Positions 1 to 64,000 of a stretch of DNA of 64,000 nt are shown here, piece after piece; positions within the stretch are counted from its first letter, which is position 1; each line of letters starts with the position of its first letter. This stretch comes from an uncultured Coriobacteriaceae bacterium (lineage in GTDB: Bacteria > Actinomycetota > Coriobacteriia > Coriobacteriales > Atopobiaceae): positions 62,001 to 126,000 of the forward strand of contig CADAQM010000001.1 of the NCBI GenBank assembly GCA_902790135.1, given 5' to 3'. The translations under genes and the position numbers were made by a program. Below the pieces are notes generated by a model. It did no database searches, had not been told where the DNA came from, and saw nothing but the letters and a program-made list of their open reading frames with translations.

Positions 1-138
1 ACTGGAATCGAACGCCTTGCACAGACCGGAGGCGGCCCTGTTGCCGCAGTGCTTGGGGGTGGTGGGCTCGGCATACTGCTGCTCTCGCATGCACGCGAAG
101 CGACATCCCACAAGAAGCGTTATCGCAGACGCCGTTAG
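1..138 (+). CDS. C-terminal end of a sortase-anchored surface protein (5'-truncated by window edge)
   Basis: The frame open from base 1 ends at TAG 136-138 and encodes 45 residues that make up a whole cell-wall sorting signal. It has an LAQTGG pentapeptide-type motif at residues 6-11, a glycine/leucine-rich membrane segment (about 13-30) and a tail ending in four arginines. The usual LPXTG proline is replaced by alanine. The stop lies 25 nt before the next pilin gene, on the same strand, so this is most likely the first structural gene of the pilus operon (tip or ancillary adhesin). Nothing of its ectodomain is in the window. Confidence 0.8.
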   Translation, partial: TGIERLAQTGGGPVAAVLGGGGLGILLLSHAREATSHKKRYRRRR

Positions 139-163
139 GCCTAAAGAAAGAAGGAGGAGCTCC

Positions 164-1843
164 ATGTACCATCACAAGCAACGCGTGTTGCACGCATCCA
201 TAATGGCTGGCCTGTCATTCTCCCTGGTGACGGGTACGGTGCTGGCACCCCAGCAAGCCCTTGCCGATACGGGCACCATCACCATTCGGCAGCACCACAA
301 CCAGGGAGCCACGTACGATGCCTTTCTGCTCTTTACGGCGCACATCTCGTCCGAGGACAAGGCGACCAACATACAGTGGGCATCCGAGGACATGCAGAGG
401 GCTCTGCTCACCTTTATCGATGAGAACGGATATCGAGAGTGGCTCGCAAGAGAGCATCCAGGCGAGGACGCACACGACAACGCACAGGTTGCCGCAGAGT
501 TCGTCGGGGAATCCATCGGCGGATCTCCTGCTGACGTGGGAGCTGCCACCACGCCTCGTACGACTGCGGCACTCAGCTTCTCGCAAAACCTCGCTCGTGC
601 CCTCGCGAGCGACACCTCACTCGAACATGAGACTGTTGCAGCACAGACCAGCTTCTCCGGAGAGCAGGGCCTTTGGCTCTTTGTGACCACCGACTCCACG
701 ACCGATGCGGCAAATGAGTCCGGAACCGCCCCGCTTTGGATTCCACTTGGTGGGTCTACCAGCGAGATAGATGAGAAGAGCTCGGTACCCACCGTCGACA
801 AGGAGGTCCGCGAGGACTCCACGGGCTCTTGGGGTAAGGTGGCAGATGCCAACACGACACAAGATCTCGGCTATCGCCTCACGGGCACGCTTCCCGCAAA
901 CTTCGGTGCCTATGACAGCTATCACTATCGCTTCACCGACACGCTAGAGCCAGGCTTGAGCATCACGATTCCCGAAGGCAAGAACCTGGCCGACGCTCTG
1001 ACGGTACGCGTGGGTGACCAAGAGGTAGAGGTGGATGGCCAGAAACTCTCCGCAACATTCGAGGACAACGTACTTGTCGTCGACTTCGACAATCTCAAAG
1101 ATCAGGCGTGGGGCGAGTTTGCCATAGGCAAAGACACCAGGATCACTGTCGAGTACACAGCGCACATGACCGACCGGCGCGCCATAGGCGGTACTGGCAA
1201 CCTCAACAGCGTCTACCTCACCTATACCGATGACCCCGTTAGCCAGGGCGACGGTCACACCAACGAGGTCCCCGTCCGCGTCTTTGCATACCGATTGTCA
1301 TTGTCGAAGGTGGACAAGCAGACGGGCGAGCCCATCTCTGGTGCTGGGTTCACCATCCGCGTAAGCGACAAGAACTCCGACGAGGAGTCGAGGGGACTCT
1401 ACGTACAGGCAGACGGATCGCTCGCCTCCTCTGCTCATGAGTTTGTGACGTCAGGTGACGGAACCTTTGAAGTCCGTGGCCTCGATGAGGGCACCTACAT
1501 CATCTCCGAGACAACTGCGCCCAAGGGTTACCTGCGCCTCAATGAGGGCATCACCATCGCAGTCAACTCGGAGCTCAACGGACAGACCATCTCGCTTGCC
1601 AAACTCTCGTCAAACATCTCCGACGCCGATGGTGAAGGACCTGATACCGCGAGAATCGCCGAAGTCAACACGGTCGATGGGGATGCTGGCTCAGTGACCA
1701 TTCAAGTGACTAACGAACGCTTGATCCCGATGCCCCTAACGGGACAGACGGGCTTGAGGGGACCAGTCGGTCTGGGCACGGGACTTGTGGTGCTTGCGGC
1801 AGTGGGTCTTGCTGCCAGACGATCCTCGCGCCACCGCAGCTGA
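164..1843 (+). CDS. major (backbone) pilin-like protein with Cna-B domain and MPLTG sorting signal
   Basis: 559 residues, started at ATG 164 because AAGGAGGAG lies just upstream; the frame is open further 5' but that stretch encodes the preceding gene's tail in another frame. A Sec signal peptide (cleavage after ALA, residue 34) is followed by an N-terminal region, then a pilin-type VDKEV motif (Lys213) in a domain like the isopeptide-forming backbone domains of Gram-positive pilins. A Cna-B/SpaA-like domain follows (starts near SLSKVDKQTG, E-box ISETTAPKGY). The C-terminus has MPLTG, a hydrophobic helix and a basic tail. In this family the Lys is the acceptor for sortase C polymerisation and E-box Glu residues promote internal isopeptide bonds. 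It sits between other sortase substrates and ahead of two sortases, which supports the shaft-subunit role. Polymerisation itself is inferred. Confidence 0.85.
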   Translation: MYHHKQRVLHASIMAGLSFSLVTGTVLAPQQALADTGTITIRQHHNQGATYDAFLLFTAHISSEDKATNIQWASEDMQRALLTFIDENGYREWLAREHPGEDAHDNAQVAAEFVGESIGGSPADVGAATTPRTTAALSFSQNLARALASDTSLEHETVAAQTSFSGEQGLWLFVTTDSTTDAANESGTAPLWIPLGGSTSEIDEKSSVPTVDKEVREDSTGSWGKVADANTTQDLGYRLTGTLPANFGAYDSYHYRFTDTLEPGLSITIPEGKNLADALTVRVGDQEVEVDGQKLSATFEDNVLVVDFDNLKDQAWGEFAIGKDTRITVEYTAHMTDRRAIGGTGNLNSVYLTYTDDPVSQGDGHTNEVPVRVFAYRLSLSKVDKQTGEPISGAGFTIRVSDKNSDEESRGLYVQADGSLASSAHEFVTSGDGTFEVRGLDEGTYIISETTAPKGYLRLNEGITIAVNSELNGQTISLAKLSSNISDADGEGPDTARIAEVNTVDGDAGSVTIQVTNERLIPMPLTGQTGLRGPVGLGTGLVVLAAVGLAARRSSRHRS

Positions 1844-1861
1844 GTGCAGAAAGGAGAGCTC

Positions 1862-4312
1862 ATGACAGAAGGACTTAGGAAGGGCATGTTGGCACTTTGG
1901 GCTGCAGTCTTGGTGAGCCTCGTCACGCTTGCGCCACCCACCAAGGCGTATGCCGCGGCTGCTCCTGGTGATGTGATAACCGTGAATAACGGATCCTATA
2001 TACCCAAGAGCACCTACGGTCAGAGGGTGCGCTTCCACACTGCCGCCGATGGATCGGTCATGTATTGCATAGAGCTGCACGTGAATGGCGGCGGCTCGAC
2101 CCTTCAGACCAAAGTCTCGAGCGACCGCATCACCGGTGCTCTTGGGTACGTGCTCTACCATGGCTACCCAACAACGCGCACTATAAATGGACGGGAATGG
2201 AGCAGCACGGAAGCGCGCTGCATAACGCAGTATGCCATTTGGGTCATGACTGATAATGGAGGCAATGCCAACTCGTCGTTCTGCATGGATATAAAAGAAC
2301 CTTATCGTGAGGCCGTTCAATCTCTCGTAAAAAGAGCGAATAGCTGGGCATCCTCCTCCAATAACGTCGCCTGGGCCCCAGAAAACAACTATGCGCTCAA
2401 ATGTAACCCAATCGACAGCTCAAAACAGAAGATGCTGCTGATGACTGGAATCCTAAAGGGGACTCCAAGTCTTAAGAAGTCTTCGAGTAAGCCTTCAATC
2501 ACCACTGGTAACCCCAACTACTCCCTGGCGGGAGCAGCGTACTCTGTTTTCAAAGAAGACGGAAAGACCGGAACCGGGACATACTTTTATGTCGACTCAA
2601 GTGGCAACGGAACCCTTCGCACGTGGAGAAGCGGCACGAGCCCCCATCCAAATGATCCTGCAGCTTCCCTTCCCGCGGGGTCCTATCGCGTCAAGGAATA
2701 CCGTGCACCGAAAGGCTATGCTCTTGACACCAAGACCTACACCCTCAACGTCGTTGGATTGCAGAAGAACAGCATCGGCGTAACCGATGCGCCACTCGAA
2801 CCAGGAACCCTCTCTCTACAAAAGACGCCTTCATCATCGGACATCACTGACTCGAACGCGTGTTACAGCCTGGAGGGTGCCGAGTATGGGGTCTACAGCA
2901 ACGAGGCCTGCACCGCCGTCGTAGGTACTCTCAAGACTGATGGAAAGGGCGCAAGCAACAAACTATCGATCTCCGAAGGCACCTACTGGGTGAAGGAGTC
3001 CAAGCCCTCCCCCGGGTACCTTCTCGACGACGTTGTCCACAAGGTGACGGTTGTCAAGAACAAGGCCACGGTACTCGAGTGCAAAGAAGCCCCCGCAATG
3101 GACATCGTCGAGGCAGTCGCACAAAAGACGGACGCAGACCTCAAGGAGGCGCAAGCACAAGGCAACGCCAGCCTGGCAGGTGCAGAGTTCATCATCTCGT
3201 ACTATGCAGGCAACTATGAACGAGAGACGCTTCCCGAGTCTCCGACACGCAGCTGGGTAGTCAAGACCGATGCCAACGGATCTGCATGCCTCGACGAAGA
3301 CCATATGGTTTCCGGCGACGACCTGTACCTCTCAGCTGATGGCAATGCTTGTCTACCCCTTGGGACGCTAACCATCTCCGAGACGAAGGCGCCCGAGGGA
3401 TACCGCATCAACGATGACGTGCCTGAGATCAAGCATATCGTCTATGACGGCAATCTTGGCAGAATTGCGACGCGCTATGAGCCACTGGACATAAGCGAGA
3501 AGGTCATCCGTGGGGGGCTTAAGGTTCGCAAGGCAAACGCCGATGGCCAGGGCTTGGCTGGCGCATGCTTTTCAATCACCAATAGCTCATCTGGGCAGGT
3601 CGTCGTGGATGGCAAGGCATATGCGCCGGGAGAGGTCTGCCTCACCATCACGAGTGGCGAGGACGGCATTGCAGCGACCAAGGCCGATGCCCTCCCCTAT
3701 GGCAGCTACACCGTCATGGAGACACAGCCGCCCGCTGGGTATCTTCTCAACGAGAGCTGGTCGAAGTCGGTAAACGTGAGCTCAGACGGGGAGCTACTGG
3801 ACCTGACGGACGACCCCTGCGTAGATGCTCCCCTGAGCACGTCAGTGACTCTGAGCGCGACCAAGCTCTTCGATGGGGTGAGCCAGAACCTTCGACTTGA
3901 GGAAGGAATGTTCTCCTTCACATTGAGCGATGAGCAGGGCACCGTGTTGCAGACCAAGAGCAACGATGCCAAGGGCAACGTGGCGTTCGATCCCATCACC
4001 TACGACGTGACGCAGGCGGGCGGCCATGTCTACACCATCAAGGAGATTGTCGGCACCAACGAGCTGATTGTTTACGACAGCCATGAGGAGCATGTCACTG
4101 TAGATGTGAAAGTCCAAGACGATGGCAGTCTCACGACAGAGGTGACAGGCGACGAGGATGGCGCAGTCTTTAGGAACAAGACGGTTGACGAGCTGCCGAT
4201 GCCCCTGACCGGAGGAGACGGAGTCGACATGCCCCTAGCGGGCATGAGTGGCTTAGCGTGCACAGCCGTCATGGGACTGCGTCGAAGTCGACACAAAGGA
4301 ACCCACGCATGA
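1862..4312 (+). CDS. thioester-domain (TQXA) pilus adhesin with tandem Cna-B repeats
   Basis: 816 residues from ATG 1862, preceded by AAGGAGAG. Signal peptide about 1-33. Residues 40-190 match a TQXA thioester domain: MYCIE (Cys69) and ITQYAIW (Gln123) are the two residues that form the Cys-Gln thioester in streptococcal adhesins, which can bond covalently to host surface proteins. After this come at least four Cna-B/SpaA-like beta domains, each closing with an E-box such as VKEYRAPKGY, VKESKPSPGY, ISETKAPEGY or METQPPAGY. A collagen-binding-type B region follows (about residues 655-775), and LPMPLTGG plus a short hydrophobic segment and basic tail ends the protein. It is probably the pilus tip or base adhesin that fixes the bacterium to host tissue. 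Its stop overlaps the sortase start (ATGA). Confidence 0.88.
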   Translation: MTEGLRKGMLALWAAVLVSLVTLAPPTKAYAAAAPGDVITVNNGSYIPKSTYGQRVRFHTAADGSVMYCIELHVNGGGSTLQTKVSSDRITGALGYVLYHGYPTTRTINGREWSSTEARCITQYAIWVMTDNGGNANSSFCMDIKEPYREAVQSLVKRANSWASSSNNVAWAPENNYALKCNPIDSSKQKMLLMTGILKGTPSLKKSSSKPSITTGNPNYSLAGAAYSVFKEDGKTGTGTYFYVDSSGNGTLRTWRSGTSPHPNDPAASLPAGSYRVKEYRAPKGYALDTKTYTLNVVGLQKNSIGVTDAPLEPGTLSLQKTPSSSDITDSNACYSLEGAEYGVYSNEACTAVVGTLKTDGKGASNKLSISEGTYWVKESKPSPGYLLDDVVHKVTVVKNKATVLECKEAPAMDIVEAVAQKTDADLKEAQAQGNASLAGAEFIISYYAGNYERETLPESPTRSWVVKTDANGSACLDEDHMVSGDDLYLSADGNACLPLGTLTISETKAPEGYRINDDVPEIKHIVYDGNLGRIATRYEPLDISEKVIRGGLKVRKANADGQGLAGACFSITNSSSGQVVVDGKAYAPGEVCLTITSGEDGIAATKADALPYGSYTVMETQPPAGYLLNESWSKSVNVSSDGELLDLTDDPCVDAPLSTSVTLSATKLFDGVSQNLRLEEGMFSFTLSDEQGTVLQTKSNDAKGNVAFDPITYDVTQAGGHVYTIKEIVGTNELIVYDSHEEHVTVDVKVQDDGSLTTEVTGDEDGAVFRNKTVDELPMPLTGGDGVDMPLAGMSGLACTAVMGLRRSRHKGTHA

Positions 4313-5301
4313 CTGGAGCGCGCAGGAGGGCCACGAGGCGCAAGGAGACGCGTAGGCGCTCTCGCAATGGTACGGGGATGCGCAGGCACATGATCGACCT
4401 GCTCCTGATGGCCCTCCTGTCCTTTGGCCTCGTGAACGCGCTCGAGCCCGTAGCTTGTGACCTGTACTCCTCCGCCAAGGCCGACCAGGTGATTTCGGGA
4501 ATCACAGACCGCGTCGACGAGACCAATGACGAGAGGCGCCTCGTAGCGCTCGCCCAGGCGCAGGCATATAACCTGAGCCTGGGCGGCGAGGGGGCTTCCT
4601 TGAACAATGCCGGCATGAAAGGGGGCAACGAGGGACAGGATGACATCCTCGAGGTGGCACATCGCATTGAGAACGAATCGATCTCGCCTTATGAGGAGCA
4701 GCTCAGCGATACGCAGATGGCAGCCATGTGCTGGATCGAAATCCCGGCGATAGCGGTGCGAGAACCCATCTACCACGGCACGAGCGACGCAACGCTCTCC
4801 ATGGGAGTCGGCCATCTGTCATGGTCATCGCTACCCGTAGGAGGAACATCCAGCCACTGCGTGCTTGCGGCACACAGCGCCATGGAGAAGACACGCATGT
4901 TCGACCAGCTCGACAGGCTTTCGGAGGGAGACGTGTTCACGCTTCATGTGCTCGGAGACGCATACAGCTACGAGGTCTATTCGACTGAGGTCGTCCTACC
5001 CAAGGACGCGCCAGACGCCTGTCAGATCGTAGGGGGCCAGGACCTCTGCACGCTTGTGACCTGCACGCCATATGCAATCAACTCACATCGATTACTGGTT
5101 CATGGAAAACGCGTCCCATACAAGGCAACTCCGCAACAGCCAACGCGCCAACTGCGCGCCGTTGCGACAAGCAGGCAGGCACGCCCCCTGCTCAGCCTGC
5201 TTGCTGCTGCGGGCATAGCCTTGGTGGTCTTGCTCATCGTGCGCACGGCCAGACTCATGGGTCGTCAGGTGCACGGACGTGAAGTTAGGGGACGGACGTG
5301 A
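4309..5301 (+). CDS. class C (pilin-polymerising) sortase
   Basis: 330 residues. ATG 4309 overlaps the adhesin stop as ATGA, with AAAGGA upstream, so translation is probably coupled. An arginine-rich cytoplasmic N-terminus and a membrane helix (about 28-48) precede the sortase barrel. Catalytic residues are visible: His189 (LAAHS), Cys252 in LCTLVTC and Arg261 in NSHRLLVHGKR. The TLVTCTPY.INSHRL signature and the second membrane helix near the C-terminus (about 285-310) are class C features. A possible lid motif (SPY, residues 126-128) lies ahead of the catalytic domain. Expected role: transpeptidation joining pilin subunits through their MPLTG-type motif to a pilin lysine. Confidence 0.9.
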   Translation: MTGARRRATRRKETRRRSRNGTGMRRHMIDLLLMALLSFGLVNALEPVACDLYSSAKADQVISGITDRVDETNDERRLVALAQAQAYNLSLGGEGASLNNAGMKGGNEGQDDILEVAHRIENESISPYEEQLSDTQMAAMCWIEIPAIAVREPIYHGTSDATLSMGVGHLSWSSLPVGGTSSHCVLAAHSAMEKTRMFDQLDRLSEGDVFTLHVLGDAYSYEVYSTEVVLPKDAPDACQIVGGQDLCTLVTCTPYAINSHRLLVHGKRVPYKATPQQPTRQLRAVATSRQARPLLSLLAAAGIALVVLLIVRTARLMGRQVHGREVRGRT

Positions 5302-6062
5302 ACGCCATGCGATACGGGAGGACAACCGTTGCTGTCAGGCTTCTCGGCTGGCTGCTGCTCGTCTCTGGTCTTACGCTTGTGCTTGTTCAGAAGCGGGAAG
5401 CCCACGCGCTCAAGGCACTCTCCGATGAGGTGCACGCACAACGTGACGTGCGCGTCTACCACGGTCCCGACATCAACGTCGAGTCAGGGCTCGACTGGGA
5501 AAGCCTCAAGACGATCAACCCAGACGTGGCGGCCTGGGTTCGGGTGGAGGGATCAGACATAGACCTGCCCGTCATGGCGCCTTCGAATGGTGACATGAGC
5601 TATTACCTTCAGCATGACCTGTGGGGCAATCGTGCGCTCACGGGAGTGCCCTTCCTTGATCATCGCTGCACAGCAGATGACATCCACCGGTTGGTCTATG
5701 GGCATCGACTCTATCTCGGAGGACAGTTCAGCGCACTCCAAAAGGCATATCAACAGGAGGTGTTTGATAGCATCGGGGTCTGTCAGTGGAGCACGCCGTC
5801 GGGTGGTACAACACGCCTCGTACCGTACTGCGCTTCGCGCCGCAACGCATGGTATGCAGACATTCAACGCTTTGACCTGCGCGAAGATGGACTTGAGCCC
5901 TGGCTTAGGGATCTTGTGGCAGACGCGGGGGCAAGCTCGGCAGATGCCGAGTCTCTTGCTGGCCAAGCACGATCCGCAGTGACGCTTGTCACCTGCTCGT
6001 CTGAACTATCAGGACAGCCATGGCGCACGATTGTCGTGTTCGTGGAGGTGAGTGAAGATTAG
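5298..6062 (+). CDS. class B-like sortase
   Basis: 254 residues from GTG 5298, which overlaps the upstream stop (GTGA) and has AGGGGA at a normal distance; ATG 5307 is an alternative. One N-terminal membrane anchor (about 12-30). The fold follows class B sortases: INPDVAAWVRVEGSDIDLPVM, SYYLQHDLWG and GVPFLDHRC. Catalytic His136 (VYGHR), Cys233 (LVTCSS) and Arg243 (PWRT) are present. There is no C-terminal membrane segment, unlike the neighbouring class C enzyme. In pilus loci a second sortase often attaches the finished fibre to peptidoglycan or acts on one particular subunit; which applies here is not visible. Its end overlaps the convergent NUDIX gene by 4 nt. Confidence 0.85.
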   Translation: MNAMRYGRTTVAVRLLGWLLLVSGLTLVLVQKREAHALKALSDEVHAQRDVRVYHGPDINVESGLDWESLKTINPDVAAWVRVEGSDIDLPVMAPSNGDMSYYLQHDLWGNRALTGVPFLDHRCTADDIHRLVYGHRLYLGGQFSALQKAYQQEVFDSIGVCQWSTPSGGTTRLVPYCASRRNAWYADIQRFDLREDGLEPWLRDLVADAGASSADAESLAGQARSAVTLVTCSSELSGQPWRTIVVFVEVSED

Positions 6063-6598
6063 CCGAACAGTTTGTCGAGCAAGCCCAGACGCTCGAGCTT
6101 GAGCCAGGCAACGTAAAGCGCCGGATAGACGGCAGACCCATCGTCAATCATCCGCTCGACCTCTTGACGACTCAAGAGCACCAGCTCGGTCTGCTCCCCA
6201 CGGTCAAGGTTTCGTGCACAGGTGCCCGTGCTCTTACCCGCAAAAATATGGCAGCGCTCGTCAGTGGAGCCTACCGAGGGATAGACCATGCCAAGGTCGA
6301 TAAGCTCGCCTGCGACGAGGCCCACCTCCTCAGCAAGCTCGCGGGTTGCAGCCTCCCGTGGGGTCTCTCCCCGCTCGATGCCGCCAGCCGGAAGCTCAAG
6401 TTGCCAGCTACCAACCGAATACCGATACTGGCGCACCATGGCGAGGCGCCCTTCCACCGTCACGAAGCAGCAGGAAAATCCACGCATCCGCACAATGGAA
6501 TACGGCGAGGGGCCCTCGGGAGTGGTGAGCTCACCCAGCTCGATGCGATAGCGTCCGAGCTCCTGGGAACTGATCGTACGGTATTCAAACGGCTCCAT
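6059..6598 (-). CDS. NUDIX hydrolase, ADP-ribose pyrophosphatase-like
   Basis: 179 residues. The ATG at 6598 (MEPFEYRTIS) is preferred; the frame runs further upstream but only through the terminator hairpin and the 3' end of ackA. The NUDIX box is complete, starting GGIERGETPREAA and continuing RELAEEVGL, with the preceding WQLELPAG strand typical of ADP-ribose pyrophosphatases. It is expected to hydrolyse nucleoside diphosphate-X compounds such as ADP-ribose to AMP. It follows acetate kinase on the same strand, but a strong hairpin separates them. Its stop overlaps the convergent sortase stop. Confidence 0.85.
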   Translation of the reverse strand: MEPFEYRTISSQELGRYRIELGELTTPEGPSPYSIVRMRGFSCCFVTVEGRLAMVRQYRYSVGSWQLELPAGGIERGETPREAATRELAEEVGLVAGELIDLGMVYPSVGSTDERCHIFAGKSTGTCARNLDRGEQTELVLLSRQEVERMIDDGSAVYPALYVAWLKLERLGLLDKLFG

Positions 6599-6616
6599 GG
6601 CACCTCCCACAGCGAG

Positions 6617-6645
6617 ATGCCCCGGAGCAGAGTGCTCCGGGGCAT
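6617..6645 (-). terminator. 13-bp stem-loop downstream of ackA
   Basis: Perfect 13-bp inverted repeat (arms 6617-6629 and 6633-6645, ATGCCCCGGAGCA and complement) with a GAG loop, between ackA and the NUDIX gene. No U-tract follows on either strand, so it may attenuate transcription or protect the 3' end as much as terminate. Confidence 0.6.
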
Positions 6646-6672
6646 CAGAGTCAGCACAAATGCAGGTCGGAC

Positions 6673-7845
6673 TTAGCCGAGCAGCTCGGCAACGTCGAGG
6701 GCGATCATGTACTCCTCGTTGGTGGGAACGACGAGCACGTGAATCTTGCTGTCGGCAGCGGAGATGTCGCGGACCTTGTCGGAACGGACGCGGTTCTTCT
6801 CGTCGTCGATCTTGACGCCGAGCCACGCAAGCTTCTTGGCGACCTCGGCACGCATGGTGGAAGAGTTCTCGCCGATGCCAGCAGAGAAGGCGATGGTGTC
6901 GATGCCCTCGTTGGCCTGAGCCATCTCGCAGACGAGCTGGGCCGTGCGATAGGCGAACATCTCAATGGCCATACGGGCGTTGTTGTCACCGTCGTCGGCA
7001 GCAAGCTCGATGTCACGCGAGTCAGAGCTGATGCCAGAGATGGCCAGCAGGCCGGACTGCTTGTTCATCATGGTGTCGACCTCGTCGACCGTGTAGCCGC
7101 CCACGCGCTGCAGGTAGCAGACGGTAGCCGGGTCGATGGTGCCGCAGCGGGTGCCCATGATGAGACCATCGAGCGGGGTGAGGCCCATGGTGGTGTCCAT
7201 GTTGCGGCCGTCAGTGATGGCGCACAGCGAGGCGCCAGAGCCGAGGTGGCAGCTCACGAGCTTGTGAACGTCGTCGCCGAGGAACTCCTTGGTGGCACGC
7301 CAGATGTAGCGGTGACTGGTGCCGTGGGCGCCGTACTTGCGGATGTGCAGCTTGTCGACCACGTCGCGCGGAAGGGCGTAGCGATGCGCGCGCTCGGGAA
7401 TCGCATAGTGGAAGGAGGTGTCGGCCACGACCACGTTGCCCTTGTCGGGGAACAGCTCACGGCAGACCTCGATGGCGTCAGCCTCGGCATAGTTGTGCAG
7501 CGGTGCCAGCGGGGCGACCTCGCGAACCCAGCCGAGCGACTCGTCGGTGACGACCTTGCTCTCGGGGAAGTACCAGCCACCCTGAACGACGCGATGGCCG
7601 ATGCCGATGAAGTCCTTGCCAGTGGCATTGATGATGTCGATGACATACTGCATAGCCGTCTTGTGATCAGGCAGCGGAGCCTCGATCTTCTGCTTGCCCT
7701 CGACAGCGATGGACTCGTAGCCCACGAATGCGCCGTCGATGCCGATGCGCTCGCAGTTGCCCTTGGCGTAGACCTCACGGGTGTCCACATCGAGCAGCTG
7801 GAACTTGAGCGACGAGCTACCCGCATTGATGACCAGAACGTTCAT
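6673..7845 (-). CDS. ackA: acetate kinase
   Basis: 390 residues, close to the family's usual 400. Starts MNVLVINAGSSSLKFQ, the ASKHA-fold phosphate loop of acetate kinases; further signatures are VVADTSFH, HGTSHRY, CHLGSGASLCAI, TMGLTPLDGL and FSAGIGENS. AGAGGGGAA precedes the ATG. It converts acetyl phosphate and ADP to acetate and ATP, the usual last ATP-yielding step of acetogenic fermentation. A phosphotransacetylase gene is not adjacent in this window, so the pair is split or the partner lies elsewhere. The complementary strand carries a 392-codon open frame that is only a shadow of its codon bias. Confidence 0.97.
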   Translation of the reverse strand: MNVLVINAGSSSLKFQLLDVDTREVYAKGNCERIGIDGAFVGYESIAVEGKQKIEAPLPDHKTAMQYVIDIINATGKDFIGIGHRVVQGGWYFPESKVVTDESLGWVREVAPLAPLHNYAEADAIEVCRELFPDKGNVVVADTSFHYAIPERAHRYALPRDVVDKLHIRKYGAHGTSHRYIWRATKEFLGDDVHKLVSCHLGSGASLCAITDGRNMDTTMGLTPLDGLIMGTRCGTIDPATVCYLQRVGGYTVDEVDTMMNKQSGLLAISGISSDSRDIELAADDGDNNARMAIEMFAYRTAQLVCEMAQANEGIDTIAFSAGIGENSSTMRAEVAKKLAWLGVKIDDEKNRVRSDKVRDISAADSKIHVLVVPTNEEYMIALDVAELLG

Positions 7846-7968
7846 GCAATTCCCCTCTCAGGTGATACCTTGTCAAAGCGACTGTATCTAATCATACGTC
7901 TGTTGCACAAAAACTAGGTTCCCAAATCCCCTGCCAACCGTATCCACGCAAGACGGGAACAACTCGTG

Positions 7969-8313
7969 CTACTCGGCCAAAAGCGAGCTTCCGAGGAAGC
8001 GGCCGCCGAGCACGTGCAGGTGCAGATGCTTGACCACCTGATCGGCGTCGGGACCTGCGTTGGTTATCACGCGGAAGCCGCTCTCGCTGACGCCCTCCGC
8101 CTTGGCCACCTCGTCGATGGCATGCGCCATGGCCGCGAGGGTCTCGGCAGGCACACCGTCCACGATGGTCTCGTGGTGGGCCTTGGGCACCACGAGCACA
8201 TGGGTGGGCGCGGCAGGGTTCATGTCGCGGAACGCGCAGACAAGATCGTCCTCGTAGACGTAGTCGGACTCGATCACGTGATTGGCGATCTTGCAGAAGA
8301 TGCAGTCATCCAT
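7969..8313 (-). CDS. HIT-family (HinT-like) nucleotide hydrolase
   Basis: 114 residues. Begins MDDCIFCKIANH with the CxxC of bacterial HinT proteins, continues with AFRDMNPAAPTHVLVVPK and ends with the catalytic histidine triad HLHLHV near residue 100. HinT proteins cleave adenosine phosphoramidates and related adducts. AGGGGGAA is upstream of the ATG. It is 22 nt downstream of xseB on the same strand and probably shares its transcript. Confidence 0.93.
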   Translation of the reverse strand: MDDCIFCKIANHVIESDYVYEDDLVCAFRDMNPAAPTHVLVVPKAHHETIVDGVPAETLAAMAHAIDEVAKAEGVSESGFRVITNAGPDADQVVKHLHLHVLGGRFLGSSLLAE

Positions 8314-8335
8314 GGGATTCCCCCTCTAGTTGAAC

Positions 8336-8605
8336 CTACTCGTCGAGAAATGCGGTCGAAGGCGCTGAGGCGGTGTCGACCAGCTGGGCAGGAGCCTCTG
8401 CCTGGTCGGTCAGCTCCTGCACGCGCTGCTCGGCCTTTGCCAGGCGCTCGCGCAGGCTTGCAAGAAGCTCCACTCCCCTACCATAGCGCTCGAGAGACTC
8501 CTCGAGCTCGAGGTCGCCCTTCTCAAGCGCCCTCACGATCGTCTCGAGCTCGATCGACGCCTCCTTGAAGGTCATCTCATCGACATTGCGCAGCTCGTCT
8601 GCCAT
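8336..8605 (-). CDS. xseB: exodeoxyribonuclease VII small subunit
   Basis: 89 residues, matching the XseB pattern: MTFKEASIELETIVRALEKGDLELEESL, then a second helix (YGRGVELLASLRERLAKAEQRVQEL). The protein is a short helical hairpin that binds XseA in multiple copies to form the single-strand DNA exonuclease. The first base of its start codon overlaps the last base of the xseA stop, so translation is coupled to the large subunit. Confidence 0.95.
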   Translation of the reverse strand: MADELRNVDEMTFKEASIELETIVRALEKGDLELEESLERYGRGVELLASLRERLAKAEQRVQELTDQAEAPAQLVDTASAPSTAFLDE

Positions 8606-10113
8606 TACTGCCTCCCATTCCCAGCCGCACGTCTCGCGGCCGTATCGTCCGCATCGAAGGTGTCCGTCACCTGGGCATACACGCCACCGGTACCCAGCAA
8701 CACCGAAATCTCGTCACCCTTGTCAAGCCTTGCCGCGTCTGATACCACATGCCCGTCGGCATCACGTGCGATGGCATAGCCACGCGAGAGCACCTTGAGC
8801 GGCGAAAGGGCATCTAGCTGCGCGGCCCCCTGAGCAAGCGTGGCCGCATGCTGCCTCAGGAGACGAGGACCGACATCGCGAGTACGCAGACCCAGCGTGT
8901 TCAGCTGACTTGCCAAGTTGGCCGTGATGCGCGGTCCCGCATCCGCAAGCCGCTCAGAAAGATGCTCCACCCTTTCGCGCCGCTCTTTGACAGGTGCCAT
9001 CGGATCCTGCAGGCAGCGATGCGCCGCGAGAGCATCCACCCGCGTAGCGAGGAGCGCGAGCGAGCGCGGCGCTCCCTCGTGGAGGCGCTGCGCCGTAAGC
9101 TCGAGCTGGTCTGTACGATCCTGGATCATGGCCTCGGGCTCGCTCAGGCATCGACGCCCGGCTAGCGCTCGCACCGTGAGCTCGAGACTCGAGAGCTCAC
9201 CACGAACCGCCTGACGCCCACGTGCGTCAAGGGTGTCGAGCAGCTGCCCATGCTGGGCGAGCAGCGCGCCCATGGAGTGCGCCAACCTGCGCCTTCGATC
9301 CTGGAAGCTACGCAGGATCTCGTCAAACGCAGGCGCCACCGACTCGGCCGCCGCCGTAGGCGTCGAACACCTGCGGTCAGCCACCATGTCGCAAATGCAA
9401 GTGTCGGGCTCGTGTCCTATGCCCGTGACCACCGGCACGGGGCAGGCAGCAACGGCGCGGGCAAGCGTCTCGTCGTTGAAGGTCATCAAGTCCTCGAAGG
9501 AGCCTCCGCCACGTACGAGCAGAATCGCGTCCGGCTGAGCGGCAGCGGCGCGCGCCAATGCATGGACGATCTGCTGCGGTGCGCCTTCACCCTGCACGGC
9601 GCAGCCCGAGACAAGCAATTCTACCAGCGGGTTTCTACGTGCGAGGGTACGCTTCACGTCGTCGATCACGCTACCCGTGGGCGAGGTGACCACGGCCACA
9701 CGCGTACAGAAGACGGGAATTGCGCGCTTGCGGGCGGGGTCCATCAACCCCTCGGCCTCAAGGCGACGCGCCAGCGCCGCCACCTGCTGGCGCAGGAGCC
9801 CCTCGCCGGAGACCTCGAGGCTGCGAGCGACGAAGGAGAGCTTTCCGGTGGGCGCGTATACCTGGAAGTGTCCCGCCACCAACACCTGCAGGCCGTCACG
9901 CAGCTGCACGCCACTCGACTGGTAGATGCCGCGCCACACGATGGCATCCATCGCGCTCGAATCGTCCTTTAGCTGAAAGTAGCAGTGCCCGGTACGGGCG
10001 GGCCCCCGAAATCCAGAGACCTCGCCCGTAACGAGCAGCGTAGGCATGTTGTCCACGGTTGCCTTTGCAAGGCCAACGGCGTCACTTACCGAAACTGGTT
10101 GAGCCTGAGCCAT
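8605..10113 (-). CDS. xseA: exodeoxyribonuclease VII large subunit
   Basis: 502 residues. An N-terminal OB-fold (LLVTGEVSGFRG, HCYFQLKDDSSAMDAIVW) binds single-stranded DNA. The catalytic region follows (VAVVTSPTGSVIDDV, ILLVRGGGSFEDL, ARAVAACPVPVVTGIGHEPD, ADRRCSTPTAAAE), then a long helical arm (about 260-430), and the C-terminal LSRGYAIARDADG segment is as in other XseA proteins. It degrades single-stranded DNA in both directions together with XseB. It starts 3 nt after the stop of the upstream membrane peptidase gene. Confidence 0.96.
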   Translation of the reverse strand: MAQAQPVSVSDAVGLAKATVDNMPTLLVTGEVSGFRGPARTGHCYFQLKDDSSAMDAIVWRGIYQSSGVQLRDGLQVLVAGHFQVYAPTGKLSFVARSLEVSGEGLLRQQVAALARRLEAEGLMDPARKRAIPVFCTRVAVVTSPTGSVIDDVKRTLARRNPLVELLVSGCAVQGEGAPQQIVHALARAAAAQPDAILLVRGGGSFEDLMTFNDETLARAVAACPVPVVTGIGHEPDTCICDMVADRRCSTPTAAAESVAPAFDEILRSFQDRRRRLAHSMGALLAQHGQLLDTLDARGRQAVRGELSSLELTVRALAGRRCLSEPEAMIQDRTDQLELTAQRLHEGAPRSLALLATRVDALAAHRCLQDPMAPVKERRERVEHLSERLADAGPRITANLASQLNTLGLRTRDVGPRLLRQHAATLAQGAAQLDALSPLKVLSRGYAIARDADGHVVSDAARLDKGDEISVLLGTGGVYAQVTDTFDADDTAARRAAGNGRQ

Positions 10114-10116
10114 CGG

Positions 10117-10791
10117 CTAGTCACGGCTCCTCGTACGGCTCATGTAGTACATCAGCTGCAGCACGGAGATGAGCGCCGCGGCGACATAGGTGAGAGCAGC
10201 CGCCGTCAGGACCTCCTTGGCGCCCGCCTGGTCGACATCGCTCACCGTGCCCAGATACTGGACGGCACGGCGCGAGGCGTCGATCTCAACCGGGAGCGTG
10301 ACCAGATGGAACAGCACGGACACGGCGAAGAAGGCAATCGCAAGCTTGAGCAGGCCCATGATGTTGAACATGATGCCCGCGATAAAGAGCAGGCCCCAGG
10401 TGCGGGACGTGAAGGTGACCGCTGGCACCAGTGCGGTGCGCAGCCTCATGAGACTGTAGCCCGACGCGTTCTGAATGGCGTGGCCAGCCTCGTGGCATGC
10501 GACGGCGACCGAGGCCACGGTACCGCGACCATAGTTGTCCGTCGACAGGTTGAGCATGTTGCTGCGGGGGTCGTAGTTGTCGGTCAGGTGGCCACCGATG
10601 CGGGCGATGCCCACCTCGCTTGCCCCGTTGCTATCCAGCATCCTTCGAGCCACGTCTGCGCCGCTGCCCGCCAGCGACGTGGGCACCTGTGACCACTTGC
10701 GGTAGGCGCTATTGATGTACCCCTGGGTCAGTGCGCCAAGCACCATGGACAGAAGGGCTATGAGCAGGTATGGAAGGTCGTAATAAAGCAT
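10117..10791 (-). CDS. YugP-type membrane zinc metallopeptidase
   Basis: 224 residues from the ATG at 10791 (MLYYDLPYLL), which has GGAG at a good distance; the 26 extra codons upstream lack such support. The protein has an N-terminal membrane helix, a soluble stretch with NYDPRSNMLNLS, the zinc-binding HEAGHAIQ (about residue 100-107), and two to three further membrane helices. The PVEIDASRRA segment after the helices is typical of this family and supplies further conserved residues. Substrates are unknown. It lies 3 nt from xseA. Confidence 0.88.
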   Translation of the reverse strand: MLYYDLPYLLIALLSMVLGALTQGYINSAYRKWSQVPTSLAGSGADVARRMLDSNGASEVGIARIGGHLTDNYDPRSNMLNLSTDNYGRGTVASVAVACHEAGHAIQNASGYSLMRLRTALVPAVTFTSRTWGLLFIAGIMFNIMGLLKLAIAFFAVSVLFHLVTLPVEIDASRRAVQYLGTVSDVDQAGAKEVLTAAALTYVAAALISVLQLMYYMSRTRSRD

Positions 10792-10934
10792 GCCCGATCT
10801 CCAATCGCATGGGTTGCGCTGGCTCTCTGCCAACGCACGTACCCATAGCTTATACCCATCCCCCGCCATTAATGACGTGAGATGCGCCTGTGGGCCAGCA
10901 GCTGTTACAAAGCAGCCATTCTGAGGGCGCCGCC

Positions 10935-12065
10935 CTAGAGTATCTCGACGCGCCCCTCTTTGACGGTAAGGCCGATCTCACCCGAGAGCAGGCGCTCCAG
11001 CGGGGCACCGGCAAGCTCGTGGCGCCAGCCCTCGCTGAGACGGCTTCCCTCGTTGCCCTGTGCGAGGTCGAGCAGGTCGTCCCTGGTGGCGATGAGCTGC
11101 GGTGCCACGCCCGAGCGATCGGCGATGATGCGCAAGAGCGCGTTCATGAGGTCGATGGCACCCTCCGCCTCCGCGGAGTTGCGCTCGCGGCGCTTGGGCG
11201 CGGGTATGGTGTCAACGCCCATGGCGAGGCCCTTGCGCACCGCACGCACCATGGCGTCGGCATCCTGGGCGGAGAGCTGCTCGGTGCCGCGGATGCGGCG
11301 AAGCCTGTCCACGGTCTTTGGGCTGCGCTTGGAGAGCTCAAGGAGAATCTCGTCCGAGACCACCCACTTGCGCGGCACGTTGCGCTCGGCGGCACGACGC
11401 TCACGCCATGCGCAGAGCTCCCGGGCAACCGCCAACTGACGCCTCGTGAGCGACGAGACACGCTTGAGATGCAGGTAGGCCTGCTCGGGCACGCGCTCGA
11501 TGCGGGAGCGGTCGGTGAGCACGTCCATCTCGGGCCTGAGCCATCCCAGGCGATTCTTGGCCACGAGCTGGGTCATCATCGCGTCGTAGATGCCAGGCAG
11601 GTAGCGCACGTCGTCCTCGGCATAGGAGAGCTGCTCCTCGTCGAGCGGGCGACGGGACCAGTCGGTGAGCGAGTCAGCCTTGGGCAGGTGGACGCCCGTA
11701 TAGTGCTCTACGAGCGCACCATAGCCAACCTGCTGGCGCATGCCGAGGAAGGCGGAAGCGAGCTGGGTGTCAAAGATGGGCTCGGGCACGACGCCGAGCG
11801 AGCAGAGGATGACCTCGAGGTCCTGCGTGCAGGCATGGAAGATCTTTGTGATGCGCTTGTCGGTGAGCAGGGCAACCAAAGGCGAGAGGTCGTCAATTAG
11901 CAGCGGGTCGACTGCGGCCGACTCGTCATGGGTGGCAATCTGGATGAGGCAGAGCTTGGGATAGTAGGTTCTCTCCCGCAGAAACTCGGTATCGACAGCC
12001 AGAATCCTCGAGGTAGAGGCACGCTCACAGAAAGATGCAAGCTCATCAAATGCAGAAATGTACAC
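10935..12065 (-). CDS. rnd: ribonuclease D
   Basis: 376 residues from a GTG at 12065 with AGGAGAA upstream. DEDDy exonuclease motifs are complete: ILAVDTEFLRE (Asp25, Glu27), FHACTQDLEVI and LSYAEDDVRYLPGIY. An HRDC domain follows (about 205-290, around LAVARELCAWRERRAAE and PKTVDRL). It trims the 3' ends of tRNA precursors and other small RNAs. No neighbouring gene points to a special role. Confidence 0.95.
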   Translation of the reverse strand: MYISAFDELASFCERASTSRILAVDTEFLRERTYYPKLCLIQIATHDESAAVDPLLIDDLSPLVALLTDKRITKIFHACTQDLEVILCSLGVVPEPIFDTQLASAFLGMRQQVGYGALVEHYTGVHLPKADSLTDWSRRPLDEEQLSYAEDDVRYLPGIYDAMMTQLVAKNRLGWLRPEMDVLTDRSRIERVPEQAYLHLKRVSSLTRRQLAVARELCAWRERRAAERNVPRKWVVSDEILLELSKRSPKTVDRLRRIRGTEQLSAQDADAMVRAVRKGLAMGVDTIPAPKRRERNSAEAEGAIDLMNALLRIIADRSGVAPQLIATRDDLLDLAQGNEGSRLSEGWRHELAGAPLERLLSGEIGLTVKEGRVEIL

Positions 12066-12185
12066 GCGTCGTTCTCCTGAAAGACCCGAATGGGTACCAT
12101 CTTTAGAGACAGGACCTCACTAAGCAGTATCTGAACCATCATACCTAACGCATGCGCGATGCACATGGTGAGCACAAGGAGAGCC

Positions 12186-13109
12186 ATGAGAAGCCTCATC
12201 ATTCACAACCTCCATTCGGGTTTTGGGTCAAACGCCATCTTCGAGTTCGAGCGCGAGCTCGTGCGCAGCGGAGACGAGTGCGTCATGCGCACGCCGCTGC
12301 CCACCACCCCCGTAGCCGATCTGCTCCTCGATGCGGAGGAGTTTGATCTGATCATCATCTCGGGCGGTGATGGCACCGTAACCAATGCGCTCTACGCCCT
12401 GCGCAACCGCAACGTACCCAGCTGCGTCTTTCCGTCTGGCACCGCCAACCTGCTGTTCGCCAACCTGGGCAACGGGCCTGAGCCGGCAGCGATCGCGAAG
12501 GCGTGCCACGAGCTTGATCCCACGCCCCTTGACATCGGCGAGCTGCGTTGGACCGACGAGAGCGGACAGGCTTACTGCGAGGGCTTTGGCATCATGAGCG
12601 GCATGGGTTTTGACGCAGAGCTCATGGCCTCTGCTGAGTCGGGCAAGCAGGCGCTCGGCGAGGCGGCCTACTTCACCGCCGTACTCGCCAACCTCAAGCC
12701 AAAGGTCGCCACCTTCACCATCACGGTCGATGGAAAGACCTACCAGCGGCAGGGCATCTCCTGCATCGTCGCAAACGCCGCCATGATGCAGGGCGACATC
12801 AACATCATTCCCGAATGCCGCATGGATGACGGCAAGCTCGACGTGATGGTGCTCACCACCACTGCTGCCGTTCAGCTGCTGATCCCCGTACTCGCCGGTC
12901 TCATCGATCCGGACGGCTCCCTCATCGGCCGCCCCGGCATCGAGCGCTTCTCCGGCAAGCAGATAAAGGTCCAGTCCTCGATTCCCCTGCACATCCAGCG
13001 AGACGGCGACAGCGCAGAGGGACTCGTCACAGGCTACGAGGCGAGCTGCCTGCCAGGAAGCAACCTGGTGATCGTCGACGAGCACAGCCCCTATCACAAG
13101 AAGGCGTAG
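12186..13109 (+). CDS. diacylglycerol kinase-like lipid kinase
   Basis: 307 residues from ATG 12186 (AAGGAGAG just upstream). The nucleotide-binding SGGDGTVTNAL (residues 59-69) and PSGTANLLFANLG are the DAGK catalytic-domain hallmarks; the C-terminal part has GFGIMSGMGFDAE and the beta-sandwich of YegS/DgkB-type kinases. Bacterial members recycle diacylglycerol into phosphatidic acid or phosphorylate related lipids. It lies 36 nt upstream of an acyl-ACP thioesterase on the same strand, so the pair may act together in lipid metabolism; this link is inferred. Confidence 0.9.
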   Translation: MRSLIIHNLHSGFGSNAIFEFERELVRSGDECVMRTPLPTTPVADLLLDAEEFDLIIISGGDGTVTNALYALRNRNVPSCVFPSGTANLLFANLGNGPEPAAIAKACHELDPTPLDIGELRWTDESGQAYCEGFGIMSGMGFDAELMASAESGKQALGEAAYFTAVLANLKPKVATFTITVDGKTYQRQGISCIVANAAMMQGDINIIPECRMDDGKLDVMVLTTTAAVQLLIPVLAGLIDPDGSLIGRPGIERFSGKQIKVQSSIPLHIQRDGDSAEGLVTGYEASCLPGSNLVIVDEHSPYHKKA

Positions 13110-13145
13110 GCGACACAGGCCGTCTCAATCCCGAAGAGGAACACC

Positions 13146-13898
13146 ATGTACTCACTAGACAGCAAGGTTCGATACAGCGAGTGCGACGAGCACGGCCGCC
13201 TCTCGCTTCTCTCCCTGATCAACTACCTTCAGGACTGCAGCACCTTCAACTCGGAGCGCATCAACCGCGGCGTTGGATACATGGCCAACAAGAACCAGGC
13301 ATGGCTGCTCGCCGCCTGGCAGATCGAGATCGAGCGCCTGCCTCACTTCTACGACGACATCCGTGTGAGTACCTGGTGTCACACCATGGGTCGCACGCTT
13401 GCCTCACGCAACTTTGTCGTGAGCGACCCCGACGGAAACCAGCTGGTACGTGCGGACTCCCTATGGTTCGTCTTCGACTTTGCCAAGGGCAGGCCGGTGC
13501 GCATCACGGAGGACCAGCACATCTATCTCACCGACGAGCCGCCTCTGGACATGCCCGAGACCAAGCGACGCCTTCCGGTGGAGGGTCCATACGTCGAGGC
13601 ACCGGCGGTCGTGGTGAGCGATATGCATCTTGACACCAATCGCCACGTCAACAACGCCCAGTACATCGGCATGGCCACGAGCGCCCTTGCGGCCGTCGCT
13701 GGGCCAGACGCCCCCGACCGCATCGACGACATCGAGCGCATCTGCGTGCAGTACAAGAACCAGGCCCTGCTCGGTGACACCATCGTGCCACGCATCCATG
13801 GCGACGGCCGCATATGCACCATCGACCTCACCAACCCGGAGGGCGAGAGCTTCGCCGTCGTGCGCCTAGAGCTCAGGGAGAAGGACTCTGCCTGCTAG
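13146..13898 (+). CDS. acyl-ACP thioesterase
   Basis: 250 residues with two hotdog domains. The N-terminal half has VRYSECDEHGRLSLLSLINYLQD and AWLLAAWQIEIERLP; the second half has the catalytic-type DTNRHVNNAQYIGMA (about 160-174). This matches the bacterial/plant FatA-FatB family (PF01643 type). It should release free fatty acids from acyl carrier protein. AGAGGAA precedes the ATG. Its end overlaps the convergent folA by 4 nt. Confidence 0.9.
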   Translation: MYSLDSKVRYSECDEHGRLSLLSLINYLQDCSTFNSERINRGVGYMANKNQAWLLAAWQIEIERLPHFYDDIRVSTWCHTMGRTLASRNFVVSDPDGNQLVRADSLWFVFDFAKGRPVRITEDQHIYLTDEPPLDMPETKRRLPVEGPYVEAPAVVVSDMHLDTNRHVNNAQYIGMATSALAAVAGPDAPDRIDDIERICVQYKNQALLGDTIVPRIHGDGRICTIDLTNPEGESFAVVRLELREKDSAC

Positions 13899-14410
13899 AG
13901 GGCTGTGTTGCGATAGACCGTAAAGCGATAGGCGACCCCATCGGCCGTCGTTCCACCCTCCTCCGAGGATTCCAGCACCCAGGCGTCGTCCTCATCGAGG
14001 TTGGGAAAGTAGACGTCTGCCGGAAGCACGGTCTCGAACTTGGTCACCATCGCACGCGTGCAGTGCGGCAGCAGCTGTCGATACACGCTTGCGCCACCGA
14101 TGGCCCAAACGGTATCCGGGTCCTCGTCAGCCACGGCCGCCAGAGCCTCGTCCATGCTGTGGACGATCTCGCAGGTCGTGCCTTCGGGACAAGCGGGAGC
14201 CTCGAGCTCGGGGTCTATGGTCATGACCACGTTGCGCCGGCCTTTGAGCGGACGCCCGCCAGGAAAGCTCGCCAGGGTGCGGTCGCCCATGACAACGGTA
14301 GCTCCCCTCGTATGGCGTACGAAGTGCTGCATATCAGCCTTCTCGTTGATGAGCAGGTCACCCTTGCGACCGATGCCCCAGTCCTGCGTGACGGCGACGA
14401 TGGCGTTCAT
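13895..14410 (-). CDS. folA: dihydrofolate reductase
   Basis: 171 residues from the ATG at 14410 (MNAIVAVTQDWGIG); the longer open frame upstream is thyA read out of frame. Motifs: WGIGRKGDLLI, VVMGDRTLASFPGGRPLKGRRNVV, IGGASVYRQLLPHC, and the C-terminal strands. It reduces dihydrofolate to tetrahydrofolate, regenerating the cofactor oxidised by thymidylate synthase, whose gene ends 34 nt upstream on the same strand. Confidence 0.95.
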   Translation of the reverse strand: MNAIVAVTQDWGIGRKGDLLINEKADMQHFVRHTRGATVVMGDRTLASFPGGRPLKGRRNVVMTIDPELEAPACPEGTTCEIVHSMDEALAAVADEDPDTVWAIGGASVYRQLLPHCTRAMVTKFETVLPADVYFPNLDEDDAWVLESSEEGGTTADGVAYRFTVYRNTAL

Positions 14411-14444
14411 GGATGCTCCTTGGCGGTTGCGGCGGATGCGATGG

Positions 14445-15296
14445 CTACACGGCGATGGGAATACCCTTGACCTGCGGGCCGGTAACGTAGTCCTCAACCA
14501 GAAGGTCATCGGTGGTGAAGGCGTAGAAGTCCGTGACCTCGGGGTTGAGCGTGACGCGCGGAGCGGGATACTGCTCACGGCCGATGAGCTCGCGCACGAT
14601 GTCCACGTGACGGTCGTAGATGTGCGCGTCGGCAATCATGTGAACGAGCTCGCCCGCAACCATGCCGCAGGACTGCGCGACCATCATCAGCAGCAGCGCA
14701 TACTGGCAGACGTTCCAGTTGTTTGCCGCCAAAACGTCCTGGCTGCGCTGGTTGAGCACCATGTTGAGCGTGAGGCGCCCGTCCTCGCGGCGGTCATCGG
14801 TCACGTTGTAGGTGCAGCTGTACGCGCAGGGATACAGGTGCATGTCGTGCAGGTCGTCGAAGGCGTAGGTGTTGGTCATGATGCGCCGCGAGAAGGGCGT
14901 GTGCGTGAGGTCAAAGAGCACGCGGTCCATCTGGTCGAACTCGCCCTCGGGATAGAGGCTCTTGCGGGCAATCTGGTAGCCGTACGCCTTGCCAATGGAA
15001 CCGGTCTCGTCAGCCCACTCGTCCCAGATGTGGGGCTTGAGGTCGGCGATGTTGTTCGACTTACGCTGGTAGATCCAGAGAATCTCGTCCATGCAGCTCT
15101 TGAGTGCGGTGCGACGCAGCGTGAGCGCAGGGAACTCCTCGCGAAGGTCATAGCGGTTGCAGACGCCAAAGCGCTTGATGGTGAAGGCCGGCGTGCCGTC
15201 CTCCCAACGCGGTCGAACCTTTTGTCCCTGTGTGTCGGTGCCGCGCTCGATGATGTCAGTGCACATAGCGCAAAAGAGCTCGTCTGCCTTGCTCAT
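14445..15296 (-). CDS. thyA: thymidylate synthase (ThyA type, divergent subgroup)
   Basis: 283 residues. Substrate and catalytic regions are visible: WEDGTPAFTIKRF, HIWDEWADETGSIGKAYGYQ, SRRIMTNTY, the catalytic Cys in LYPCAYSCTY (about residue 165), QRSQDVLAANNWNVCQYALL, GELVHMIADAHIYDRHVD and the C-terminal KGIPIAV. The usual PPCH active-site block is PCAY and the QRS.D segment is also variant. As remembered, Bacillus subtilis ThyA also has TPCVY at that position, so this is probably an active ThyA subgroup rather than a defect. It methylates dUMP to dTMP with methylene-tetrahydrofolate. Confidence 0.95.
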   Translation of the reverse strand: MSKADELFCAMCTDIIERGTDTQGQKVRPRWEDGTPAFTIKRFGVCNRYDLREEFPALTLRRTALKSCMDEILWIYQRKSNNIADLKPHIWDEWADETGSIGKAYGYQIARKSLYPEGEFDQMDRVLFDLTHTPFSRRIMTNTYAFDDLHDMHLYPCAYSCTYNVTDDRREDGRLTLNMVLNQRSQDVLAANNWNVCQYALLLMMVAQSCGMVAGELVHMIADAHIYDRHVDIVRELIGREQYPAPRVTLNPEVTDFYAFTTDDLLVEDYVTGPQVKGIPIAV

Positions 15297-15340
15297 GGGT
15301 AGACTCCTGTCTCGCTCGCATCGATTCCGTCGTAGTGGTG

Positions 15341-16207
15341 TCAGAGACTTGCTGACGCAGAGAGCGCCGCGCCAAAGGCCGTTGCGGCATCGTAAGCCGC
15401 ACTGGCGACCTCCGCATCGGCATCCGACAACGAGGTCGTATCCACTGCATCCCGCATACCAGCCAGCACCTCGAGCTCGGATGAGATGGCAGTCCAGCGG
15501 TCGATGGCTGCGGTTCTACCCAGCTCGAGCTGGCGCGACGCTTCGGCGGCACCGGCGCCTTCGACCGCAGGAAGCTGCTTGTCCTGCAGCTCCTTGACAG
15601 TGACCTCGGCCTTCTCGCTTGCCTGCTCGAGAGCCTCGGAGGGCTCCGTCTCGCCCCAAGCGGCAGACAGCAGAATGCTATGCAGCTCGGAGGAGGCGTC
15701 GCGGTCGGCAAGCACGACATCACGTACGTAGTCGCGCACGGTGGGATTGGCATTGGCGTAGCTCATGGCCGGCAGCAGGGAGTCGATCGTCGTGTCGTAC
15801 ATCGAAAGGCTGCCGCCAAGCACCTGCTCGATGCTGCTGGGTTCGGTCATGTTGACCGAGTCCGTGCCACCCTGCTCCTCGTTCTCCATGTTTTCGAGCA
15901 TGTCCTCGAACGTGAAGTCCTCTTCGAAGAAGTTGTCGTCGAAGTTGTAGTCGTAGTTGTAGTCGTTGCCGTAGGAATCGGTTGTGTCGGTATAGTAGTC
16001 GCCGCCACCAATCTCATCCTCGATAAGGCCACTCACGAGTGACATACAGCCAGAGAGCCCCGTTCCAACAAGCAGCATCAGCGCGATGGCGACACCCGCA
16101 ATTACGTAGGCGAAGCTGCCCGAGTCCGAGTTCGAGGATGATGTGGTTCCCGAAGCGGTCTCGATCACGCGGTCGTCCTGAGGCCTTCCCTCGTCATACG
16201 TTGCCAT
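15341..16207 (-). CDS. membrane-anchored protein of unknown function with Asp/Tyr/Asn-rich linker
   Basis: 288 residues; GAGAGGACC precedes the ATG at 16207. A polar cytoplasmic N-terminus (about 1-32) is followed by one membrane helix (33-55), then a highly acidic, repetitive linker (about 65-110) made mainly of D, Y, N, F and E. A predicted helical C-terminal domain (about 130-288) has no motif I recognise. A cysteine within the membrane segment (LSGCMS) resembles a lipobox, but it lies too far from the N-terminus for an ordinary lipoprotein. No function can be assigned. It lies upstream of thyA-folA on the same strand, 44 nt away. Confidence 0.75.
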   Translation of the reverse strand: MATYDEGRPQDDRVIETASGTTSSSNSDSGSFAYVIAGVAIALMLLVGTGLSGCMSLVSGLIEDEIGGGDYYTDTTDSYGNDYNYDYNFDDNFFEEDFTFEDMLENMENEEQGGTDSVNMTEPSSIEQVLGGSLSMYDTTIDSLLPAMSYANANPTVRDYVRDVVLADRDASSELHSILLSAAWGETEPSEALEQASEKAEVTVKELQDKQLPAVEGAGAAEASRQLELGRTAAIDRWTAISSELEVLAGMRDAVDTTSLSDADAEVASAAYDAATAFGAALSASASL

Positions 16208-16282
16208 TGCGGTCCTCTCTCACACAGAAGTGGGGCTTCTCGTACCACAGCCAAGCTGGATGATGGCTCCACTAAGTATCGC

Positions 16283-16705
16283 CTATAGATGCTCCGGGGC
16301 AAACGCCTGGTCCCAGAACATACCCAAAGTCATTACCAGCTTACGGTCGGCGGGCAGCCAGTCAAGCGTAGGCAGCTCGTCGCGATCGACCCAGCGACCC
16401 TCGTCATGCTCGCTCAGTCTGATGCTCTCGCCTGGAAGGAGATTGCAGACATAGCAATCCATGTGCAGGTGGAACTCGGGATAGTCGTGCTCGATGCTAT
16501 CGAAGAGCCACAGGGTCGAGAGACGCACGTCTAGCTCCTCATCTAGCTCGCGCCTGAGCGCATCCTCGCCCGTCTCGCCAGGCTCGATCTTTCCACCAGG
16601 GAACTCCCAACCAGCGGCAACGCCCTGTCGCGCCTGAGGCTTGTGCGCACAGAATACGAGCCCGTCACGCTCGATGATGGCGGCAACGACATTGATGGTC
16701 TCCAC
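16283..16705 (-). CDS. MutT-like NUDIX hydrolase (8-oxo-dGTP type)
   Basis: 140 residues if started at the GTG at 16705, which has AGGAGAT at correct spacing; a GTG five codons earlier overlaps that site and is less likely. The NUDIX box is complete (GGKIEPGETGEDALRREL, then DEELDV), preceded by the WEFPGG strand of MutT proteins. These enzymes hydrolyse oxidised nucleotides such as 8-oxo-dGTP, or act on CTP. The start of the protein (ETINVVAAIIERDGLVFCAHKP) matches the subfamily. Confidence 0.9.
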   Translation of the reverse strand: METINVVAAIIERDGLVFCAHKPQARQGVAAGWEFPGGKIEPGETGEDALRRELDEELDVRLSTLWLFDSIEHDYPEFHLHMDCYVCNLLPGESIRLSEHDEGRWVDRDELPTLDWLPADRKLVMTLGMFWDQAFAPEHL

Positions 16706-16788
16706 GCAAGATCTCCTCACAGACTCGTCAGCACCTCATACGCGAGTCATTCTAGCCCCTCGGGGCTCAGTCCGCTCAACTTACACGA

Positions 16789-16818
16789 AAGGGGCCGCAG
16801 TTCAATCTGCGGCCCCTT
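16789..16818 (-). terminator. intrinsic terminator after the 16843-17349 gene
   Basis: 12-bp stem (16789-16800 with 16807-16818, arms AAGGGGCCGCAG and complement), loop of 6 nt, 24 nt downstream of the minus-strand stop at 16843. A short run CCCCTTTCG ends it. Confidence 0.75.
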
Positions 16819-16842
16819 GTCACAGGTTGATGAGGGTGAGCA

Positions 16843-17349
16843 TTAGAGCTCGAGGCCACCATACATGGCGGAGACGACTGCGTCCATGCTCGACTCGTCG
16901 ACCTCCCACTCGCCGTCGACCTTGTTCAGCTGCAGCGTGGCATCAGTCGAGACGGTCTCCTCGGAAGCGTCGAGCTTCTCGTAGATCTTATCGAAGAAGA
17001 GCTTCATGAACTCCTTGCGGCCGTTCTCGCCGTTCAGGATGTCGGCATAGTCGTCGATGTTCTCGGTGATCTCGGTGGTCGTCTCCTCGACCACGGCACC
17101 GAGGTCGGTGTTGGTGAGCATGAGGTTGGCGCTTGCCTTGTCACCGTCGACCGTGACATCGTTGATGGTGTAGTCGAAGTGCTTGAAGGTGTGGCCGAGG
17201 AACTCGTAGATGTCGATGTCATACTCCTCGAGAGTGGAAAGATCGACCTCGTCCTCATTGATGAGCCCCCGGAGGTTCTCCTTGGTCGGGTTCTTGAAGA
17301 GGTCCATGACCTCAGAGACGCTGGCGCGGATGAGCTCCTCGTCGTTCAA
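16843..17349 (-). CDS. lipoprotein-like soluble domain without signal peptide (possibly 5'-truncated)
   Basis: 168 residues if read from the TTG at 17349. The sequence begins LNDEELIRASVSEVMDLF, continues with an alpha+beta domain and ends GEWEVDESSMDAVVSAMYGG. This resembles the ligand-type domain found after the lipobox in many actinobacterial lipoproteins. Here there is no signal peptide, no ATG and no purine-rich ribosome site: the stop of the upstream gene lies in the same frame only 5 codons earlier. Either translation reinitiates after that stop, or the leader was lost by deletion. The frame itself is clean, with no internal stop. Family identity is uncertain. Confidence 0.55.
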   Translation of the reverse strand: MNDEELIRASVSEVMDLFKNPTKENLRGLINEDEVDLSTLEEYDIDIYEFLGHTFKHFDYTINDVTVDGDKASANLMLTNTDLGAVVEETTTEITENIDDYADILNGENGRKEFMKLFFDKIYEKLDASEETVSTDATLQLNKVDGEWEVDESSMDAVVSAMYGGLEL

Positions 17350-17364
17350 GGCAGGGAGTGGCGC

Positions 17365-18003
17365 TTAGAAGGCCAATGACAGGAGACCGCTTTCCAGGGC
17401 GAGCACTTGGTCGTGGGGATTGGAAGGACCACAGATGACAGACCTCCATTCGCCCGAGCCGACCAAGCGATAGTCCACACGCGGGCCAAAACCCTGCTGA
17501 AGCGTACGCGCGGCGACCGCGAAGGAAGGGTCCCGCCTGAGACCCGGATAGCGAAGCTCCTCCACCTTGGGATGACAGCGCAGGTAGCTCGCGACCACCT
17601 GTGCGGCGTCGCTAGACAGGTGCCAACTCGTCGCCTCCCGGTTCAATGCCTCGGCCGCACATGAGAGAAGTACCTCATCGGTGGTTGCATGCTCGGCAAA
17701 CCACGCATTGACGTCGGACAGTACTCGCGAGACGTCCTTCGAGACGGCCACGACGCAAAGGTCTTCCGCAATGTCCATGACCGAGACGTGCGCGCCCAGG
17801 CGAATGGCGGGACAGCCCTCGGGACCATAGGCAGTCACATCAGCTATGACGATCTTGCCTTTGCCGCGTGCCTCGGCAGCCTGTGCTTTGACATCGTTGC
17901 AGACGATGGGCGCCGGCGTCAGCGGACTGATCTCCACGATGCCAGATCTTGCATCAGCCTGATTCCGCAGGTAAGACAGAACCTCGGCTCGGGGGATGGC
18001 CAC
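17365..18003 (-). CDS. Cys/Met-metabolism PLP-enzyme-like C-terminal half, catalytic lysine absent
   Basis: About 212 residues from a GTG at 18003; the earlier GTG at 18093 lies inside the terminator of the preceding gene and is rejected. The end of the protein reads SYLRCHPKVEELRYPGL, then AARTLQQGFGPRVDY, which matches the C-terminal part of cystathionine gamma-synthase/lyase proteins (HP.V..V.YPGL, GFGG...F). The central segment GKIVIADVTAYGPEGCPAI followed by RLGAHVSVMDIAEDL aligns with the 'VVDNTFATP...P...GAD.VVHSATKY' block, but the Schiff-base lysine block is MDIAEDL with no Lys. The N-terminal 150 or so residues of the family are missing. The frame is intact, so it may be a repurposed fragment rather than plain decay. 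Alignment is by eye. Confidence 0.55.
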   Translation of the reverse strand: MAIPRAEVLSYLRNQADARSGIVEISPLTPAPIVCNDVKAQAAEARGKGKIVIADVTAYGPEGCPAIRLGAHVSVMDIAEDLCVVAVSKDVSRVLSDVNAWFAEHATTDEVLLSCAAEALNREATSWHLSSDAAQVVASYLRCHPKVEELRYPGLRRDPSFAVAARTLQQGFGPRVDYRLVGSGEWRSVICGPSNPHDQVLALESGLLSLAF

Positions 18004-18039
18004 CAGCCATCCGAGACGCGCCCCCTGCCCATGAGCGAA

Positions 18040-18076
18040 GGCCGTGCCAGGGGCATGGTCTACCCCTGGCACGGCC
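18040..18076 (-). terminator. intrinsic terminator after the amphipathic-repeat gene
   Basis: Perfect 14-bp stem (18040-18053 and 18063-18076, arms GGCCGTGCCAGGGG and complement) with a 9-nt loop, 20 nt past the minus-strand stop at 18097. Confidence 0.8.
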
Positions 18077-18096
18077 TGAACGAAACCGGTCACGTC

Positions 18097-18888
18097 TTAC
18101 TCGACCCTAGGCTCTTCCGCGACGTCCTCGACGGCAGCCTCTTCGGCTGCGGGCTCAGGCTCGACGTCCTCAGCCTCGGGTTCAGCAACGTCCTCAACGG
18201 CCTCAGGCTCAACGTCCTCAGCCTCCTCGGCCACGGGCTCCACGGCCTCCTCGACGACCTCGGGCTCGACGTCCTCGACGGGCTCCGCCTCAACCTCAGC
18301 AGCCTCATCGGCGGGCTCTGCGTCCTCGATCTCAGGCTCGACATCCTCGACATCACCTGACTGCTCGTCCACGATCTCGACGCCCAGAGCCTCCTCGACC
18401 GCAGCGCCGATCACGCCATCACGGTCAAGGTCGGTCTTGGTAGTGAGCTCAAGCAGGTCAAAGGCCTTGTCGAGAACACCGCTTGCCCACTCCATCGCAC
18501 GCGAGGTATGCGGCTTTGCCTTCTCGGCGATGCCGGAAGCCGCGTCGGCAGCCTTGTCCACATAGGGCTTGGCCTTCTCGGCGAGGTCCCCTGCGGCGTC
18601 CTTTGCCTTCTCCACGTGCGGCTTCGCCTTCTCGGCGAAATCGCCAGCAGCGTCCTTGGCCCTCTCCATGTGGGGCTTTGCCTTCTCGGCGAGATCTGCC
18701 GCCGTCGCGGCAGCCTTGTCGACGTAGGGCTTGGCGGTAGCCGACGCCTTGTCCACGTAGGGCTTTGCGGTGGCAGCAGCCTTATCCACATAGGGCTTGG
18801 CCTTCTGACCGAGGTCCTCCGCTACATCCGAGGCCTGATCAACGAAATCGTTGGCCCGCTGCTTGAAATCGTCCATGTCAATGGCCAT
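18097..18888 (-). CDS. amphipathic-helix repeat protein with EF-hand-like loop and acidic tail
   Basis: 263 residues from the ATG at 18888 (GAGGAG upstream). Three parts are visible. Residues 29-130 are a helical repeat in which a KPYV/KPH unit recurs at 31, 42, 53, 71, 89, 107 and 125, that is every 11 and then every 18 residues; both periods keep one helix face constant, as in LEA-type and apolipoprotein-like proteins. Residues 153-166 read DLDRDGVIGAAVEE, close to a DxDxDG calcium-binding loop. Residues 178-263 are almost only E, D, V, A and P. There is no signal peptide or membrane segment. Function unknown; membrane-surface or stress protection is a guess from composition. Confidence 0.8.
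   Translation of the reverse strand: MAIDMDDFKQRANDFVDQASDVAEDLGQKAKPYVDKAAATAKPYVDKASATAKPYVDKAAATAADLAEKAKPHMERAKDAAGDFAEKAKPHVEKAKDAAGDLAEKAKPYVDKAADAASGIAEKAKPHTSRAMEWASGVLDKAFDLLELTTKTDLDRDGVIGAAVEEALGVEIVDEQSGDVEDVEPEIEDAEPADEAAEVEAEPVEDVEPEVVEEAVEPVAEEAEDVEPEAVEDVAEPEAEDVEPEPAAEEAAVEDVAEEPRVE
18499..18804 (-). repeat. tandem 11- and 18-residue coding repeats
   Basis: Codes for residues 29-130 of the amphipathic-repeat protein: three units of 11 codons followed by four of 18 codons, each containing GCCAAGCCC-type DNA around KPYV or KPH. The repeat is preserved at the DNA level, so it is a likely site of length variation between strains. Confidence 0.8.
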
Positions 18889-19010
18889 GATGGGCTCCTC
18901 ACTTCTGCGTTGTATGCGCAAAACACTAGGGTCATTGTTCCCCAAACGGTGCCGTTTGAGTCCCCGAAATGGGTGGGTGGAGCCAATCCCGACCCCAATA
19001 GAGACACGAA

Positions 19011-19045
19011 GGGACCCTCGACCATCCATCGTGGTCGAGGGTCCC
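19011..19045 (-). terminator. intrinsic terminator after thrS
   Basis: Perfect 14-bp stem (19011-19024 with 19032-19045, arms GGGACCCTCGACCA and complement) and a 7-nt loop, 27 nt beyond the thrS stop on the minus strand; followed by TTCGTGTCTC. Confidence 0.8.
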
Positions 19046-19072
19046 CATCAGGCTATGAGCGGAGCATGCTTC

Positions 19073-20836
19073 CTAGCGGCGCTCGACAATCTCCTCGGTG
19101 AGGGAGGCGATGAACTCGTCAAGGGAGCTGGGATGGGTCTCGTTGGTGCGGTCGCGGACCGAGATGAAGCCGCCCTCGGCCTCCTTCTCGCCCAGAATCA
19201 GCATGTAGGGAACGCGATCGACGCCGCGGGCCTCGCGGATCTTGTAGCCGATCTTCTCGTCGCGCTCGTCGACCTTCACGCGCACGCCAGCCGCACGCAG
19301 GGCGTCGCCGACCTCCTTGGCATAGGCGCGCGTCTTCTCGGAGACGGGGAGCACCTTGACCTGGCAGGGCGAGAGCCAGGTGGGAAACTTGCCGGCGTAC
19401 TGCTCGGTGAGCATGCCGATGAAGCGCTCGAAGGAGCCAAAGCCCGCACGGTGGATCATGATGGGACGATGCTTCTCGCCGTCAGCGCCGACGTACTCGA
19501 GCTCAAAGTTCTGAGGGAGCTGGAAGTCGAGCTGGATGGTGCCGCACTGCCACGTGCGACCGAGGCAGTCCTCCAGGTGGAAGTCGATCTTGGGGCCATA
19601 GAAGGCACCGTCACCCTCGTTGAGGATGTACTCGACGCCCATGGTCTCTAGAGCCTTGCGCAGGCCCTCCTCGGCAAGCGCCCAGTCCTCGTCCGAACCC
19701 ATGGAGTTGTCGGGGCGAGTGGAGAGCTCCACGTGATACGGGAAGCCAAACTGCTCGTAGTAGGTGGTGATGAGGTGCGCCGTCTCGGTGACCAGCTCGG
19801 TGATCTGGTCGGGACGCACGAACAGGTGGGCGTCGTCCTGGGTGAAGGAGCGCACGCGGAAGAGTCCGTGGAGGGCGCCGCGGAGCTCGTGACGGTGGTC
19901 AAGGCCGGCCTCGGCGAGCTTGAGCGGAAGGTCGCGGTAGCTGCGCGGCTTGCTCTTGTAGATGAGGCAGGCACCGGGGCAGTTCATCGGCTTGACGGCA
20001 TAGTCCTCGTCGTCGATGAGCGTGGTGTACATGTTCTCCTTGTAGTGGTCCCAGTGACCGGAGGTCTCCCAGAGCTTGCGCGACAGGATGATGGGCGTCT
20101 GCACCTCGTCGTAGTTGTACTCGTTCTGCATGTCGTGCCAGTAGTCCATGAGGGCGTTCTTGAGGCGCATGCCGTTGGGCAGCCAGAACGGGAAGCCCGG
20201 GCCCTCGTCGGCCATCATGAACAGCTCCATCTCCTGGCCGATCTTGCGATGGTCGCGCTTCTTGGCCTCCTCGATGAAGGCGAGGTGGGCGTCGAGGTCG
20301 GCCTTGCTGGCAAAGGCGATGCCGTTGATGCGGGTGAGCATCTTGTTGTTGGCGTCGTTCTTCCAGTAGGCGCCGGAGACGCCGGTGAGCTTGAAGGCCT
20401 TGAGCGCCTTGGTGTACATGAGGTGCGGGCCGACGCACATGTCGACGTACTCGCCCTGCTTGTAGAAGGTGATGCGGGCATCCTCGGCAAGGTCGCCGAT
20501 GTGCTCGACCTTGTACTTCTCGCCGCGCTCCTGCATGTGGGCGATGGCCTCCTCGCGCGGGAGCTCGTAGGTCTCGAACTTGAGGTTCTCCTTGCAGATC
20601 TTGCGCATCTCGGCCTCGATCGCGGGGAAGTCGTCCTCGCTGATCTTTACGCCCTCGGGCAGGTCGATGTCGTAGTAGAAGCCGTTCTCGGTGGCAGGGC
20701 CATAGCCGAAGTCGGCCTCGGGATACAGGCGCTTGATGGCCTGCGCAAGAATGTGAGAGGCGCTATGGCGAATGACGTGGAGCTCCTCGCCCTCGGGGCA
20801 CTCCCCCACGTGTCCATCGTTGTACAGGACTTTCAT
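19073..20836 (-). CDS. thrS: threonyl-tRNA synthetase lacking the N-terminal TGS domain
   Basis: 587 residues from the ATG at 20836, which has AAGGAGA upstream. After only about 27 residues it enters the editing domain (HSASHILAQAIKRLYP, GYGPATENGFYYD), then the class II catalytic core: MNCPGACLIYK with the zinc cysteine, HRHELRGALHGLFRVRSFTQDDAH (motif 2 region, zinc/ATP contacts) and HRAGFGSFERFIGML (motif 3). The anticodon-binding domain follows (QVKVLPVSEK to the end). The usual bacterial enzyme is about 640 residues with a TGS domain first; that domain is missing here. No T-box leader fits in the 84 nt upstream. It charges tRNA-Thr in protein synthesis. Confidence 0.96.
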   Translation of the reverse strand: MKVLYNDGHVGECPEGEELHVIRHSASHILAQAIKRLYPEADFGYGPATENGFYYDIDLPEGVKISEDDFPAIEAEMRKICKENLKFETYELPREEAIAHMQERGEKYKVEHIGDLAEDARITFYKQGEYVDMCVGPHLMYTKALKAFKLTGVSGAYWKNDANNKMLTRINGIAFASKADLDAHLAFIEEAKKRDHRKIGQEMELFMMADEGPGFPFWLPNGMRLKNALMDYWHDMQNEYNYDEVQTPIILSRKLWETSGHWDHYKENMYTTLIDDEDYAVKPMNCPGACLIYKSKPRSYRDLPLKLAEAGLDHRHELRGALHGLFRVRSFTQDDAHLFVRPDQITELVTETAHLITTYYEQFGFPYHVELSTRPDNSMGSDEDWALAEEGLRKALETMGVEYILNEGDGAFYGPKIDFHLEDCLGRTWQCGTIQLDFQLPQNFELEYVGADGEKHRPIMIHRAGFGSFERFIGMLTEQYAGKFPTWLSPCQVKVLPVSEKTRAYAKEVGDALRAAGVRVKVDERDEKIGYKIREARGVDRVPYMLILGEKEAEGGFISVRDRTNETHPSSLDEFIASLTEEIVERR

Positions 20837-20920
20837 GAATTTCTCCTTACCTGGCTTTTGCAGCACGGTCGATTATCGCAGAAGATGATTCGGGTTCACG
20901 TCCTAATGAGCATTTATCCC

Positions 20921-21694
20921 CTAGTTTGTCACGGACCCAACGGGGCGACCCGTCATCGCCTCAAAAGCGGCGTCGATAGAGGTGCCCACCTGCTTGCCCG
21001 AGATGGTCTCCAGAAGCCCCGACTTCACAGCCTCCTCGCCCACGACGGTGGCGACGATCGTGTCGTTGCTCTCGCCGATGACGACCAGGCAGCGCTTGCC
21101 GGAGGGACCCGCGCATACGGCTATGGCTGCCCCGTCGATGATCTCGCTGTCCTCGCAGGTCAGCACATCGCGCACAAGCCCCTTGAAGGCGCGCTTCACG
21201 CTGGAGTACTTGCTCGTCACAATGCGGTAGCTGACCTCGGCTTCCGTGACGCCCTCCTCGAGCTTGGCGATGTCATCGTCGGAAAGCGTCTCCCCCTGCG
21301 CGTTCAGGACCACGACTGCCGCAGAGCCGTCCTCCTTGATCCACATCTGGTTGCGCTCGCTCCAGGCGTACTGTTGCTGCTGGAGCAGAGTCTCGAGCTG
21401 CCATCCCTTGAGCTCGGCGACGGCATAGGCACTTGCGTCATCGTGACGGTCGATCGCCTCGTCAGGCCATTGGGCAAACGAGGCCTCGTCCTGGAAGGGC
21501 TCCTTCTCGGCAGCCCCTGCCTCGTCCTGCGATTGCCCAGCCTCCGTTTGAGTGGCGGCGGACCCCTCGTCTGCCGTGGAAGTCTGCTGCTGCGTCGAAC
21601 AGCCCGACAGTGCCGCGAGCGTCAGCGTGCCAGCCAAAAGCGCGCTTGCGCAGGTGCGCGTGAGCGATAAGAGCAGCGATCGGTTGTCCTCCAT
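20921..21694 (-). CDS. lipoprotein of unknown function
   Basis: 257 residues; GGGAGG precedes the ATG at 21694. A signal peptide of about 30 residues ends in the lipobox LAALSGC, so Cys32 is expected to be lipidated and the protein held at the outer membrane face. A Gln/Ser/Thr/Glu-rich linker (33-75) follows. The globular part (about 75-257) has a beta-rich stretch (MWIKEDGSAAVVVLNAQGE; CLVVIGESNDTIVATVVGEE). I recognise no catalytic motif. It follows the divergent HD-domain gene by 112 nt. Confidence 0.8.
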   Translation of the reverse strand: MEDNRSLLLSLTRTCASALLAGTLTLAALSGCSTQQQTSTADEGSAATQTEAGQSQDEAGAAEKEPFQDEASFAQWPDEAIDRHDDASAYAVAELKGWQLETLLQQQQYAWSERNQMWIKEDGSAAVVVLNAQGETLSDDDIAKLEEGVTEAEVSYRIVTSKYSSVKRAFKGLVRDVLTCEDSEIIDGAAIAVCAGPSGKRCLVVIGESNDTIVATVVGEEAVKSGLLETISGKQVGTSIDAAFEAMTGRPVGSVTN

Positions 21695-21806
21695 GGTGCC
21701 TCCCAGCCGTTTTTACCAAGACACTATCTTAGCGGGTCTTGTGGCGCGCACGGCACAGGTGTCAAGACTCACGTAGAATCAAAAGACCCGAGACTCGGAG
21801 ACACCC

Positions 21807-22580
21807 ATGGACAAAGCCCGCGCCCTTGCCGCCTTTGGAAACTACGCCTCAGCCTATGACCGTGCCAACCCTCGAATCGCCCTCAAGGTCGATCACACCT
21901 TGAGGGTCATGGGGCTCTGCGAGCGGATCGCCCTGGCCGAGGGATTCGCACCCCACGACGTGGAACTTGCCTGGCTCGTTGGGTTGCTTCATGACATCGG
22001 CAGGTTTGAGCAGGTCAGACGCTATGACACGTTCAGCGACGATAGGTCTGTCAGCCATGCCGAGCTTGGTGCCGAGCTCTTGTTTGAGGAGGGCGACGAC
22101 GGCTCGCAGCTCATCCGCAAGTTTGTGGAGACCGACGGGGACGACGAGCTCATACGGTTCGTCGTGGCGCATCACAGCGACTTGCAACTACCCGAGGGGC
22201 TCACGCGTCGCGAGCGGGCACTCTGCGACATTCTGCGCGATGCCGACAAGATCGACATCATCAAGGTCAACTGCATCTGCCCCATCGAGGACATCTACGG
22301 TGTGAGCGAGGCGCAGATGCGCGCAAGCGAGCTTTCCCCCGCCTGCATGGACATGTTCTACCAGCACCGCTGCCTACCGCGCGGGATCAGGCGGCATCCC
22401 GCGGACATCATGCTGGGACACATATGCTTTGCATGGGAGCTCGAGTTCGAAGAAAGCCTGAGGATACTCGCGGAGCAGGGACACCTGGCACAGATGCTCT
22501 CACGCAGGTGGGACCTGCCCGAGACGCAGGCTGCCTTCGACGACATGGCAGACCACATGCGTGAGGTGCTCGGCGCCTAG
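21807..22580 (+). CDS. HD-domain phosphohydrolase
   Basis: 257 residues. Metal ligands of the HD fold are visible: His in KVDHTLRV (about residue 28), the HD pair in LVGLLHDIGRFEQ (about 62-63), His in VSHAELG and VVAHHSDLQ, and Asp in ILRDADKIDIIKV (about 149). Substrate unknown; HD proteins of this size hydrolyse nucleotides or phosphate esters. Ends 2 nt from the convergent PAP2 gene. Confidence 0.85.
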   Translation: MDKARALAAFGNYASAYDRANPRIALKVDHTLRVMGLCERIALAEGFAPHDVELAWLVGLLHDIGRFEQVRRYDTFSDDRSVSHAELGAELLFEEGDDGSQLIRKFVETDGDDELIRFVVAHHSDLQLPEGLTRRERALCDILRDADKIDIIKVNCICPIEDIYGVSEAQMRASELSPACMDMFYQHRCLPRGIRRHPADIMLGHICFAWELEFEESLRILAEQGHLAQMLSRRWDLPETQAAFDDMADHMREVLGA

Positions 22581-22582
22581 CG

Positions 22583-23539
22583 CTAGACCTCGCTCTTGGC
22601 GAACAAGGCGTCAAGCTTGGGGAAGAGCATCGGGATAACGGTAACCACCACAAAGAACACGATTGCGTGTCGCACGAGCTGCCCCGTATGGCTGCCCAAG
22701 ATGCCCACGATCGCGTGGCCCACCGGCACGTACAGCACAAGCGCAATGAGGGCGCCCGCAAACAGCCGCACGAGGACCTGGATCAGCTTGAGCCCACCGG
22801 TCTCGAAGTTCACCCAATGGCGCTCCACGTACCAACCCGCAAGCACTCCCAGCATGAGGCCGGCGATCTTGTAGCAGTCCACGAGCATGGCCATGGGATC
22901 GACGAGCAGCTTGCCATCGACGTAGTCCATCGGATAGGACTTGACCGTCACGTACACGAGGAAGAGCACGACCGCTGCGCAGCCCAAGACGAGAACGCGC
23001 AGGTCACGGCCCTCGCCACCCTCGACCCACACCAGCAGTCTGTCGCAGACAAACACGAACGCCAGGCCTTCCGCGAAGGCCACGAGGACGTCCTGTGGCG
23101 CATGTACGCCCAAGAAGTTGCGCGAGAAGCCCACGATCAGGGCAAACAGCAAGCCGACCGCCATCGGCCAGCGCTTCTCGCGCCACGCCCAACCGAAGCT
23201 TCCCAAGACGCTCGTCGAGGACTGCGTGTGAGAGCTCGGGAACGAGTAGCCCGTGGCACCCTTGATCGCAACCGAATCGGGCACCACACGCGGGTCGCGG
23301 ATCCACGGACGGTAGCAGCACACCGTGTTCTTTATCAACTGGTTGAACACCGAGCTCACGCCATAGGTGATGAGCGCCAGCGTGCTGCGGCGCTTGTCGA
23401 TGCACCAGTACATGACGCAAGGGATGAGCATCGTGAGCACCGTTGCGGCCTCTGAGCCCATGAACGAGAAGAACGCCTGGACGAATTGCGGCGCGCTTTC
23501 GCGCAGTCCTTGAAGCCAGAGCAGGTAGCTGATATCCAT
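22583..23539 (-). CDS. PAP2-family membrane phosphatase
   Basis: 318 residues from the ATG at 23539 (AGGAG upstream; the open frame before it overlaps the HAD gene). The three PAP2 phosphatase motifs are present: KNTVCCYRP, SFPSSHT and GFSRNFLGVHAPQDV, the last carrying the catalytic His. Six to eight membrane helices are apparent, with extra helices after the phosphatase core. Likely substrates are undecaprenyl pyrophosphate or phosphatidate-type lipids at the membrane. It starts 7 nt after the HAD gene and probably forms an operon with it. Confidence 0.9.
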   Translation of the reverse strand: MDISYLLWLQGLRESAPQFVQAFFSFMGSEAATVLTMLIPCVMYWCIDKRRSTLALITYGVSSVFNQLIKNTVCCYRPWIRDPRVVPDSVAIKGATGYSFPSSHTQSSTSVLGSFGWAWREKRWPMAVGLLFALIVGFSRNFLGVHAPQDVLVAFAEGLAFVFVCDRLLVWVEGGEGRDLRVLVLGCAAVVLFLVYVTVKSYPMDYVDGKLLVDPMAMLVDCYKIAGLMLGVLAGWYVERHWVNFETGGLKLIQVLVRLFAGALIALVLYVPVGHAIVGILGSHTGQLVRHAIVFFVVVTVIPMLFPKLDALFAKSEV

Positions 23540-23546
23540 GACTCTC

Positions 23547-24359
23547 CTAGCCGACAAGCCCGAAATGGCGCATGGCCTGGGCGATACCGTCTTCCAGCAC
23601 TCCACCAGTAAGGTAGGTCGCGAGCTCCTTGACCTCGGGGTGTCGGGCGTTGCCCATGACGATGGCCTCGTCGCAGCGCTCGAGCATCTCCTTGTCATTC
23701 ATGCTATCGCCAAACCCAAAGGTCCGGACCTCAGGAAGGCCGAGATGCTTAAGCAGCAGGTCAATGGCCGTGGCCTTGTTGATCCCCTTAACCGAGATCT
23801 CGCCCGCGGTGACGTCCGGCCGGTCGTGGGAGGAACGTACGACGTAGAAGTCGTCGCCCAGCTCGGCCTGGACCTCCTCGAAGGAGGCGCCAGAGGCTAT
23901 GCGGAAGCTCACCTTGTTGACCTCGGCGCGATTGACACCGTCGAGGCCGTGCACGATCGCCTCGAAGGCCGTGTTGCCCTCGATGCCCCAAGCCACGCGC
24001 GCATAGGCAAGAAACTCCTCGTCAAAGAAGAGACCGTCATTGCACTCCAGATAGTAGGTGCCGCCGCAGGCGTGCAGAAAGGCCTCGATGCGACGCACCG
24101 CCACCTCGCCCAGCACCTGGTGATGGACCATGGTCTGCCCGTCGAGCACAAAGCCCCCGGCGGCGCCGATGATGCCGTCGACGGGCAGGTCTCCCACCGA
24201 GCGGGCCTCCGCAAGCGAGCGGCCCGTGCACAGGTAGTTGCGGCAGCCACGCTCGCGCGCCTCGGCCATCGCCGCGATCGCCGAGGGCGGTATGTACTGC
24301 TCGCCATCCTTCATGGTGAGCAGCGTGCCGTCCACATCAAAGAACAGAATGTTGGTCAT
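23547..24359 (-). CDS. HAD-superfamily (Cof-type) phosphatase
   Basis: 270 residues. Motif I is FFDVDGTLLT (nucleophile Asp8 and Asp10), motif II LCTGRS, motif III lysine in ISVKGINKATAI, and motif IV FGFGDSMNDKEML with following MGNA; the C2-type cap lies between II and III. Cof-like members dephosphorylate sugar phosphates or cofactors. It precedes the PAP2 gene closely. Confidence 0.92.
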   Translation of the reverse strand: MTNILFFDVDGTLLTMKDGEQYIPPSAIAAMAEARERGCRNYLCTGRSLAEARSVGDLPVDGIIGAAGGFVLDGQTMVHHQVLGEVAVRRIEAFLHACGGTYYLECNDGLFFDEEFLAYARVAWGIEGNTAFEAIVHGLDGVNRAEVNKVSFRIASGASFEEVQAELGDDFYVVRSSHDRPDVTAGEISVKGINKATAIDLLLKHLGLPEVRTFGFGDSMNDKEMLERCDEAIVMGNARHPEVKELATYLTGGVLEDGIAQAMRHFGLVG

Positions 24360-24428
24360 GGCATCCTCCCGGTAGGAGGCAAGTATGACACATGTGGACG
24401 ATTCGCTTGCCGGTAGGCAGGCTGCGGG

Positions 24429-25493
24429 CTAGGCGCCCAGTATCCGCCTCGTCTCACGCATGAAAACGGCCATCTCCTCGGGCGTACCCACTGTCACGCG
24501 CAGCCAGTTGTCGATGCGTGGAGCCTTGTAGTAGCGCGTGAGCACGCCCGCCTCGCGCAGGCGCGTGCACCAGTCGGCTGCCGCCAAGGTGGGGTGGGTC
24601 GCAAAGAAGAAGTTGGTCACGCTCGGAAGCACCTTAAAGCCCAGCTCGCGCAGCTCGTCCGCGACCTCGTCACGCGTCTCGCAGATGCGCGCCGCGCAAG
24701 CCTGCATGTAGGCTCGGTCCTCGATGGCCGCGATGCCCACGGCCATCGTCGGAGCCGACAGGTTGAAGGGATTGAAGCTGAACTTGAGGTCGTTCAGGTC
24801 CTTGACCAAGTCCGCCTGCGCCACGCACCAGCCGATGTGGGCACCAGCCAGGTTGTAGGACTTGCTCATGGTGTGTACCACCACGAGATTGCGGTGTGTG
24901 CTCGTGAGGGCGTCGCAGCTCTGGCTGCCGTAGTCCACGTATGCCTCGTCCACGATCACCAGACGCTCGGGGTGCGCCGCGCAGATGCGCGCCACCTCGT
25001 CCGGCGAGACCGCCAGACCCGTAGGTGCGTTGGGGTTGGCGAAGACGACGGTCCCCTCGAAGGCGGCAAACGCGTCCACGTCGAGGGTGAAGTCGTCGCG
25101 TAGCGGCAGCTCGTGCCAGTCCAGCCCGTAGGTGGCTGAGTAGTCGCGGTAGAAGCCATAGGTCACGTCGGGGAAGGCGATCTTGGAGCCCGGCTCGCAG
25201 AAGGTGAGCAGCAAAAAGCCCAGCACCTCGTCGGACCCGTTGCCGCAGAATACCTCAGCTGCGGTGAAGCCTGAAACCCGGGCGATGGTCTCTCGCAGAG
25301 GCAGGCAGTGTGGGTCGGCATACTTGCCAAGGCCAGCGACCAACGCGGGATCCGCCAGCGCACGTGCGACACCCGGGCACGGCGCCACACTCGTCTCGTT
25401 GGCGTTGAGCTTGACGTAGGTGCGGTCCTTGGGCTGCTCGCCCGGAACATAGGGGCTGAGCCCCGCAAACCTCGGTGCCAGAAACTCGCTCAT
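24429..25493 (-). CDS. hisC: histidinol-phosphate aminotransferase-like enzyme
   Basis: 354 residues from the ATG at 25493 (MSEFLAPRFAGLSPYVPGEQ, GGGAG upstream). The long open frame extending to 26084 is the neighbouring aminotransferase in another frame. Type I PLP-fold motifs: VKLNANETSVAPCPGV, CGNGSDEVLGFL, PNAPTGL, IVDEAYVDY and the PLP lysine in TMSKSYNLAGAHIGW. It matches the HisC group, which uses histidinol phosphate and also aromatic amino acids. No other his genes are near, so the true substrate here is open; the neighbours suggest amino acid catabolism. Confidence 0.85.
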   Translation of the reverse strand: MSEFLAPRFAGLSPYVPGEQPKDRTYVKLNANETSVAPCPGVARALADPALVAGLGKYADPHCLPLRETIARVSGFTAAEVFCGNGSDEVLGFLLLTFCEPGSKIAFPDVTYGFYRDYSATYGLDWHELPLRDDFTLDVDAFAAFEGTVVFANPNAPTGLAVSPDEVARICAAHPERLVIVDEAYVDYGSQSCDALTSTHRNLVVVHTMSKSYNLAGAHIGWCVAQADLVKDLNDLKFSFNPFNLSAPTMAVGIAAIEDRAYMQACAARICETRDEVADELRELGFKVLPSVTNFFFATHPTLAAADWCTRLREAGVLTRYYKAPRIDNWLRVTVGTPEEMAVFMRETRRILGA

Positions 25494-25519
25494 GTCTCCC
25501 CCTCCCCGGCTTGGCCTAC

Positions 25520-26653
25520 CTACTCCAGCGTGCGCATGAAGCGGCTGATGGCGGCCAGGCCCTCCTTGAGGTCGTCCGTGTTGTCGGAGTACGCGTATCC
25601 CAGACGCATGCTTCTGGGCTCCTCGAAGGCGTCGCCCGGCGTGACCAGCGCGCCCTCGGCCTCCATCATGCGAATGCAGAAGTCGTAGGAATCGAGGTCG
25701 TAGTCGTAGTAGACCAGGCAGGTGGTGCCCGCCTCGGGCTTGACGATGGACAGGTGCGGCTCGCTCTCCACCCAGTCCATGACCACCTGGAGGTTCTCGC
25801 GCACGATGCGGCGGCTGCGGGCAAGGATCTTGTCGTAGTGCTTGAGCGCGTAGGCGGCAATAGCCTCGTCGAACATGCCGCAGCTGATGAGGTCGTAGTC
25901 GCGATGCGACAGCAGGTCGCGGCGGAGCTCCTCGCTCTTGGTGATGCACCAGCCCAGGCGGATGCCAGCGAGGCTCCAGACCTTGGACATCGAGGAGGTC
26001 ACCACGGCCTTGTCGTAGAGGTCGATGGGGCTCGTGGTGAAGGCGTCGTCGTCCTGCACGAGCAGGCGGTAGACCTCGTCGCACATGAGCCAGGCGTCAT
26101 ACTTGCGCGCGATGTCCACGATCACCTGCAGCTCCTCGGCGGAAAGCAGCGCGCCGGTGGGGTTGTCGGGGTTGTTGATGCAGATGAGCTTGGTGTTCTC
26201 GTCACAGAGCGCTTCGAGCTTGGCCGGATCGACGTGGTAGTGGTCCTCCTTCTCCAGGTGCAGGAGCTTGAGCTCGGCACCACACATCTCAGGGATGGAA
26301 TAGAGCTGCTGGTAGGTGGGCATGATGGAGACCACGTGGTCACCGGGGTTGACAAGGGTGGAAAGCACCAGGTAGTTGGCGCCGGCAGCGCCGTGGGTGG
26401 GGATGATGTGCTCGGGACGCACGGTCTCGTACAGGCCGCAGACGCCCTCCAGGAACTCCGGGTTGCCCTCGATGTCACCATAGGTGAGGCGACGGGAGGC
26501 AAACTCGCTCATGAACTCGTCGCGGCTGCCCCCGCAAATGTCGAAGAGCTGGTCGAGCGTCACCGAGTACGTGCAGGTCTCGGCCACGTTGTAGCGGCAC
26601 TTGGTCTCCCACTCGTTCATCCACTGCTCGACCTTGAAGTCCTTGATCTGCAT
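25520..26653 (-). CDS. class I/II PLP-dependent aminotransferase
   Basis: 377 residues. Motifs: LTYGDIEGNPEFLEGV, THGAAGANYLVLSTLVNPGD, ICINNPDNPTGALL, LMCDEVYRLL, PLP lysine in SSMSKVWSLAGIRLGW, and the substrate arginine region RSMRLGYAYS. AAAGGA is upstream. The substrate is unknown. It stands between an ornithine cyclodeaminase-like gene (29 nt) and hisC (26 nt) on the same strand, so the three are likely one operon. Confidence 0.88.
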   Translation of the reverse strand: MQIKDFKVEQWMNEWETKCRYNVAETCTYSVTLDQLFDICGGSRDEFMSEFASRRLTYGDIEGNPEFLEGVCGLYETVRPEHIIPTHGAAGANYLVLSTLVNPGDHVVSIMPTYQQLYSIPEMCGAELKLLHLEKEDHYHVDPAKLEALCDENTKLICINNPDNPTGALLSAEELQVIVDIARKYDAWLMCDEVYRLLVQDDDAFTTSPIDLYDKAVVTSSMSKVWSLAGIRLGWCITKSEELRRDLLSHRDYDLISCGMFDEAIAAYALKHYDKILARSRRIVRENLQVVMDWVESEPHLSIVKPEAGTTCLVYYDYDLDSYDFCIRMMEAEGALVTPGDAFEEPRSMRLGYAYSDNTDDLKEGLAAISRFMRTLE

Positions 26654-26682
26654 GATGCGATTCCTTTCTGCGAAGGTACTGT

Positions 26683-27705
26683 CTAGAGTTCAGTCACGGT
26701 TCCAAGTCCAGCCTCGGCGGCACGCTCGAAGGCAATCTTACTCGCGGCGAGGTCCTGCACGGCGATGCCCGACGTGTCGAAGACCGTAATCTCATCGTCT
26801 GACATACGACCGGCCGCCTTGCCAGTAATGACCTCGCCCAGCTCGGCCACGATGTCCTCGGGCTTGATGGCGCCCTCGTTTACGGGCACCTCAAGCTCAC
26901 CGGATGAGACCGACTGCGCACGATCGTCCACAAAGAGGCGAGCCGCGGCGATAAGTGCGCTCTCCAGCTCCTGCTTCCCGGGCATGTCGGCACCCACGCA
27001 GGACACATGCGTTCCCGGACGCAGCCAGTTGCGCTTGATGATGGGCGCCGTTGCGGGCGTCACCGTCACGATAGCATCCGCCGCACCTGCCGCCCGCTCG
27101 CCGTCACCGACGGCGACAAGCTCGAAGGAACGCTCGACACCTGCCGCGGAGAGCATCGCCGAAACCGCCTCGCGCATCTGCTCGACACGCTCGACAGGCG
27201 CCTCTGCACGCTTGGGATCCCAAACCTCGACATGCGCGATCGAGGGGCAGGCCGCGAGCGATGCCGCGACCATGAACGTGCTCATATGGCCAGCACCTGC
27301 GACCAGAAGTCTAGTCGCATCCTTGCGCGCAAGCCACTTGATGCCAAGCGCGGCAGCCGCACCGGTCCTGAGTCCAGTGATGGCGCTCGCATTTAGCAGT
27401 GCGAGCGGAGCGCCCGTGGCATCGTCGCAGATGAGCGTGGTGCCAAAGATCTCGGGAAGACCCTGGGCAGGGTTGCCTGAGAACCACGCCGTCAGCTTCA
27501 GACCGAAGAGCCCGCTTCCCGCCAGGCGTCCCGAGCGAATGTCCATGTCCGACACGCCCTCTTCGAAGGCCTCGTAGACCATCGGCCAGGCGACGCCGGC
27601 CCCCTCCGCTTTCTGGCGATAGGCGTCTTCGACCGCCTCGAGCGCATCGTTGATGGTAAAGACCTGCTGGATGTCGGCTGCAGAGAGGACTCGCACGGAA
27701 GCCAT
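26683..27705 (-). CDS. ornithine cyclodeaminase / mu-crystallin family protein
   Basis: 340 residues from the ATG at 27705, which has a strong AAGGAGGAG. The N-terminal domain has IRSGRLAGSGLFGLKLTAWF (substrate side) and TGLRTGAAAALGIKWLA; the Rossmann domain has LLVAGAGHMSTFMVAA and VEVWDPKRAEA; later DAIVTVTPATAPII and VGADMPGKQEL follow the family closely. Members convert ornithine to proline, reduce imino acids, or act as alanine dehydrogenase. Which reaction occurs here cannot be read from the sequence. First gene of a three-gene cluster divergent from a PucR regulator. Confidence 0.9.
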   Translation of the reverse strand: MASVRVLSAADIQQVFTINDALEAVEDAYRQKAEGAGVAWPMVYEAFEEGVSDMDIRSGRLAGSGLFGLKLTAWFSGNPAQGLPEIFGTTLICDDATGAPLALLNASAITGLRTGAAAALGIKWLARKDATRLLVAGAGHMSTFMVAASLAACPSIAHVEVWDPKRAEAPVERVEQMREAVSAMLSAAGVERSFELVAVGDGERAAGAADAIVTVTPATAPIIKRNWLRPGTHVSCVGADMPGKQELESALIAAARLFVDDRAQSVSSGELEVPVNEGAIKPEDIVAELGEVITGKAAGRMSDDEITVFDTSGIAVQDLAASKIAFERAAEAGLGTVTEL

Positions 27706-27841
27706 TGCTCCTCCTTGGTTCATGGAAATCTGTCTGATTACAGCTTACGGGAGCGTCTGTTGGGTTCCAATGCCTGAGATTTGTACATAGTTATAATCAA
27801 TTGAAGATTTCTTTGGCCTGTTTACCATTAATCAGGCTCAT

Positions 27842-27869
27842 TTGACGCTTCTAATTGTTCTATTATCTA
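27842..27869 (+). promoter_or_regulatory. candidate promoter for the PucR-type regulator
   Basis: TTGACG at 27842-27847 and TATCTA at 27864-27869 with a 16-bp spacer, inside the AT-rich stretch 27780-27905 between the divergent ocd and pucR-like genes. The only AT-rich intergenic region of this kind in the neighbourhood. Confidence 0.45.
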
Positions 27870-27913
27870 AATCCCTTTTTATCTGTTTGTATACTTTCAA
27901 CAATGGTGGTGTG

Positions 27914-29080
27914 ATGCCCTATACGGTTTCAGACTTCGTGAATAGCCACGTCTCGTCGGTACGCCTTCTGGCTGGCCAGGGTGGCTTCGCAAGGCCCATC
28001 GACGAGGTGGGCATCCTCGACTACGAGCTGGTGCCCGGACTCAAGTCGCGCTACCAACGCACCAACTTCTATGAGGGACAGCTCGTGCTCTCCACGTTTC
28101 TGTACGCGCGCGACAATCCCTTCCTCATCATCGATGCGGTCAAGTACCTGGTGTCGGTTGGCGCATCTGCCCTTGTCATCAAAAACGTCTTCCGTCTCGA
28201 GATTCCGGACGCAGCACTCCGCTTTGCCAACGCCCGCAATCTGCCCGTGCTGCTCGTGACGGACGATCGCTTCTACTTCGACGAGGTCATCCTCGAGGTC
28301 GGCCTGCGCGTGCACGAGCTCGAGCAATCCGCATTCGCCCAGCGAGAGATTGACGCGCTTCTCGACGAGAGGGACGACGAGACCGCAGTGCTTACCCATG
28401 CACAGCGCCTCAATCCCTCCTTTGACGACGAGCTTGCGGCACTCTATGTGCTCTCTGACGGTGGTCTGAACCAGAGTGCCGCCTTGACGCAGCTGCAAGG
28501 AATGGTTGGCGTACGAGACCTCGTCTGTGGCTTTGACCAGGGGATACTTGCCGTCATCTCCGCTGATCCCCTGACGGCTCAGCAGGTGCGAGAGACACTC
28601 GGTCAACTGCAGGAGCGTCTCGAACGCATCGAAGGCGTCCTCTGCATCGGCGTGAGCGAAGTTCATCAGGGTGTCTCCTCGCTTGCCCTCGTCATTCTCG
28701 AGGCCATCCATGCCGCACGCATCGCGGAGCTCAAGGGCAAACCTACCGTCAGCTACCGGGGCCTCGGGACGCTGCGCGCGCTTCTCCCCCACGCCACCTC
28801 ACCCGCGATGCGGTCGTTTGAGCGCCAGGTCATGGAGCCGCTGCGCGACTTTGACACCGAGCACACAGCCAGCCTCGAGCGCACGCTGACGGTGTTTTTG
28901 GAGTCTGACCGCTCGCTCGCAAGAACGGCGGAGGCGCTTGGCACCCACCCCAACACCATCCGCTACCGCATGAAGCAGATTCAGCAGGTGACCGGCCTCG
29001 ACTGGCAGAGGCCGCAGGACATGGAGCAGCTCTCTCTCGCACACGCCATCGCCTTGGCGCGCGAGGTTGCATGGCAATAG
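27914..29080 (+). CDS. PucR-family transcriptional regulator
   Basis: 388 residues from ATG 27914 (VSDFVNSHVSSVRLLAGQGG), preceded by only a weak ribosome site; the open frame upstream starts inside the promoter. It has the N-terminal PucR domain (about 5-125, with IDEVGILDYELVPGL and GQLVLSTF), a middle GGDEF-like degenerate domain, and the C-terminal PucR helix-turn-helix (about 330-385, LARTAEALGTHPNTIRYRMKQIQQVTG). Such proteins sense metabolites of purine or amino acid breakdown. Being divergent from the ornithine cyclodeaminase cluster, it probably controls that cluster; this is inference from position. Confidence 0.9.
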   Translation: MPYTVSDFVNSHVSSVRLLAGQGGFARPIDEVGILDYELVPGLKSRYQRTNFYEGQLVLSTFLYARDNPFLIIDAVKYLVSVGASALVIKNVFRLEIPDAALRFANARNLPVLLVTDDRFYFDEVILEVGLRVHELEQSAFAQREIDALLDERDDETAVLTHAQRLNPSFDDELAALYVLSDGGLNQSAALTQLQGMVGVRDLVCGFDQGILAVISADPLTAQQVRETLGQLQERLERIEGVLCIGVSEVHQGVSSLALVILEAIHAARIAELKGKPTVSYRGLGTLRALLPHATSPAMRSFERQVMEPLRDFDTEHTASLERTLTVFLESDRSLARTAEALGTHPNTIRYRMKQIQQVTGLDWQRPQDMEQLSLAHAIALAREVAWQ

Positions 29081-29113
29081 CTGCAGCCACCTACGCGCAT
29101 TGCACCTGCCTGC

Positions 29114-29857
29114 CTATCGTCTCTGCAGCACCACGTAGCGGTTGAGGTTGCCCAGCCTGCCATCTGCCGAGAAGCGCGCAACCTCGCTCACTGCCGACGG
29201 AAGTGCCATGACGAGCTCGTCGATCTCGCGCTCGGTGAAGCTGTGGCAGTAACGGGCGACATCGGTGCGATCCTGCCACCCCAGCAGGTAGTCGCCCTCG
29301 TGTCCGCCTTCGACCAGCCGCGCCTTCTCGCGCAGACGCACGTCGCGCATGAACTGCCAGTAGGATACCGCCACGTATCCGCCAGTGCGCACATGCGCAA
29401 GCAGCGCCTCGAGCACCTGCAGGCGATGCTCCGGCAGAGGCACGTGATGCATGAAGCCAAAGCAGACGGCCAGGTCGCAGGAAGGCGCCACGAGCGAATC
29501 GACAAGGTCGTCTCCCGCATAGAGCGTGTCCATCACGTCCAGATGCTGATAGGCGACCGAGGCGTTGGGGTGCATCGCGTACAGGGGGCGCTCCCCACGC
29601 GCCACCAGGTCGTCGCAGCTGTCGACCGCCCATGCCTGCACGTCAAGACCCTGCTGCGCCAGGAACCGCTCGAAGCGGAGGTTGCCGCAGGCGATGTCCA
29701 GCACGTCGAGGCCCGTGCGCCCGCGCAGGTCCAGCTCGTCCATCATGCGCATCCAACCCGGCCACGCTGACTCGCGCGTGGCCGAGAAGCTCGGGCTGAC
29801 CTCCTGATAGAAGGTGCTTGTGAGCTGACTCAGGTGCTGTGCCGTCTTGAGGTCCAT
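29114..29857 (-). CDS. Trm9/ALKBH8-like SAM-dependent methyltransferase
   Basis: 247 residues from the ATG at 29857. Class I motif I is VLDIACGNLRFERFL (about 52-66). Three blocks match the eukaryotic tRNA wobble-uridine methyltransferase Trm9 and the ALKBH8 methyltransferase: FYQEVSPSFSATRESAWPGW near the N-terminus (family: vY..iA.hFs.TR...Wp), MHHVPLPEHRLQVLEALLAH (family: hH.st.eRR.e.i..l), and RYCHSFTEREIDELV near the end (family: RYYH.y.egEL), then a terminal N..VV strand. It is divergent from elp3, whose product makes the 5-carboxymethyl uridine that Trm9 methylates. No ribosome site precedes the ATG; a TATACT box ends 6 nt before it, so the mRNA is probably leaderless. A Trm112-like partner was not seen in the window. 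Confidence 0.75.
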   Translation of the reverse strand: MDLKTAQHLSQLTSTFYQEVSPSFSATRESAWPGWMRMMDELDLRGRTGLDVLDIACGNLRFERFLAQQGLDVQAWAVDSCDDLVARGERPLYAMHPNASVAYQHLDVMDTLYAGDDLVDSLVAPSCDLAVCFGFMHHVPLPEHRLQVLEALLAHVRTGGYVAVSYWQFMRDVRLREKARLVEGGHEGDYLLGWQDRTDVARYCHSFTEREIDELVMALPSAVSEVARFSADGRLGNLNRYVVLQRR

Positions 29858-29862
29858 GAAGC

Positions 29863-29872
29863 AAGTATACTT
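29863..29872. promoter_or_regulatory. palindromic -10 element shared by divergent leaderless genes
   Basis: AAGTATACTT is its own complement, so both strands read TATACT here (plus 29866-29871, minus 29869-29864). The plus-strand ATG of elp3 follows after 8 nt and the minus-strand ATG of the methyltransferase after 6 nt. Neither gene has a Shine-Dalgarno sequence. -35 matches on both sides are poor. Confidence 0.65.
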
Positions 29873-29879
29873 TCCAACC

Positions 29880-31664
29880 ATGGAAGAGGCTTTGCTAGAG
29901 ATAATCGGTGCGCTTAAGGCGGGAGACGAACCGCTCGATGCCGCATGGCTCGACCGGCTGCTGCGCAAGATCAGTCGCGCCAAGCACGAGAGCACCCGAA
30001 GCGTCACCAAGCGCAAGCTTCTACCCTACTACCTTGCCATCAAGGCACACGATGAGGAACGTTGGCGCTCCTGGGGCATCGACGAGGCCATCGAGCACGA
30101 GCTGCTGCGCCTGCTCAAGGTCAAGCCACGACGCACCGCCTCCGGCGTGGCTACGATCACAGTGATCACCAAGCCTTGGCCTTGCTCGAGCGACTGCCTC
30201 TACTGCCCCAACGACGTCCGCATGCCCAAGAGCTATCTGGCCGACGAGCCCGCCTGCCAACGGGCAGAGCGCAACTACTTTGACCCCTACCTGCAGGTCC
30301 GCTCGCGGCTGGTGGCGCTGCGCGAGATGGGACACGTGACCGACAAGGTGGAGCTCATCATCCTCGGCGGCACGTGGAGCGACTATCCCCGCAGCTACCA
30401 GCTCTGGTTTGTGCGCGAACTCTTCCGCGCCGTCAACGACTTCGGCGGGCGTGGGTACGCGGGTGACAGCCCCGAGGAGCGCGACCGCCGCTACCGCGTG
30501 TGTGGCTTCACGCATGATGCGACCGAACTCGAGCGGCGCACGGCAGACGTACAGCAGGCGGTCAATGCCGGCGAGCTCTCCTACAACGAGGCAATCACCC
30601 GGCTCGGTCGGCGCGAAGAGTGGGCGCTGGCCGCGAGCTGGCAGACCGCAACGATACAGGAGCTGGAGCGCGAGCACCTTTACAACGAGGACGCTGCGCA
30701 CCGCGTGGTTGGGCTCACCATCGAGACGCGACCCGACCTCATCACCCGAGACAGCGCCCGCGAGATGCGCGAGCTGGGTTGCACGAAGATCCAGATGGGC
30801 ATCCAGAGCCTCGACAGGCACATCCTTGAGATCAACCATCGTCACGTGAGCATCGAGCAGATCGAGGAGGCCTTCTCGGCCTTGCGCCTAGCAGGCTTCA
30901 AGATCCAGGTGCACTTCATGGCAAACCTGCTGGGCTCGACGCCTGAAGCAGATGCCGCCGACTACCTGCGCCTGGTGAGCGACGAGCGCTTCCTTCCCGA
31001 TGAGGTCAAGCTCTACCCCTGCTGCCTCGTGGAGAGCTCGCGCCTTGGCGCATGCTATGAGTCGGGTGCCTGGCAGCCCTATGGCGAGGACGAGCTTGTG
31101 GACCTCCTGGTGGCGGACACTCTCGCGACACCCGCCTACACGCGCATCTCGCGCATGATCCGCGACATCTCGTCCACCGACATCGTGGCTGGAAACAAGA
31201 AGACCAACTTGCGCCAGATGGTCGAGGCGCGCATAACCAGTGCCGGCGCCGACGTGCGCGAGATCCGCATGCGCGAGGTGGCCACCAGCGATGTTGCACC
31301 CTCTGACCTGCGCCTTGACTGCGTAAGCTACCACACCACGGTAAGTGACGAACGCTTCTTGCAGTGGGTGACGCCAGAGGGGCGTATCGCGGGCTTCCTG
31401 CGACTGTCGCTACCCCTAACTGGCACGGAGGCCATGATCCGAGAGGTTCACGTATACGGACGCGTCGCGGGACTTGGCGCGTCAGAGCGGGGAGGCGCGC
31501 AGCATGTGGGCCTGGGGCGCGCGCTCGTGGAGGACGCGTGCTGCCGCGCGCGCGAAGCGGGGTTTGCCGCCATCAACGTGATCAGCGCGATAGGCACGCG
31601 CAACTACTATCGCGGGCTTGGATTTGACGATGCCGGACTCTATCAGAGACGCTCTTTGGCATGA
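29880..31664 (+). CDS. elp3: Elp3-family tRNA uridine-34 carboxymethyl synthase (radical SAM + acetyltransferase)
   Basis: 594 residues from ATG 29880; in-frame ATG 29856 lies on the methyltransferase start and is less likely. The N-terminal substrate-binding region contains the basic block TRSVTKRKLLPYYL. The radical SAM domain has the cluster cysteines C102, C106 and C109 (PCSSDCLYCP), a GGTWSDYP strand, ETRPDLI and TKIQMGIQSLD. The C-terminal GNAT domain carries REVHVYGRVAGLG, QHVGLGRALVEDA and ISAIGTRNYYRGLGF. Bacterial and archaeal Elp3 act alone, converting U34 of certain tRNAs to cm5U with acetyl-CoA and SAM. The divergent neighbour is a Trm9-like methyltransferase that could esterify this product. 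Confidence 0.93.
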   Translation: MEEALLEIIGALKAGDEPLDAAWLDRLLRKISRAKHESTRSVTKRKLLPYYLAIKAHDEERWRSWGIDEAIEHELLRLLKVKPRRTASGVATITVITKPWPCSSDCLYCPNDVRMPKSYLADEPACQRAERNYFDPYLQVRSRLVALREMGHVTDKVELIILGGTWSDYPRSYQLWFVRELFRAVNDFGGRGYAGDSPEERDRRYRVCGFTHDATELERRTADVQQAVNAGELSYNEAITRLGRREEWALAASWQTATIQELEREHLYNEDAAHRVVGLTIETRPDLITRDSAREMRELGCTKIQMGIQSLDRHILEINHRHVSIEQIEEAFSALRLAGFKIQVHFMANLLGSTPEADAADYLRLVSDERFLPDEVKLYPCCLVESSRLGACYESGAWQPYGEDELVDLLVADTLATPAYTRISRMIRDISSTDIVAGNKKTNLRQMVEARITSAGADVREIRMREVATSDVAPSDLRLDCVSYHTTVSDERFLQWVTPEGRIAGFLRLSLPLTGTEAMIREVHVYGRVAGLGASERGGAQHVGLGRALVEDACCRAREAGFAAINVISAIGTRNYYRGLGFDDAGLYQRRSLA

Positions 31665-31667
31665 GAA

Positions 31668-31694
31668 ATGGGCTGCAGGAAACCTGCAGCCCAT
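31668..31694. terminator. stem-loop between convergent elp3 and lipoprotein genes
   Basis: Perfect 12-bp stem (31668-31679 and 31683-31694, arms ATGGGCTGCAGG and complement) with an AAA loop, 3 nt after the elp3 stop and 33 nt past the minus-strand lipoprotein stop. No U-run on either side. Confidence 0.6.
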
Positions 31695-31727
31695 CAGGTA
31701 AGCACCCAGAGCCTCTGCCGCGGCGAC

Positions 31728-32636
31728 TTACTTCTCGTAGATGAGAATTGCGTCCTGGCCGATAGCCTGCGTGAAGTCGACCGTCAGGTGGTCGTCCAGG
31801 GTACCAACGGGAAGCTGAGCCTGGCCGTTGACGTCGATGTATCCGCCCTCGTCGCCCACACCAAAGCTCACCGTTTCACCCATCATCTCGACGGCACCAT
31901 CCTCGCTGATTACGATCGTCTCGTTGCCCTCGCCGATCATCGAGGACATCGCATCGGCATCGCCATAGGCGGTTGAACCCATGAAGTACATGCCCACGAG
32001 CGTCCAGTCGCCAACCACCGCATCGACGGAGTCCACCGCAGCGATGGCAGCGGGATCGACAGTCGGATGGTCAGCAAGCGTGCCATCAGCAGTGAAATAC
32101 AGCGTCCCGCTAAAGTCGTCGCCAAGAGAAGTGACCGTCAGGACGCCATCCTCGAGCGTGAACTCGACTTCAGTTCCCCCTTCGGTCATGCCCTCGACCG
32201 CATCCTCGGCACCCTCGACGGCGTCCTCGACGTCTGCATCGTCGGTGGAGGCGTCGGCGCCATCCGTCTCATCGGGAGTCTTCAGTACGATGGTCGTATC
32301 GGATTTCTGCTCCCACGTGCAGACAACCGTATCGCCATCGAAGCTCATCCGAGCCTCGCCACCCTTTTCGATGTTGACCTTCATGGTTTCGGAGGCTTCG
32401 AGCAGCTCCGTGAGATCGCCCACCATGGTCAGGCCCTCCGACTTAACTGCAGCAAGCTGCCACTCGCCGTAGAAGTCCTCCGCGGGGTCGACGACCTCTT
32501 CCGGCTCTGCAGCCTCCTGCGCAGCAGGGGGCTCCTTTGCCGCGCCATCCGTCGAGGCGGATCCACCACAAGCAGGCACGCCAAGAATGCTCAGGCCGAG
32601 CAGGGCCGCCAGGAGCAGGTTCAGATGCTTATTCAT
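31728..32636 (-). CDS. lipoprotein of unknown function with two similar beta domains
   Basis: 302 residues from the ATG at 32636, with AAGGGAG upstream. Signal peptide with lipobox LGVPAC (Cys23). After an acidic linker come two halves of like pattern: FYGEWQLAAVKSEGLTMVGDL to TLADHP, and VVGDWTLVGMYFMGSTAYGDA to the end. Each has a GxW start and ends in beta strands, as in small lipocalin-like or DUF-type lipoprotein domains. An Asp/Ala/Glu-rich loop (about 135-165) sits in the first half. Likely exposed at the cell surface; function unknown. Confidence 0.8.
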   Translation of the reverse strand: MNKHLNLLLAALLGLSILGVPACGGSASTDGAAKEPPAAQEAAEPEEVVDPAEDFYGEWQLAAVKSEGLTMVGDLTELLEASETMKVNIEKGGEARMSFDGDTVVCTWEQKSDTTIVLKTPDETDGADASTDDADVEDAVEGAEDAVEGMTEGGTEVEFTLEDGVLTVTSLGDDFSGTLYFTADGTLADHPTVDPAAIAAVDSVDAVVGDWTLVGMYFMGSTAYGDADAMSSMIGEGNETIVISEDGAVEMMGETVSFGVGDEGGYIDVNGQAQLPVGTLDDHLTVDFTQAIGQDAILIYEK

Positions 32637-32875
32637 GCAGACACTCCCTTCCTCGGGATGAAACCTATCCTCACGGTAACGCCCCCCAGGCATAAATGTG
32701 ACCTGCCGCTAGAGTTAAGCTCGTCCAACGTGCGCACCAACCTCGTAAATGGCGTCTTGAGGCGGATGCGCAGGCATCACCCGACGCCCTCATCCTGGCA
32801 TCGACGCGTTGCGCAGCGCTCGATTCTCCTTGCGATATCATCGTATGCCGTCATCGTTGCTTGAGAGGGAGCCCC

Positions 32876-33787
32876 ATGGACGCTGAAATCATCGACTTCG
32901 AGGACGCTCGCATCCGCCGAGGCGACCACATCGTACGCGGAACCGCTGCTGACGGCATGGTTCGCGCCTTCGCCATCACCGCACGCAGCACCGTGCAAAC
33001 CGCCCACGAGAACCACGGCACCAGTCCTCTGGTGACCGCGGCACTCGGCAGGCTCATGATGGCGGGCCAGATGATCGGCGCCATGTCCAAGAACGACAAC
33101 GAGCTCATCACGCTCACCGTGCGCGGCGACGGCCCAATCGGCGGGCTCACGGTGACGGCCAACAACCGCGGCCAGGTCAAGGGCTTTGCCAACAACCCCC
33201 ACGTATGGCTGCCGCTCAAGCCCGGCGAACACCTCAACGTCGGCGGCGGCATCGGGGCGGGCGAGCTCTCGGTGGTCTTCGACCAGCCAGGCACCATGCC
33301 CTATTCCAGCCAGGTCGAACTCGTGTCGGGCGAGATCGGCGACGACCTCACCTACTACTTTGCCGCAAGCGACCAGGTGCCGACCTCGGTAGGCGTGGGC
33401 GTGCTGGTCAACACCGACACGAGCGTGCGGCAGGCCGGCGGCTTCATCGTGCAGCTCATGCCCGACTACCTCGACTTCGTGCTCGACCAGCTGGAAGCAA
33501 ACCTCGCGGGCGTGACCTCGGTCACCGACATGCTCGAGGCGGGAATGTCCCCAAGCGACATGCTGCGCCACATCCTGCGCGACATGGACTATAAGGAGCT
33601 CGACGTTATGCCCGCCGAGTTCCACTGCGGCTGTGACGAGGCTCGCGCAAGCCGAGCGGTCCTCGCGCTGGGCGAGGCCGAGTTGCGCGACATGATTGCC
33701 AAGCGGGAGACCGCCGAGATTTACTGCCACTTCTGCGGCAAGCGTCACTACATAAGCCCCAAAGAGCTCGAGGACCTGCTTGCGTAG
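32876..33787 (+). CDS. hslO: Hsp33 redox-regulated chaperone
   Basis: 303 residues from ATG 32876 (GAGAGGGAG upstream). The N-terminal folding domain is typical (IVRGTAADGMVRAFAITA, LGRLMMAGQMIGAMSK, VTANNRGQVKGFANNPHV, GGGIGAGELSVV). The C-terminal redox switch carries four zinc cysteines: HCGC (CxC) and YCHFC (CxxC) spaced by about 32 residues. Oxidation of these cysteines releases zinc and activates holdase activity. Relevant to an anaerobe exposed to oxygen. Convergent with the amino acid permease gene. Confidence 0.95.
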   Translation: MDAEIIDFEDARIRRGDHIVRGTAADGMVRAFAITARSTVQTAHENHGTSPLVTAALGRLMMAGQMIGAMSKNDNELITLTVRGDGPIGGLTVTANNRGQVKGFANNPHVWLPLKPGEHLNVGGGIGAGELSVVFDQPGTMPYSSQVELVSGEIGDDLTYYFAASDQVPTSVGVGVLVNTDTSVRQAGGFIVQLMPDYLDFVLDQLEANLAGVTSVTDMLEAGMSPSDMLRHILRDMDYKELDVMPAEFHCGCDEARASRAVLALGEAELRDMIAKRETAEIYCHFCGKRHYISPKELEDLLA

Positions 33788-33793
33788 AAGCGT

Positions 33794-35128
33794 CTACCTG
33801 CGGTTCTTGCGACCACGCACCAGATAGAAGACCGGCAGTCCCGCCAGCGTGATGACCACGCTGAAGAGCGACATCGTCAGTCCGCGCGAGCCGGACATGA
33901 AGAGCTGGCTTCCGATCACGTACAGGCCGCCGAGAATCGCGAGCGCGGGAATCACGGGGTAGCCCGGTACGCGGTAGGTTCTGGTCGCGTCGGGACGGGT
34001 CTTGCGCAGGCGGATCACACAGGCGAAGGTCAGCGTGTAGAACACCCAACACGAGAAGACGCCCAGGTCGGTAAGCAGGTCGAACTCCCCGCTCAGCGAG
34101 TAGAGGCATGCGAGCGTGCCCACCAGGATGATGGCGTTTGCCGGCACGTGACGGTCGTTGAGTGCCGAGAGCTGCCTGCTTGCGGGCAGGGTCTTCTCCT
34201 CGGCAAGCTCGAAGGCAACGCGCGAGCCTGACATGAGAAAACCGTTGCCCGCACCAATGACCGACAAGATGATGCCGCACTTGATGATGGTTCCGCCGAC
34301 CGAGCCAAAGAGCCGCTCCGCCACGGCTGCAGCGGGAGACTCCAGGGCCATGAGCTCCTCGGCAGGGATGACCCACAGGTAGGCGACGTTGATGGCCAGG
34401 TACACCGCCATGATGATGGAGACGCCGCCGACGATGGCGCGCGGCAGGTCGCGCGCGGGATCACGCATCTCGCCTGCAATGGCGCCGACGTTCGTCCAGC
34501 CCTCGAAGGCAAAGAGCACAGCAAGAAGCGTCGAGCCAAGCGCGCCGCCCACGCTCACGCCCTCCCCCACCATGGGCTTGACCAGGGCGTGGCCGCTGCC
34601 ACGTAGAAAGCCAAAGAGCATCAGCAGCACGAGGGGCACCAGCTTGCACACGGTGGAGACGACCTGCATCCCACCAGCCGCCTTGGCTCCACGGCAGTTG
34701 ATGGCCACGAGCGCGAAGATGACGAGAAGCGCGATGGGCAGCTCGAAGCGCTCTCCCACGAAGGAGGAAAGCTCGTCTCCCACCTTGACGCCATAGCCTG
34801 CCAAGAACGCAGGGTAGAAGATCACGACCTGCATCCAGCCGGCAAGAAAGCCCACGCGCTCGTCGAAGGCCTCGGTGAGGTAGGTGACCATGCCGCCGGT
34901 CTTGGGAATCATGACGGCCACCTCGGCAAAGGTCAGGGCGCCAAAGAGCGAGAGCAACCCTCCCGCGATCCAGGCCAGCATGCCCATGCCGGGTGCACCG
35001 CCCGTCGCCTGATAGATGGCGTACGGCTTGAAGAAGACGCCCGCCCCGATCACGCAGCCGACCACCAACGAGGTGGCGGTTGCCAGGCCAAGGTCCTTCT
35101 TCATGCTGCGTCGCTCGTTTGCACTCAT
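33794..35128 (-). CDS. APC-family amino acid permease
   Basis: 444 residues from the ATG at 35128 (AGGGGGAT upstream). Twelve or so membrane helices. Starts MKKDLGLATATSLVVGCVIGAGVFFKP, the G-rich unwound helix 1 of APC transporters; later KTGGMVTYLTEAFDERVGFLAGW, FAFEGWTNVGAIAGEMRDPARDLPRAI and a KTRPDATRTYRVPGYP loop near helix 10. Closest by eye to the SteT serine/threonine exchanger and LAT-type antiporters. Substrate not determinable. Confidence 0.9.
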   Translation of the reverse strand: MSANERRSMKKDLGLATATSLVVGCVIGAGVFFKPYAIYQATGGAPGMGMLAWIAGGLLSLFGALTFAEVAVMIPKTGGMVTYLTEAFDERVGFLAGWMQVVIFYPAFLAGYGVKVGDELSSFVGERFELPIALLVIFALVAINCRGAKAAGGMQVVSTVCKLVPLVLLMLFGFLRGSGHALVKPMVGEGVSVGGALGSTLLAVLFAFEGWTNVGAIAGEMRDPARDLPRAIVGGVSIIMAVYLAINVAYLWVIPAEELMALESPAAAVAERLFGSVGGTIIKCGIILSVIGAGNGFLMSGSRVAFELAEEKTLPASRQLSALNDRHVPANAIILVGTLACLYSLSGEFDLLTDLGVFSCWVFYTLTFACVIRLRKTRPDATRTYRVPGYPVIPALAILGGLYVIGSQLFMSGSRGLTMSLFSVVITLAGLPVFYLVRGRKNRR

Positions 35129-35340
35129 CGCTATCCCCCTATCGTGTCGCGCACGGCACATAATAGCTCAGACGACGTTGGATTGAGTGCTTTTGCGTCT
35201 CACATCTGGCAGATATGGGCATCGCGCCGATCGGCAGGACAGCTCGTCGAACACACCCGCTCATCGACCGATTGGACGATTCACGACGCGCGGCCTCGCG
35301 CACAATGCAAGCCATCACGCCGACAAGGGAGATGAGACAG

Positions 35341-36216
35341 ATGAAGCTTTCCGACTGCATGTATGACGGCAAGGGCCACTTCAGCCTATCCGACTACCCC
35401 ACCTCGGCACGCGTCAGCAAGGACAGGCGCGCGCAGGTCGAGGAGGACATGCGCGCGAACGTCGCCCGCATGGCCGAGCTCCAAGATGCGCTCTATGCTG
35501 ACGCGCGCGAGGGTGTGGTGATCATGTTCCAGGCGATGGATGCAGCTGGCAAGGACTCCACCATCAAGCACGTCATGAGCGGTCTCAACCCGCAGGGCGT
35601 AAACGTCTACAGCTTCAAGCAGCCCACCCACGAGGAGCTAGCGCACGACTATCTCTGGCGCGCCATCACCCACCTGCCCAAACGCGGCTACATCGGCCTG
35701 TTCAACCGCTCCTACTACGAGGACGTGCTCGTCGTGCGCGTGCACCACATGCAGACCGGTTACGCCATGCCCAAGCGCACGATCGACATGGACGAGGACG
35801 AGTTCTACAAGCTCCGCTACCGGCAGATCCGCGACTTCGAGCGCTACCTCTGGGAGAACGGCTACCGGCTGCTCAAGGTGATGCTCAACGTGGGGCTTGA
35901 CGAGCAGCGCAAGCGCTTCCTTGAGCGCATCGACGACCCCGCCAAGAACTGGAAGTTCTCCAGCGGCGACCTGGACGAGCGCGCGCTCTGGCCCGAGTAC
36001 CAGAAGGCCTTCGAGGAGGCCATCAGCGCCACCGCGACGCCCGAGGCCCCGTGGTATATCATCCCCGCAGACCAGAAGTGGTACGCCCGCTACCTCGTGA
36101 GCGAGGCCGTCCTCAAGACGCTCGAGGCATGCGACCCGCACTATCCCACGCTGGCACCCGAGCAGCAGGCTCGTCTGGCAGATTGCCGTGCGCGGTTGAT
36201 GAGCGAGGGCGCGTAG
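35341..36216 (+). CDS. polyphosphate kinase 2 family protein
   Basis: 291 residues from ATG 35341; AAGGGAG is 9 nt upstream, whereas ATG 35332 abuts it. Walker A is FQAMDAAGKDSTIKHVMSGL, Walker B region FNRSYYEDVLVVRVH, and the lid RQIRDFERYL with KVMLNVGLDEQRKRFLERIDDP. PPK2 enzymes transfer phosphate between polyphosphate and nucleotides; the short single-domain class usually phosphorylates ADP/GDP or AMP. The next gene starts 2 nt after its stop. Confidence 0.92.
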   Translation: MKLSDCMYDGKGHFSLSDYPTSARVSKDRRAQVEEDMRANVARMAELQDALYADAREGVVIMFQAMDAAGKDSTIKHVMSGLNPQGVNVYSFKQPTHEELAHDYLWRAITHLPKRGYIGLFNRSYYEDVLVVRVHHMQTGYAMPKRTIDMDEDEFYKLRYRQIRDFERYLWENGYRLLKVMLNVGLDEQRKRFLERIDDPAKNWKFSSGDLDERALWPEYQKAFEEAISATATPEAPWYIIPADQKWYARYLVSEAVLKTLEACDPHYPTLAPEQQARLADCRARLMSEGA

Positions 36217-36218
36217 GG

Positions 36219-36971
36219 ATGGCCGAGGGCAGACTCTTTGGCGTGAGCGTAGGGCCCGGCGACCCAGAGCTGCTGACACTCAAGGCGCTGCGCGTGCTGC
36301 AGGAGGCAGATGTCGTCGCCTACCCATGCACGGAGCGAGGCACTTCGACGGCCTTGGGAATCGCGGCTGAGCATGTGGCGGGAAAGCCGCAGCTCAGGTG
36401 CCTCGTGCCCATGACGCGAGACGATCGAGCGCTGGCCCGGGCGCATGCAAAGGCAGCCGATGACATCTGCGCGCGGCTCTCCCAAGGGCTCGACGTGGCC
36501 TACCTCTGCCTCGGGGACGCGAGCGTGTATGCGAGCTTTGGCTACCTGCGCGACGAGGTGCGCAAGCGTGGCTACCAGACCGAGACGATCCCCGGTGTGA
36601 CCTCGTTTTGCGCAGCGGCGGCACGGTTGCAGCAGCCGCTCTGCGAGGACGACGGACGTCTCGTCATCGCAAGCGCACGAGACGAGCGCCTGGACGAGGT
36701 GCTTGACCTAACCGCCACCAAGGTGCTTATGAAGCCAGAGCGGAGCCTGCAGAGCGTCCGCGAGGCCCTCGGGAAGCGCAACCTGCTCGATGCGACGCAC
36801 ACCATGACCCGCTGCGGCTATGATGACGAGCAGATCCAAGAGGGTGTGCCCGCAGATGCCAGCGACTACTTCTCGCTCGTGATCGTGGACGGGGCGCCCC
36901 ATGCACCGCACCCGCCCGCGTATGCGCAGGCGCCGCACCGTACCTCGGATGCTATGATTGAGCAGGCCTAA
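36219..36971 (+). CDS. precorrin-2 / cobalt-factor II C20-methyltransferase-like
   Basis: 250 residues from ATG 36219. Tetrapyrrole methylase fold: FGVSVGPGDPELLTLKALRVLQEADVVAYP at the N-terminus, CLGDASVYASFGYL in the middle and ETIPGVTSFCAAAARLQQPLCE. This is the CbiL/CobI pattern (SAM-dependent methylation of C20 of the corrin precursor). No other cobalamin gene is within the window, so either the pathway is split or this enzyme has another porphyrinoid substrate. It follows PPK2 by 2 nt and precedes an Fe-ADH by 18 nt. Confidence 0.85.
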   Translation: MAEGRLFGVSVGPGDPELLTLKALRVLQEADVVAYPCTERGTSTALGIAAEHVAGKPQLRCLVPMTRDDRALARAHAKAADDICARLSQGLDVAYLCLGDASVYASFGYLRDEVRKRGYQTETIPGVTSFCAAAARLQQPLCEDDGRLVIASARDERLDEVLDLTATKVLMKPERSLQSVREALGKRNLLDATHTMTRCGYDDEQIQEGVPADASDYFSLVIVDGAPHAPHPPAYAQAPHRTSDAMIEQA

Positions 36972-36989
36972 GCTTGAGAGGAGCTTGCG

Positions 36990-38090
36990 ATGAACTACTT
37001 CATGCCAGCCCGTCTGTTCACGGGCGATGACTGCATCGCCCAGCATGCGGATGCGCTGCGTTCCCTGGGTACCACCTGCCTCGTCGTCACGGACAAGGTC
37101 GCAGCTAAGGCGAGCGGCGCGCTCGACGATGTCACGCGTACGCTCGATTCTGCCGACATCGCCTACACCATCTGGGACGGTGTCACGGAGAACCCGCCCG
37201 TTGCCTCCTGCATCGAGGCGGGCAAGCTTGCGGCCGAGGGCGGCGCGCAGTTTGTCCTGGGCATCGGCGGCGGATCCTCGCTCGACGCAGCCAAGGCCAT
37301 CTCGGTCTTTGCCGCCAACCCCACGCTCGACGAGGCGGCCTTCTACGCCTTCAAGTGGGACGTCGATCCCCTGCCCATCGCACTCGTGGGCACCACGGCG
37401 GGCACTGGCAGCGAGGTGACCAAGGTATCGGTCCTCACCGATGCGGCTCACCGCAAGCACTCCATCCACGACGACCGCCTCTACGCCACGCTGGCCTTTG
37501 GCGACAGCCGCCACACCCACACCTGCCCGCCCGCCGTCACGCTGAGCTGCGGCGTTGACGTCATCGCGCACGCCACCGAAAGCTATTTCAGCCACAAGGC
37601 GGACGAGATCAGCCGTGCGTTTGCGGTGCGTGCCATCCGCCTGGCCATGGAGCCCCTCACCGAGGCAGCCGCGGGCAACGAGCTCACGGCGGACCTGCGC
37701 TGCCAGCTCTACGAGGCCTCCATCCTGGGCGGACTCGCCATCAACACCACAGGCACGTGCTTCCCGCACAACGTGGGCTACTACCTCACCGAGAACTACC
37801 AGGTACCGCACGGCTTTGCCTGCGCGGTCTTTCTGCCCGCGATGCTCACGCGCGTGCACGCATATGACGAGGCCTACGCAGCGGCGTTCTACGACGAAAT
37901 CGGCTCAGACGAGACAGCCTACATCCAGCTCATCGACAGCTGTCTGCAGTTGGGCAAGGAGATTCACATGTCCGCCGAGGAGATCGAGGCGGCACTCCCC
38001 CGCTGGGAGAACAACGGCTCGGTCAAGAACACGCGCGCCAACGTCAGCGTGGACGACATCCGCACGATCCTCACGTCCCTGTTTGCCTAG
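36990..38090 (+). CDS. iron-containing alcohol dehydrogenase
   Basis: 366 residues. NAD-binding GIGGGSSLDAAKAISVF (about 91-107), TTAGTGSEVTKVSVLTD, and the metal ligands GVDVIAHATESYFSH, PHNVGYYLTENYQVPHGFACA. It reduces an aldehyde or ketone to the alcohol (or the reverse) with NAD(P)H; substrate unknown. GAGAGGAG precedes the ATG. Part of a plus-strand run PPK2, CbiL-like, ADH, cupin. Confidence 0.93.
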   Translation: MNYFMPARLFTGDDCIAQHADALRSLGTTCLVVTDKVAAKASGALDDVTRTLDSADIAYTIWDGVTENPPVASCIEAGKLAAEGGAQFVLGIGGGSSLDAAKAISVFAANPTLDEAAFYAFKWDVDPLPIALVGTTAGTGSEVTKVSVLTDAAHRKHSIHDDRLYATLAFGDSRHTHTCPPAVTLSCGVDVIAHATESYFSHKADEISRAFAVRAIRLAMEPLTEAAAGNELTADLRCQLYEASILGGLAINTTGTCFPHNVGYYLTENYQVPHGFACAVFLPAMLTRVHAYDEAYAAAFYDEIGSDETAYIQLIDSCLQLGKEIHMSAEEIEAALPRWENNGSVKNTRANVSVDDIRTILTSLFA

Positions 38091-38135
38091 CAAGCTATCC
38101 AAAACGTCAGCAATGCACCAAGGAGAGGAGCACCC

Positions 38136-38483
38136 ATGATCAGGAAAAAGGAAGACCAGCCCATCGAGTTCCGCTGCATCCGCAACGGTATCGGCGAGAC
38201 CGAGCAGCGCAAGATCATCGTGAGCGACGACGAGCTCTACGGGAAGGGCCGCCTGTTCAACCTCATGATCATCGAGCCGGGCAACAGCATCGGCGAGCAC
38301 GCGCACGAGGGCGACAACGAGATCTTCTACTTCCTCGAGGGCACCGGCGAGTACAACGACAACGGGACCATCGTCGAGGTCGGCCCCGGCGACACCACCA
38401 TCTGCAACGACGGTGAGAAGCACTCCCTCAAGAACATCGGCGACGTGCCCCTCAAGTTCATCGCCCTGATTCTGTATTCGTAA
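38136..38483 (+). CDS. small cupin-domain protein
   Basis: 115 residues forming one beta-barrel. Cupin motif 1 is GEHAHEGDNEIFYFLEGTGEY (three metal ligands His, His, Glu) and motif 2 GPGDTTICNDGEKHSLKN (fourth His). Such proteins bind a divalent metal and may be sugar isomerases, dioxygenases or sensors. Followed by a strong terminator; last gene of the PPK2 run. Confidence 0.9.
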   Translation: MIRKKEDQPIEFRCIRNGIGETEQRKIIVSDDELYGKGRLFNLMIIEPGNSIGEHAHEGDNEIFYFLEGTGEYNDNGTIVEVGPGDTTICNDGEKHSLKNIGDVPLKFIALILYS

Positions 38484-38517
38484 GCTTCTGGCATCTGAAA
38501 GCAGCGGCTTTGCATGC

Positions 38518-38546
38518 AAGGCGCCTCCCACTGGGGGCGCCTTTTT
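38518..38546 (+). terminator. intrinsic terminator after cupin gene
   Basis: Stem AAGGCGCC (38518-38525) with GGCGCCTT (38536-38543), further pairing possible inside the 10-nt loop, ending in a run of five T (38542-38546). It sits 35 nt after the cupin stop. Confidence 0.85.
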
Positions 38547-38621
38547 GATGATATGGACAGACCTGCTACACTTCTGCCCTGACTGAAAACCCGCATCCGC
38601 AAGACGCAAGGATGGTGTCCC

Positions 38622-39971
38622 ATGGAGTACTTTCTGACCAGCAGCCCCTGCGAGGAGGATTCCTACGCGCTGACAAACCGCAACGGCCTGCGCGAAGCCT
38701 TCGTCGGGGCGCTCCCCCACGCGGTCCGCGCGCTCTTTGTGGCTTCGGATCCCGACAACCATGCCCAGACCGACGAGTACGCCGAGATCATGCGCAAGTC
38801 GCTGACGGAGGCGGGCATAGCCCTGACCAGCTACGACGTGTTGGACGGCCGCACGGTCTTGGAGGCTCCCGAGCTGGTGGCAAACGCACAGCTCATCCTG
38901 CTTGCGGGCGGGCACGTGCCCACGCAGAACGCCTTCTTTGAGAAGTTCGGACTCCGTGAGCTCATGGCCGACTTCGACGGCGTGGTGCTGGGCACGAGCG
39001 CGGGCACGATGAACGCCGCGGACGAGGTCTACGTGCAACCAGAGCTCGAAGGTGAGTCCACCGACCCCGGTTTCGAGCGCTTTGCGGAGGGTCTGGCCAT
39101 CACGCAGACCAAGGTGCTGCCGCACTATGACAAGGTTCGCGACAGCATGCTGGACGGCAAGCGGCTGTTCGAGGACATCACCTATCCTGACAGCATGGGG
39201 CGTGTGTTCGTCGCCCTGCCCGACGGCAGCTACCTGCACGGGGGCACGGGCAGAGACGAAGAGATATGCGGTGAGGCCTACGCCATCACCAACGGCTGGC
39301 TGCGCAAGGTCTGCTCGAACGGCAAGCGCGTCAGCGCGCACGGGGCAACCAAGTACTCGCTCGAGAGCAACCCTGGCAAGCCCGACGGCAAGGGCGGCCG
39401 TGCCATGCTCGCACGCATGAATACCGGTGCCCACGAGCAACTGGCCAACTGGGGCCTCGACTTCCTGAGGATTCCCGAAGGCGCGCACATGCTGGACGTG
39501 GGCTGCGGTGGGGGCGCCAACCTGCTGCGCCTGCTCGAGCGCTGCCCCACCGGGCGCGTGTGGGGCGTCGACCATTCGCACACCTCGGTCGAGGCGTCGA
39601 GCGCGCACTGCGCGGACGAGATCGCCAAGGGAGTGTGCAGGGTCGAGGAGGGCGACGTGCTTGACCTGCGATTTGATGGCGCGAGCTTTGATGTGGTGAG
39701 CGCCTTCGAGACCGTGTACTTCTGGCCCAGCATCGAGAAGGCCTTCGCCGAGGTCCTGCGCACGCTGGTGCCCGGTGGCAGCTTCTTGGTATGCAACGAC
39801 GATGACGGCACCACCGAGAGCTCGCGCGAGTTCGCACGTACGCTCGAGGGTATGAGCGTCTACACCGCCGACGAGGTGGCAGAGCTCATGGAAGCCGCGG
39901 GGTTTGTCGGCGTGGAGACCCACCACCTGCGCGACGAGTCGATGATCGCGATCATAGGGCACAAGGCCTAG
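38622..39971 (+). CDS. peptidase S51 (PepE-like) - SAM methyltransferase fusion
   Basis: 449 residues. Residues 1-245 resemble the peptidase E / cyanophycinase type (peptidase S51): RALFVASDPDN, LILLAGGHVPTQN, the nucleophile elbow VLGTSAGTMNAADE (Ser126) and KVLPHYD (His168). Residues 265-449 are a class I methyltransferase: MLDVGCGGGANLLRLLE (motif I), GVDHSHTSVEAS, FDVVSAFETVYFWP, VLRTLVPGGSFLVCNDDD and a C-terminal strand pair. Peptidase E cleaves Asp-X dipeptides. The joint of a peptidase and a methyltransferase in one chain is not a combination I know. The frame runs clean through the junction, so it is not an artefact of two overlapping genes. Confidence 0.8.
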   Translation: MEYFLTSSPCEEDSYALTNRNGLREAFVGALPHAVRALFVASDPDNHAQTDEYAEIMRKSLTEAGIALTSYDVLDGRTVLEAPELVANAQLILLAGGHVPTQNAFFEKFGLRELMADFDGVVLGTSAGTMNAADEVYVQPELEGESTDPGFERFAEGLAITQTKVLPHYDKVRDSMLDGKRLFEDITYPDSMGRVFVALPDGSYLHGGTGRDEEICGEAYAITNGWLRKVCSNGKRVSAHGATKYSLESNPGKPDGKGGRAMLARMNTGAHEQLANWGLDFLRIPEGAHMLDVGCGGGANLLRLLERCPTGRVWGVDHSHTSVEASSAHCADEIAKGVCRVEEGDVLDLRFDGASFDVVSAFETVYFWPSIEKAFAEVLRTLVPGGSFLVCNDDDGTTESSREFARTLEGMSVYTADEVAELMEAAGFVGVETHHLRDESMIAIIGHKA

Positions 39972-40032
39972 GCAGAAACGCAAGCCAAGCTATGACAGGG
40001 GCGCCGCGTCAACAAACGTAGGTGCCCTTCTT

Positions 40033-42870
40033 CTACCAGAGCTTCCGGTATGCCACGACGTTGTCGTCGCCGTCGCGCACGTATGCGGCATCATCCAGCT
40101 CGGAGATGGCGCGCGCCATGGCCATGCTCTGCGCGGTCTGGCCCTCCACCCCTGCGTAGGCAAGTGGGTCATAGGCCTCGCCACGTGCGGTCAGGCACAT
40201 GGTCAACGCACGGGGATCGGTGTCGAACTGGTAGGTGAAGTCGACCTCGCCCAGACCGCTTGCGCCGGCACGCCCATGCTCGCATAGGGCGCCAAAGAGC
40301 TCCCGCGTCGCCAGCTCGATCTTTCTCTGTACGTGCACCGGGCACCTGAGCTGGGAAAACTCGTAATGCTGCCTGCGCACGAGCTCCCCGCAGCCATAGT
40401 CGTCCGCGTTCACCCTGATGTTGCCCGACACCTGGGGCTGGTGCCCGTACTCCAGGCAGAGCGTGGTGATGTCGTCCGACTGCTCGGCACCCTTCGCCCA
40501 CGTGCGCACGTCAGCGCGCACGACGTCCACCAGCATCTTGGGATGCAGGTCCGCATGCCTGCCGAGCAGGGCCTCCAGGCGGGCGCTGCCGTACTCCTCG
40601 CCCTCTGCAGAGAAGGCCTCGTTCACGCCGTCGGTGTAGAGGAAGATCTCGTCACCCGGGACAAGATGCCTGGTAAACGACTTGTAGCGTGCCGTCTCGA
40701 AGGTGCCGAGGAAGAGGCCGCCGCGCTCCTTGAGCCACTCCCACGTGCCGTCGTGGCGCAACAGCGGCGGGTTGTGGCCGGCGTTGACATACGTGAGCTC
40801 ACCGGTGGCGTAGTCGAGCGTGCCCGCCCACACCGTCACGAACATGCCGGCCTCATTACCCTGGCACAGGTTCCAGTTGGCACTCTGCACCGCCTCGGCA
40901 AGCTGCATGCCCGACTTGATGTAGTTGGCGAGCTCCGACTTTGCTGCCATCATGAAGAGCGAGGCAGGGATGCCCTTGCCGCTCACGTCGGCGATGAGGA
41001 AGCAGACCGTGTGCGCGTCCACGAAGAAGAAGTCGTAGAAGTCGCCGCCCACCTCACGCGCCGCAGACATGGACGCATAGATGTCAAACTCCTTGACGTC
41101 AGGGAAGGGCGGGAAGGTGCGCGGCAGGGCGCTCTCCTGGATTGCCTTGGCCGTGGCAAGGTCTGACTCGATGCGCGCGCTTTCGGCCGCGATAGCATTG
41201 CGCAGCGCCGCCACCGTAGCATTGATGTCGTCGGAGAGGATCGCGAACTCGGCACTGTCTCGCACGTCCACCTCGACGGTCAGGTCGCCATTGGTAATCT
41301 CGTCCAGACGCCCGTTGACGCGCCAGATGCTGCTCACCACTACGCGCTCGATAAGCACGTAGATCGCCACGAACAGCGCCGCAAAGATGAGGATCTCCAT
41401 AAAGGAGGTGACGAGCATCGCGATATCACGCTCGAGAATAGCTTCGGAAGCCGGAAGCATCGCCATGACGCGAAGACCCTCGGTGGTCTGGTACATGGCG
41501 TAGTAGTCCATGCCATGGTACTTGAGCTCGAAGAGCTCCCCTTGGTCGGCTCCCAGCATGGCGTCGGAAAGATGCTGCACGTCGGCATGCTCCACGCGCA
41601 CATCCGAACGCACGCCCACCAGCGCATCGCGTCGGGTAAGAACCACCAAGAAGCCGTCGTTGCCCACATGACGGTTTGCCACGGCAATGCGCACCTCGTC
41701 GGTCAGGTTGTCCACAAAGTGCTCGGCATCGTAGCCAACCTGCAGCATGCCATCGGGGACACTCACGCCCGCGTACTTGCGCCATATCGTCGAGTTCATG
41801 GCCATCGGTTGGTACTTCTGCACCAGATGCGACATGCCACCGCCAGGCAGAAGTCGCAGAAACTCAGACGACTGCTCCCCGGAGGCCATGTTGAAGCCCA
41901 CGAACGCGTCGTCGCCACTCATGACGATGATGCCCCGCTCGTCTATGACATGCAGCTCGGTGATGTCCAGATCCTCAATCAGCTCGTCGACCGTCTCCTG
42001 CTTGGCCTCTTTTACCGAGGGAATCTCATACGCCACCTCGGTCGCGAGGTCGAGCAGGTTGGCGTCCGAGGCATCCTGGATGTCGTCATCGGTCTCCTGC
42101 AGCACCAGCGAGAGCGTCGCCTGACTGCTGGACTCGATCCTGCTCGATTGGAGAACGCCCACGATGAGGAGGGTCATCGCAAAGCCCGCAAGCACGGTCG
42201 AGAGCATGCCGACCTGCACCTTTTGCGAGATGTCCGGAGCCTCGCCGGTTGCGCGCCGCCCCAGCCCGCCAAGCCTGGTGAGCACGGCGCCCGAGAGTGC
42301 GACGGCAAGCGCGTTGCAGATGATCATCGGGAAGGTGCAGGCTCGCACGATGATAAATGCACGCGTCACATCATCCAGGTTGGTGAGAAACACCAGAAGG
42401 AGGTGGAGCACCTCGATGACCAGGCCGACCGCCATCGCCAGCGGCCAGCTTGACTTGCGGCCGCGGAACAGCTGCCGACGCAGGAGCGCGGCGTAGAATC
42501 CCGCGAGTATGGTTGCCAAGCTGCAGGCGTCGCGGGTGAACATCCCGCGCCCCCAAAGGGCGGCGAACCAACGCTCCACGCCACCGATCAGGCCTGCGAT
42601 GATGCCTGCCGGACCACCAAAGTAGAGTCCCGCAACGATGGGCGCGGCGTCGCGCACGTTCATCGTCGCGTCATCGGTGATTATGCCCGCCTCGGTTCCG
42701 TAGACGGCAACAAGGCCAAACAGAATGCCGCAGATGATCTGCGTGGGCCAGTAGCCCATCTTCCCGAGCCGTGTCTTGTTGCCCAAGAACCACAGGATGG
42801 CACTGACGATGGCCGGCAGCACGGTCGCCAGGGAAAACTGCAGCAAGATGAATGCAGAACGGAAACCCAT
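40033..42870 (-). CDS. membrane sensor - SpoIIE/RsbU-type phosphatase with degenerate RsbW-like domain
   Basis: 945 residues. Five to six membrane helices at the N-terminus carry the 5TM-LYT sensor pattern (NVRDAAPIVAGLYFGGPAG, GGVERW). An extracellular Cache-like sensor (about 240-460), a further membrane helix and HAMP-like linker, then a PP2C phosphatase follow: VGGDFYDF, ADVSGKGIPASLF, NAGHNPPLL and QSDDITTL supply the metal aspartates. The last 130 residues align with the RsbW/SpoIIAB kinase domain of the paralogue at 47941, but the N-box Asn (here RELFGAL), the G1 Asp-Gly (here RGEAYDPL) and the G2 glycines are lost. It should dephosphorylate an RsbV-type antagonist in response to an outside signal. 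Confidence 0.88.
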   Translation of the reverse strand: MGFRSAFILLQFSLATVLPAIVSAILWFLGNKTRLGKMGYWPTQIICGILFGLVAVYGTEAGIITDDATMNVRDAAPIVAGLYFGGPAGIIAGLIGGVERWFAALWGRGMFTRDACSLATILAGFYAALLRRQLFRGRKSSWPLAMAVGLVIEVLHLLLVFLTNLDDVTRAFIIVRACTFPMIICNALAVALSGAVLTRLGGLGRRATGEAPDISQKVQVGMLSTVLAGFAMTLLIVGVLQSSRIESSSQATLSLVLQETDDDIQDASDANLLDLATEVAYEIPSVKEAKQETVDELIEDLDITELHVIDERGIIVMSGDDAFVGFNMASGEQSSEFLRLLPGGGMSHLVQKYQPMAMNSTIWRKYAGVSVPDGMLQVGYDAEHFVDNLTDEVRIAVANRHVGNDGFLVVLTRRDALVGVRSDVRVEHADVQHLSDAMLGADQGELFELKYHGMDYYAMYQTTEGLRVMAMLPASEAILERDIAMLVTSFMEILIFAALFVAIYVLIERVVVSSIWRVNGRLDEITNGDLTVEVDVRDSAEFAILSDDINATVAALRNAIAAESARIESDLATAKAIQESALPRTFPPFPDVKEFDIYASMSAAREVGGDFYDFFFVDAHTVCFLIADVSGKGIPASLFMMAAKSELANYIKSGMQLAEAVQSANWNLCQGNEAGMFVTVWAGTLDYATGELTYVNAGHNPPLLRHDGTWEWLKERGGLFLGTFETARYKSFTRHLVPGDEIFLYTDGVNEAFSAEGEEYGSARLEALLGRHADLHPKMLVDVVRADVRTWAKGAEQSDDITTLCLEYGHQPQVSGNIRVNADDYGCGELVRRQHYEFSQLRCPVHVQRKIELATRELFGALCEHGRAGASGLGEVDFTYQFDTDPRALTMCLTARGEAYDPLAYAGVEGQTAQSMAMARAISELDDAAYVRDGDDNVVAYRKLW

Positions 42871-42967
42871 GAGTCCTCTTCGCAGCCAGACTGATACGAA
42901 AAGAGATATCTACAGGATGGTGGCACCCGCGCATGCAAGTGCCCGACGCAAGCGCGGAGGTAGTTCG

Positions 42968-43132
42968 ATGAAGATTCCCTCATATGCAAGCATACTCGAA
43001 ATGCCCGCTTCCCATGCAGCCAGTTTTCGGTGCAGCGAGACACTCTTCGGCATCGATGTGAGGGCCCCCGCAGGACAGGTTGTGGAACCCTACGTCTCGT
43101 CTCGTTGTGTCTTTGGCAGGTTATGGAAGTAG
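42968..43132 (+). CDS. possible small protein antisense to MATE gene end
   Basis: 54 codons from ATG 42968, preceded by GCGGAGG at a good distance. The product has a Ser/Ala-rich start and ends CVFGRLWK; there is no signal peptide or known motif. Its last 43 nt overlap the 3' end of the minus-strand MATE gene. The only support is the ribosome site and location in an otherwise empty 219-bp gap (42871-43089); coding status is doubtful. Confidence 0.25.
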   Translation: MKIPSYASILEMPASHAASFRCSETLFGIDVRAPAGQVVEPYVSSRCVFGRLWK

Positions 43133-44457
43133 TACAGCGAGCAGATGACGGCGAGCGGGAGCGATGCCACGTTGGCGAGCGGTTGTGCCTCCTGGATGCC
43201 CGCTAGGCCGCGCAGCCTCGAGAGGAGCAGCAAGGCCGGTATGAACAGCACGCCGTTGCGTAGGCCAGAGAGGAAGGTCGAGCCCGCGCGGTGGCCGGTG
43301 CTCTGGAAGAGCATCTCGGTGGCCACACAGAAGGGCAGCGCGAGCAGGGCGAGCGCCTGGAGCCGCAGCGCGCGGACACCCACCGCAAGCACCTCCGGGT
43401 CGTCCCGGAAGCAGGAGATGATGGGCTCGGGAAAGCTGAGGAGCACGGATGCGCCGACCACGATGACCGCCTGAGCTGCCAGCACGGTAAAGCGGTACGC
43501 CGACCTGACGCGGTCGTATCGCCCAGCCCCATAGTTGAAGCCCGCGACCGGCTGGAAGCCCTGACCGATGCCCAGCGCGATGGAGAACGCAAAGAAGACG
43601 ACGCGCGAGACGATGCTCATGCCTGCGACGGCCGCATCCCCATAGACCGCGCAGCAGCTGTTGAGCAGCACCGTCGTGATGCTGTTGAGCGCTTGTCGCA
43701 GAAGGCTCGGGAAGCCTGTGGCCATGATGTCCAGCAGAAAGAGTGGCGTGGCGCGGCGCAGGTCGGAAAGGCTCAGCCGCGCCGCCGTCTTGCCCTTGAG
43801 GAACATGCTCATGAGCACGCACCAGCTCACGAACTCGCTGAGGGCGGTGGAGAGACCCGCCCCCATGATGCCCAACTTGAGTCCGAACATGAACACGATG
43901 TCGCCCAAGATGTTAAGCAGGGCCCCAAGCCCCATGCCGATGGTGCCGAGCGCAGCTTTGCCCTCGTAGCGCAGCAAGTTGTTGAGGGTGAAGCTCGAGC
44001 ACATGAAGGGTGCGGCCAACAGGATGAACGAGATGTAGGTCTTCGCGTAGGGGGCGATGGTCTTGGTGCTGCCCAGCCAGAAGACCACCCGGTCAAGCCG
44101 CAGAAAGCAGAGGATCGCGATGGCAAGGCCACTCGCAAAGGCTGCCGCAACACCGAGCGACGCGTGCGCGGAGGCCCTTTGCACATCGCGCCGGCCAAGC
44201 GCGCGCGAGATGATCGAGCCCGCGCCCTGGCCAAACATGAAGCCAAAGGCCTGGATGATGGCCATGAAGCCAAAGACGACGCCGACGGCACCGCTGGCGC
44301 TGGTCCCCAGGGTTCCCACGAAGGCCGTGTCCACGAGGTTGTAGACGTTGGTGATCATCATCGAGATGGTCGCCGGTATGGCAAGGGAGATCACGAGCCT
44401 CGAGACTGGCTCGTTGGTCATGCGATCGAACTGTGTGTCGTTGCTGGCTGCTGCCAT
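43090..44457 (-). CDS. MATE-family efflux transporter
   Basis: 455 residues from the ATG at 44457 (AGAAGGAGGG upstream). Twelve membrane helices in two halves. Signature segments are NEPVSRLVISLAIPATISMMITNVYNLVDTAFVGTLG near the start, GAGSIISRALGRRD in the first half and GIGQGFQPVAGFNYGAGRYDRVR in the second. MATE proteins export cationic drugs or metabolites in exchange for Na+ or H+. A perfect palindrome lies in its upstream region, shared with the divergent VIT-VWA gene. Confidence 0.93.
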   Translation of the reverse strand: MAAASNDTQFDRMTNEPVSRLVISLAIPATISMMITNVYNLVDTAFVGTLGTSASGAVGVVFGFMAIIQAFGFMFGQGAGSIISRALGRRDVQRASAHASLGVAAAFASGLAIAILCFLRLDRVVFWLGSTKTIAPYAKTYISFILLAAPFMCSSFTLNNLLRYEGKAALGTIGMGLGALLNILGDIVFMFGLKLGIMGAGLSTALSEFVSWCVLMSMFLKGKTAARLSLSDLRRATPLFLLDIMATGFPSLLRQALNSITTVLLNSCCAVYGDAAVAGMSIVSRVVFFAFSIALGIGQGFQPVAGFNYGAGRYDRVRSAYRFTVLAAQAVIVVGASVLLSFPEPIISCFRDDPEVLAVGVRALRLQALALLALPFCVATEMLFQSTGHRAGSTFLSGLRNGVLFIPALLLLSRLRGLAGIQEAQPLANVASLPLAVICSLYYFHNLPKTQRDET

Positions 44458-44534
44458 GGGCCCTCCTTCTGGCAGCACCCATGGTAGCGCACATGCCTAA
44501 CCGTCAACCGCTGGTTTTCCTCGTCCTGACGCGA

Positions 44535-44553
44535 TGTCACCTGGCAGGTGACA
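44535..44553. promoter_or_regulatory. operator-like palindrome between divergent MATE and VIT-VWA genes
   Basis: TGTCACCTG (44535-44543), one G, CAGGTGACA (44545-44553): perfect 9-bp arms. It is 78 nt from the MATE start and 64 nt from the VIT-VWA start. No regulator gene is adjacent. Confidence 0.45.
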
Positions 44554-44616
44554 CACTCCCCCATCCGCTCAGTATCATCAAACCAGAAGAGCATAAACGG
44601 CGTGACAGGAGGAGTC

Positions 44617-47600
44617 ATGAGCATATTCGACAGGTTCCACCGCAGGCACGATCACGACGGCAACGGCGCGCCCGCCCGCCAGGAAGTCACCTTCGTCCCC
44701 GGACTCGTGCACTGGCTTGACACCACCCCGGTCGAGTCGAGCGATAAGCCCTGCACCGTGCGCAGCCTCGAGCTGACCGCACGTGTCAACGGCATCTACG
44801 CCGAGGTAAAGCAGACCATCCAGATCGCCAATCCCAACCAGCGCCCCCTATCCACCCAGCTGACCGTCCCGCTCCCCGACCGTGCCGTCATCTGCGGCTA
44901 CGCGCTCGACATCGACGGGCAGATGGTCGAGGGCGTGGTGGTCCCCAAGGAGGAGGCACGAGTCGTCTTCGAGACCGAGCAGAGGCGTCAGGTCGACCCC
45001 GGCCTGGTCGAGGCCGTACGCGGCAACGTCTACAGCACGCGCGTCTACCCCGTGCCGCCGCATGGCACGCGCACCGTGCGGCTCACCTACATCGCCCCGC
45101 TGCTGCTGACCTCGAGCGATGCGGCAATCCTCGATCTGCCCATGCCCAACGAGCGCCTCGACCGGCGCGACATCAGCATCTCCGTGGAGCGCCTGGACGG
45201 ACCGAGTCCGCTGATCTCCGGCCTTGCGGACGCCGTCGTCCGTCAGGCGGCATACGACTGGCATGTCGAGACCGAGGAGCGCGATCTCACACCGAGCGAG
45301 CCCGTGCGCATCGAGCTTCCCGCACTCCCCGCATCGTTCACCCTTCTCGACCGTGACCGTGAGGGCACCGTCTGGTTCTGCGCCTCGTCCAGGCAAGAGG
45401 AGCCTGACGAGCAGGCCGCGCCGGAGCTCCGCACGCTCACCGTGCTTTGGGACGTATCCGGCTCGCGCGCAGATCAGGGCCATGCCGCAGAGATCGAGCT
45501 GCTTGGGGCCTATGCCTCGGCACCAACGGTCGACTCCCTGACATTGGTCGCGTTTGCTGACAGCGTTCGGGAGGTGAGCGGCTTTGCCACCGCCGACGAG
45601 CTCGTTGCTGCTGTGGAAGCTCTGCGCTACGACGGCGGCACGGACTTTGTCGAGCTTTCCCGTGTACTGGCGACGCGAGAGGATGCGCGCGCCGGCATCG
45701 CCAACGGGTCGGCCTGCGTGCTCTTCACTGACGGCCTCGACACCCTCTCCCTGGGCACCTTCTCGCTTCCCGAGGGTTGCAGCTGCCTTGCCATCGTCAG
45801 CGGAAGCCAGCGCGATGCCGAGGCGCTGCGCCAGGGCTGCCGAGGGCCTGTGCTCGACGTCACCCAGGCGCCACGGACCGCAGCCGCCCTCTCCGCCCAG
45901 CTCACGGGTGCCTCCCGCTTTGGCATGGCGGACCTCGTGGGTGAGGGCATCGCCGATGTCTGCGATGTGAGTGCCCCTAGCGGCAGCCGTCGCGCCATCA
46001 TCGGTCGTATCACGCACGAGAGTGCCACAGTCAAGATGGGACAAGACGGCGAGCCCATCATCCTGAACACCGCCGACGCGCGCAGGTCGGACCTGCTCTC
46101 CCTGGCCTGGGCCGCCAGGCGCATCACGCTTCTCTCAACCCGCCCGGAGGAGAACGCAGCCGAGCTGCTCAGTCTGGGCAAGAGCTATGGCATGGCATCG
46201 CCCGCCACCTCGCTTCTGGTCCTGGAGTCCCTCGACCAGTGGCTGCGCTACGACATCGAACCGCCCGCAAGCTTGACCGAGATGCGTGCCGCCTGGCGCA
46301 GGGAGATGCGTGGCAGGATGCGTCTCGACTCCCCAGAGCAGCGCAAACGCATGCACCTCTCCAATCTTGAGGACGAATGGCACGACGTCATAAGCTGGTG
46401 GGAGCGCGACTATCCTGTGGCTGAGGAGCGTCGGCCCTTCTCGCCACTGGACGCCGAAGGTTTTGCGGATGCAGCGTTCGAGGACGCGATGCCGACGGGT
46501 GTCGGCTTCGAGCCGATGATGGCCATGGCGGACGCAGCCCCAAGGGCATGCGTCGCGGACAGCTACGATGCACCTGAGGGCTCGGGATTTGACGGCCTGC
46601 ACAGGGCGATCTTCGACGCTCCCGATGAGCCTGAAAGCCCCTCCATGAACGTGAGCGTGCGTGCCTGGAAGCCCGACACCCCCTATCTCACGGAGCTCGA
46701 CCAGGCGCAAACCGACACAGACAAGGCCCCTGCACGCGATGCCTACTTTGCCCAGCGCACCAGCTACCGCACCTCGCCTTCGTTCTTCCTCGACTGCGCG
46801 GGCTGGTTCATCGCGCACGATGACGCGGAGTTTGGCATCAGCGTGCTCACCAACCTCGCCGAGCTGCGCATCGAGGACGCCGGCCTCCTGCGTGTGATGG
46901 CATGGCGGCTGCGTGAGGCCGGCATGCTCGAGATGGCCCTTGTCGCCCTCAGGCGTGTGCTGCGCCTGCGCAACGAGGACTCCCAGAGCCATCGCGACGT
47001 GGCGCTGGTCGCAAGCGAGCTTGCACGCGAGGCATATGCGCATGGCGACAAGGCGGCTTCCGCACGCTACGTCCTGCTGGCTGCCCAAACCTACAAGAAG
47101 ACGGCGCTCACTCCCTGGAATCGCCGCGCCATGGCAATCGCGCTCTTTGCCGTCGAGGAGTACAACGTGCTCAAAGCCTGGGTGGAGGCGCAGGAGTGGG
47201 ACGAGCCCGTCGAGATCCCCTATCTGAGCGAGCAGCTCGCTGGCGTGCCTGACTGTGACCTGCGCATCACGCTTGCCTGGGATGCCGACGAGACCGACGT
47301 GGACATCCACGTGACGGAACCCTCGGGCGAGGAGGCCTACTATGCGCACCGCCGCACGTCTTCCGGCGGGCGCGTGTCCGAGGACATCACCGACGGTTAC
47401 GGGCCCGAGCTCTACGAGATCCGCCATGCGCAGGAGGGCGTCTACAACATCCGCGCGCACTACTACGCCTCGCACCAGCAGACGGTGTTTGGCCCCGCTA
47501 CCTGCACGCTTACGGTCTACAGCGACTGGGGCCGCCCCAACCAGACGCAGACGATCACCTCGATGCGCCTCGACCGCGAGCGCGAGATGATCCCCGTGGG

Positions 47601-47871
47601 CACCGCCGCGTACGGCAACGTGCCAGCGCCCGCAGCCGATGATGCGTCGGACAAGTCCCAAGGCCACACCCCCATCGAGGCGGGCATGAGTCCGGAGGAG
47701 GTCGCCGCAGCCCTCAGTGAGCACGGGACAGCGGAGCAGGTCAGCAACGGCAACGTCTGGGTCTGGACCTTTGACAATGGCACTCAGTACCTTGGCCACT
47801 TCGAGAACGGCCGCTTGGTCCGCCTGCTCGAACGCATGCCGTGGGGAGACGAGCGGCTCATGCTCGCGTAG
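44617..47871 (+). CDS. VIT-VWA-DUF2135 protein
   Basis: 1084 residues from ATG 44617 (CAGGAGGAG upstream). Residues about 45-160 form a VIT domain (ELTARVNGIYAEVKQTIQIANP, GVVVPKEEARVVFE, YPVPPHGTRTVRLTY). A von Willebrand A domain (about 270-440) keeps all metal-site residues: DVSGS (Asp279, Ser281, Ser283), GGTD (Thr342) and FTDG (Asp372). A long helical region follows, with TPR-like pairs near 790-880. A DUF2135 beta domain (CDLRITLAWDADETDVDIHVTEP) precedes a C-terminal SmpA-like segment (MSPEEVAAALSEHG...VWVWTFDNG). No signal peptide or membrane helix, so it is cytoplasmic. Role unknown; such proteins bind partners through the metal site. Confidence 0.85.
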   Translation: MSIFDRFHRRHDHDGNGAPARQEVTFVPGLVHWLDTTPVESSDKPCTVRSLELTARVNGIYAEVKQTIQIANPNQRPLSTQLTVPLPDRAVICGYALDIDGQMVEGVVVPKEEARVVFETEQRRQVDPGLVEAVRGNVYSTRVYPVPPHGTRTVRLTYIAPLLLTSSDAAILDLPMPNERLDRRDISISVERLDGPSPLISGLADAVVRQAAYDWHVETEERDLTPSEPVRIELPALPASFTLLDRDREGTVWFCASSRQEEPDEQAAPELRTLTVLWDVSGSRADQGHAAEIELLGAYASAPTVDSLTLVAFADSVREVSGFATADELVAAVEALRYDGGTDFVELSRVLATREDARAGIANGSACVLFTDGLDTLSLGTFSLPEGCSCLAIVSGSQRDAEALRQGCRGPVLDVTQAPRTAAALSAQLTGASRFGMADLVGEGIADVCDVSAPSGSRRAIIGRITHESATVKMGQDGEPIILNTADARRSDLLSLAWAARRITLLSTRPEENAAELLSLGKSYGMASPATSLLVLESLDQWLRYDIEPPASLTEMRAAWRREMRGRMRLDSPEQRKRMHLSNLEDEWHDVISWWERDYPVAEERRPFSPLDAEGFADAAFEDAMPTGVGFEPMMAMADAAPRACVADSYDAPEGSGFDGLHRAIFDAPDEPESPSMNVSVRAWKPDTPYLTELDQAQTDTDKAPARDAYFAQRTSYRTSPSFFLDCAGWFIAHDDAEFGISVLTNLAELRIEDAGLLRVMAWRLREAGMLEMALVALRRVLRLRNEDSQSHRDVALVASELAREAYAHGDKAASARYVLLAAQTYKKTALTPWNRRAMAIALFAVEEYNVLKAWVEAQEWDEPVEIPYLSEQLAGVPDCDLRITLAWDADETDVDIHVTEPSGEEAYYAHRRTSSGGRVSEDITDGYGPELYEIRHAQEGVYNIRAHYYASHQQTVFGPATCTLTVYSDWGRPNQTQTITSMRLDREREMIPVGTAAYGNVPAPAADDASDKSQGHTPIEAGMSPEEVAAALSEHGTAEQVSNGNVWVWTFDNGTQYLGHFENGRLVRLLERMPWGDERLMLA

Positions 47872-47884
47872 CGTCGCACATGAC

Positions 47885-47918
47885 AGGTGAGGCGCATCCC
47901 CTCGGACGCGCCCCACCT
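47885..47918. terminator. stem-loop between convergent VIT-VWA and RsbU/W genes
   Basis: Arms AGGTG-A-GGCGC (47885-47895) and GCGCC-C-CACCT (47908-47918), with one A-C mismatch; followed on the plus strand by TCTT. It can serve both converging genes. Confidence 0.65.
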
Positions 47919-47940
47919 TCTTACTGGGCCTGAACGCCTG

Positions 47941-49974
47941 CTACCACTTCTTGACGATGGTCACCACGTTGGTGTCGTCGACGCGGTCGTAGGTCATCTC
48001 GTCGACCATGCCCTTTGCCATGAGGATTCCCAAGCCGCCGATGGGCATCTCCTCGATGGTGCTCGGCGTCTGAGCGTCTGGCTTGGCCAGCGGGTTGAAC
48101 GGCGTGCCCTCGTCGATGATGTCGACCGTGACGGAGGCCGGGTCGGCGCTGTAGGTGCGCTGCACGCGCACAATCCGCGGCTGATCCTCCGGCGCACCGT
48201 CGTAGGCGTACAGGCACACGTTGACGAACAGCTCCTCCACCGCTACGTCGAGCTGGTTCTGCACGCGCTTGGGGCACAGGCGCCTGTCGAGCTCGGCATG
48301 CAGGAAGTCGTTGACGTGCGCGAGCTCGCCGATCTCCGCGGGCACCTCCAGCGTGGCGGTGACCTCGGGCGGCACGCCAAACTCGAGCGTGAGGATCGTG
48401 ATGTCGTCGGACTGCTCGGCGCCCTCGGCGTAGGCGGCCACACTCGTGCGCACCGACTCCAGCAGCTCGCGCGGATGCAGCAGCCAACCCTGCTTTGCAA
48501 CCTCTAGCAGGCGATCTTCTCCATAGAGCTTCTCGTTCACGTCGAAGGCCTCGGTCACGCCGTCGGTGTAGAGCAGCCACGAATCACCTGGGTAGCAGTC
48601 GATGGCATGCGCGTTGTACTCGACCTCGAACAGGCCCAGCATCGGACCGGACCGCTTGCGCATCCAGCGCCAGCCGGTCGCACGCTGCCACAGCAGCGGC
48701 GGGTTGTGGCCGGCGTTGACGTAGTCGACGTGACCCGTGCCATAGTCGAGCAAACCCACCCAGGCGGTCACGAACATGCCCTCGTCGTTGCCGTCGCAGA
48801 GCTGGCGGTTGGCCTCGGTCACAGCCTCGCCCAGCTCCATGCCGGTAACCACGTAGTCGCGAATCAGGGCCTTTGCACGCATCATGAACAGCGCCGCGGG
48901 TACGCCCTTGCCGGACACGTCCGCAACCACAAAGCCAAGCTTTCCCTCGAGCGCGCTGCAGTCATCACCCACGAGGAAGAAGTCATAGAAGTCTCCGCCC
49001 ACCAGAAGCGCCGCATTCATGGAGGCGTAGATGTCAAACTTGGTGATGTCAGGGAACGGAGGGAAGGTGCTCGGTAGCACCGACTCCTGGATGGCCTTTG
49101 CCGTGGCGAGCTCCGCCGTCATGCGGGCCTCCGACTCGGCGATCTGGCCTTGCAGGGCGTCGACCGTCTTGTTGATGCCCGTCGCCAGCGAGCTGAACTC
49201 GCGGGTGCCCATGTCCTCGACGCGCACGTCAAGCTCGCCGTTGGTGATGCGTTCGAGCGCCTCGTTGGCGCTGTCGATGCGACGTGCGACCGTCATGTAC
49301 AGCAGGCGGTCGACCATGATGAACACCAACGAGAGAATTCCGAGCGACACGCCCATCTCGCGCCAGATCACCGAGCGGCGGTTTCTGAAAACCATGCTCT
49401 CGGGCTCCACGATGACCACGGTGTAGTCACCCTGCCGGCCGGCGATCAGATAGCCCTCCTCGGTCATACCAGATGAATCGCGTAGCGCCGCCTCGCAGAT
49501 GATGGGCTGCATCTTGCCCTCCGCGATGGCGACGTCTATGGCGGCGTAAGCATCGTCGCCGATCTGCTCCCTGAGGCTTGCACCAACGGCAAGGCGCGGG
49601 TCATCGGTCATGAGCACCACATCGTCAGCCACGATGGCGACCGTACCAGTCTCCGCCATCGTGTAGCCCTCCAGCAGGTTGCCTACGGGGTCGGAGAGCA
49701 GTTCATACTCCTCGGGGTGGGCTTCGGAGAGGTCCTCTGCCGGTGTGCCCGCGTCGGAAATGACGGTATCGAAGGCCTTGGCGCGCTCCCCGAGCGACGC
49801 AAGCTGGAGTTTGAGGTAGTTCACTTCGCTCTGCACCGAGGCGTCAGCGCGAGCGTACTCGGAGGCAGTCTCGCTCTGGTAGTTGTAGGTAAAAATGATG
49901 ACGATTGCCAGCACGCCCAGAATGCAGATGCCGATCCTGAACGCGGCGTGAATGCCAAAGTCCCTGTTCTTCAT
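47941..49974 (-). CDS. RsbU-type phosphatase fused to RsbW-type kinase
   Basis: 677 residues. Membrane helix about 11-30, extracellular sensor about 35-205, second helix about 208-230 and HAMP linker. The PP2C domain has VGGDFYDF, ADVSGKGVPAALF, NAGHNPPLL and QSDDITILT. The C-terminal GHKL domain is complete: N-box QLDVAVEELFVNV, G1 DIIDEGTPFNPL and G2 GGLGILMAKGMVDE. In partner switching the kinase phosphorylates the RsbV antagonist and the phosphatase reverses this; here both activities sit in one chain. The RsbV gene ends 62 nt upstream. The kinase part is intact, unlike in the paralogue at 40033. Confidence 0.9.
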   Translation of the reverse strand: MKNRDFGIHAAFRIGICILGVLAIVIIFTYNYQSETASEYARADASVQSEVNYLKLQLASLGERAKAFDTVISDAGTPAEDLSEAHPEEYELLSDPVGNLLEGYTMAETGTVAIVADDVVLMTDDPRLAVGASLREQIGDDAYAAIDVAIAEGKMQPIICEAALRDSSGMTEEGYLIAGRQGDYTVVIVEPESMVFRNRRSVIWREMGVSLGILSLVFIMVDRLLYMTVARRIDSANEALERITNGELDVRVEDMGTREFSSLATGINKTVDALQGQIAESEARMTAELATAKAIQESVLPSTFPPFPDITKFDIYASMNAALLVGGDFYDFFLVGDDCSALEGKLGFVVADVSGKGVPAALFMMRAKALIRDYVVTGMELGEAVTEANRQLCDGNDEGMFVTAWVGLLDYGTGHVDYVNAGHNPPLLWQRATGWRWMRKRSGPMLGLFEVEYNAHAIDCYPGDSWLLYTDGVTEAFDVNEKLYGEDRLLEVAKQGWLLHPRELLESVRTSVAAYAEGAEQSDDITILTLEFGVPPEVTATLEVPAEIGELAHVNDFLHAELDRRLCPKRVQNQLDVAVEELFVNVCLYAYDGAPEDQPRIVRVQRTYSADPASVTVDIIDEGTPFNPLAKPDAQTPSTIEEMPIGGLGILMAKGMVDEMTYDRVDDTNVVTIVKKW

Positions 49975-50036
49975 GGCATTTCTGTCCTAACCTGACCAGT
50001 CGCCTCGGCCGAGCCTCGGCAGGACTGGCTTACTCG

Positions 50037-50339
50037 TTATCTCTCGATCTTGAAAACGTCCGAGAGACCCGCCATCTCGAAGATCTCAACCACATCGTCG
50101 TTGGGGTGCACGAGGCGCAATGACCCCTTGCGACCAGACATCATCTTGTCAGCCGTAACCAGCACGCGCAAGCCTGCCGAGGCGATGTACTCGGTCTTCG
50201 CGAGGTCAATCACCAGATTGTCCACGCCTTCGCCCAGCTCCTCGAGCGCCGAGCTCAGGTCTGGTGCGGTCTGCACAGTCAGCTTTCCTTCCAAGAAGAT
50301 GGTTGCCTTGCGCCCGTCGTTGTTCGTCTTGATCTGCAT
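50037..50339 (-). CDS. anti-sigma factor antagonist (STAS domain, RsbV/SpoIIAA-like)
   Basis: 100 residues. Classic STAS antagonist: FLEGKLTVQTAPDLSSAL, VIDLAKTEYIASAGLRVLV with the phosphorylated Ser in the SAGLRVL motif (about residue 58), then RLVHPNDDVVEIFEMAGL. AGAGAAAG and similar purines precede the ATG. It is the likely substrate of the RsbU/W fusion encoded just downstream on the same strand. No sigma factor gene is present nearby. Confidence 0.95.
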   Translation of the reverse strand: MQIKTNNDGRKATIFLEGKLTVQTAPDLSSALEELGEGVDNLVIDLAKTEYIASAGLRVLVTADKMMSGRKGSLRLVHPNDDVVEIFEMAGLSDVFKIER

Positions 50340-50482
50340 GGCACTTCTCTTTCTCCCTCAGGCAGATACTATCAGACTGCATGTCCTTCAATTTGCACCA
50401 TTCAACAGCTGCGAGTCAACGAGGCGACAGTCCGTATCGCGCCAATCGGGCGTGAAACCCCTCTCTGTGCAAATCTGGCAAT

Positions 50483-50506
50483 TGATGTAAAGCTAGCTTG
50501 ACATCA
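50483..50506. promoter_or_regulatory. operator copy 1 upstream of XRE gene
   Basis: TGATGTAAAG, CTAG spacer, CTTGACATCA: 10-bp arms with one mismatch. Its right arm contains the -35 box TTGACA (50498-50503). Same sequence as operator 2, 42 bp downstream centre to centre. Confidence 0.7.
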
Positions 50507-50525
50507 TCGGACGGTCACCTATACT
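50498..50525 (+). promoter_or_regulatory. consensus-like sigma-70 promoter of XRE regulator
   Basis: TTGACA at 50498-50503, 16-bp spacer, TATACT at 50520-50525. The -35 lies in operator 1 and the -10 touches operator 2, so a bound repressor would cover both. Confidence 0.8.
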
Positions 50526-50548
50526 GATGTAAAGTGAGCTTTACATCA
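50525..50548. promoter_or_regulatory. operator copy 2 (perfect palindrome) at XRE gene
   Basis: TGATGTAAAG, TGAG spacer, CTTTACATCA: perfect 10-bp arms, placed between the -10 box and the AAGGAGG ribosome site. Probable binding site of the XRE protein encoded immediately downstream. Confidence 0.75.
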
Positions 50549-50559
50549 AGGAGGTTGAA

Positions 50560-50760
50560 ATGGAAAACCGCATCGCAGAGCTGCGGAGTGCTCACGGGCT
50601 CACTCAACAGGCCCTCGCAGACGAGCTGGAGGTCTCGCGTCAGACGGTCATCTCGCTGGAAAAGGGCAAGTACAACCCCTCGATCATCTTGGCGCATCGG
50701 ATTGCCGCGCGCTTTGGGCTGACCATCGAGCAGGTCTTCATCTTTGAGGAGGACGAGTAA
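50560..50760 (+). CDS. XRE-family helix-turn-helix regulator
   Basis: 66 residues, essentially one HTH_3 domain: ENRIAELRSAHGLTQQALADELEVSRQTVISLEKGKYNPSIILAHRIAARFGLTIEQVF. AAGGAGG is 6 nt before the ATG. Such very short YozG/HipB-type proteins usually pair with a small membrane protein, as here (the next ATG is directly after the stop). The two palindromes around its own promoter point to autorepression. Confidence 0.93.
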   Translation: MENRIAELRSAHGLTQQALADELEVSRQTVISLEKGKYNPSIILAHRIAARFGLTIEQVFIFEEDE

Positions 50761-50761
50761 C

Positions 50762-51163
50762 ATGACGAACAAGCAGAGGATCATCACCTATTCGGCATTT
50801 GCAGCGATTGGTGCTGGCCTAATCGTTGCCGGCATGCTCGGGCACGTCGACAGCGCCATTACGGGCTTTGGAGCCGCGCTCTTGGCCATCTCGGCACTCA
50901 AGCTCTTCAAGGGCTACCGCTACGAGAGCGACCCTGCCTATGCGAGGCAAGTCGACGCGAGCAACGCCGACGAGCGCCTGGCGTTTGTGGCAAGCAAGGC
51001 GGCCGAGGCTACGTTCCAAGTGTCCGTCATCCTGCTCGCCGTCCTCAGCCTGGTTCTGAGGCCCCTCGGCGGCAGCGATACGGCCGACCTGCTCGGTTGC
51101 ATCATGGCCTGCGAGGTCGCCATCTACTGGCTGAGCTACCTGTTTGTGAGCAAGAAGTACTAG
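50762..51163 (+). CDS. small membrane protein paired with XRE regulator
   Basis: 133 residues from ATG 50762, one base after the XRE stop. Four hydrophobic helices (about 8-28, 32-46, 83-102, 110-128) with a charged loop between the second and third containing YESDPAYARQVDASNADERL. This layout resembles the DUF2178/YozG-partner type of membrane proteins encoded beside short XRE regulators. Function unknown. Confidence 0.8.
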   Translation: MTNKQRIITYSAFAAIGAGLIVAGMLGHVDSAITGFGAALLAISALKLFKGYRYESDPAYARQVDASNADERLAFVASKAAEATFQVSVILLAVLSLVLRPLGGSDTADLLGCIMACEVAIYWLSYLFVSKKY

Positions 51164-51184
51164 GAACCGACATCAGATAATTTG

Positions 51185-51220
51185 AGGCGCAGGACGGACA
51201 TCGTCCTGCGCCTTCTTTCT
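51185..51220 (+). terminator. intrinsic terminator after XRE/membrane pair
   Basis: Perfect 12-bp stem (51185-51196 and 51202-51213, arms AGGCGCAGGACG and complement), 5-nt loop, followed by TCTTTCT; 21 nt after the stop codon. Confidence 0.85.
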
Positions 51221-51260
51221 CAGGGCTTGCCTCGCGCCTGCGCTCGACGCGGGCGTCCAC

Positions 51261-52016
51261 CTAGAGTCCAAAGAACTTGATGATCAGGGCGATGGCAGCA
51301 TCCATCTTCTTGGGGTCGCGGAAGCGGTGGTCCGCTCCCTCGATGGGCACGAACTCGATCACGTTGTCGTCGGCAAACTGAACGGAATCCCGCATGGGCA
51401 CGACCTCGTCGGCAGTGCCGTGGATGATCAGGATGTCGTCGGCAAAGTCGTAGTACTCGTACGTGCGGATGTCCGCCTCGCGTACCGCCTCGATGAAGTG
51501 CGGACCGATCTTGACCTTGCGATCGAAACCCACCAGCACCGGCTTGCCGCTGTCGAGGAGCGCCTTGTCCTCGTCGGTAGCAATGACTCCCATGAGTGTG
51601 GTGAGCATGTCGATGGCCGGACAGCGCAGCGCTACCTTGCGAAAGGGGTTGCCGTGGTCCGCAAGATACTTGAGCAGCAGGTAGCCGCCGAAGCTCGTCC
51701 CGTAGGCGTAGAGCTCGTCGGTCCCAAAGCGGCGGCGCACGTAGTCGATCACCGTGGTCAGATAGGTGTCGCAGTCCTCCAGCAGCAGATTCTTTCGCGC
51801 ATCGTCACCATGGCAGGGCCAGTCGAACACGACCACCGCCGTACCCTTGCGCTTTGCCACCGCACGCTCGGCAAAGGTCTCGGCGGCATGGTTGTCCTTG
51901 TGCCCGCCAAAGCCGTGGCAGAACACGATGACGCGCCTCACCGCACGCGGATCGGTGCAATAGAGCTTGCAGCGAATGCTGCACCCCTGCTCGTTGATGT
52001 CGAAGTACTTGGCCAC
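51261..52016 (-). CDS. alpha/beta hydrolase
   Basis: 251 residues from the GTG at 52016 (VAKYFDINEQG), chosen for GGAGG at good spacing. The catalytic triad is visible: Ser in YGTSFGGYLL (about 112), Asp in IIHGTADEVVPM (about 203) and His in EGADHRF (about 231); the oxyanion strand is VIVFCHGFGGHKD. Members are esterases, lipases or acyl-peptide hydrolases; no substrate can be named. Confidence 0.88.
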   Translation of the reverse strand: MAKYFDINEQGCSIRCKLYCTDPRAVRRVIVFCHGFGGHKDNHAAETFAERAVAKRKGTAVVVFDWPCHGDDARKNLLLEDCDTYLTTVIDYVRRRFGTDELYAYGTSFGGYLLLKYLADHGNPFRKVALRCPAIDMLTTLMGVIATDEDKALLDSGKPVLVGFDRKVKIGPHFIEAVREADIRTYEYYDFADDILIIHGTADEVVPMRDSVQFADDNVIEFVPIEGADHRFRDPKKMDAAIALIIKFFGL

Positions 52017-52435
52017 GCGCCGCCTCCAAGCCCATCCGGTTTGCCAAAGGACAGTATGGCACAGCGAAACATGGGCGTCGCGTCTCGCTAGGCGCCTAAA
52101 ATGGCTCAAAAGAAGGCTGCAGAGGGGTCTGATACTTTAGCGGGTACCTCAAACTCGATTGGCGGAGAGAGTTTCCCTGTTGATGTTCTCAAATAATCGA
52201 GTTTGAGGTACCCGCCAAGATACACCCCATGATGGGTGGCTCTGAAGACGCCGAATCGACACCTATCGGAACCGTTAAAAGCCGTCCTGACCGCAGAAAA
52301 CCTAGGATTTGGAGTGCGCAGCCCCAGGCTATCGACATAAACGATAACCAAACATCGTATCCTCGAAACACGGCCAGCCTTGTAACAGTTTCCGATTGGG
52401 CATATGCTTCTCTGTGCCTAATGAAAGGGGGCTCC
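52017..52435. other. 419-bp intergenic region with long inverted repeat
   Basis: Between the hydrolase start and the PaaK-like start there is no convincing gene. Short open frames on the minus strand (52106-52351 and 52189-52443) have no ribosome site or recognisable product. The region is richer in A+T than its surroundings and contains the inverted repeat at 52140-52215. Part of it must hold the promoters of the two diverging genes. Confidence 0.5.
52140..52215. repeat. perfect 21-bp inverted repeat with 34-bp centre
   Basis: Left arm 52140-52160 (begins GCGGGTACCTCAAACTCG), right arm 52195-52215 is its exact complement. The arms contain a GGTACC site core and no T-run follows. Possible MITE-like element, remnant of an insertion, or a large RNA hairpin in a 5' leader; sequence alone does not decide. 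Confidence 0.7.
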
Positions 52436-53836
52436 ATGGCCAAGAAGAACCTGCCATACGATGAGAAGTATTACGACCGCGAGGTCGAGACCATGCCGCG
52501 CGAGCAGCTCGAGGAACTCCAGCTCGAGCGCCTGAAGGACGAGCTGGTATGGGCATACGAGAACAGCGCCTACTACAAGCGCGCCTGGGACGAGGCTGGC
52601 GTCGACCCGCACATCACCTCGCTCAAGGACCTCGAGAAGTTCCCATTTATCAACAAGCAGACCGAGCGCGACTGCCAGGGCGTCGGGTCCTTCTTCGGCG
52701 AGCTGTGCTGCGTGCCGGAGGACGACGTCGTCTACATGGCCACCAGCTCGGGCTCCACGGGCGTCCCCACGATGAGTCCCTTCTCTCAGCACGACTTCGA
52801 CGAGTTCATGCACGCCGAGGCTCGCCTGTTCTGGCAGACCGGCATGCGTCCCAACAGCCGCTACCTGCACGGCATGAACTTCGCCCTCTACGTCGGCGGC
52901 CCCTGCGTCATCGGCGCCCAGGAGCTCGGTGCCCTGGGCATCTGGGTCGGCGCCGTGCCGTCCGACCGCCTGCTCTGGGCCATGAAGCACTATCAGCCCA
53001 CGCACTTCTGGTCCTCCCCCAGCTACGCCTGGTTGCTCGGCCAGAAGGCCATCGAAAAGGGCTATAACCCGCGCGAGGACTTCGCCAGCCTCAAGACCAT
53101 CATCATCTCCGGCGAGCCCGGCGGCTCCATCGAGACCACCCGCAAGGCCATCGAGGACATCTGGGGCGCCAGTGTCTACGACTTCTTCGGCCTGTCCGAC
53201 ATCTACGGCGCCTGCGCCGGCATGTGCGAGTACAAGGACGGCCTGCACATCATCGAGGACCAGATCCTCGTCGAGGTCGTCGACCCCGTCACGCACGAGG
53301 TCCTGCCCGACGGCGTCAAGGGCGAGCTCGTCTACACCACCCTCACCAAGCGCAGCCGTCCGATGATCCGCTTCGCCACCGGCGACATCGGCTGGGTCGA
53401 CCGCTCCGTCTGCAAGTGCGGCCGCACGCACGCGCGCATCCACATCTCCGGCCGCAAGGACGAGATGTTTATCGTGAGCGCCGTCAACGTCTTCCCGTCT
53501 GACATCGAGTACATCGTGCGCCAGGACAAGGGCCTCACCGGCGAGTACCGCATCCGCGCCTACGACCAGAACCACACCACCAAGTACGAGGTCTCCGTCG
53601 AGCGCGCCCTTGGCTCCGACGAGCCCTTCGACCAGATCGCCAAGCGCGTCGAGCTCGCCCTCAAGACGCATACTGGTGTACGTCCCGCGCGCGTCATCGT
53701 CTTTGACACCGACAAGCTCGGCGCATCCGGCGAGCACAAGGTCAAGCGCTTCATCGACGAGCGCACCTCCACCGCCGAGGCGGTCGAGGTCCTGCACGAG
53801 GCGCAGGAGCACGCAGCCGAGAAGAAGGGTGTGTAA
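52436..53836 (+). CDS. phenylacetate-CoA ligase-like AMP-forming enzyme
   Basis: 466 residues from ATG 52436 (AAAGGGGG upstream). Adenylate-forming motifs: YMATSSGSTGVPT (P-loop), a substrate region SGEPGG, YDFFGLSDIYGACAG, RFATGDIGWVD and the hinge lysine region GRKDEMFIVSAVNVFPSDIE, with a conserved C-terminal GEHKVKRF. This follows PaaK closely. It would activate an aryl acid such as phenylacetate to its CoA thioester with ATP. In gut Coriobacteriia these enzymes often go with indole- or phenyl-acetate metabolism. The next gene starts 2 nt after its stop. Confidence 0.9.
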   Translation: MAKKNLPYDEKYYDREVETMPREQLEELQLERLKDELVWAYENSAYYKRAWDEAGVDPHITSLKDLEKFPFINKQTERDCQGVGSFFGELCCVPEDDVVYMATSSGSTGVPTMSPFSQHDFDEFMHAEARLFWQTGMRPNSRYLHGMNFALYVGGPCVIGAQELGALGIWVGAVPSDRLLWAMKHYQPTHFWSSPSYAWLLGQKAIEKGYNPREDFASLKTIIISGEPGGSIETTRKAIEDIWGASVYDFFGLSDIYGACAGMCEYKDGLHIIEDQILVEVVDPVTHEVLPDGVKGELVYTTLTKRSRPMIRFATGDIGWVDRSVCKCGRTHARIHISGRKDEMFIVSAVNVFPSDIEYIVRQDKGLTGEYRIRAYDQNHTTKYEVSVERALGSDEPFDQIAKRVELALKTHTGVRPARVIVFDTDKLGASGEHKVKRFIDERTSTAEAVEVLHEAQEHAAEKKGV

Positions 53837-53838
53837 CC

Positions 53839-54489
53839 ATGGCGCAGTTTGCAGTTTCGGGTCAGCACTACCTCTTTGACGTCCAAACCTTCGCGTCGGT
53901 GGTCCTCAGCAACGGCGGCGACGCCTACGAGTACGCCCTGCGCGACCGCACCACCCGCGGCGTGATCGACGACGTAGCCACGGGCGCCAGCGAGCTGGGC
54001 GTCCTGGTCGAGACCACGACCACGGCCGACGACCTCGAGACCGCCTTTGCAGAGGCGGGCGTGAAGTTTGTCGAGCTCAAGGAGTCCGCGCCGCGCGTAG
54101 CCCTGCCGGCGACGCACCCGCTGGTCAACGCCAAGTCGCTCACCCTCGACCAGCTCGAGGACTACCCCTACCTGTACTTCGAGCAGGAGGACGACGCTCC
54201 GCTGCACTTTGCCGAGGAGGCCCTCGCCGCCGAGGCGCGCCACAAGGGCATCGCCTGCACCGACCGCGCCTCGCTCTCCGAGCTGATCGTCGCCCTCAAC
54301 GGCTACACCGTCACGAGCGGCATCCTCGTGGGCATCTCCGACGGCAACGCGCTGACCACCGTGCCCCTGGAGACCGACGTTAAGCTGCACCTCGGTTACA
54401 TCGTCAAGGAGGGCGCGGAGCTCTCCGAGACGGGCCAGAAGTTTGTGGCAAAGCTCGAAGCCAACCTCAACCGCTACGCACGCTTCTAA
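53839..54489 (+). CDS. LysR-type effector-binding domain without DNA-binding domain
   Basis: 216 residues. The body matches the periplasmic-binding-like effector domain of LysR regulators: an early VVLSNGG region, GASELGVLVETT, FVELKESAPRVALPATHPL, SLTLDQLEDYPYLYFEQE and VTSGILVGIS. The usual N-terminal winged helix-turn-helix (about 60-70 residues) is missing. It begins 2 nt after the PaaK-like gene, so the two proteins are made together. It could bind the aryl acid or CoA product and act on another regulator, or have become an enzyme subunit; both are guesses. Confidence 0.7.
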   Translation: MAQFAVSGQHYLFDVQTFASVVLSNGGDAYEYALRDRTTRGVIDDVATGASELGVLVETTTTADDLETAFAEAGVKFVELKESAPRVALPATHPLVNAKSLTLDQLEDYPYLYFEQEDDAPLHFAEEALAAEARHKGIACTDRASLSELIVALNGYTVTSGILVGISDGNALTTVPLETDVKLHLGYIVKEGAELSETGQKFVAKLEANLNRYARF

Positions 54490-54515
54490 GCACTAAGTAC
54501 CAGAATCGGTCTTTT

Positions 54516-54564
54516 ACGGGGGAGTTTGCGCCGCGCGCAGCGTGGGCAAGCTCCCCCGTCTTTT
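54516..54564 (+). terminator. intrinsic terminator after PaaK/LysR-domain pair
   Basis: 14-bp stem with one G-T pair (54516-54529 and 54546-54559, arms begin ACGGGGGAG and GCAAGCTCC), 16-nt loop, then CTTTT. It lies 26 nt past the stop and ahead of ilvE. Confidence 0.8.
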
Positions 54565-54622
54565 GATGCGCTACGCGCTAGAATCATACGGTACCCATCC
54601 CAACCACAAGGAGACGATCCCA

Positions 54623-55663
54623 ATGGCAAAAGAGAAGAAGGACCTCGACTGGGGCAACCTCAGCTTCAAGTACCAGCCGTGCGACTACAGTTACGTGTGC
54701 AACTACAAGGACGGCGCCTGGGAGGAGGGCGGCCTCAGCACCGAGCACACCATCACGCTTTCCGAGGACGCAGGCATCTACCAGTACTGCCAGGAGATCT
54801 TCGAGGGCATGAAGGCCTACACCACCGAGGATGGCTCCATCGTCGTCTTCCGCCCGGACCTCAACGCCAAGCGCATGGCCGACTCCGCGCGCCGCATGGT
54901 CATGCCGCCCTTCCCCGAGGACAAGTTCGTGGACGCCGTCAAGCAGGTCGTCGCGGGCAACGAGGCATGGGTGCCGCCCTTTGGCTCGGGTGCCACGCTC
55001 TACATCCGCCCGTTCATGATCGCGACCGGCGAGGTCCTGGGCCTGGGCGCCTCCGACCAGTACCAGTTCCGCATCTTTGTCACACCGGTGGGCCCGTACT
55101 TCAAGGCAGGCGCCAAGGCCGTCAAGCTGACCGTCCCTGCCTACGACCGCGCGGCTCCCATGGGCACGGGCAACATCAAGGCCGGCCTCAACTACGGCAT
55201 GAGCCTCTACCCCACCCTGCAGGCGCACGAGGGCGGCTACTCCGAGAACCTCTACCTCGACTCCCGCAGCCGCACCTACGTGGAGGAGACCGGCGGCACC
55301 AACGTGCTGTTCGTGGACAAGAAGGGCGGCCTGGTGGTGCCCGTCTCCGCAACCGACTCCATCCTGCCCTCCATTACGCGCCGTTCGCTCGTCGAGCTCG
55401 CTCAGCACCTGGGCATCGCCGTGGAGGAGCGCCCCGTGCGCTTTGACGAGGTCGTCGCCGGCGACTTTGCCGAGTGCGGCTGCATCGGCACGGCTGCGGT
55501 CATCTCGCACGTGGCCAAGATCGAGGCCGAGGGCGTGGACGTGACCTTCCTCGACTGCGGCGAGGAGGGTGGCCCCGTGCTCAGGCGCCTGCGCGACGCG
55601 CTCGTGGGCATCCAGACCTGCAAGGACCCCGACCCCTTTGGCTGGGTCGTCAAGATCGTCTAA
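54623..55663 (+). CDS. ilvE: branched-chain amino acid aminotransferase
   Basis: 346 residues from ATG 54623 (AAGGAG upstream). Fold type IV PLP motifs: FEGMKAYTTEDGSIVVFRPDLNAKRM, YIRPFMIATGE, the PLP lysine in GNIKAGLNYGMSLYP, NLYLDSRSRTYVEETGGTNV and LPSITRRSLVELA. It transfers amino groups between branched-chain amino acids and 2-oxoglutarate in synthesis or breakdown of Leu, Ile and Val. It has its own terminator before and after, so it is probably monocistronic. Confidence 0.95.
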   Translation: MAKEKKDLDWGNLSFKYQPCDYSYVCNYKDGAWEEGGLSTEHTITLSEDAGIYQYCQEIFEGMKAYTTEDGSIVVFRPDLNAKRMADSARRMVMPPFPEDKFVDAVKQVVAGNEAWVPPFGSGATLYIRPFMIATGEVLGLGASDQYQFRIFVTPVGPYFKAGAKAVKLTVPAYDRAAPMGTGNIKAGLNYGMSLYPTLQAHEGGYSENLYLDSRSRTYVEETGGTNVLFVDKKGGLVVPVSATDSILPSITRRSLVELAQHLGIAVEERPVRFDEVVAGDFAECGCIGTAAVISHVAKIEAEGVDVTFLDCGEEGGPVLRRLRDALVGIQTCKDPDPFGWVVKIV

Positions 55664-55686
55664 GTCGCGCGCAAGCAATAGCACAA

Positions 55687-55723
55687 GGGCGGCCCTCCTC
55701 GCACCATACGAGGAGGGCCGCCC
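55687..55723 (+). terminator. intrinsic terminator after ilvE
   Basis: Perfect 15-bp stem (55687-55701 and 55709-55723, arms GGGCGGCCCTCCTCG and complement) with a 7-nt loop, followed by CCTTTGT, 24 nt after the ilvE stop. Confidence 0.85.
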
Positions 55724-55757
55724 CCTTTGTCGCTTTAAGCCCGCTCGGGGCATGTCC

Positions 55758-55853
55758 CTACGGGCGACCGATGCTGCGCAGCAGCTCGTCCTTCCTGTCC
55801 TTCCAGCCATCCTTGAAGTAGTGGCAGGTGAGAAGGTCGGGGCCACCAACCAT
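55758..55853 (-). CDS. short open frame of 31 codons, possible gene remnant
   Basis: Minus-strand ATG at 55853 to TAG at 55758. The product starts MVGGPDLLTCHYF, continues with a charged stretch rich in Lys and Asp, and ends LLRSIGRP: well-formed codon use but no ribosome site. GGCATGTCCC occurs as a direct repeat at 55749-55758 and 55857-55866, bracketing it. It may be the last codons of a lost gene. Confidence 0.25.
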   Translation of the reverse strand: MVGGPDLLTCHYFKDGWKDRKDELLRSIGRP

Positions 55854-55858
55854 GTTGG

Positions 55859-55893
55859 CATGTCCCCTTTGGCGTGTTGCTCAAGGGGACATG
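55859..55893 (-). terminator. stem-loop downstream of subtilase gene
   Basis: Perfect 11-bp stem CATGTCCCCTT (55859-55869) with AAGGGGACATG (55883-55893), loop 13 nt, 19 nt beyond the minus-strand stop at 55913. No U-run. Confidence 0.55.
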
Positions 55894-55912
55894 ATAGCCC
55901 AGTGGAAGCCCC

Positions 55913-58900
55913 TTAGCCTATGCCGAAAAGTCGGTGTTTGCAAGCGGTCATTCGCCGCCTGAGGGCACCGCTAAGCAGGAGCAGCAGGGCGAGAAGGACA
56001 AGGGCCCCTATGCCTTGCGCGGGATCGCCCGTGGCGGGAGTGGTTGGCCTTCCGGCGTTGTTGTCGTGACTCAGCATGCGGTCCACGCCCTCCACGGACG
56101 TGCGGCCATCGACCTCGACCACGTGACGCGGCGTCATGGCACTGCCGGCATCCGCAGCATCTGCCACGTCTGTCGTCTCGGTGTCCTTGTTGCTCGACGC
56201 CATGATCTCAAAGACAGCGGTTGCCGTGTCCGTGTAGTTGCCGCGTCCATCAACGTAGACAAGGGCGGTGCCCACGTTGAGGTTGTTCTCGTAGCGCAGC
56301 GTGTAGTCCACGCCCTCCTCGAGCTCCATGCCATCGACCACCACCAGTACCCTCGGCCTGCATGCCTTGCCCGTGTACCAGCATTGCTCGTAGAAGTAGA
56401 CGTCAGCATGCTCGAGCGAGGCAGGCAGGATGACCCATGTGACGGTCCGCGTCCTCCCGGTGGCACCGTCCTCCCACGTGTAGCCATCGTTGAGCGTGGC
56501 GGTGGCCACATAGCTGCCCGCGTCGGTGGCCCTGATGGTCTGATCTGAGCCCGATGCGACAAGCGTGCAGCCCACACCCTCGACGGTCTGCTCCGAGGCA
56601 TTGTAGGTATAGCTCAAGGTCACCCTCGCAGCAGCCTCCGGCGTGACCACCAGCCTGCCCGCAACGTAGGCAAAGCGGTAGTTGTCTGCCGAGCCTCCCG
56701 AAGGCGCCACGTCATAGCTGCCCTCCGCGGCATACGCGTCGCCAAAGTCCAGGGTGGGAGCCACGTAACCCGCCGCGGTCTCCGCACTCTCGCCGGCGAC
56801 GAAGCCCTCTATCGTGACCTTTGCCTCGCTGGCCGTTGGCTTGGCGCCCTCGGCGGTCCTGCCCCCGGCGTAGGCGGCCGTGAGCAGTGCGGGCTTGATC
56901 TTCCAGCCGACCTTGCGCGCGTCATTGGTGCCGTCAGGCCAGGCGTAGCCCTCCTCGGGCGTCACCGTCACCTCGTACGTGCCTGCGTCGGTGGCCTCGC
57001 TCACCTGACCTTCCGCGCAGCTGACCACATAGTGAGCGCCCTCGGGCACGCCCTGGTGGGCCTTGCCATCGTAGGTAAACGTGGTGCCGGCGGGCACCTC
57101 CACCGTGCGAGCGGCAGCGCCGTCGGTCACGGTGACATCCCAGCTGAAGGAGACGTGCTCGTCCACGTCAAGCGTGGCGGTGATGGTTGCCGTGCCAGGC
57201 GTCTTACCCGTTACCAGGCCTCCCGCGACGGTGGCCACGTCGGGGTTGCTCGTGGCCCACGTCCACGAGAAGCCCGCAGGATCCGCAATCGCAAGCTGCG
57301 TCGTGCAGTCAACCGGCAGCTCGGAGGCCCCGCTCATGGGCCCAAAGACGTTTACGGTGAGAAGCGCCGTGTGCGTCTTGCCAACGCTGTCGCTCGCGCT
57401 TGCCACGACATCTGCCGTACCAGCAGAGATGGCCTCAGCGGCACCCGATGCGCCTACCGTAAGCACCTCCGCGTCGGCAGACGAGAGCGACCAGCCATCG
57501 AGCTTGGAGCTCACGTGGTAGGTGGCCGTCTCTCCGGTCTTGAGGTAGGCGGGACCTTGCAGAACGCCCGTGGTTGCCGCCGCCACCGCCGCGGCCGCAT
57601 CAACCTCCCCGTATCCGTAGTACGGATCCCAGCCGGCATCGCCCAGGTCCCGCGCCGTGGCATACAGGATGCTCTTGGCGTGGTCTGCGGCCGAGGCATC
57701 GCGTTGCGTGAGGGCGACGTCGGCGCTTTCCAAGCCCTGGTTTGCCGAGAAGACCAGGCCCAGCGTGCCGGCCACCACCGGCGCGGCCATGGAGGTGCCG
57801 CTCATGGAGTCGTATCCGCCCGACCCATTGGTGCTGTAGATGGCAGACCCCGGCGCGGAGATGTTCTTGTCGCGCTCGAACGCAGAGCCGCTCTCGTCCA
57901 CCCGGTTGTAGTTTGAGTACGTGGCCCGCGTGACCGCCTTTGGGTCGGCCGCGTTGGTGTTCCTGAGGGCGATGACGCTCACTGCGGTGCCGTAGTCGGA
58001 GGGGAACGCCTCGTAGGGGACCTCCGTGACGACGGTCCTTCCGGAAGAGTCGGTGCTCTCGAGCCTGTTGCCCGAGGCCATGACCGAGACGATCCCCTGC
58101 TCGTAGGCCCGGTCCACGTAGCTAAGCAGAATCCGGCTGCTCTCCTTGCGCTTGTCGCTCAGGGTACCGTTTGGCTCGTAGTCACCGGTACCACCGTCAA
58201 GCGACTTGCAGGCGGCCCCCACGCTGAGGTTGATCACGCGGATGTTGTACGTGTCGGCATTGTCAATCACATAGGCGTAGGCGCGCACCAGGTCGGCGTA
58301 CTCCACCAACCTGCCGTCCTTGCTCACGCAGACGGGCACGACGCTCGCGTTGTACGAGACACCCGCCACGCCGACCTCGTTGTTTGCAACCGCGCCAAGG
58401 ATGCCTGCCACATGGTTGCCATGGCTGTTGTTCGCATGCATGTTGTCCGCGGTCCCGGCCTGCCCCGCATCCACGGCGTTGTAGGCGCCCACAAAGCTGT
58501 CCGCCAGGTCCTCATGCGCCAGATCAAAGCCGGCGTCCATGACGGCAATGCCCACCGGTCCGTTGCCAGACGCGTCACGGTCGCCTCGGGCGCCGGCCTC
58601 CCACGCCTTGTCTGCGTTGACGCTCAGCAGGTGCCACACGTGGGAGTCATTGCTCAGCGCAAGCGCGTCGTTTATGAGGTCACTCAGAGCCAAGGTCTGG
58701 AGCAGGGCATCCTGCTCGGAGGCATCGCCGACACTCTGCACCTCGTCTGACGGCGATTGGTCGACCGCAACGTCAGAGGGCTCGGCGCCAGGCTCGCTTT
58801 GGTCGCTGGGCTGCTCGTCGGCTACGTTGCCATCCAAGGCAAGCTCGTCCACAGGCTGGTCCGCGGCAACCGTCGCGTCTGCCTCGTCAGCAGGCACGAG

Positions 58901-59515
58901 GCCATCCGACTCGCCCGTCGGCTCATCCACGTCGTCAGACAGGGTGAGGTAGTAGTTGGGCTCGGCTGCGGCAACCAAGCCAGACACCTCGAGCTCCGCG
59001 ATGCAGTCGGGCACCGACGCGCCATCGGAGAGGCTCACCGTCGCCACGTCGTCCGTAACCATCGTCACGGAGACGTCCTGCGTCCCCGCAATGCCACTCG
59101 CCTCGAGCGCCGCCTCCAGCGCCTCGGGTGCCGTGCCGGAAGACACGCTCACCACCAGCGTCTCGGGCTCATAGTCCACGCCCGGCCGGAGCGCCGCGTA
59201 CTCGTCGGCAATGGCGGAGACCGTCTCCTCCACCGTCCGCACGTCGGGGTAATCGGCAGCATGCCGGGGAGTCGTATCAGGGGCCTCTGGCTCCCTCGCC
59301 TCACTGGCAGCAGCCTCGGCCTGCTCCGCCACGTCCTCTACCTGCAAAGACTCGGCGGCACCTTCCGCTGGCCCCTCGACCACGTCCGTGCCAAGCCGCA
59401 CGATACATCCCGTGGCGGCACCATCCCTCGCGCCGCCAAAGCGCAGCGCAAGGGCCAGCGCCAAGAGGGGCAAGAGGATTGCGAGCGCATAGCGCCATGT
59501 GGGACGTCCGTGCAT
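55913..59515 (-). CDS. large cell-surface subtilisin-like (S8) protease
   Basis: 1200 residues from the ATG at 59515 (a TTG one codon earlier is nearer to AAGGA and cannot be excluded). N-terminal membrane/signal segment (8-26), an I9-like propeptide (about 115-190, ending AAAEPNYY), an acidic linker, then the S8 catalytic domain with Asp327 (VMDAGFD), His365 (NNSHGNHVAG), oxyanion Asn483 (ASGN) and Ser575 (MSGTSMAAP). Several Ig-like/MBG-type beta domains follow (e.g. TSNPDVATVAGGLVTGKTPGTA). The end has TTPATGD, a Leu-rich membrane helix and RRR, resembling a sorting signal with T for L, but a further 10 residues follow. It probably digests host or bacterial proteins outside the cell. Confidence 0.88.
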   Translation of the reverse strand: MHGRPTWRYALAILLPLLALALALRFGGARDGAATGCIVRLGTDVVEGPAEGAAESLQVEDVAEQAEAAASEAREPEAPDTTPRHAADYPDVRTVEETVSAIADEYAALRPGVDYEPETLVVSVSSGTAPEALEAALEASGIAGTQDVSVTMVTDDVATVSLSDGASVPDCIAELEVSGLVAAAEPNYYLTLSDDVDEPTGESDGLVPADEADATVAADQPVDELALDGNVADEQPSDQSEPGAEPSDVAVDQSPSDEVQSVGDASEQDALLQTLALSDLINDALALSNDSHVWHLLSVNADKAWEAGARGDRDASGNGPVGIAVMDAGFDLAHEDLADSFVGAYNAVDAGQAGTADNMHANNSHGNHVAGILGAVANNEVGVAGVSYNASVVPVCVSKDGRLVEYADLVRAYAYVIDNADTYNIRVINLSVGAACKSLDGGTGDYEPNGTLSDKRKESSRILLSYVDRAYEQGIVSVMASGNRLESTDSSGRTVVTEVPYEAFPSDYGTAVSVIALRNTNAADPKAVTRATYSNYNRVDESGSAFERDKNISAPGSAIYSTNGSGGYDSMSGTSMAAPVVAGTLGLVFSANQGLESADVALTQRDASAADHAKSILYATARDLGDAGWDPYYGYGEVDAAAAVAAATTGVLQGPAYLKTGETATYHVSSKLDGWSLSSADAEVLTVGASGAAEAISAGTADVVASASDSVGKTHTALLTVNVFGPMSGASELPVDCTTQLAIADPAGFSWTWATSNPDVATVAGGLVTGKTPGTATITATLDVDEHVSFSWDVTVTDGAAARTVEVPAGTTFTYDGKAHQGVPEGAHYVVSCAEGQVSEATDAGTYEVTVTPEEGYAWPDGTNDARKVGWKIKPALLTAAYAGGRTAEGAKPTASEAKVTIEGFVAGESAETAAGYVAPTLDFGDAYAAEGSYDVAPSGGSADNYRFAYVAGRLVVTPEAAARVTLSYTYNASEQTVEGVGCTLVASGSDQTIRATDAGSYVATATLNDGYTWEDGATGRTRTVTWVILPASLEHADVYFYEQCWYTGKACRPRVLVVVDGMELEEGVDYTLRYENNLNVGTALVYVDGRGNYTDTATAVFEIMASSNKDTETTDVADAADAGSAMTPRHVVEVDGRTSVEGVDRMLSHDNNAGRPTTPATGDPAQGIGALVLLALLLLLSGALRRRMTACKHRLFGIG

Positions 59516-59613
59516 CAATGAGGCATCCTTGCGTGGGCTTCAAACGGGTCAATGGGCAGCATTATCGCACGTGGACGACCATGGTGCACCTTGCGTGCGG
59601 CCTTGTGGCAGCA

Positions 59614-59646
59614 GGCCCCGCGCATCTCCACACGATGCGCGGGGCC
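59614..59646 (-). terminator. intrinsic terminator after rtcB
   Basis: Perfect 13-bp stem GGCCCCGCGCATC (59614-59626) with its complement (59634-59646), 7-nt loop, 24 nt past the rtcB stop on the minus strand. Confidence 0.8.
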
Positions 59647-59670
59647 CTTGGGCCACCTATGCCCCACAGC

Positions 59671-60873
59671 CTAGCCCGTGGCCTTGAAGTTGTAAACAGG
59701 CTTGAGCTCGTCCACGATGTCGACCGACTCAGCGATCGGCCCGATGATGTCCTCGCGCGACTTGTACGCACCCGGCGCCTCGTCCAGCGTGGACTCGGTC
59801 ACGCACGTAGTGTAGATGCCCTCCATCTGGCGGCGGTACTCCTCCAGCGACAGCTCGCGCTTGGCCGCCGTGCGCGAGAGCACGCGCCCCGCGCCATGCG
59901 GTGCCGAGAAGTTCCAGTCCTCGTTGCCACGCCCGCGTGCCAGCACGCTGCCGTCACGCATGTTGAGCGGGATCAGCACCAGCTCGTCCTTGTGCGCCGC
60001 AATGGCGCCCTTGCGCAGGATGAGCTCGTCGGTGTCGATGTAGTTGTGGATGGTGTGGAAGCTCTCCCCCATCTGAAGCCCCGTCACCTCGGCGATGACC
60101 TCGGCCATCGTCTCGCGGCTGAGCCGCGCGTACTGCTGGCACAGGGCCACGTCGTGCAGGTAGTCCTCCAGGTACGAGCCCTCGAGCCAGCACAGGTCCG
60201 GTGTCACGTCAGGCTCCGTGCGACTGGCCTTGAGCTGGCGCAGGACCCCTTGGATCTCCTTGCGGCGACCCTCCGCCTTCATCTGGGCGATGATGCGGTC
60301 GCGCTCCTCGTAGTACTCGCGCATGCCGCTGTGCATGTCGACGGCGAGACGCTGGTAGAACGACGCGACCTGCGTGCCCAGGTTGCGGCTGCCAGAGTGG
60401 ATGACCAGGTAATAGGTGCCGTCGGACGCGCGGTCCACCTCGATGAAGTGGTTGCCGCCGCCCAGGGTGCCGATGCTGCGCTCGATGCGCACGGTGTCCT
60501 TGAGCTCGCGGAAGCAGGCGAGCTGCGTGAGGTCGAAGCGCTTGCGGCGCCCCTCCCACACCGAGAAGCCGCTCGGCACGGTATGGCATGCCCTGTCGAC
60601 CAGAGCCAGGTCGAGCTCGTCCGACCCCAGGCTTACCGTGTACATGCCACAGCCGATGTCGACGCCCACCACGTTGGGCACCACCTTGTCGCGGATGGTC
60701 ATGGTCGTTCCGATGGTGCAGCCCTTGCCGGCGTGCACGTCGGGCATGACGCGCACGCTGCAGCCCTCGGTGAAGGGCGTGTCGCACATGGTGCGGATCT
60801 GCTCGATGGCGGAGTCCTCCACCTGCGTGGCAAAGCACTTTGCGGTTGCGTAGGCACCCTTGATCTCAAACAT
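59671..60873 (-). CDS. rtcB: RNA-splicing ligase RtcB
   Basis: 400 residues; GAGGAGG before the ATG. Metal ligands and active site are present: MPDVHAGKGCTIG, NVVGVDIGCGM (Cys), LGGGNHFIEV (His), VIHSGSRNLG (His) and the guanylylated His in SAPHGAGRVLSRTAAK. It joins RNA 2',3'-cyclic phosphate ends to 5'-OH ends, repairing cleaved tRNA or rRNA. At 400 residues it belongs to the shorter bacterial group. A -10-like TATAGT (60908-60903, minus) lies 30 nt upstream. Divergent from a WYL regulator; an RtcA cyclase is not in the window. Confidence 0.93.
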   Translation of the reverse strand: MFEIKGAYATAKCFATQVEDSAIEQIRTMCDTPFTEGCSVRVMPDVHAGKGCTIGTTMTIRDKVVPNVVGVDIGCGMYTVSLGSDELDLALVDRACHTVPSGFSVWEGRRKRFDLTQLACFRELKDTVRIERSIGTLGGGNHFIEVDRASDGTYYLVIHSGSRNLGTQVASFYQRLAVDMHSGMREYYEERDRIIAQMKAEGRRKEIQGVLRQLKASRTEPDVTPDLCWLEGSYLEDYLHDVALCQQYARLSRETMAEVIAEVTGLQMGESFHTIHNYIDTDELILRKGAIAAHKDELVLIPLNMRDGSVLARGRGNEDWNFSAPHGAGRVLSRTAAKRELSLEEYRRQMEGIYTTCVTESTLDEAPGAYKSREDIIGPIAESVDIVDELKPVYNFKATG

Positions 60874-60949
60874 GTCGTACCTCCTCTCACGTTCTCAGCA
60901 TGACTATACGATGCCCGGACGTGCCAATCCATGGTTAAAGCGGTATCAT

Positions 60950-60969
60950 CACCTCAAGTTCTTGAGGTG
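60950..60969. promoter_or_regulatory. perfect palindrome between rtcB and WYL regulator
   Basis: CACCTCAAG (60950-60958), TT, CTTGAGGTG (60961-60969): 9-bp arms, 76 nt from the rtcB ATG and 36 nt from the regulator ATG. Candidate operator for the WYL protein. Confidence 0.65.
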
Positions 60970-61005
60970 CCTGCGCATTGGCGTCACACGATGGAGGAGA
61001 CGAGC

Positions 61006-62184
61006 ATGGCCATCACACAAAGCGAAGCGGCGGCGCTTGCCAGCCTTCTGCCCGACGACCTGCGCTGCAGCAACGCCCGCGAGCGCCTGCTCTGCGTGAT
61101 GGCCATCCTGCGCGCGCTCACCGACGCGGACCACCTGCTGTCCAACACCGACCTCCGCAAGATCCTGCTCGAGCGCTTTGGCCCTGACGCGACGCCGTCC
61201 GAGAACACGCTGGCGGCCGACGTGCATGCCATCGCCGAGTGCGGCTACCCCGACCTGCGCCTGCACATCACACCGCGAGGCTATTGGTGCGAGCGCACCG
61301 AGCTCACGCCCGCAAAGGTGCGCATGATGCTCAACGCGGTGCAGGCGTCGCGCTTTCTGACGGTGGAGCAGAGCGCCCAGCTGCAGGAGGGCCTCTTCGA
61401 GCTGGTGAGCCGCCATCAGGAGGACGACCTCGCCGGCCAGGTGCACGTCGACCAGCGCGTGCGCAAGAACTACCAGCAGGTGTTCGAGACCATCGACACC
61501 GTGACCCGCGCCCTGCGCCTGGGCAAGAAGATCGAGTTCACGTACACCTACTCGGACTTTGGCGGCCGCGCGCACCCGCTTGACGGCGACAACGGCAGCC
61601 CGCTTCGCGTGGAGACGCCCATCGCGCTGTACTTCTCGGAGAACAACTACTACGTGGAGACCTACACGCCCGAGCCGTGGCGCCACGGCATCGAGGTGAT
61701 GGTGAGCCGCGCGGACCGCATGCTGGACGTGCGCATGTCCGAGCAGGACGCGGACCGCAGCCGCAAGGTCTACGACCTCAGGCGCAGCGCGCACCGGCGG
61801 ATGGCAGAGAACTTCGACATGGTGAGCGGCCAGCAGCGGCGGATCTTCTTCCGCGTGCGCTCGGACGCGACCAACGTGCTCTTCGACCGCTTTGGCTTCG
61901 GGCTGCGCTTCTCGCAGCATGAGGGCGTGCCAGGCGAGCCGCTCTCCTCCGCGCTCACGCTGCTCACGGTGCCGCAGTGCTTCACCTTCTACCGGTGGCT
62001 CACGCCAGTGAGCTCTCGCGTGGTGATGTGCGAGCCGCCAGCCGAGCTGGTGCTGCGCAGCGGCCCGTGGGCCAAGGCGCTGCGTGACGTCTCGCGCGAC
62101 GAGCTCTTGGAGGACTACCAGGCGATGGTGCGGGGCTTTATGGACTACCTCGACCGTGCGCGGGAACCCTACGCAGGGTTGTGA
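61006..62184 (+). CDS. WYL-domain transcriptional regulator
   Basis: 392 residues from ATG 61006 (GGAGGAG 8 nt upstream). The N-terminal winged helix region (about 20-115: ARERLLCVMAILRALTDADHLLSNTDLRKILL, SENTLAADVHAIAECGYP) precedes a WYL-like core (about 180-300; ALRLGKKIEFTYTYSDFGG, TPIALYFSENNYYVETY). It then has an extension domain (VRSDATNVLFDRFG onwards). Such proteins bind nucleic-acid ligands or nucleotides and control stress or repair genes. Divergent rtcB is the obvious target, comparable to RtcR control of rtcBA in enterobacteria, although RtcR is a different family. Confidence 0.88.
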   Translation: MAITQSEAAALASLLPDDLRCSNARERLLCVMAILRALTDADHLLSNTDLRKILLERFGPDATPSENTLAADVHAIAECGYPDLRLHITPRGYWCERTELTPAKVRMMLNAVQASRFLTVEQSAQLQEGLFELVSRHQEDDLAGQVHVDQRVRKNYQQVFETIDTVTRALRLGKKIEFTYTYSDFGGRAHPLDGDNGSPLRVETPIALYFSENNYYVETYTPEPWRHGIEVMVSRADRMLDVRMSEQDADRSRKVYDLRRSAHRRMAENFDMVSGQQRRIFFRVRSDATNVLFDRFGFGLRFSQHEGVPGEPLSSALTLLTVPQCFTFYRWLTPVSSRVVMCEPPAELVLRSGPWAKALRDVSRDELLEDYQAMVRGFMDYLDRAREPYAGL

Positions 62185-62224
62185 GGCATGTTCAACAGTG
62201 ACACTAATTGACTTTTGCATCATA

Positions 62225-62252
62225 TTGACGTGTCTACAGTGTGCATTATAGT
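62225..62252 (+). promoter_or_regulatory. promoter of GH32 lipoprotein gene, with inverted repeat across the -10
   Basis: TTGACG (62225-62230), 16-bp spacer, TATAGT (62247-62252). GTGTGCA at 62239-62245 and TGCACAC at 62260-62266 form a 7-bp inverted repeat around the -10, a plausible operator. The leader to the ATG is about 110 nt. Confidence 0.6.
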
Positions 62253-62369
62253 TGTCATTTGCACACGCTTGCCGCCCAAAAGCTACCAATTGCAGCAGTG
62301 TCAGCACCTCCGGCCCCCGATGCCCCAAGAATTGAGGGGGATGTCGTCGCCAACGTGGAGGTACACAGC

Positions 62370-63887
62370 ATGCGTAAACGCAGTCTCTTGATCCTACCGA
62401 CCCTGGCTCTCGCTCTGCTCCTCGCCGCATGCGGAGGCGCGGCAGGCACGCTGCCCGACGAGCCCTACGAGCCCGTCGACTACTCGCTCTATCCGGCGCC
62501 GGCGGATGCCTACGTGGGTGACACGATGCCCTTTGTTACCGAGGACGGAACCCTCGAGCTCTACTACCTCTACGAAACCGACCACAACGGCCAGGGTTAC
62601 CACCCCATCTACAAGTACTCGACCACTGACCTCTGCTCGTACGAGGACCATGGCAAGGTCCTTGACTTCGGCCTGATGTCCGACCCCGACCCGGCCATCG
62701 GCACGGGCTCGGTGCTGCAGGACCAAGACGGGCTCTACCACCTCTTCTATACCGGTCACAACGATGCCGGCAACGACGGGAAGGGCAAGGAGTGCGTCAT
62801 GCACGCCACGAGCATCGACCGCGAGACGTGGACCAAGCTTCCTGAGGATACCTTCTTTGCCCCAGAGGGATACTCCACCGACGACTTCCGCGATCCCGAG
62901 GTCTTCTGGGTCGACGAGGACCAGTGCTACTGGCTGCTCATTGCCGCGCAGAACTTGGAGATGGGCGGCGTGGTGGCAAAGTACACCTCAAAGGACCTCA
63001 AGAAGTGGGACTTTGAGGGCCCGATCTACGCCCCCATGGAGCAGTACATGCTCGAGTGCCCGGATCTCTTCAAGATGGGCGACAAGTACTACCTCACCTA
63101 TAGCTGGGACTGCGTGACCTACTACGCCATGGCGGACTCGATCGACGGCCCCTTCGAGGCGCCGCGCGACAACGTGCTCGACGGCACGGGCTTCGTCTTC
63201 TACGCGGCAAAGACCGCCGAGCTGAACGGCGTGCGCTACCTGTGCGGCTGGATCGGGCGCGCAGGCCTCACCGACGACTCCGGCATCTACCAGTGGGCCG
63301 GCAACATGCTCAACCACGAGCTCGTGCAGAAGGACGACGGCACCCTAGGCGTGCGCGCACCCCAGACCTTCGCGAACAAGTTCACGCAGGACAAGCCCTT
63401 CCAGGCCGTCAAGAAAGAGGGCAGCGTCAAGATCAAGGACAACAACATCACTCTCAAGGCAAAGGGCGACGGCTACGCGCTCGCGGACATGGGCACGCGC
63501 CCGCCGACGATGATCCTGGAGTGCGACGTCAAACTTGACCAGGGCGGTCGCGCGGGATTCGCCTTTGGCGGCAGCGAGTCGGAAGAGACCTACACGGCGC
63601 TTTGCCTCGACGCCGGACGCGGAAACCTCCACTACGAGGGCTACCAGATCGCGGACCTAGCGAAGATGGACCCGATGGTGTACACCACGTTCGACTTCTC
63701 CTCGAGCGAGACCCATCACATCACGATGGTGTGCGAGAACGAGATCGTCGTCACCTACATCGACGACACCAAGGCACTGAGCACCCGCATTGGCCGTTCC
63801 ACGGGCGGCGCGCACATCGGCGTGTTTGCCGACGGGTGTGGCGCGGAGTTCAGCAACATCACGATGAGGCTGCCGGAAGAGGGGTAA
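62370..63887 (+). CDS. GH32-family (fructan/sucrose-active) lipoprotein
   Basis: 505 residues from ATG 62370 (GGAGG upstream). Signal peptide with lipobox LLAAC (Cys21). The five-bladed propeller of GH32 shows its three acid positions: Asp51 in VGDTMPF, Asp175 in FRDPEVFW and Glu229 in LECPDLF; also HPIYKYSTTDL and IGTGSV. From about 375 on there is the C-terminal beta-sandwich. Members hydrolyse beta-fructosides; exact specificity is unclear, and the WMNDPNG block is replaced. Exposed on the outside, it could trim dietary or bacterial fructans. No sugar transporter is adjacent. Confidence 0.85.
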   Translation: MRKRSLLILPTLALALLLAACGGAAGTLPDEPYEPVDYSLYPAPADAYVGDTMPFVTEDGTLELYYLYETDHNGQGYHPIYKYSTTDLCSYEDHGKVLDFGLMSDPDPAIGTGSVLQDQDGLYHLFYTGHNDAGNDGKGKECVMHATSIDRETWTKLPEDTFFAPEGYSTDDFRDPEVFWVDEDQCYWLLIAAQNLEMGGVVAKYTSKDLKKWDFEGPIYAPMEQYMLECPDLFKMGDKYYLTYSWDCVTYYAMADSIDGPFEAPRDNVLDGTGFVFYAAKTAELNGVRYLCGWIGRAGLTDDSGIYQWAGNMLNHELVQKDDGTLGVRAPQTFANKFTQDKPFQAVKKEGSVKIKDNNITLKAKGDGYALADMGTRPPTMILECDVKLDQGGRAGFAFGGSESEETYTALCLDAGRGNLHYEGYQIADLAKMDPMVYTTFDFSSSETHHITMVCENEIVVTYIDDTKALSTRIGRSTGGAHIGVFADGCGAEFSNITMRLPEEG

Positions 63888-63915
63888 GTTCGGCGTTTTG
63901 GTACCGTTGCGAGCT

Positions 63916-63947
63916 GGTCATGCCAGTCCGTTTGGGCTGGCGTGACC
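63916..63947 (+). terminator. stem-loop after GH32 gene
   Basis: 14-bp stem with two G-T pairs (63916-63929 and 63934-63947, arms GGTCATGCCAGTCC and GGGCTGGCGTGACC), GTTT loop, 28 nt past the stop. Outer GCGAG/CTCGC (63909-63913 and 63950-63954) can extend it. No U-run. Confidence 0.6.
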
Positions 63948-64000
63948 CTCTCGCGACTCCCCCTTGCGCGTCTGATACCGCTTTGCGTCTCATGCATCTC

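Follow-up and report, generated by a model that had tools for sequence, protein, structure and literature searches.

Divergent genes for Elp3 and a Trm9-like methyltransferase in Coriobacteriia: a possible bacterial mcm5U34 pathway

In eukaryotes, Elongator makes cm5U34 through its Elp3 subunit and Trm9 methylates this base to mcm5U34, and mcm5U counts as a hallmark of eukaryotes and perhaps archaea. A 2017 review (PMC5372719) describes Trm9/ALKBH8 enzymes that depend on Trm112, and states that relatives of Trm112-dependent methyltransferases were not detectable in bacteria. Archaeal Elp3/Trm9 gene clusters have been noted in Sulfolobus and Haloferax, and mcm5U has been predicted there (PMC2584109, PMC5372719), and DmcElp3 of Dehalococcoides mccartyi has been called a rare bacterial example (PMC6367351). 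Our search of the open-licence literature returned no published bacterial mcm5U or Elp3-Trm9 pair.

Here we describe a locus in a 64,000-nucleotide stretch of DNA from an uncultured Coriobacteriaceae bacterium (the window), which can be set beside each of these systems. It resembles eukaryotic Elongator with Trm9-Trm112 or ALKBH8-TRMT112 in its Elp3 catalytic residues, its Trm9-type motifs (TR..PW, CGN, HH, PW and RYxH..N) and its expected chemistry, but differs in having a single-protein Elp3 (the search was confined to this subunit of Elongator), a Cys in place of yeast Tyr243, no Trm112 that we could find, and genes placed on what appears to be one promoter. Like archaea, it combines Elp3 and a Trm9 homologue in a prokaryote, as in the cluster of Sulfolobus solfataricus; the archaea listed there, however, carry Tuc1/NcsA-type thiolation and Trm112, whereas here the host is a bacterium with MnmA and no Trm112 that we could find. 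The pair would share the C5 position of U34, and thus one niche, with bacterial MnmE-MnmG (cmnm5U) followed by MnmC or MnmL/MnmM (mnm5U), although the enzymes are unrelated and, judged by curated cut-offs, the class lacks both MnmE and MnmG. It has in common with DmcElp3 that it is a bacterial single-protein Elp3, from which the coriobacterial protein departs by an insertion of ~75 residues and the loss of the Zn-linker cysteines.

The gene pair and its Elp3

Both open reading frames are intact and stand head to head, with 22 bp between their ATG codons (Table 1). The sequence-only reading had described a complete Elp3 opposite a methyltransferase with FSATRESAWP, MHHVPLPEHRLQVLEAL and RYCHSFTEREI blocks, and both descriptions hold: all three blocks are present in the methyltransferase product, and the Radical_SAM and Radical_SAM_C domains of Elp3 exceed their Pfam cut-offs, while its GNAT part scores weakly in Pfam yet aligns to DmcElp3 and MinElp3 up to the end. 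The nearest named record to the methyltransferase, 93% identical, comes from an uncultured Atopobiaceae bacterium. Flanking genes (for a PucR-type regulator, an ornithine cyclodeaminase family member, Hsp33, PPK2 and others) show no obvious connection with tRNA modification. An ORF at 31731-32693, downstream of Elp3 and on the opposite strand, encodes a 321-aa acidic, lipoprotein-like product without a Pfam match.

Table 1. Positions of genes, protein features and intergenic element in the window
Feature	Position	Strand	Details
Trm9-like class I SAM methyltransferase, 247 aa	29114..29857	-	Start ATG 29857; fold pLDDT 96 (AlphaFold2); 5CM2 best PDB profile match; invariant R28, H137/H138, R202, N239
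Symmetric -10 element AAGTATACTT, putative bidirectional promoter	29863..29872		TATACT on both strands; ATGs 8 nt (+) and 6 nt (-) away
Elp3 (radical SAM + acetyltransferase), 594 aa	29880..31664	+	Start ATG 29880; TIGR01211 above cut-off; catalytic residues invariant in 35 relatives
Elp3 radical SAM cluster cysteines C102, C106, C109 (CX3CX2C)	30183..30206	+	Invariant in 35 sequences
~75-residue insertion in Elp3 radical SAM domain (residues ~187-262)	30438..30665	+	Lacking from DmcElp3, MinElp3 and four deeper Actinomycetota Elp3s (alignment gap)

The Elp3 scores 407 bits against NCBIfam TIGR01211 (cut-off 350), and its nearest solved structures are DmcElp3 and MinElp3; MinElp3 numbering was carried over by hand through an alignment with both, and the roles of catalytic residues were taken from PMC6367351 and PMC13315578. 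MinElp3 K150, E207, K266, K302, Y304 and Y517 correspond to K156, E282, K341, K377, Y379 and Y576, all invariant in 35 Elp3 sequences, as is the equivalent of MinElp3 H463. The position of MinElp3 Q461 is occupied in the same 35 sequences by Glu (E522), as in DmcElp3. From its sequence, the window Elp3 is likely to form cm5U34. Coriobacteriia-type Elp3 lacks the C.C..C linker motif that holds the Zn-linker cysteines; the Elp3s of deeper Actinomycetota are canonical, unlike this type with its insertion and lost cysteines.

Family assignment of the methyltransferase

Searched as a single sequence, the methyltransferase matches general families and obtains no specific name from Pfam or NCBIfam; its best PDB match is Yarrowia Trm9 (5CM2, E 0.0026), to which direct identity is low (single-sequence E about 1e-3). 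A 28-sequence profile places Trm9 first in the PDB at 1.3e-6, with the runner-up at 2.4e-4. When deeper Actinomycetota members are included these values become 1.4e-16 and 2e-12, and a profile from the deeper members alone gives 1.7e-20 and 1.2e-18; in the enlarged and deeper profiles the Trm9 alignment spans the N-terminal TR..PW and C-terminal PW..RYYH blocks. Reciprocally, the Yarrowia Trm9 sequence has the Elp3-adjacent methyltransferase as its top match in the window's genome (E 1e-3). In six deeper Actinomycetota genomes it ranks the Elp3-associated gene first, at 31-35% identity (E 1e-14 to 6e-18). In some Coriobacteriia, for example G134 and G061, the single-sequence Trm9 query was too weak to rank the methyltransferase first.

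Mutation of R29, H115, R241, Y243 or N271 of yeast Trm9 impairs tRNA binding and catalysis (PMC5372719). Mapped through the 5CM2 alignment and motifs rather than the yeast sequence itself, with yeast numbering from that review, R29, H115, R241 and N271 correspond to R28, H137/H138, R202 and N239, which are invariant in 52 methyltransferase sequences. With four of five cm5U34-orienting residues invariant, Trm9 as best profile match and the reciprocal result in the window's genome, the Trm9/ALKBH8 assignment made from the sequence alone is supported. The UbiE-like affiliation that had been named as a refuting outcome was not found, as NCBIfam UbiG scores 17.5 bits against a cut-off of 102.95 and the Trm9 residues are kept.

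The fifth yeast residue, Tyr243, is replaced by Cys204, invariant in the methyltransferases of Coriobacteriia. Together with the low Trm9 identity and the failure to find Trm112, this would allow a shifted specificity, in which the enzyme acts on U34 after Elp3 but yields another product (a further-processed base, modification at the 2'-O position, or methylation of part of the pool with the rest as ncm5U). We consider such a shift unlikely: the remaining cm5U34-orienting residues are invariant, and deeper homologues, themselves 31-35% identical to Trm9, have C, Y, F or V at the Tyr243 position, which is therefore not strictly constrained and not clearly defining.

The predicted structure is a class I SAM methyltransferase fold (pTM 0.93). 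With Foldseek, 5cm2_Z was matched at E 4.9e-12 and had the highest identity (22%) among the 50 matches listed. A fold comparison with VIA-align was dropped as a test of family, with METTL6 and N-terminal methyltransferases in the lead and only ~2 Z units spanning 50 class I entries; 5CM2, an incomplete chain, was not among the matches listed. So many class I methyltransferases share this fold that it does not set Trm9 apart from them. The position of METTL6 at the head of the structural Z list, and the promiscuity of class I folds, could nevertheless be taken to mean that the enzyme targets another position or molecule, such as a small metabolite or, like METTL6, tRNA position 32 (m3C32), and lies near Elp3 for reasons of regulation. 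Against this, METTL6 is not among the reported sequence-profile matches, where Trm9 leads; the distribution of the genes, described below, bears on the same question.

Co-occurrence, gene order and the intergenic region

Among 149 Coriobacteriia genomes, a strong Elp3 occurs in 62 and the methyltransferase in 61, every one of which also has Elp3; none of the 87 genomes without a strong Elp3 has the methyltransferase. Across 396 Actinomycetota genomes, Elp3 is found in 32 and the methyltransferase in the identical 32, six of which lie outside Coriobacteriia and carry the canonical Elp3 subtype. Fisher tests gave 1.5e-41 and, for the 396-genome set, 7e-48, values that ignore relatedness. The pair is also jointly present or absent within genera (G056 versus G044, G068 and G082; G134 versus G112). 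Applied to whole, methyltransferase-rich genomes, the A1 profile picked only genomes with Elp3 and, outside the class (n=6), the Elp3-linked gene. We conclude that the pairing is far beyond chance.

Such strict dependence holds for two divergent Elp3 types and through several rearrangements, which points to a substrate that Elp3 makes and renders a target other than U34 improbable. Still more remote, to the point of being nearly negligible, is the idea of an ordinary UbiE-type small-molecule methyltransferase lying beside Elp3 by chance; it draws on the single sequence matching general Pfam methyltransferase models only, and is contradicted by the co-occurrence in 32 of 32 genomes, by linkage and by the low UbiG score.

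Two genomes depart from simple pairing. G096 (L070, G096:C62) is the one genome of the class sample with an Elp3 but no methyltransferase; there the modification might end at cm5U or go on to ncm5U. G058 (L068, G058:C4) has a second, unlinked methyltransferase copy in addition to the linked one.

A survey of Elp3-adjacent methyltransferases in Coriobacteriia, as proposed in the sequence-only reading, revealed nearly universal adjacency: the two genes lie within 5 kb in 59 of 61 genomes, 57 divergent and 2 tandem (G036, G052), the exceptions being G136 (unlinked) and G018 (split over contigs). Divergence was likewise seen at 75 of 80 loci from named genomes (74 scored, plus L117); L134 and L149 are tandem, operon-like pairs of opposite gene order, and at three loci the sequence covered contains no Elp3. 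A regulator or other genes stand between the pair at some loci, with divergence and closeness kept. Outside the class, the arrangement is divergent in all four genomes with both genes on one contig (G180, G204, G216, G392), and the methyltransferase start points at the contig end in G353 and G382. In G039 (L073, G039:C9:165000-174500) both genes have lost their N-terminal parts: a C-terminal methyltransferase fragment remains, and Elp3 lacks its first ~210 residues. Apparently a single deletion spanning the shared promoter has disabled the pair.

The symmetric box between the start codons (Table 1) is kept in the near relatives L075, L076, L078, L083 and L088. A different symmetric box, ATTGTACAAT, is present in L108 and L122, which suggests repeated selection for symmetry. 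In 56 of 72 cases for Elp3 and 32 of 80 for the methyltransferase, the start codon is preceded at 5-9 nt by the end of a -10-like TANNNT, compared with 5.4 each in shuffled sequences. An alternative in-frame ATG at 29856 would give an Elp3 of 602 aa and was judged less likely, because the start at 29880 is conserved and TANNNT is enriched at this spacing upstream of it. Given the short distance from the box to both ATGs, the two mRNAs may be leaderless, and the sequence suggests divergent leaderless transcription of both genes from overlapping -10 boxes. As far as sequence conservation goes, the earlier proposal of a shared promoter stands, in the form of a conserved symmetric -10 sequence between the genes.

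Wobble-uridine setting and predicted pathway

MnmG exceeds its curated cut-off in only one of 149 Coriobacteriia genomes and MnmE in none of 59, which leaves the class without the usual bacterial C5 route. Weak matches (partial and below cut-off, for MnmG mostly over positions ~290-410 and for MnmE over the GTPase segment) were not counted. A strong Elp3 is missing from about 87 of the 149 genomes, and MnmG from all but one. The window's genome encodes MnmA separately from the Elp3 locus, and contains tRNA genes with UUU, UUC, UCU and UCC anticodons. The sequence-only reading had noted no Trm112 partner nearby, and its absence extends further, with no match to PF03966 anywhere in the window's genome; Trm112 matches elsewhere in the class, located inside frames of 141-836 aa, were not counted.

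We suggest the following sequence of events. A single symmetric, divergent promoter would fire both genes, probably as leaderless mRNAs. In tRNAs such as Lys(UUU), Glu(UUC), Arg(UCU) and Gly(UCC), Elp3 would draw on acetyl-CoA and SAM-based radical chemistry to attach a carboxymethyl group at C5 of U34. The carboxylate of the resulting cm5U34 would then be methylated, again with SAM, by the Trm9-like enzyme, yielding mcm5U34. MnmA could add the 2-thio group to form mcm5s2U34. The pair would in this way stand in for MnmE/MnmG without Trm112.

The two-enzyme bacterial route envisaged from the sequence is supported, largely by comparative genomics (co-occurrence, linkage and the Trm9 match), with mcm5U34 as its predicted product. 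It is probable, in our judgement, that the locus encodes a Trm112-independent wobble-uridine pathway leading from cm5U34, made by Elp3, to mcm5U34, made by the Trm9-like enzyme. With slightly less assurance, we also think it likely that Actinomycetota make mcm5U34 and mcm5s2U34 through this minimal pair in place of MnmE/MnmG, which would be the first bacterial mcm5U route and would involve a self-sufficient Trm9.

If so, a bacterial two-gene version would shift the eukaryotic/archaeal boundary of mcm5U and reveal how wobble uridines are modified in lineages that lack MnmE/MnmG. The common gut genera Collinsella, Slackia, Adlercreutzia and Atopobium are among those concerned. It would also offer a simple two-protein system for the study of Elongator chemistry and of Trm9 without Trm112.
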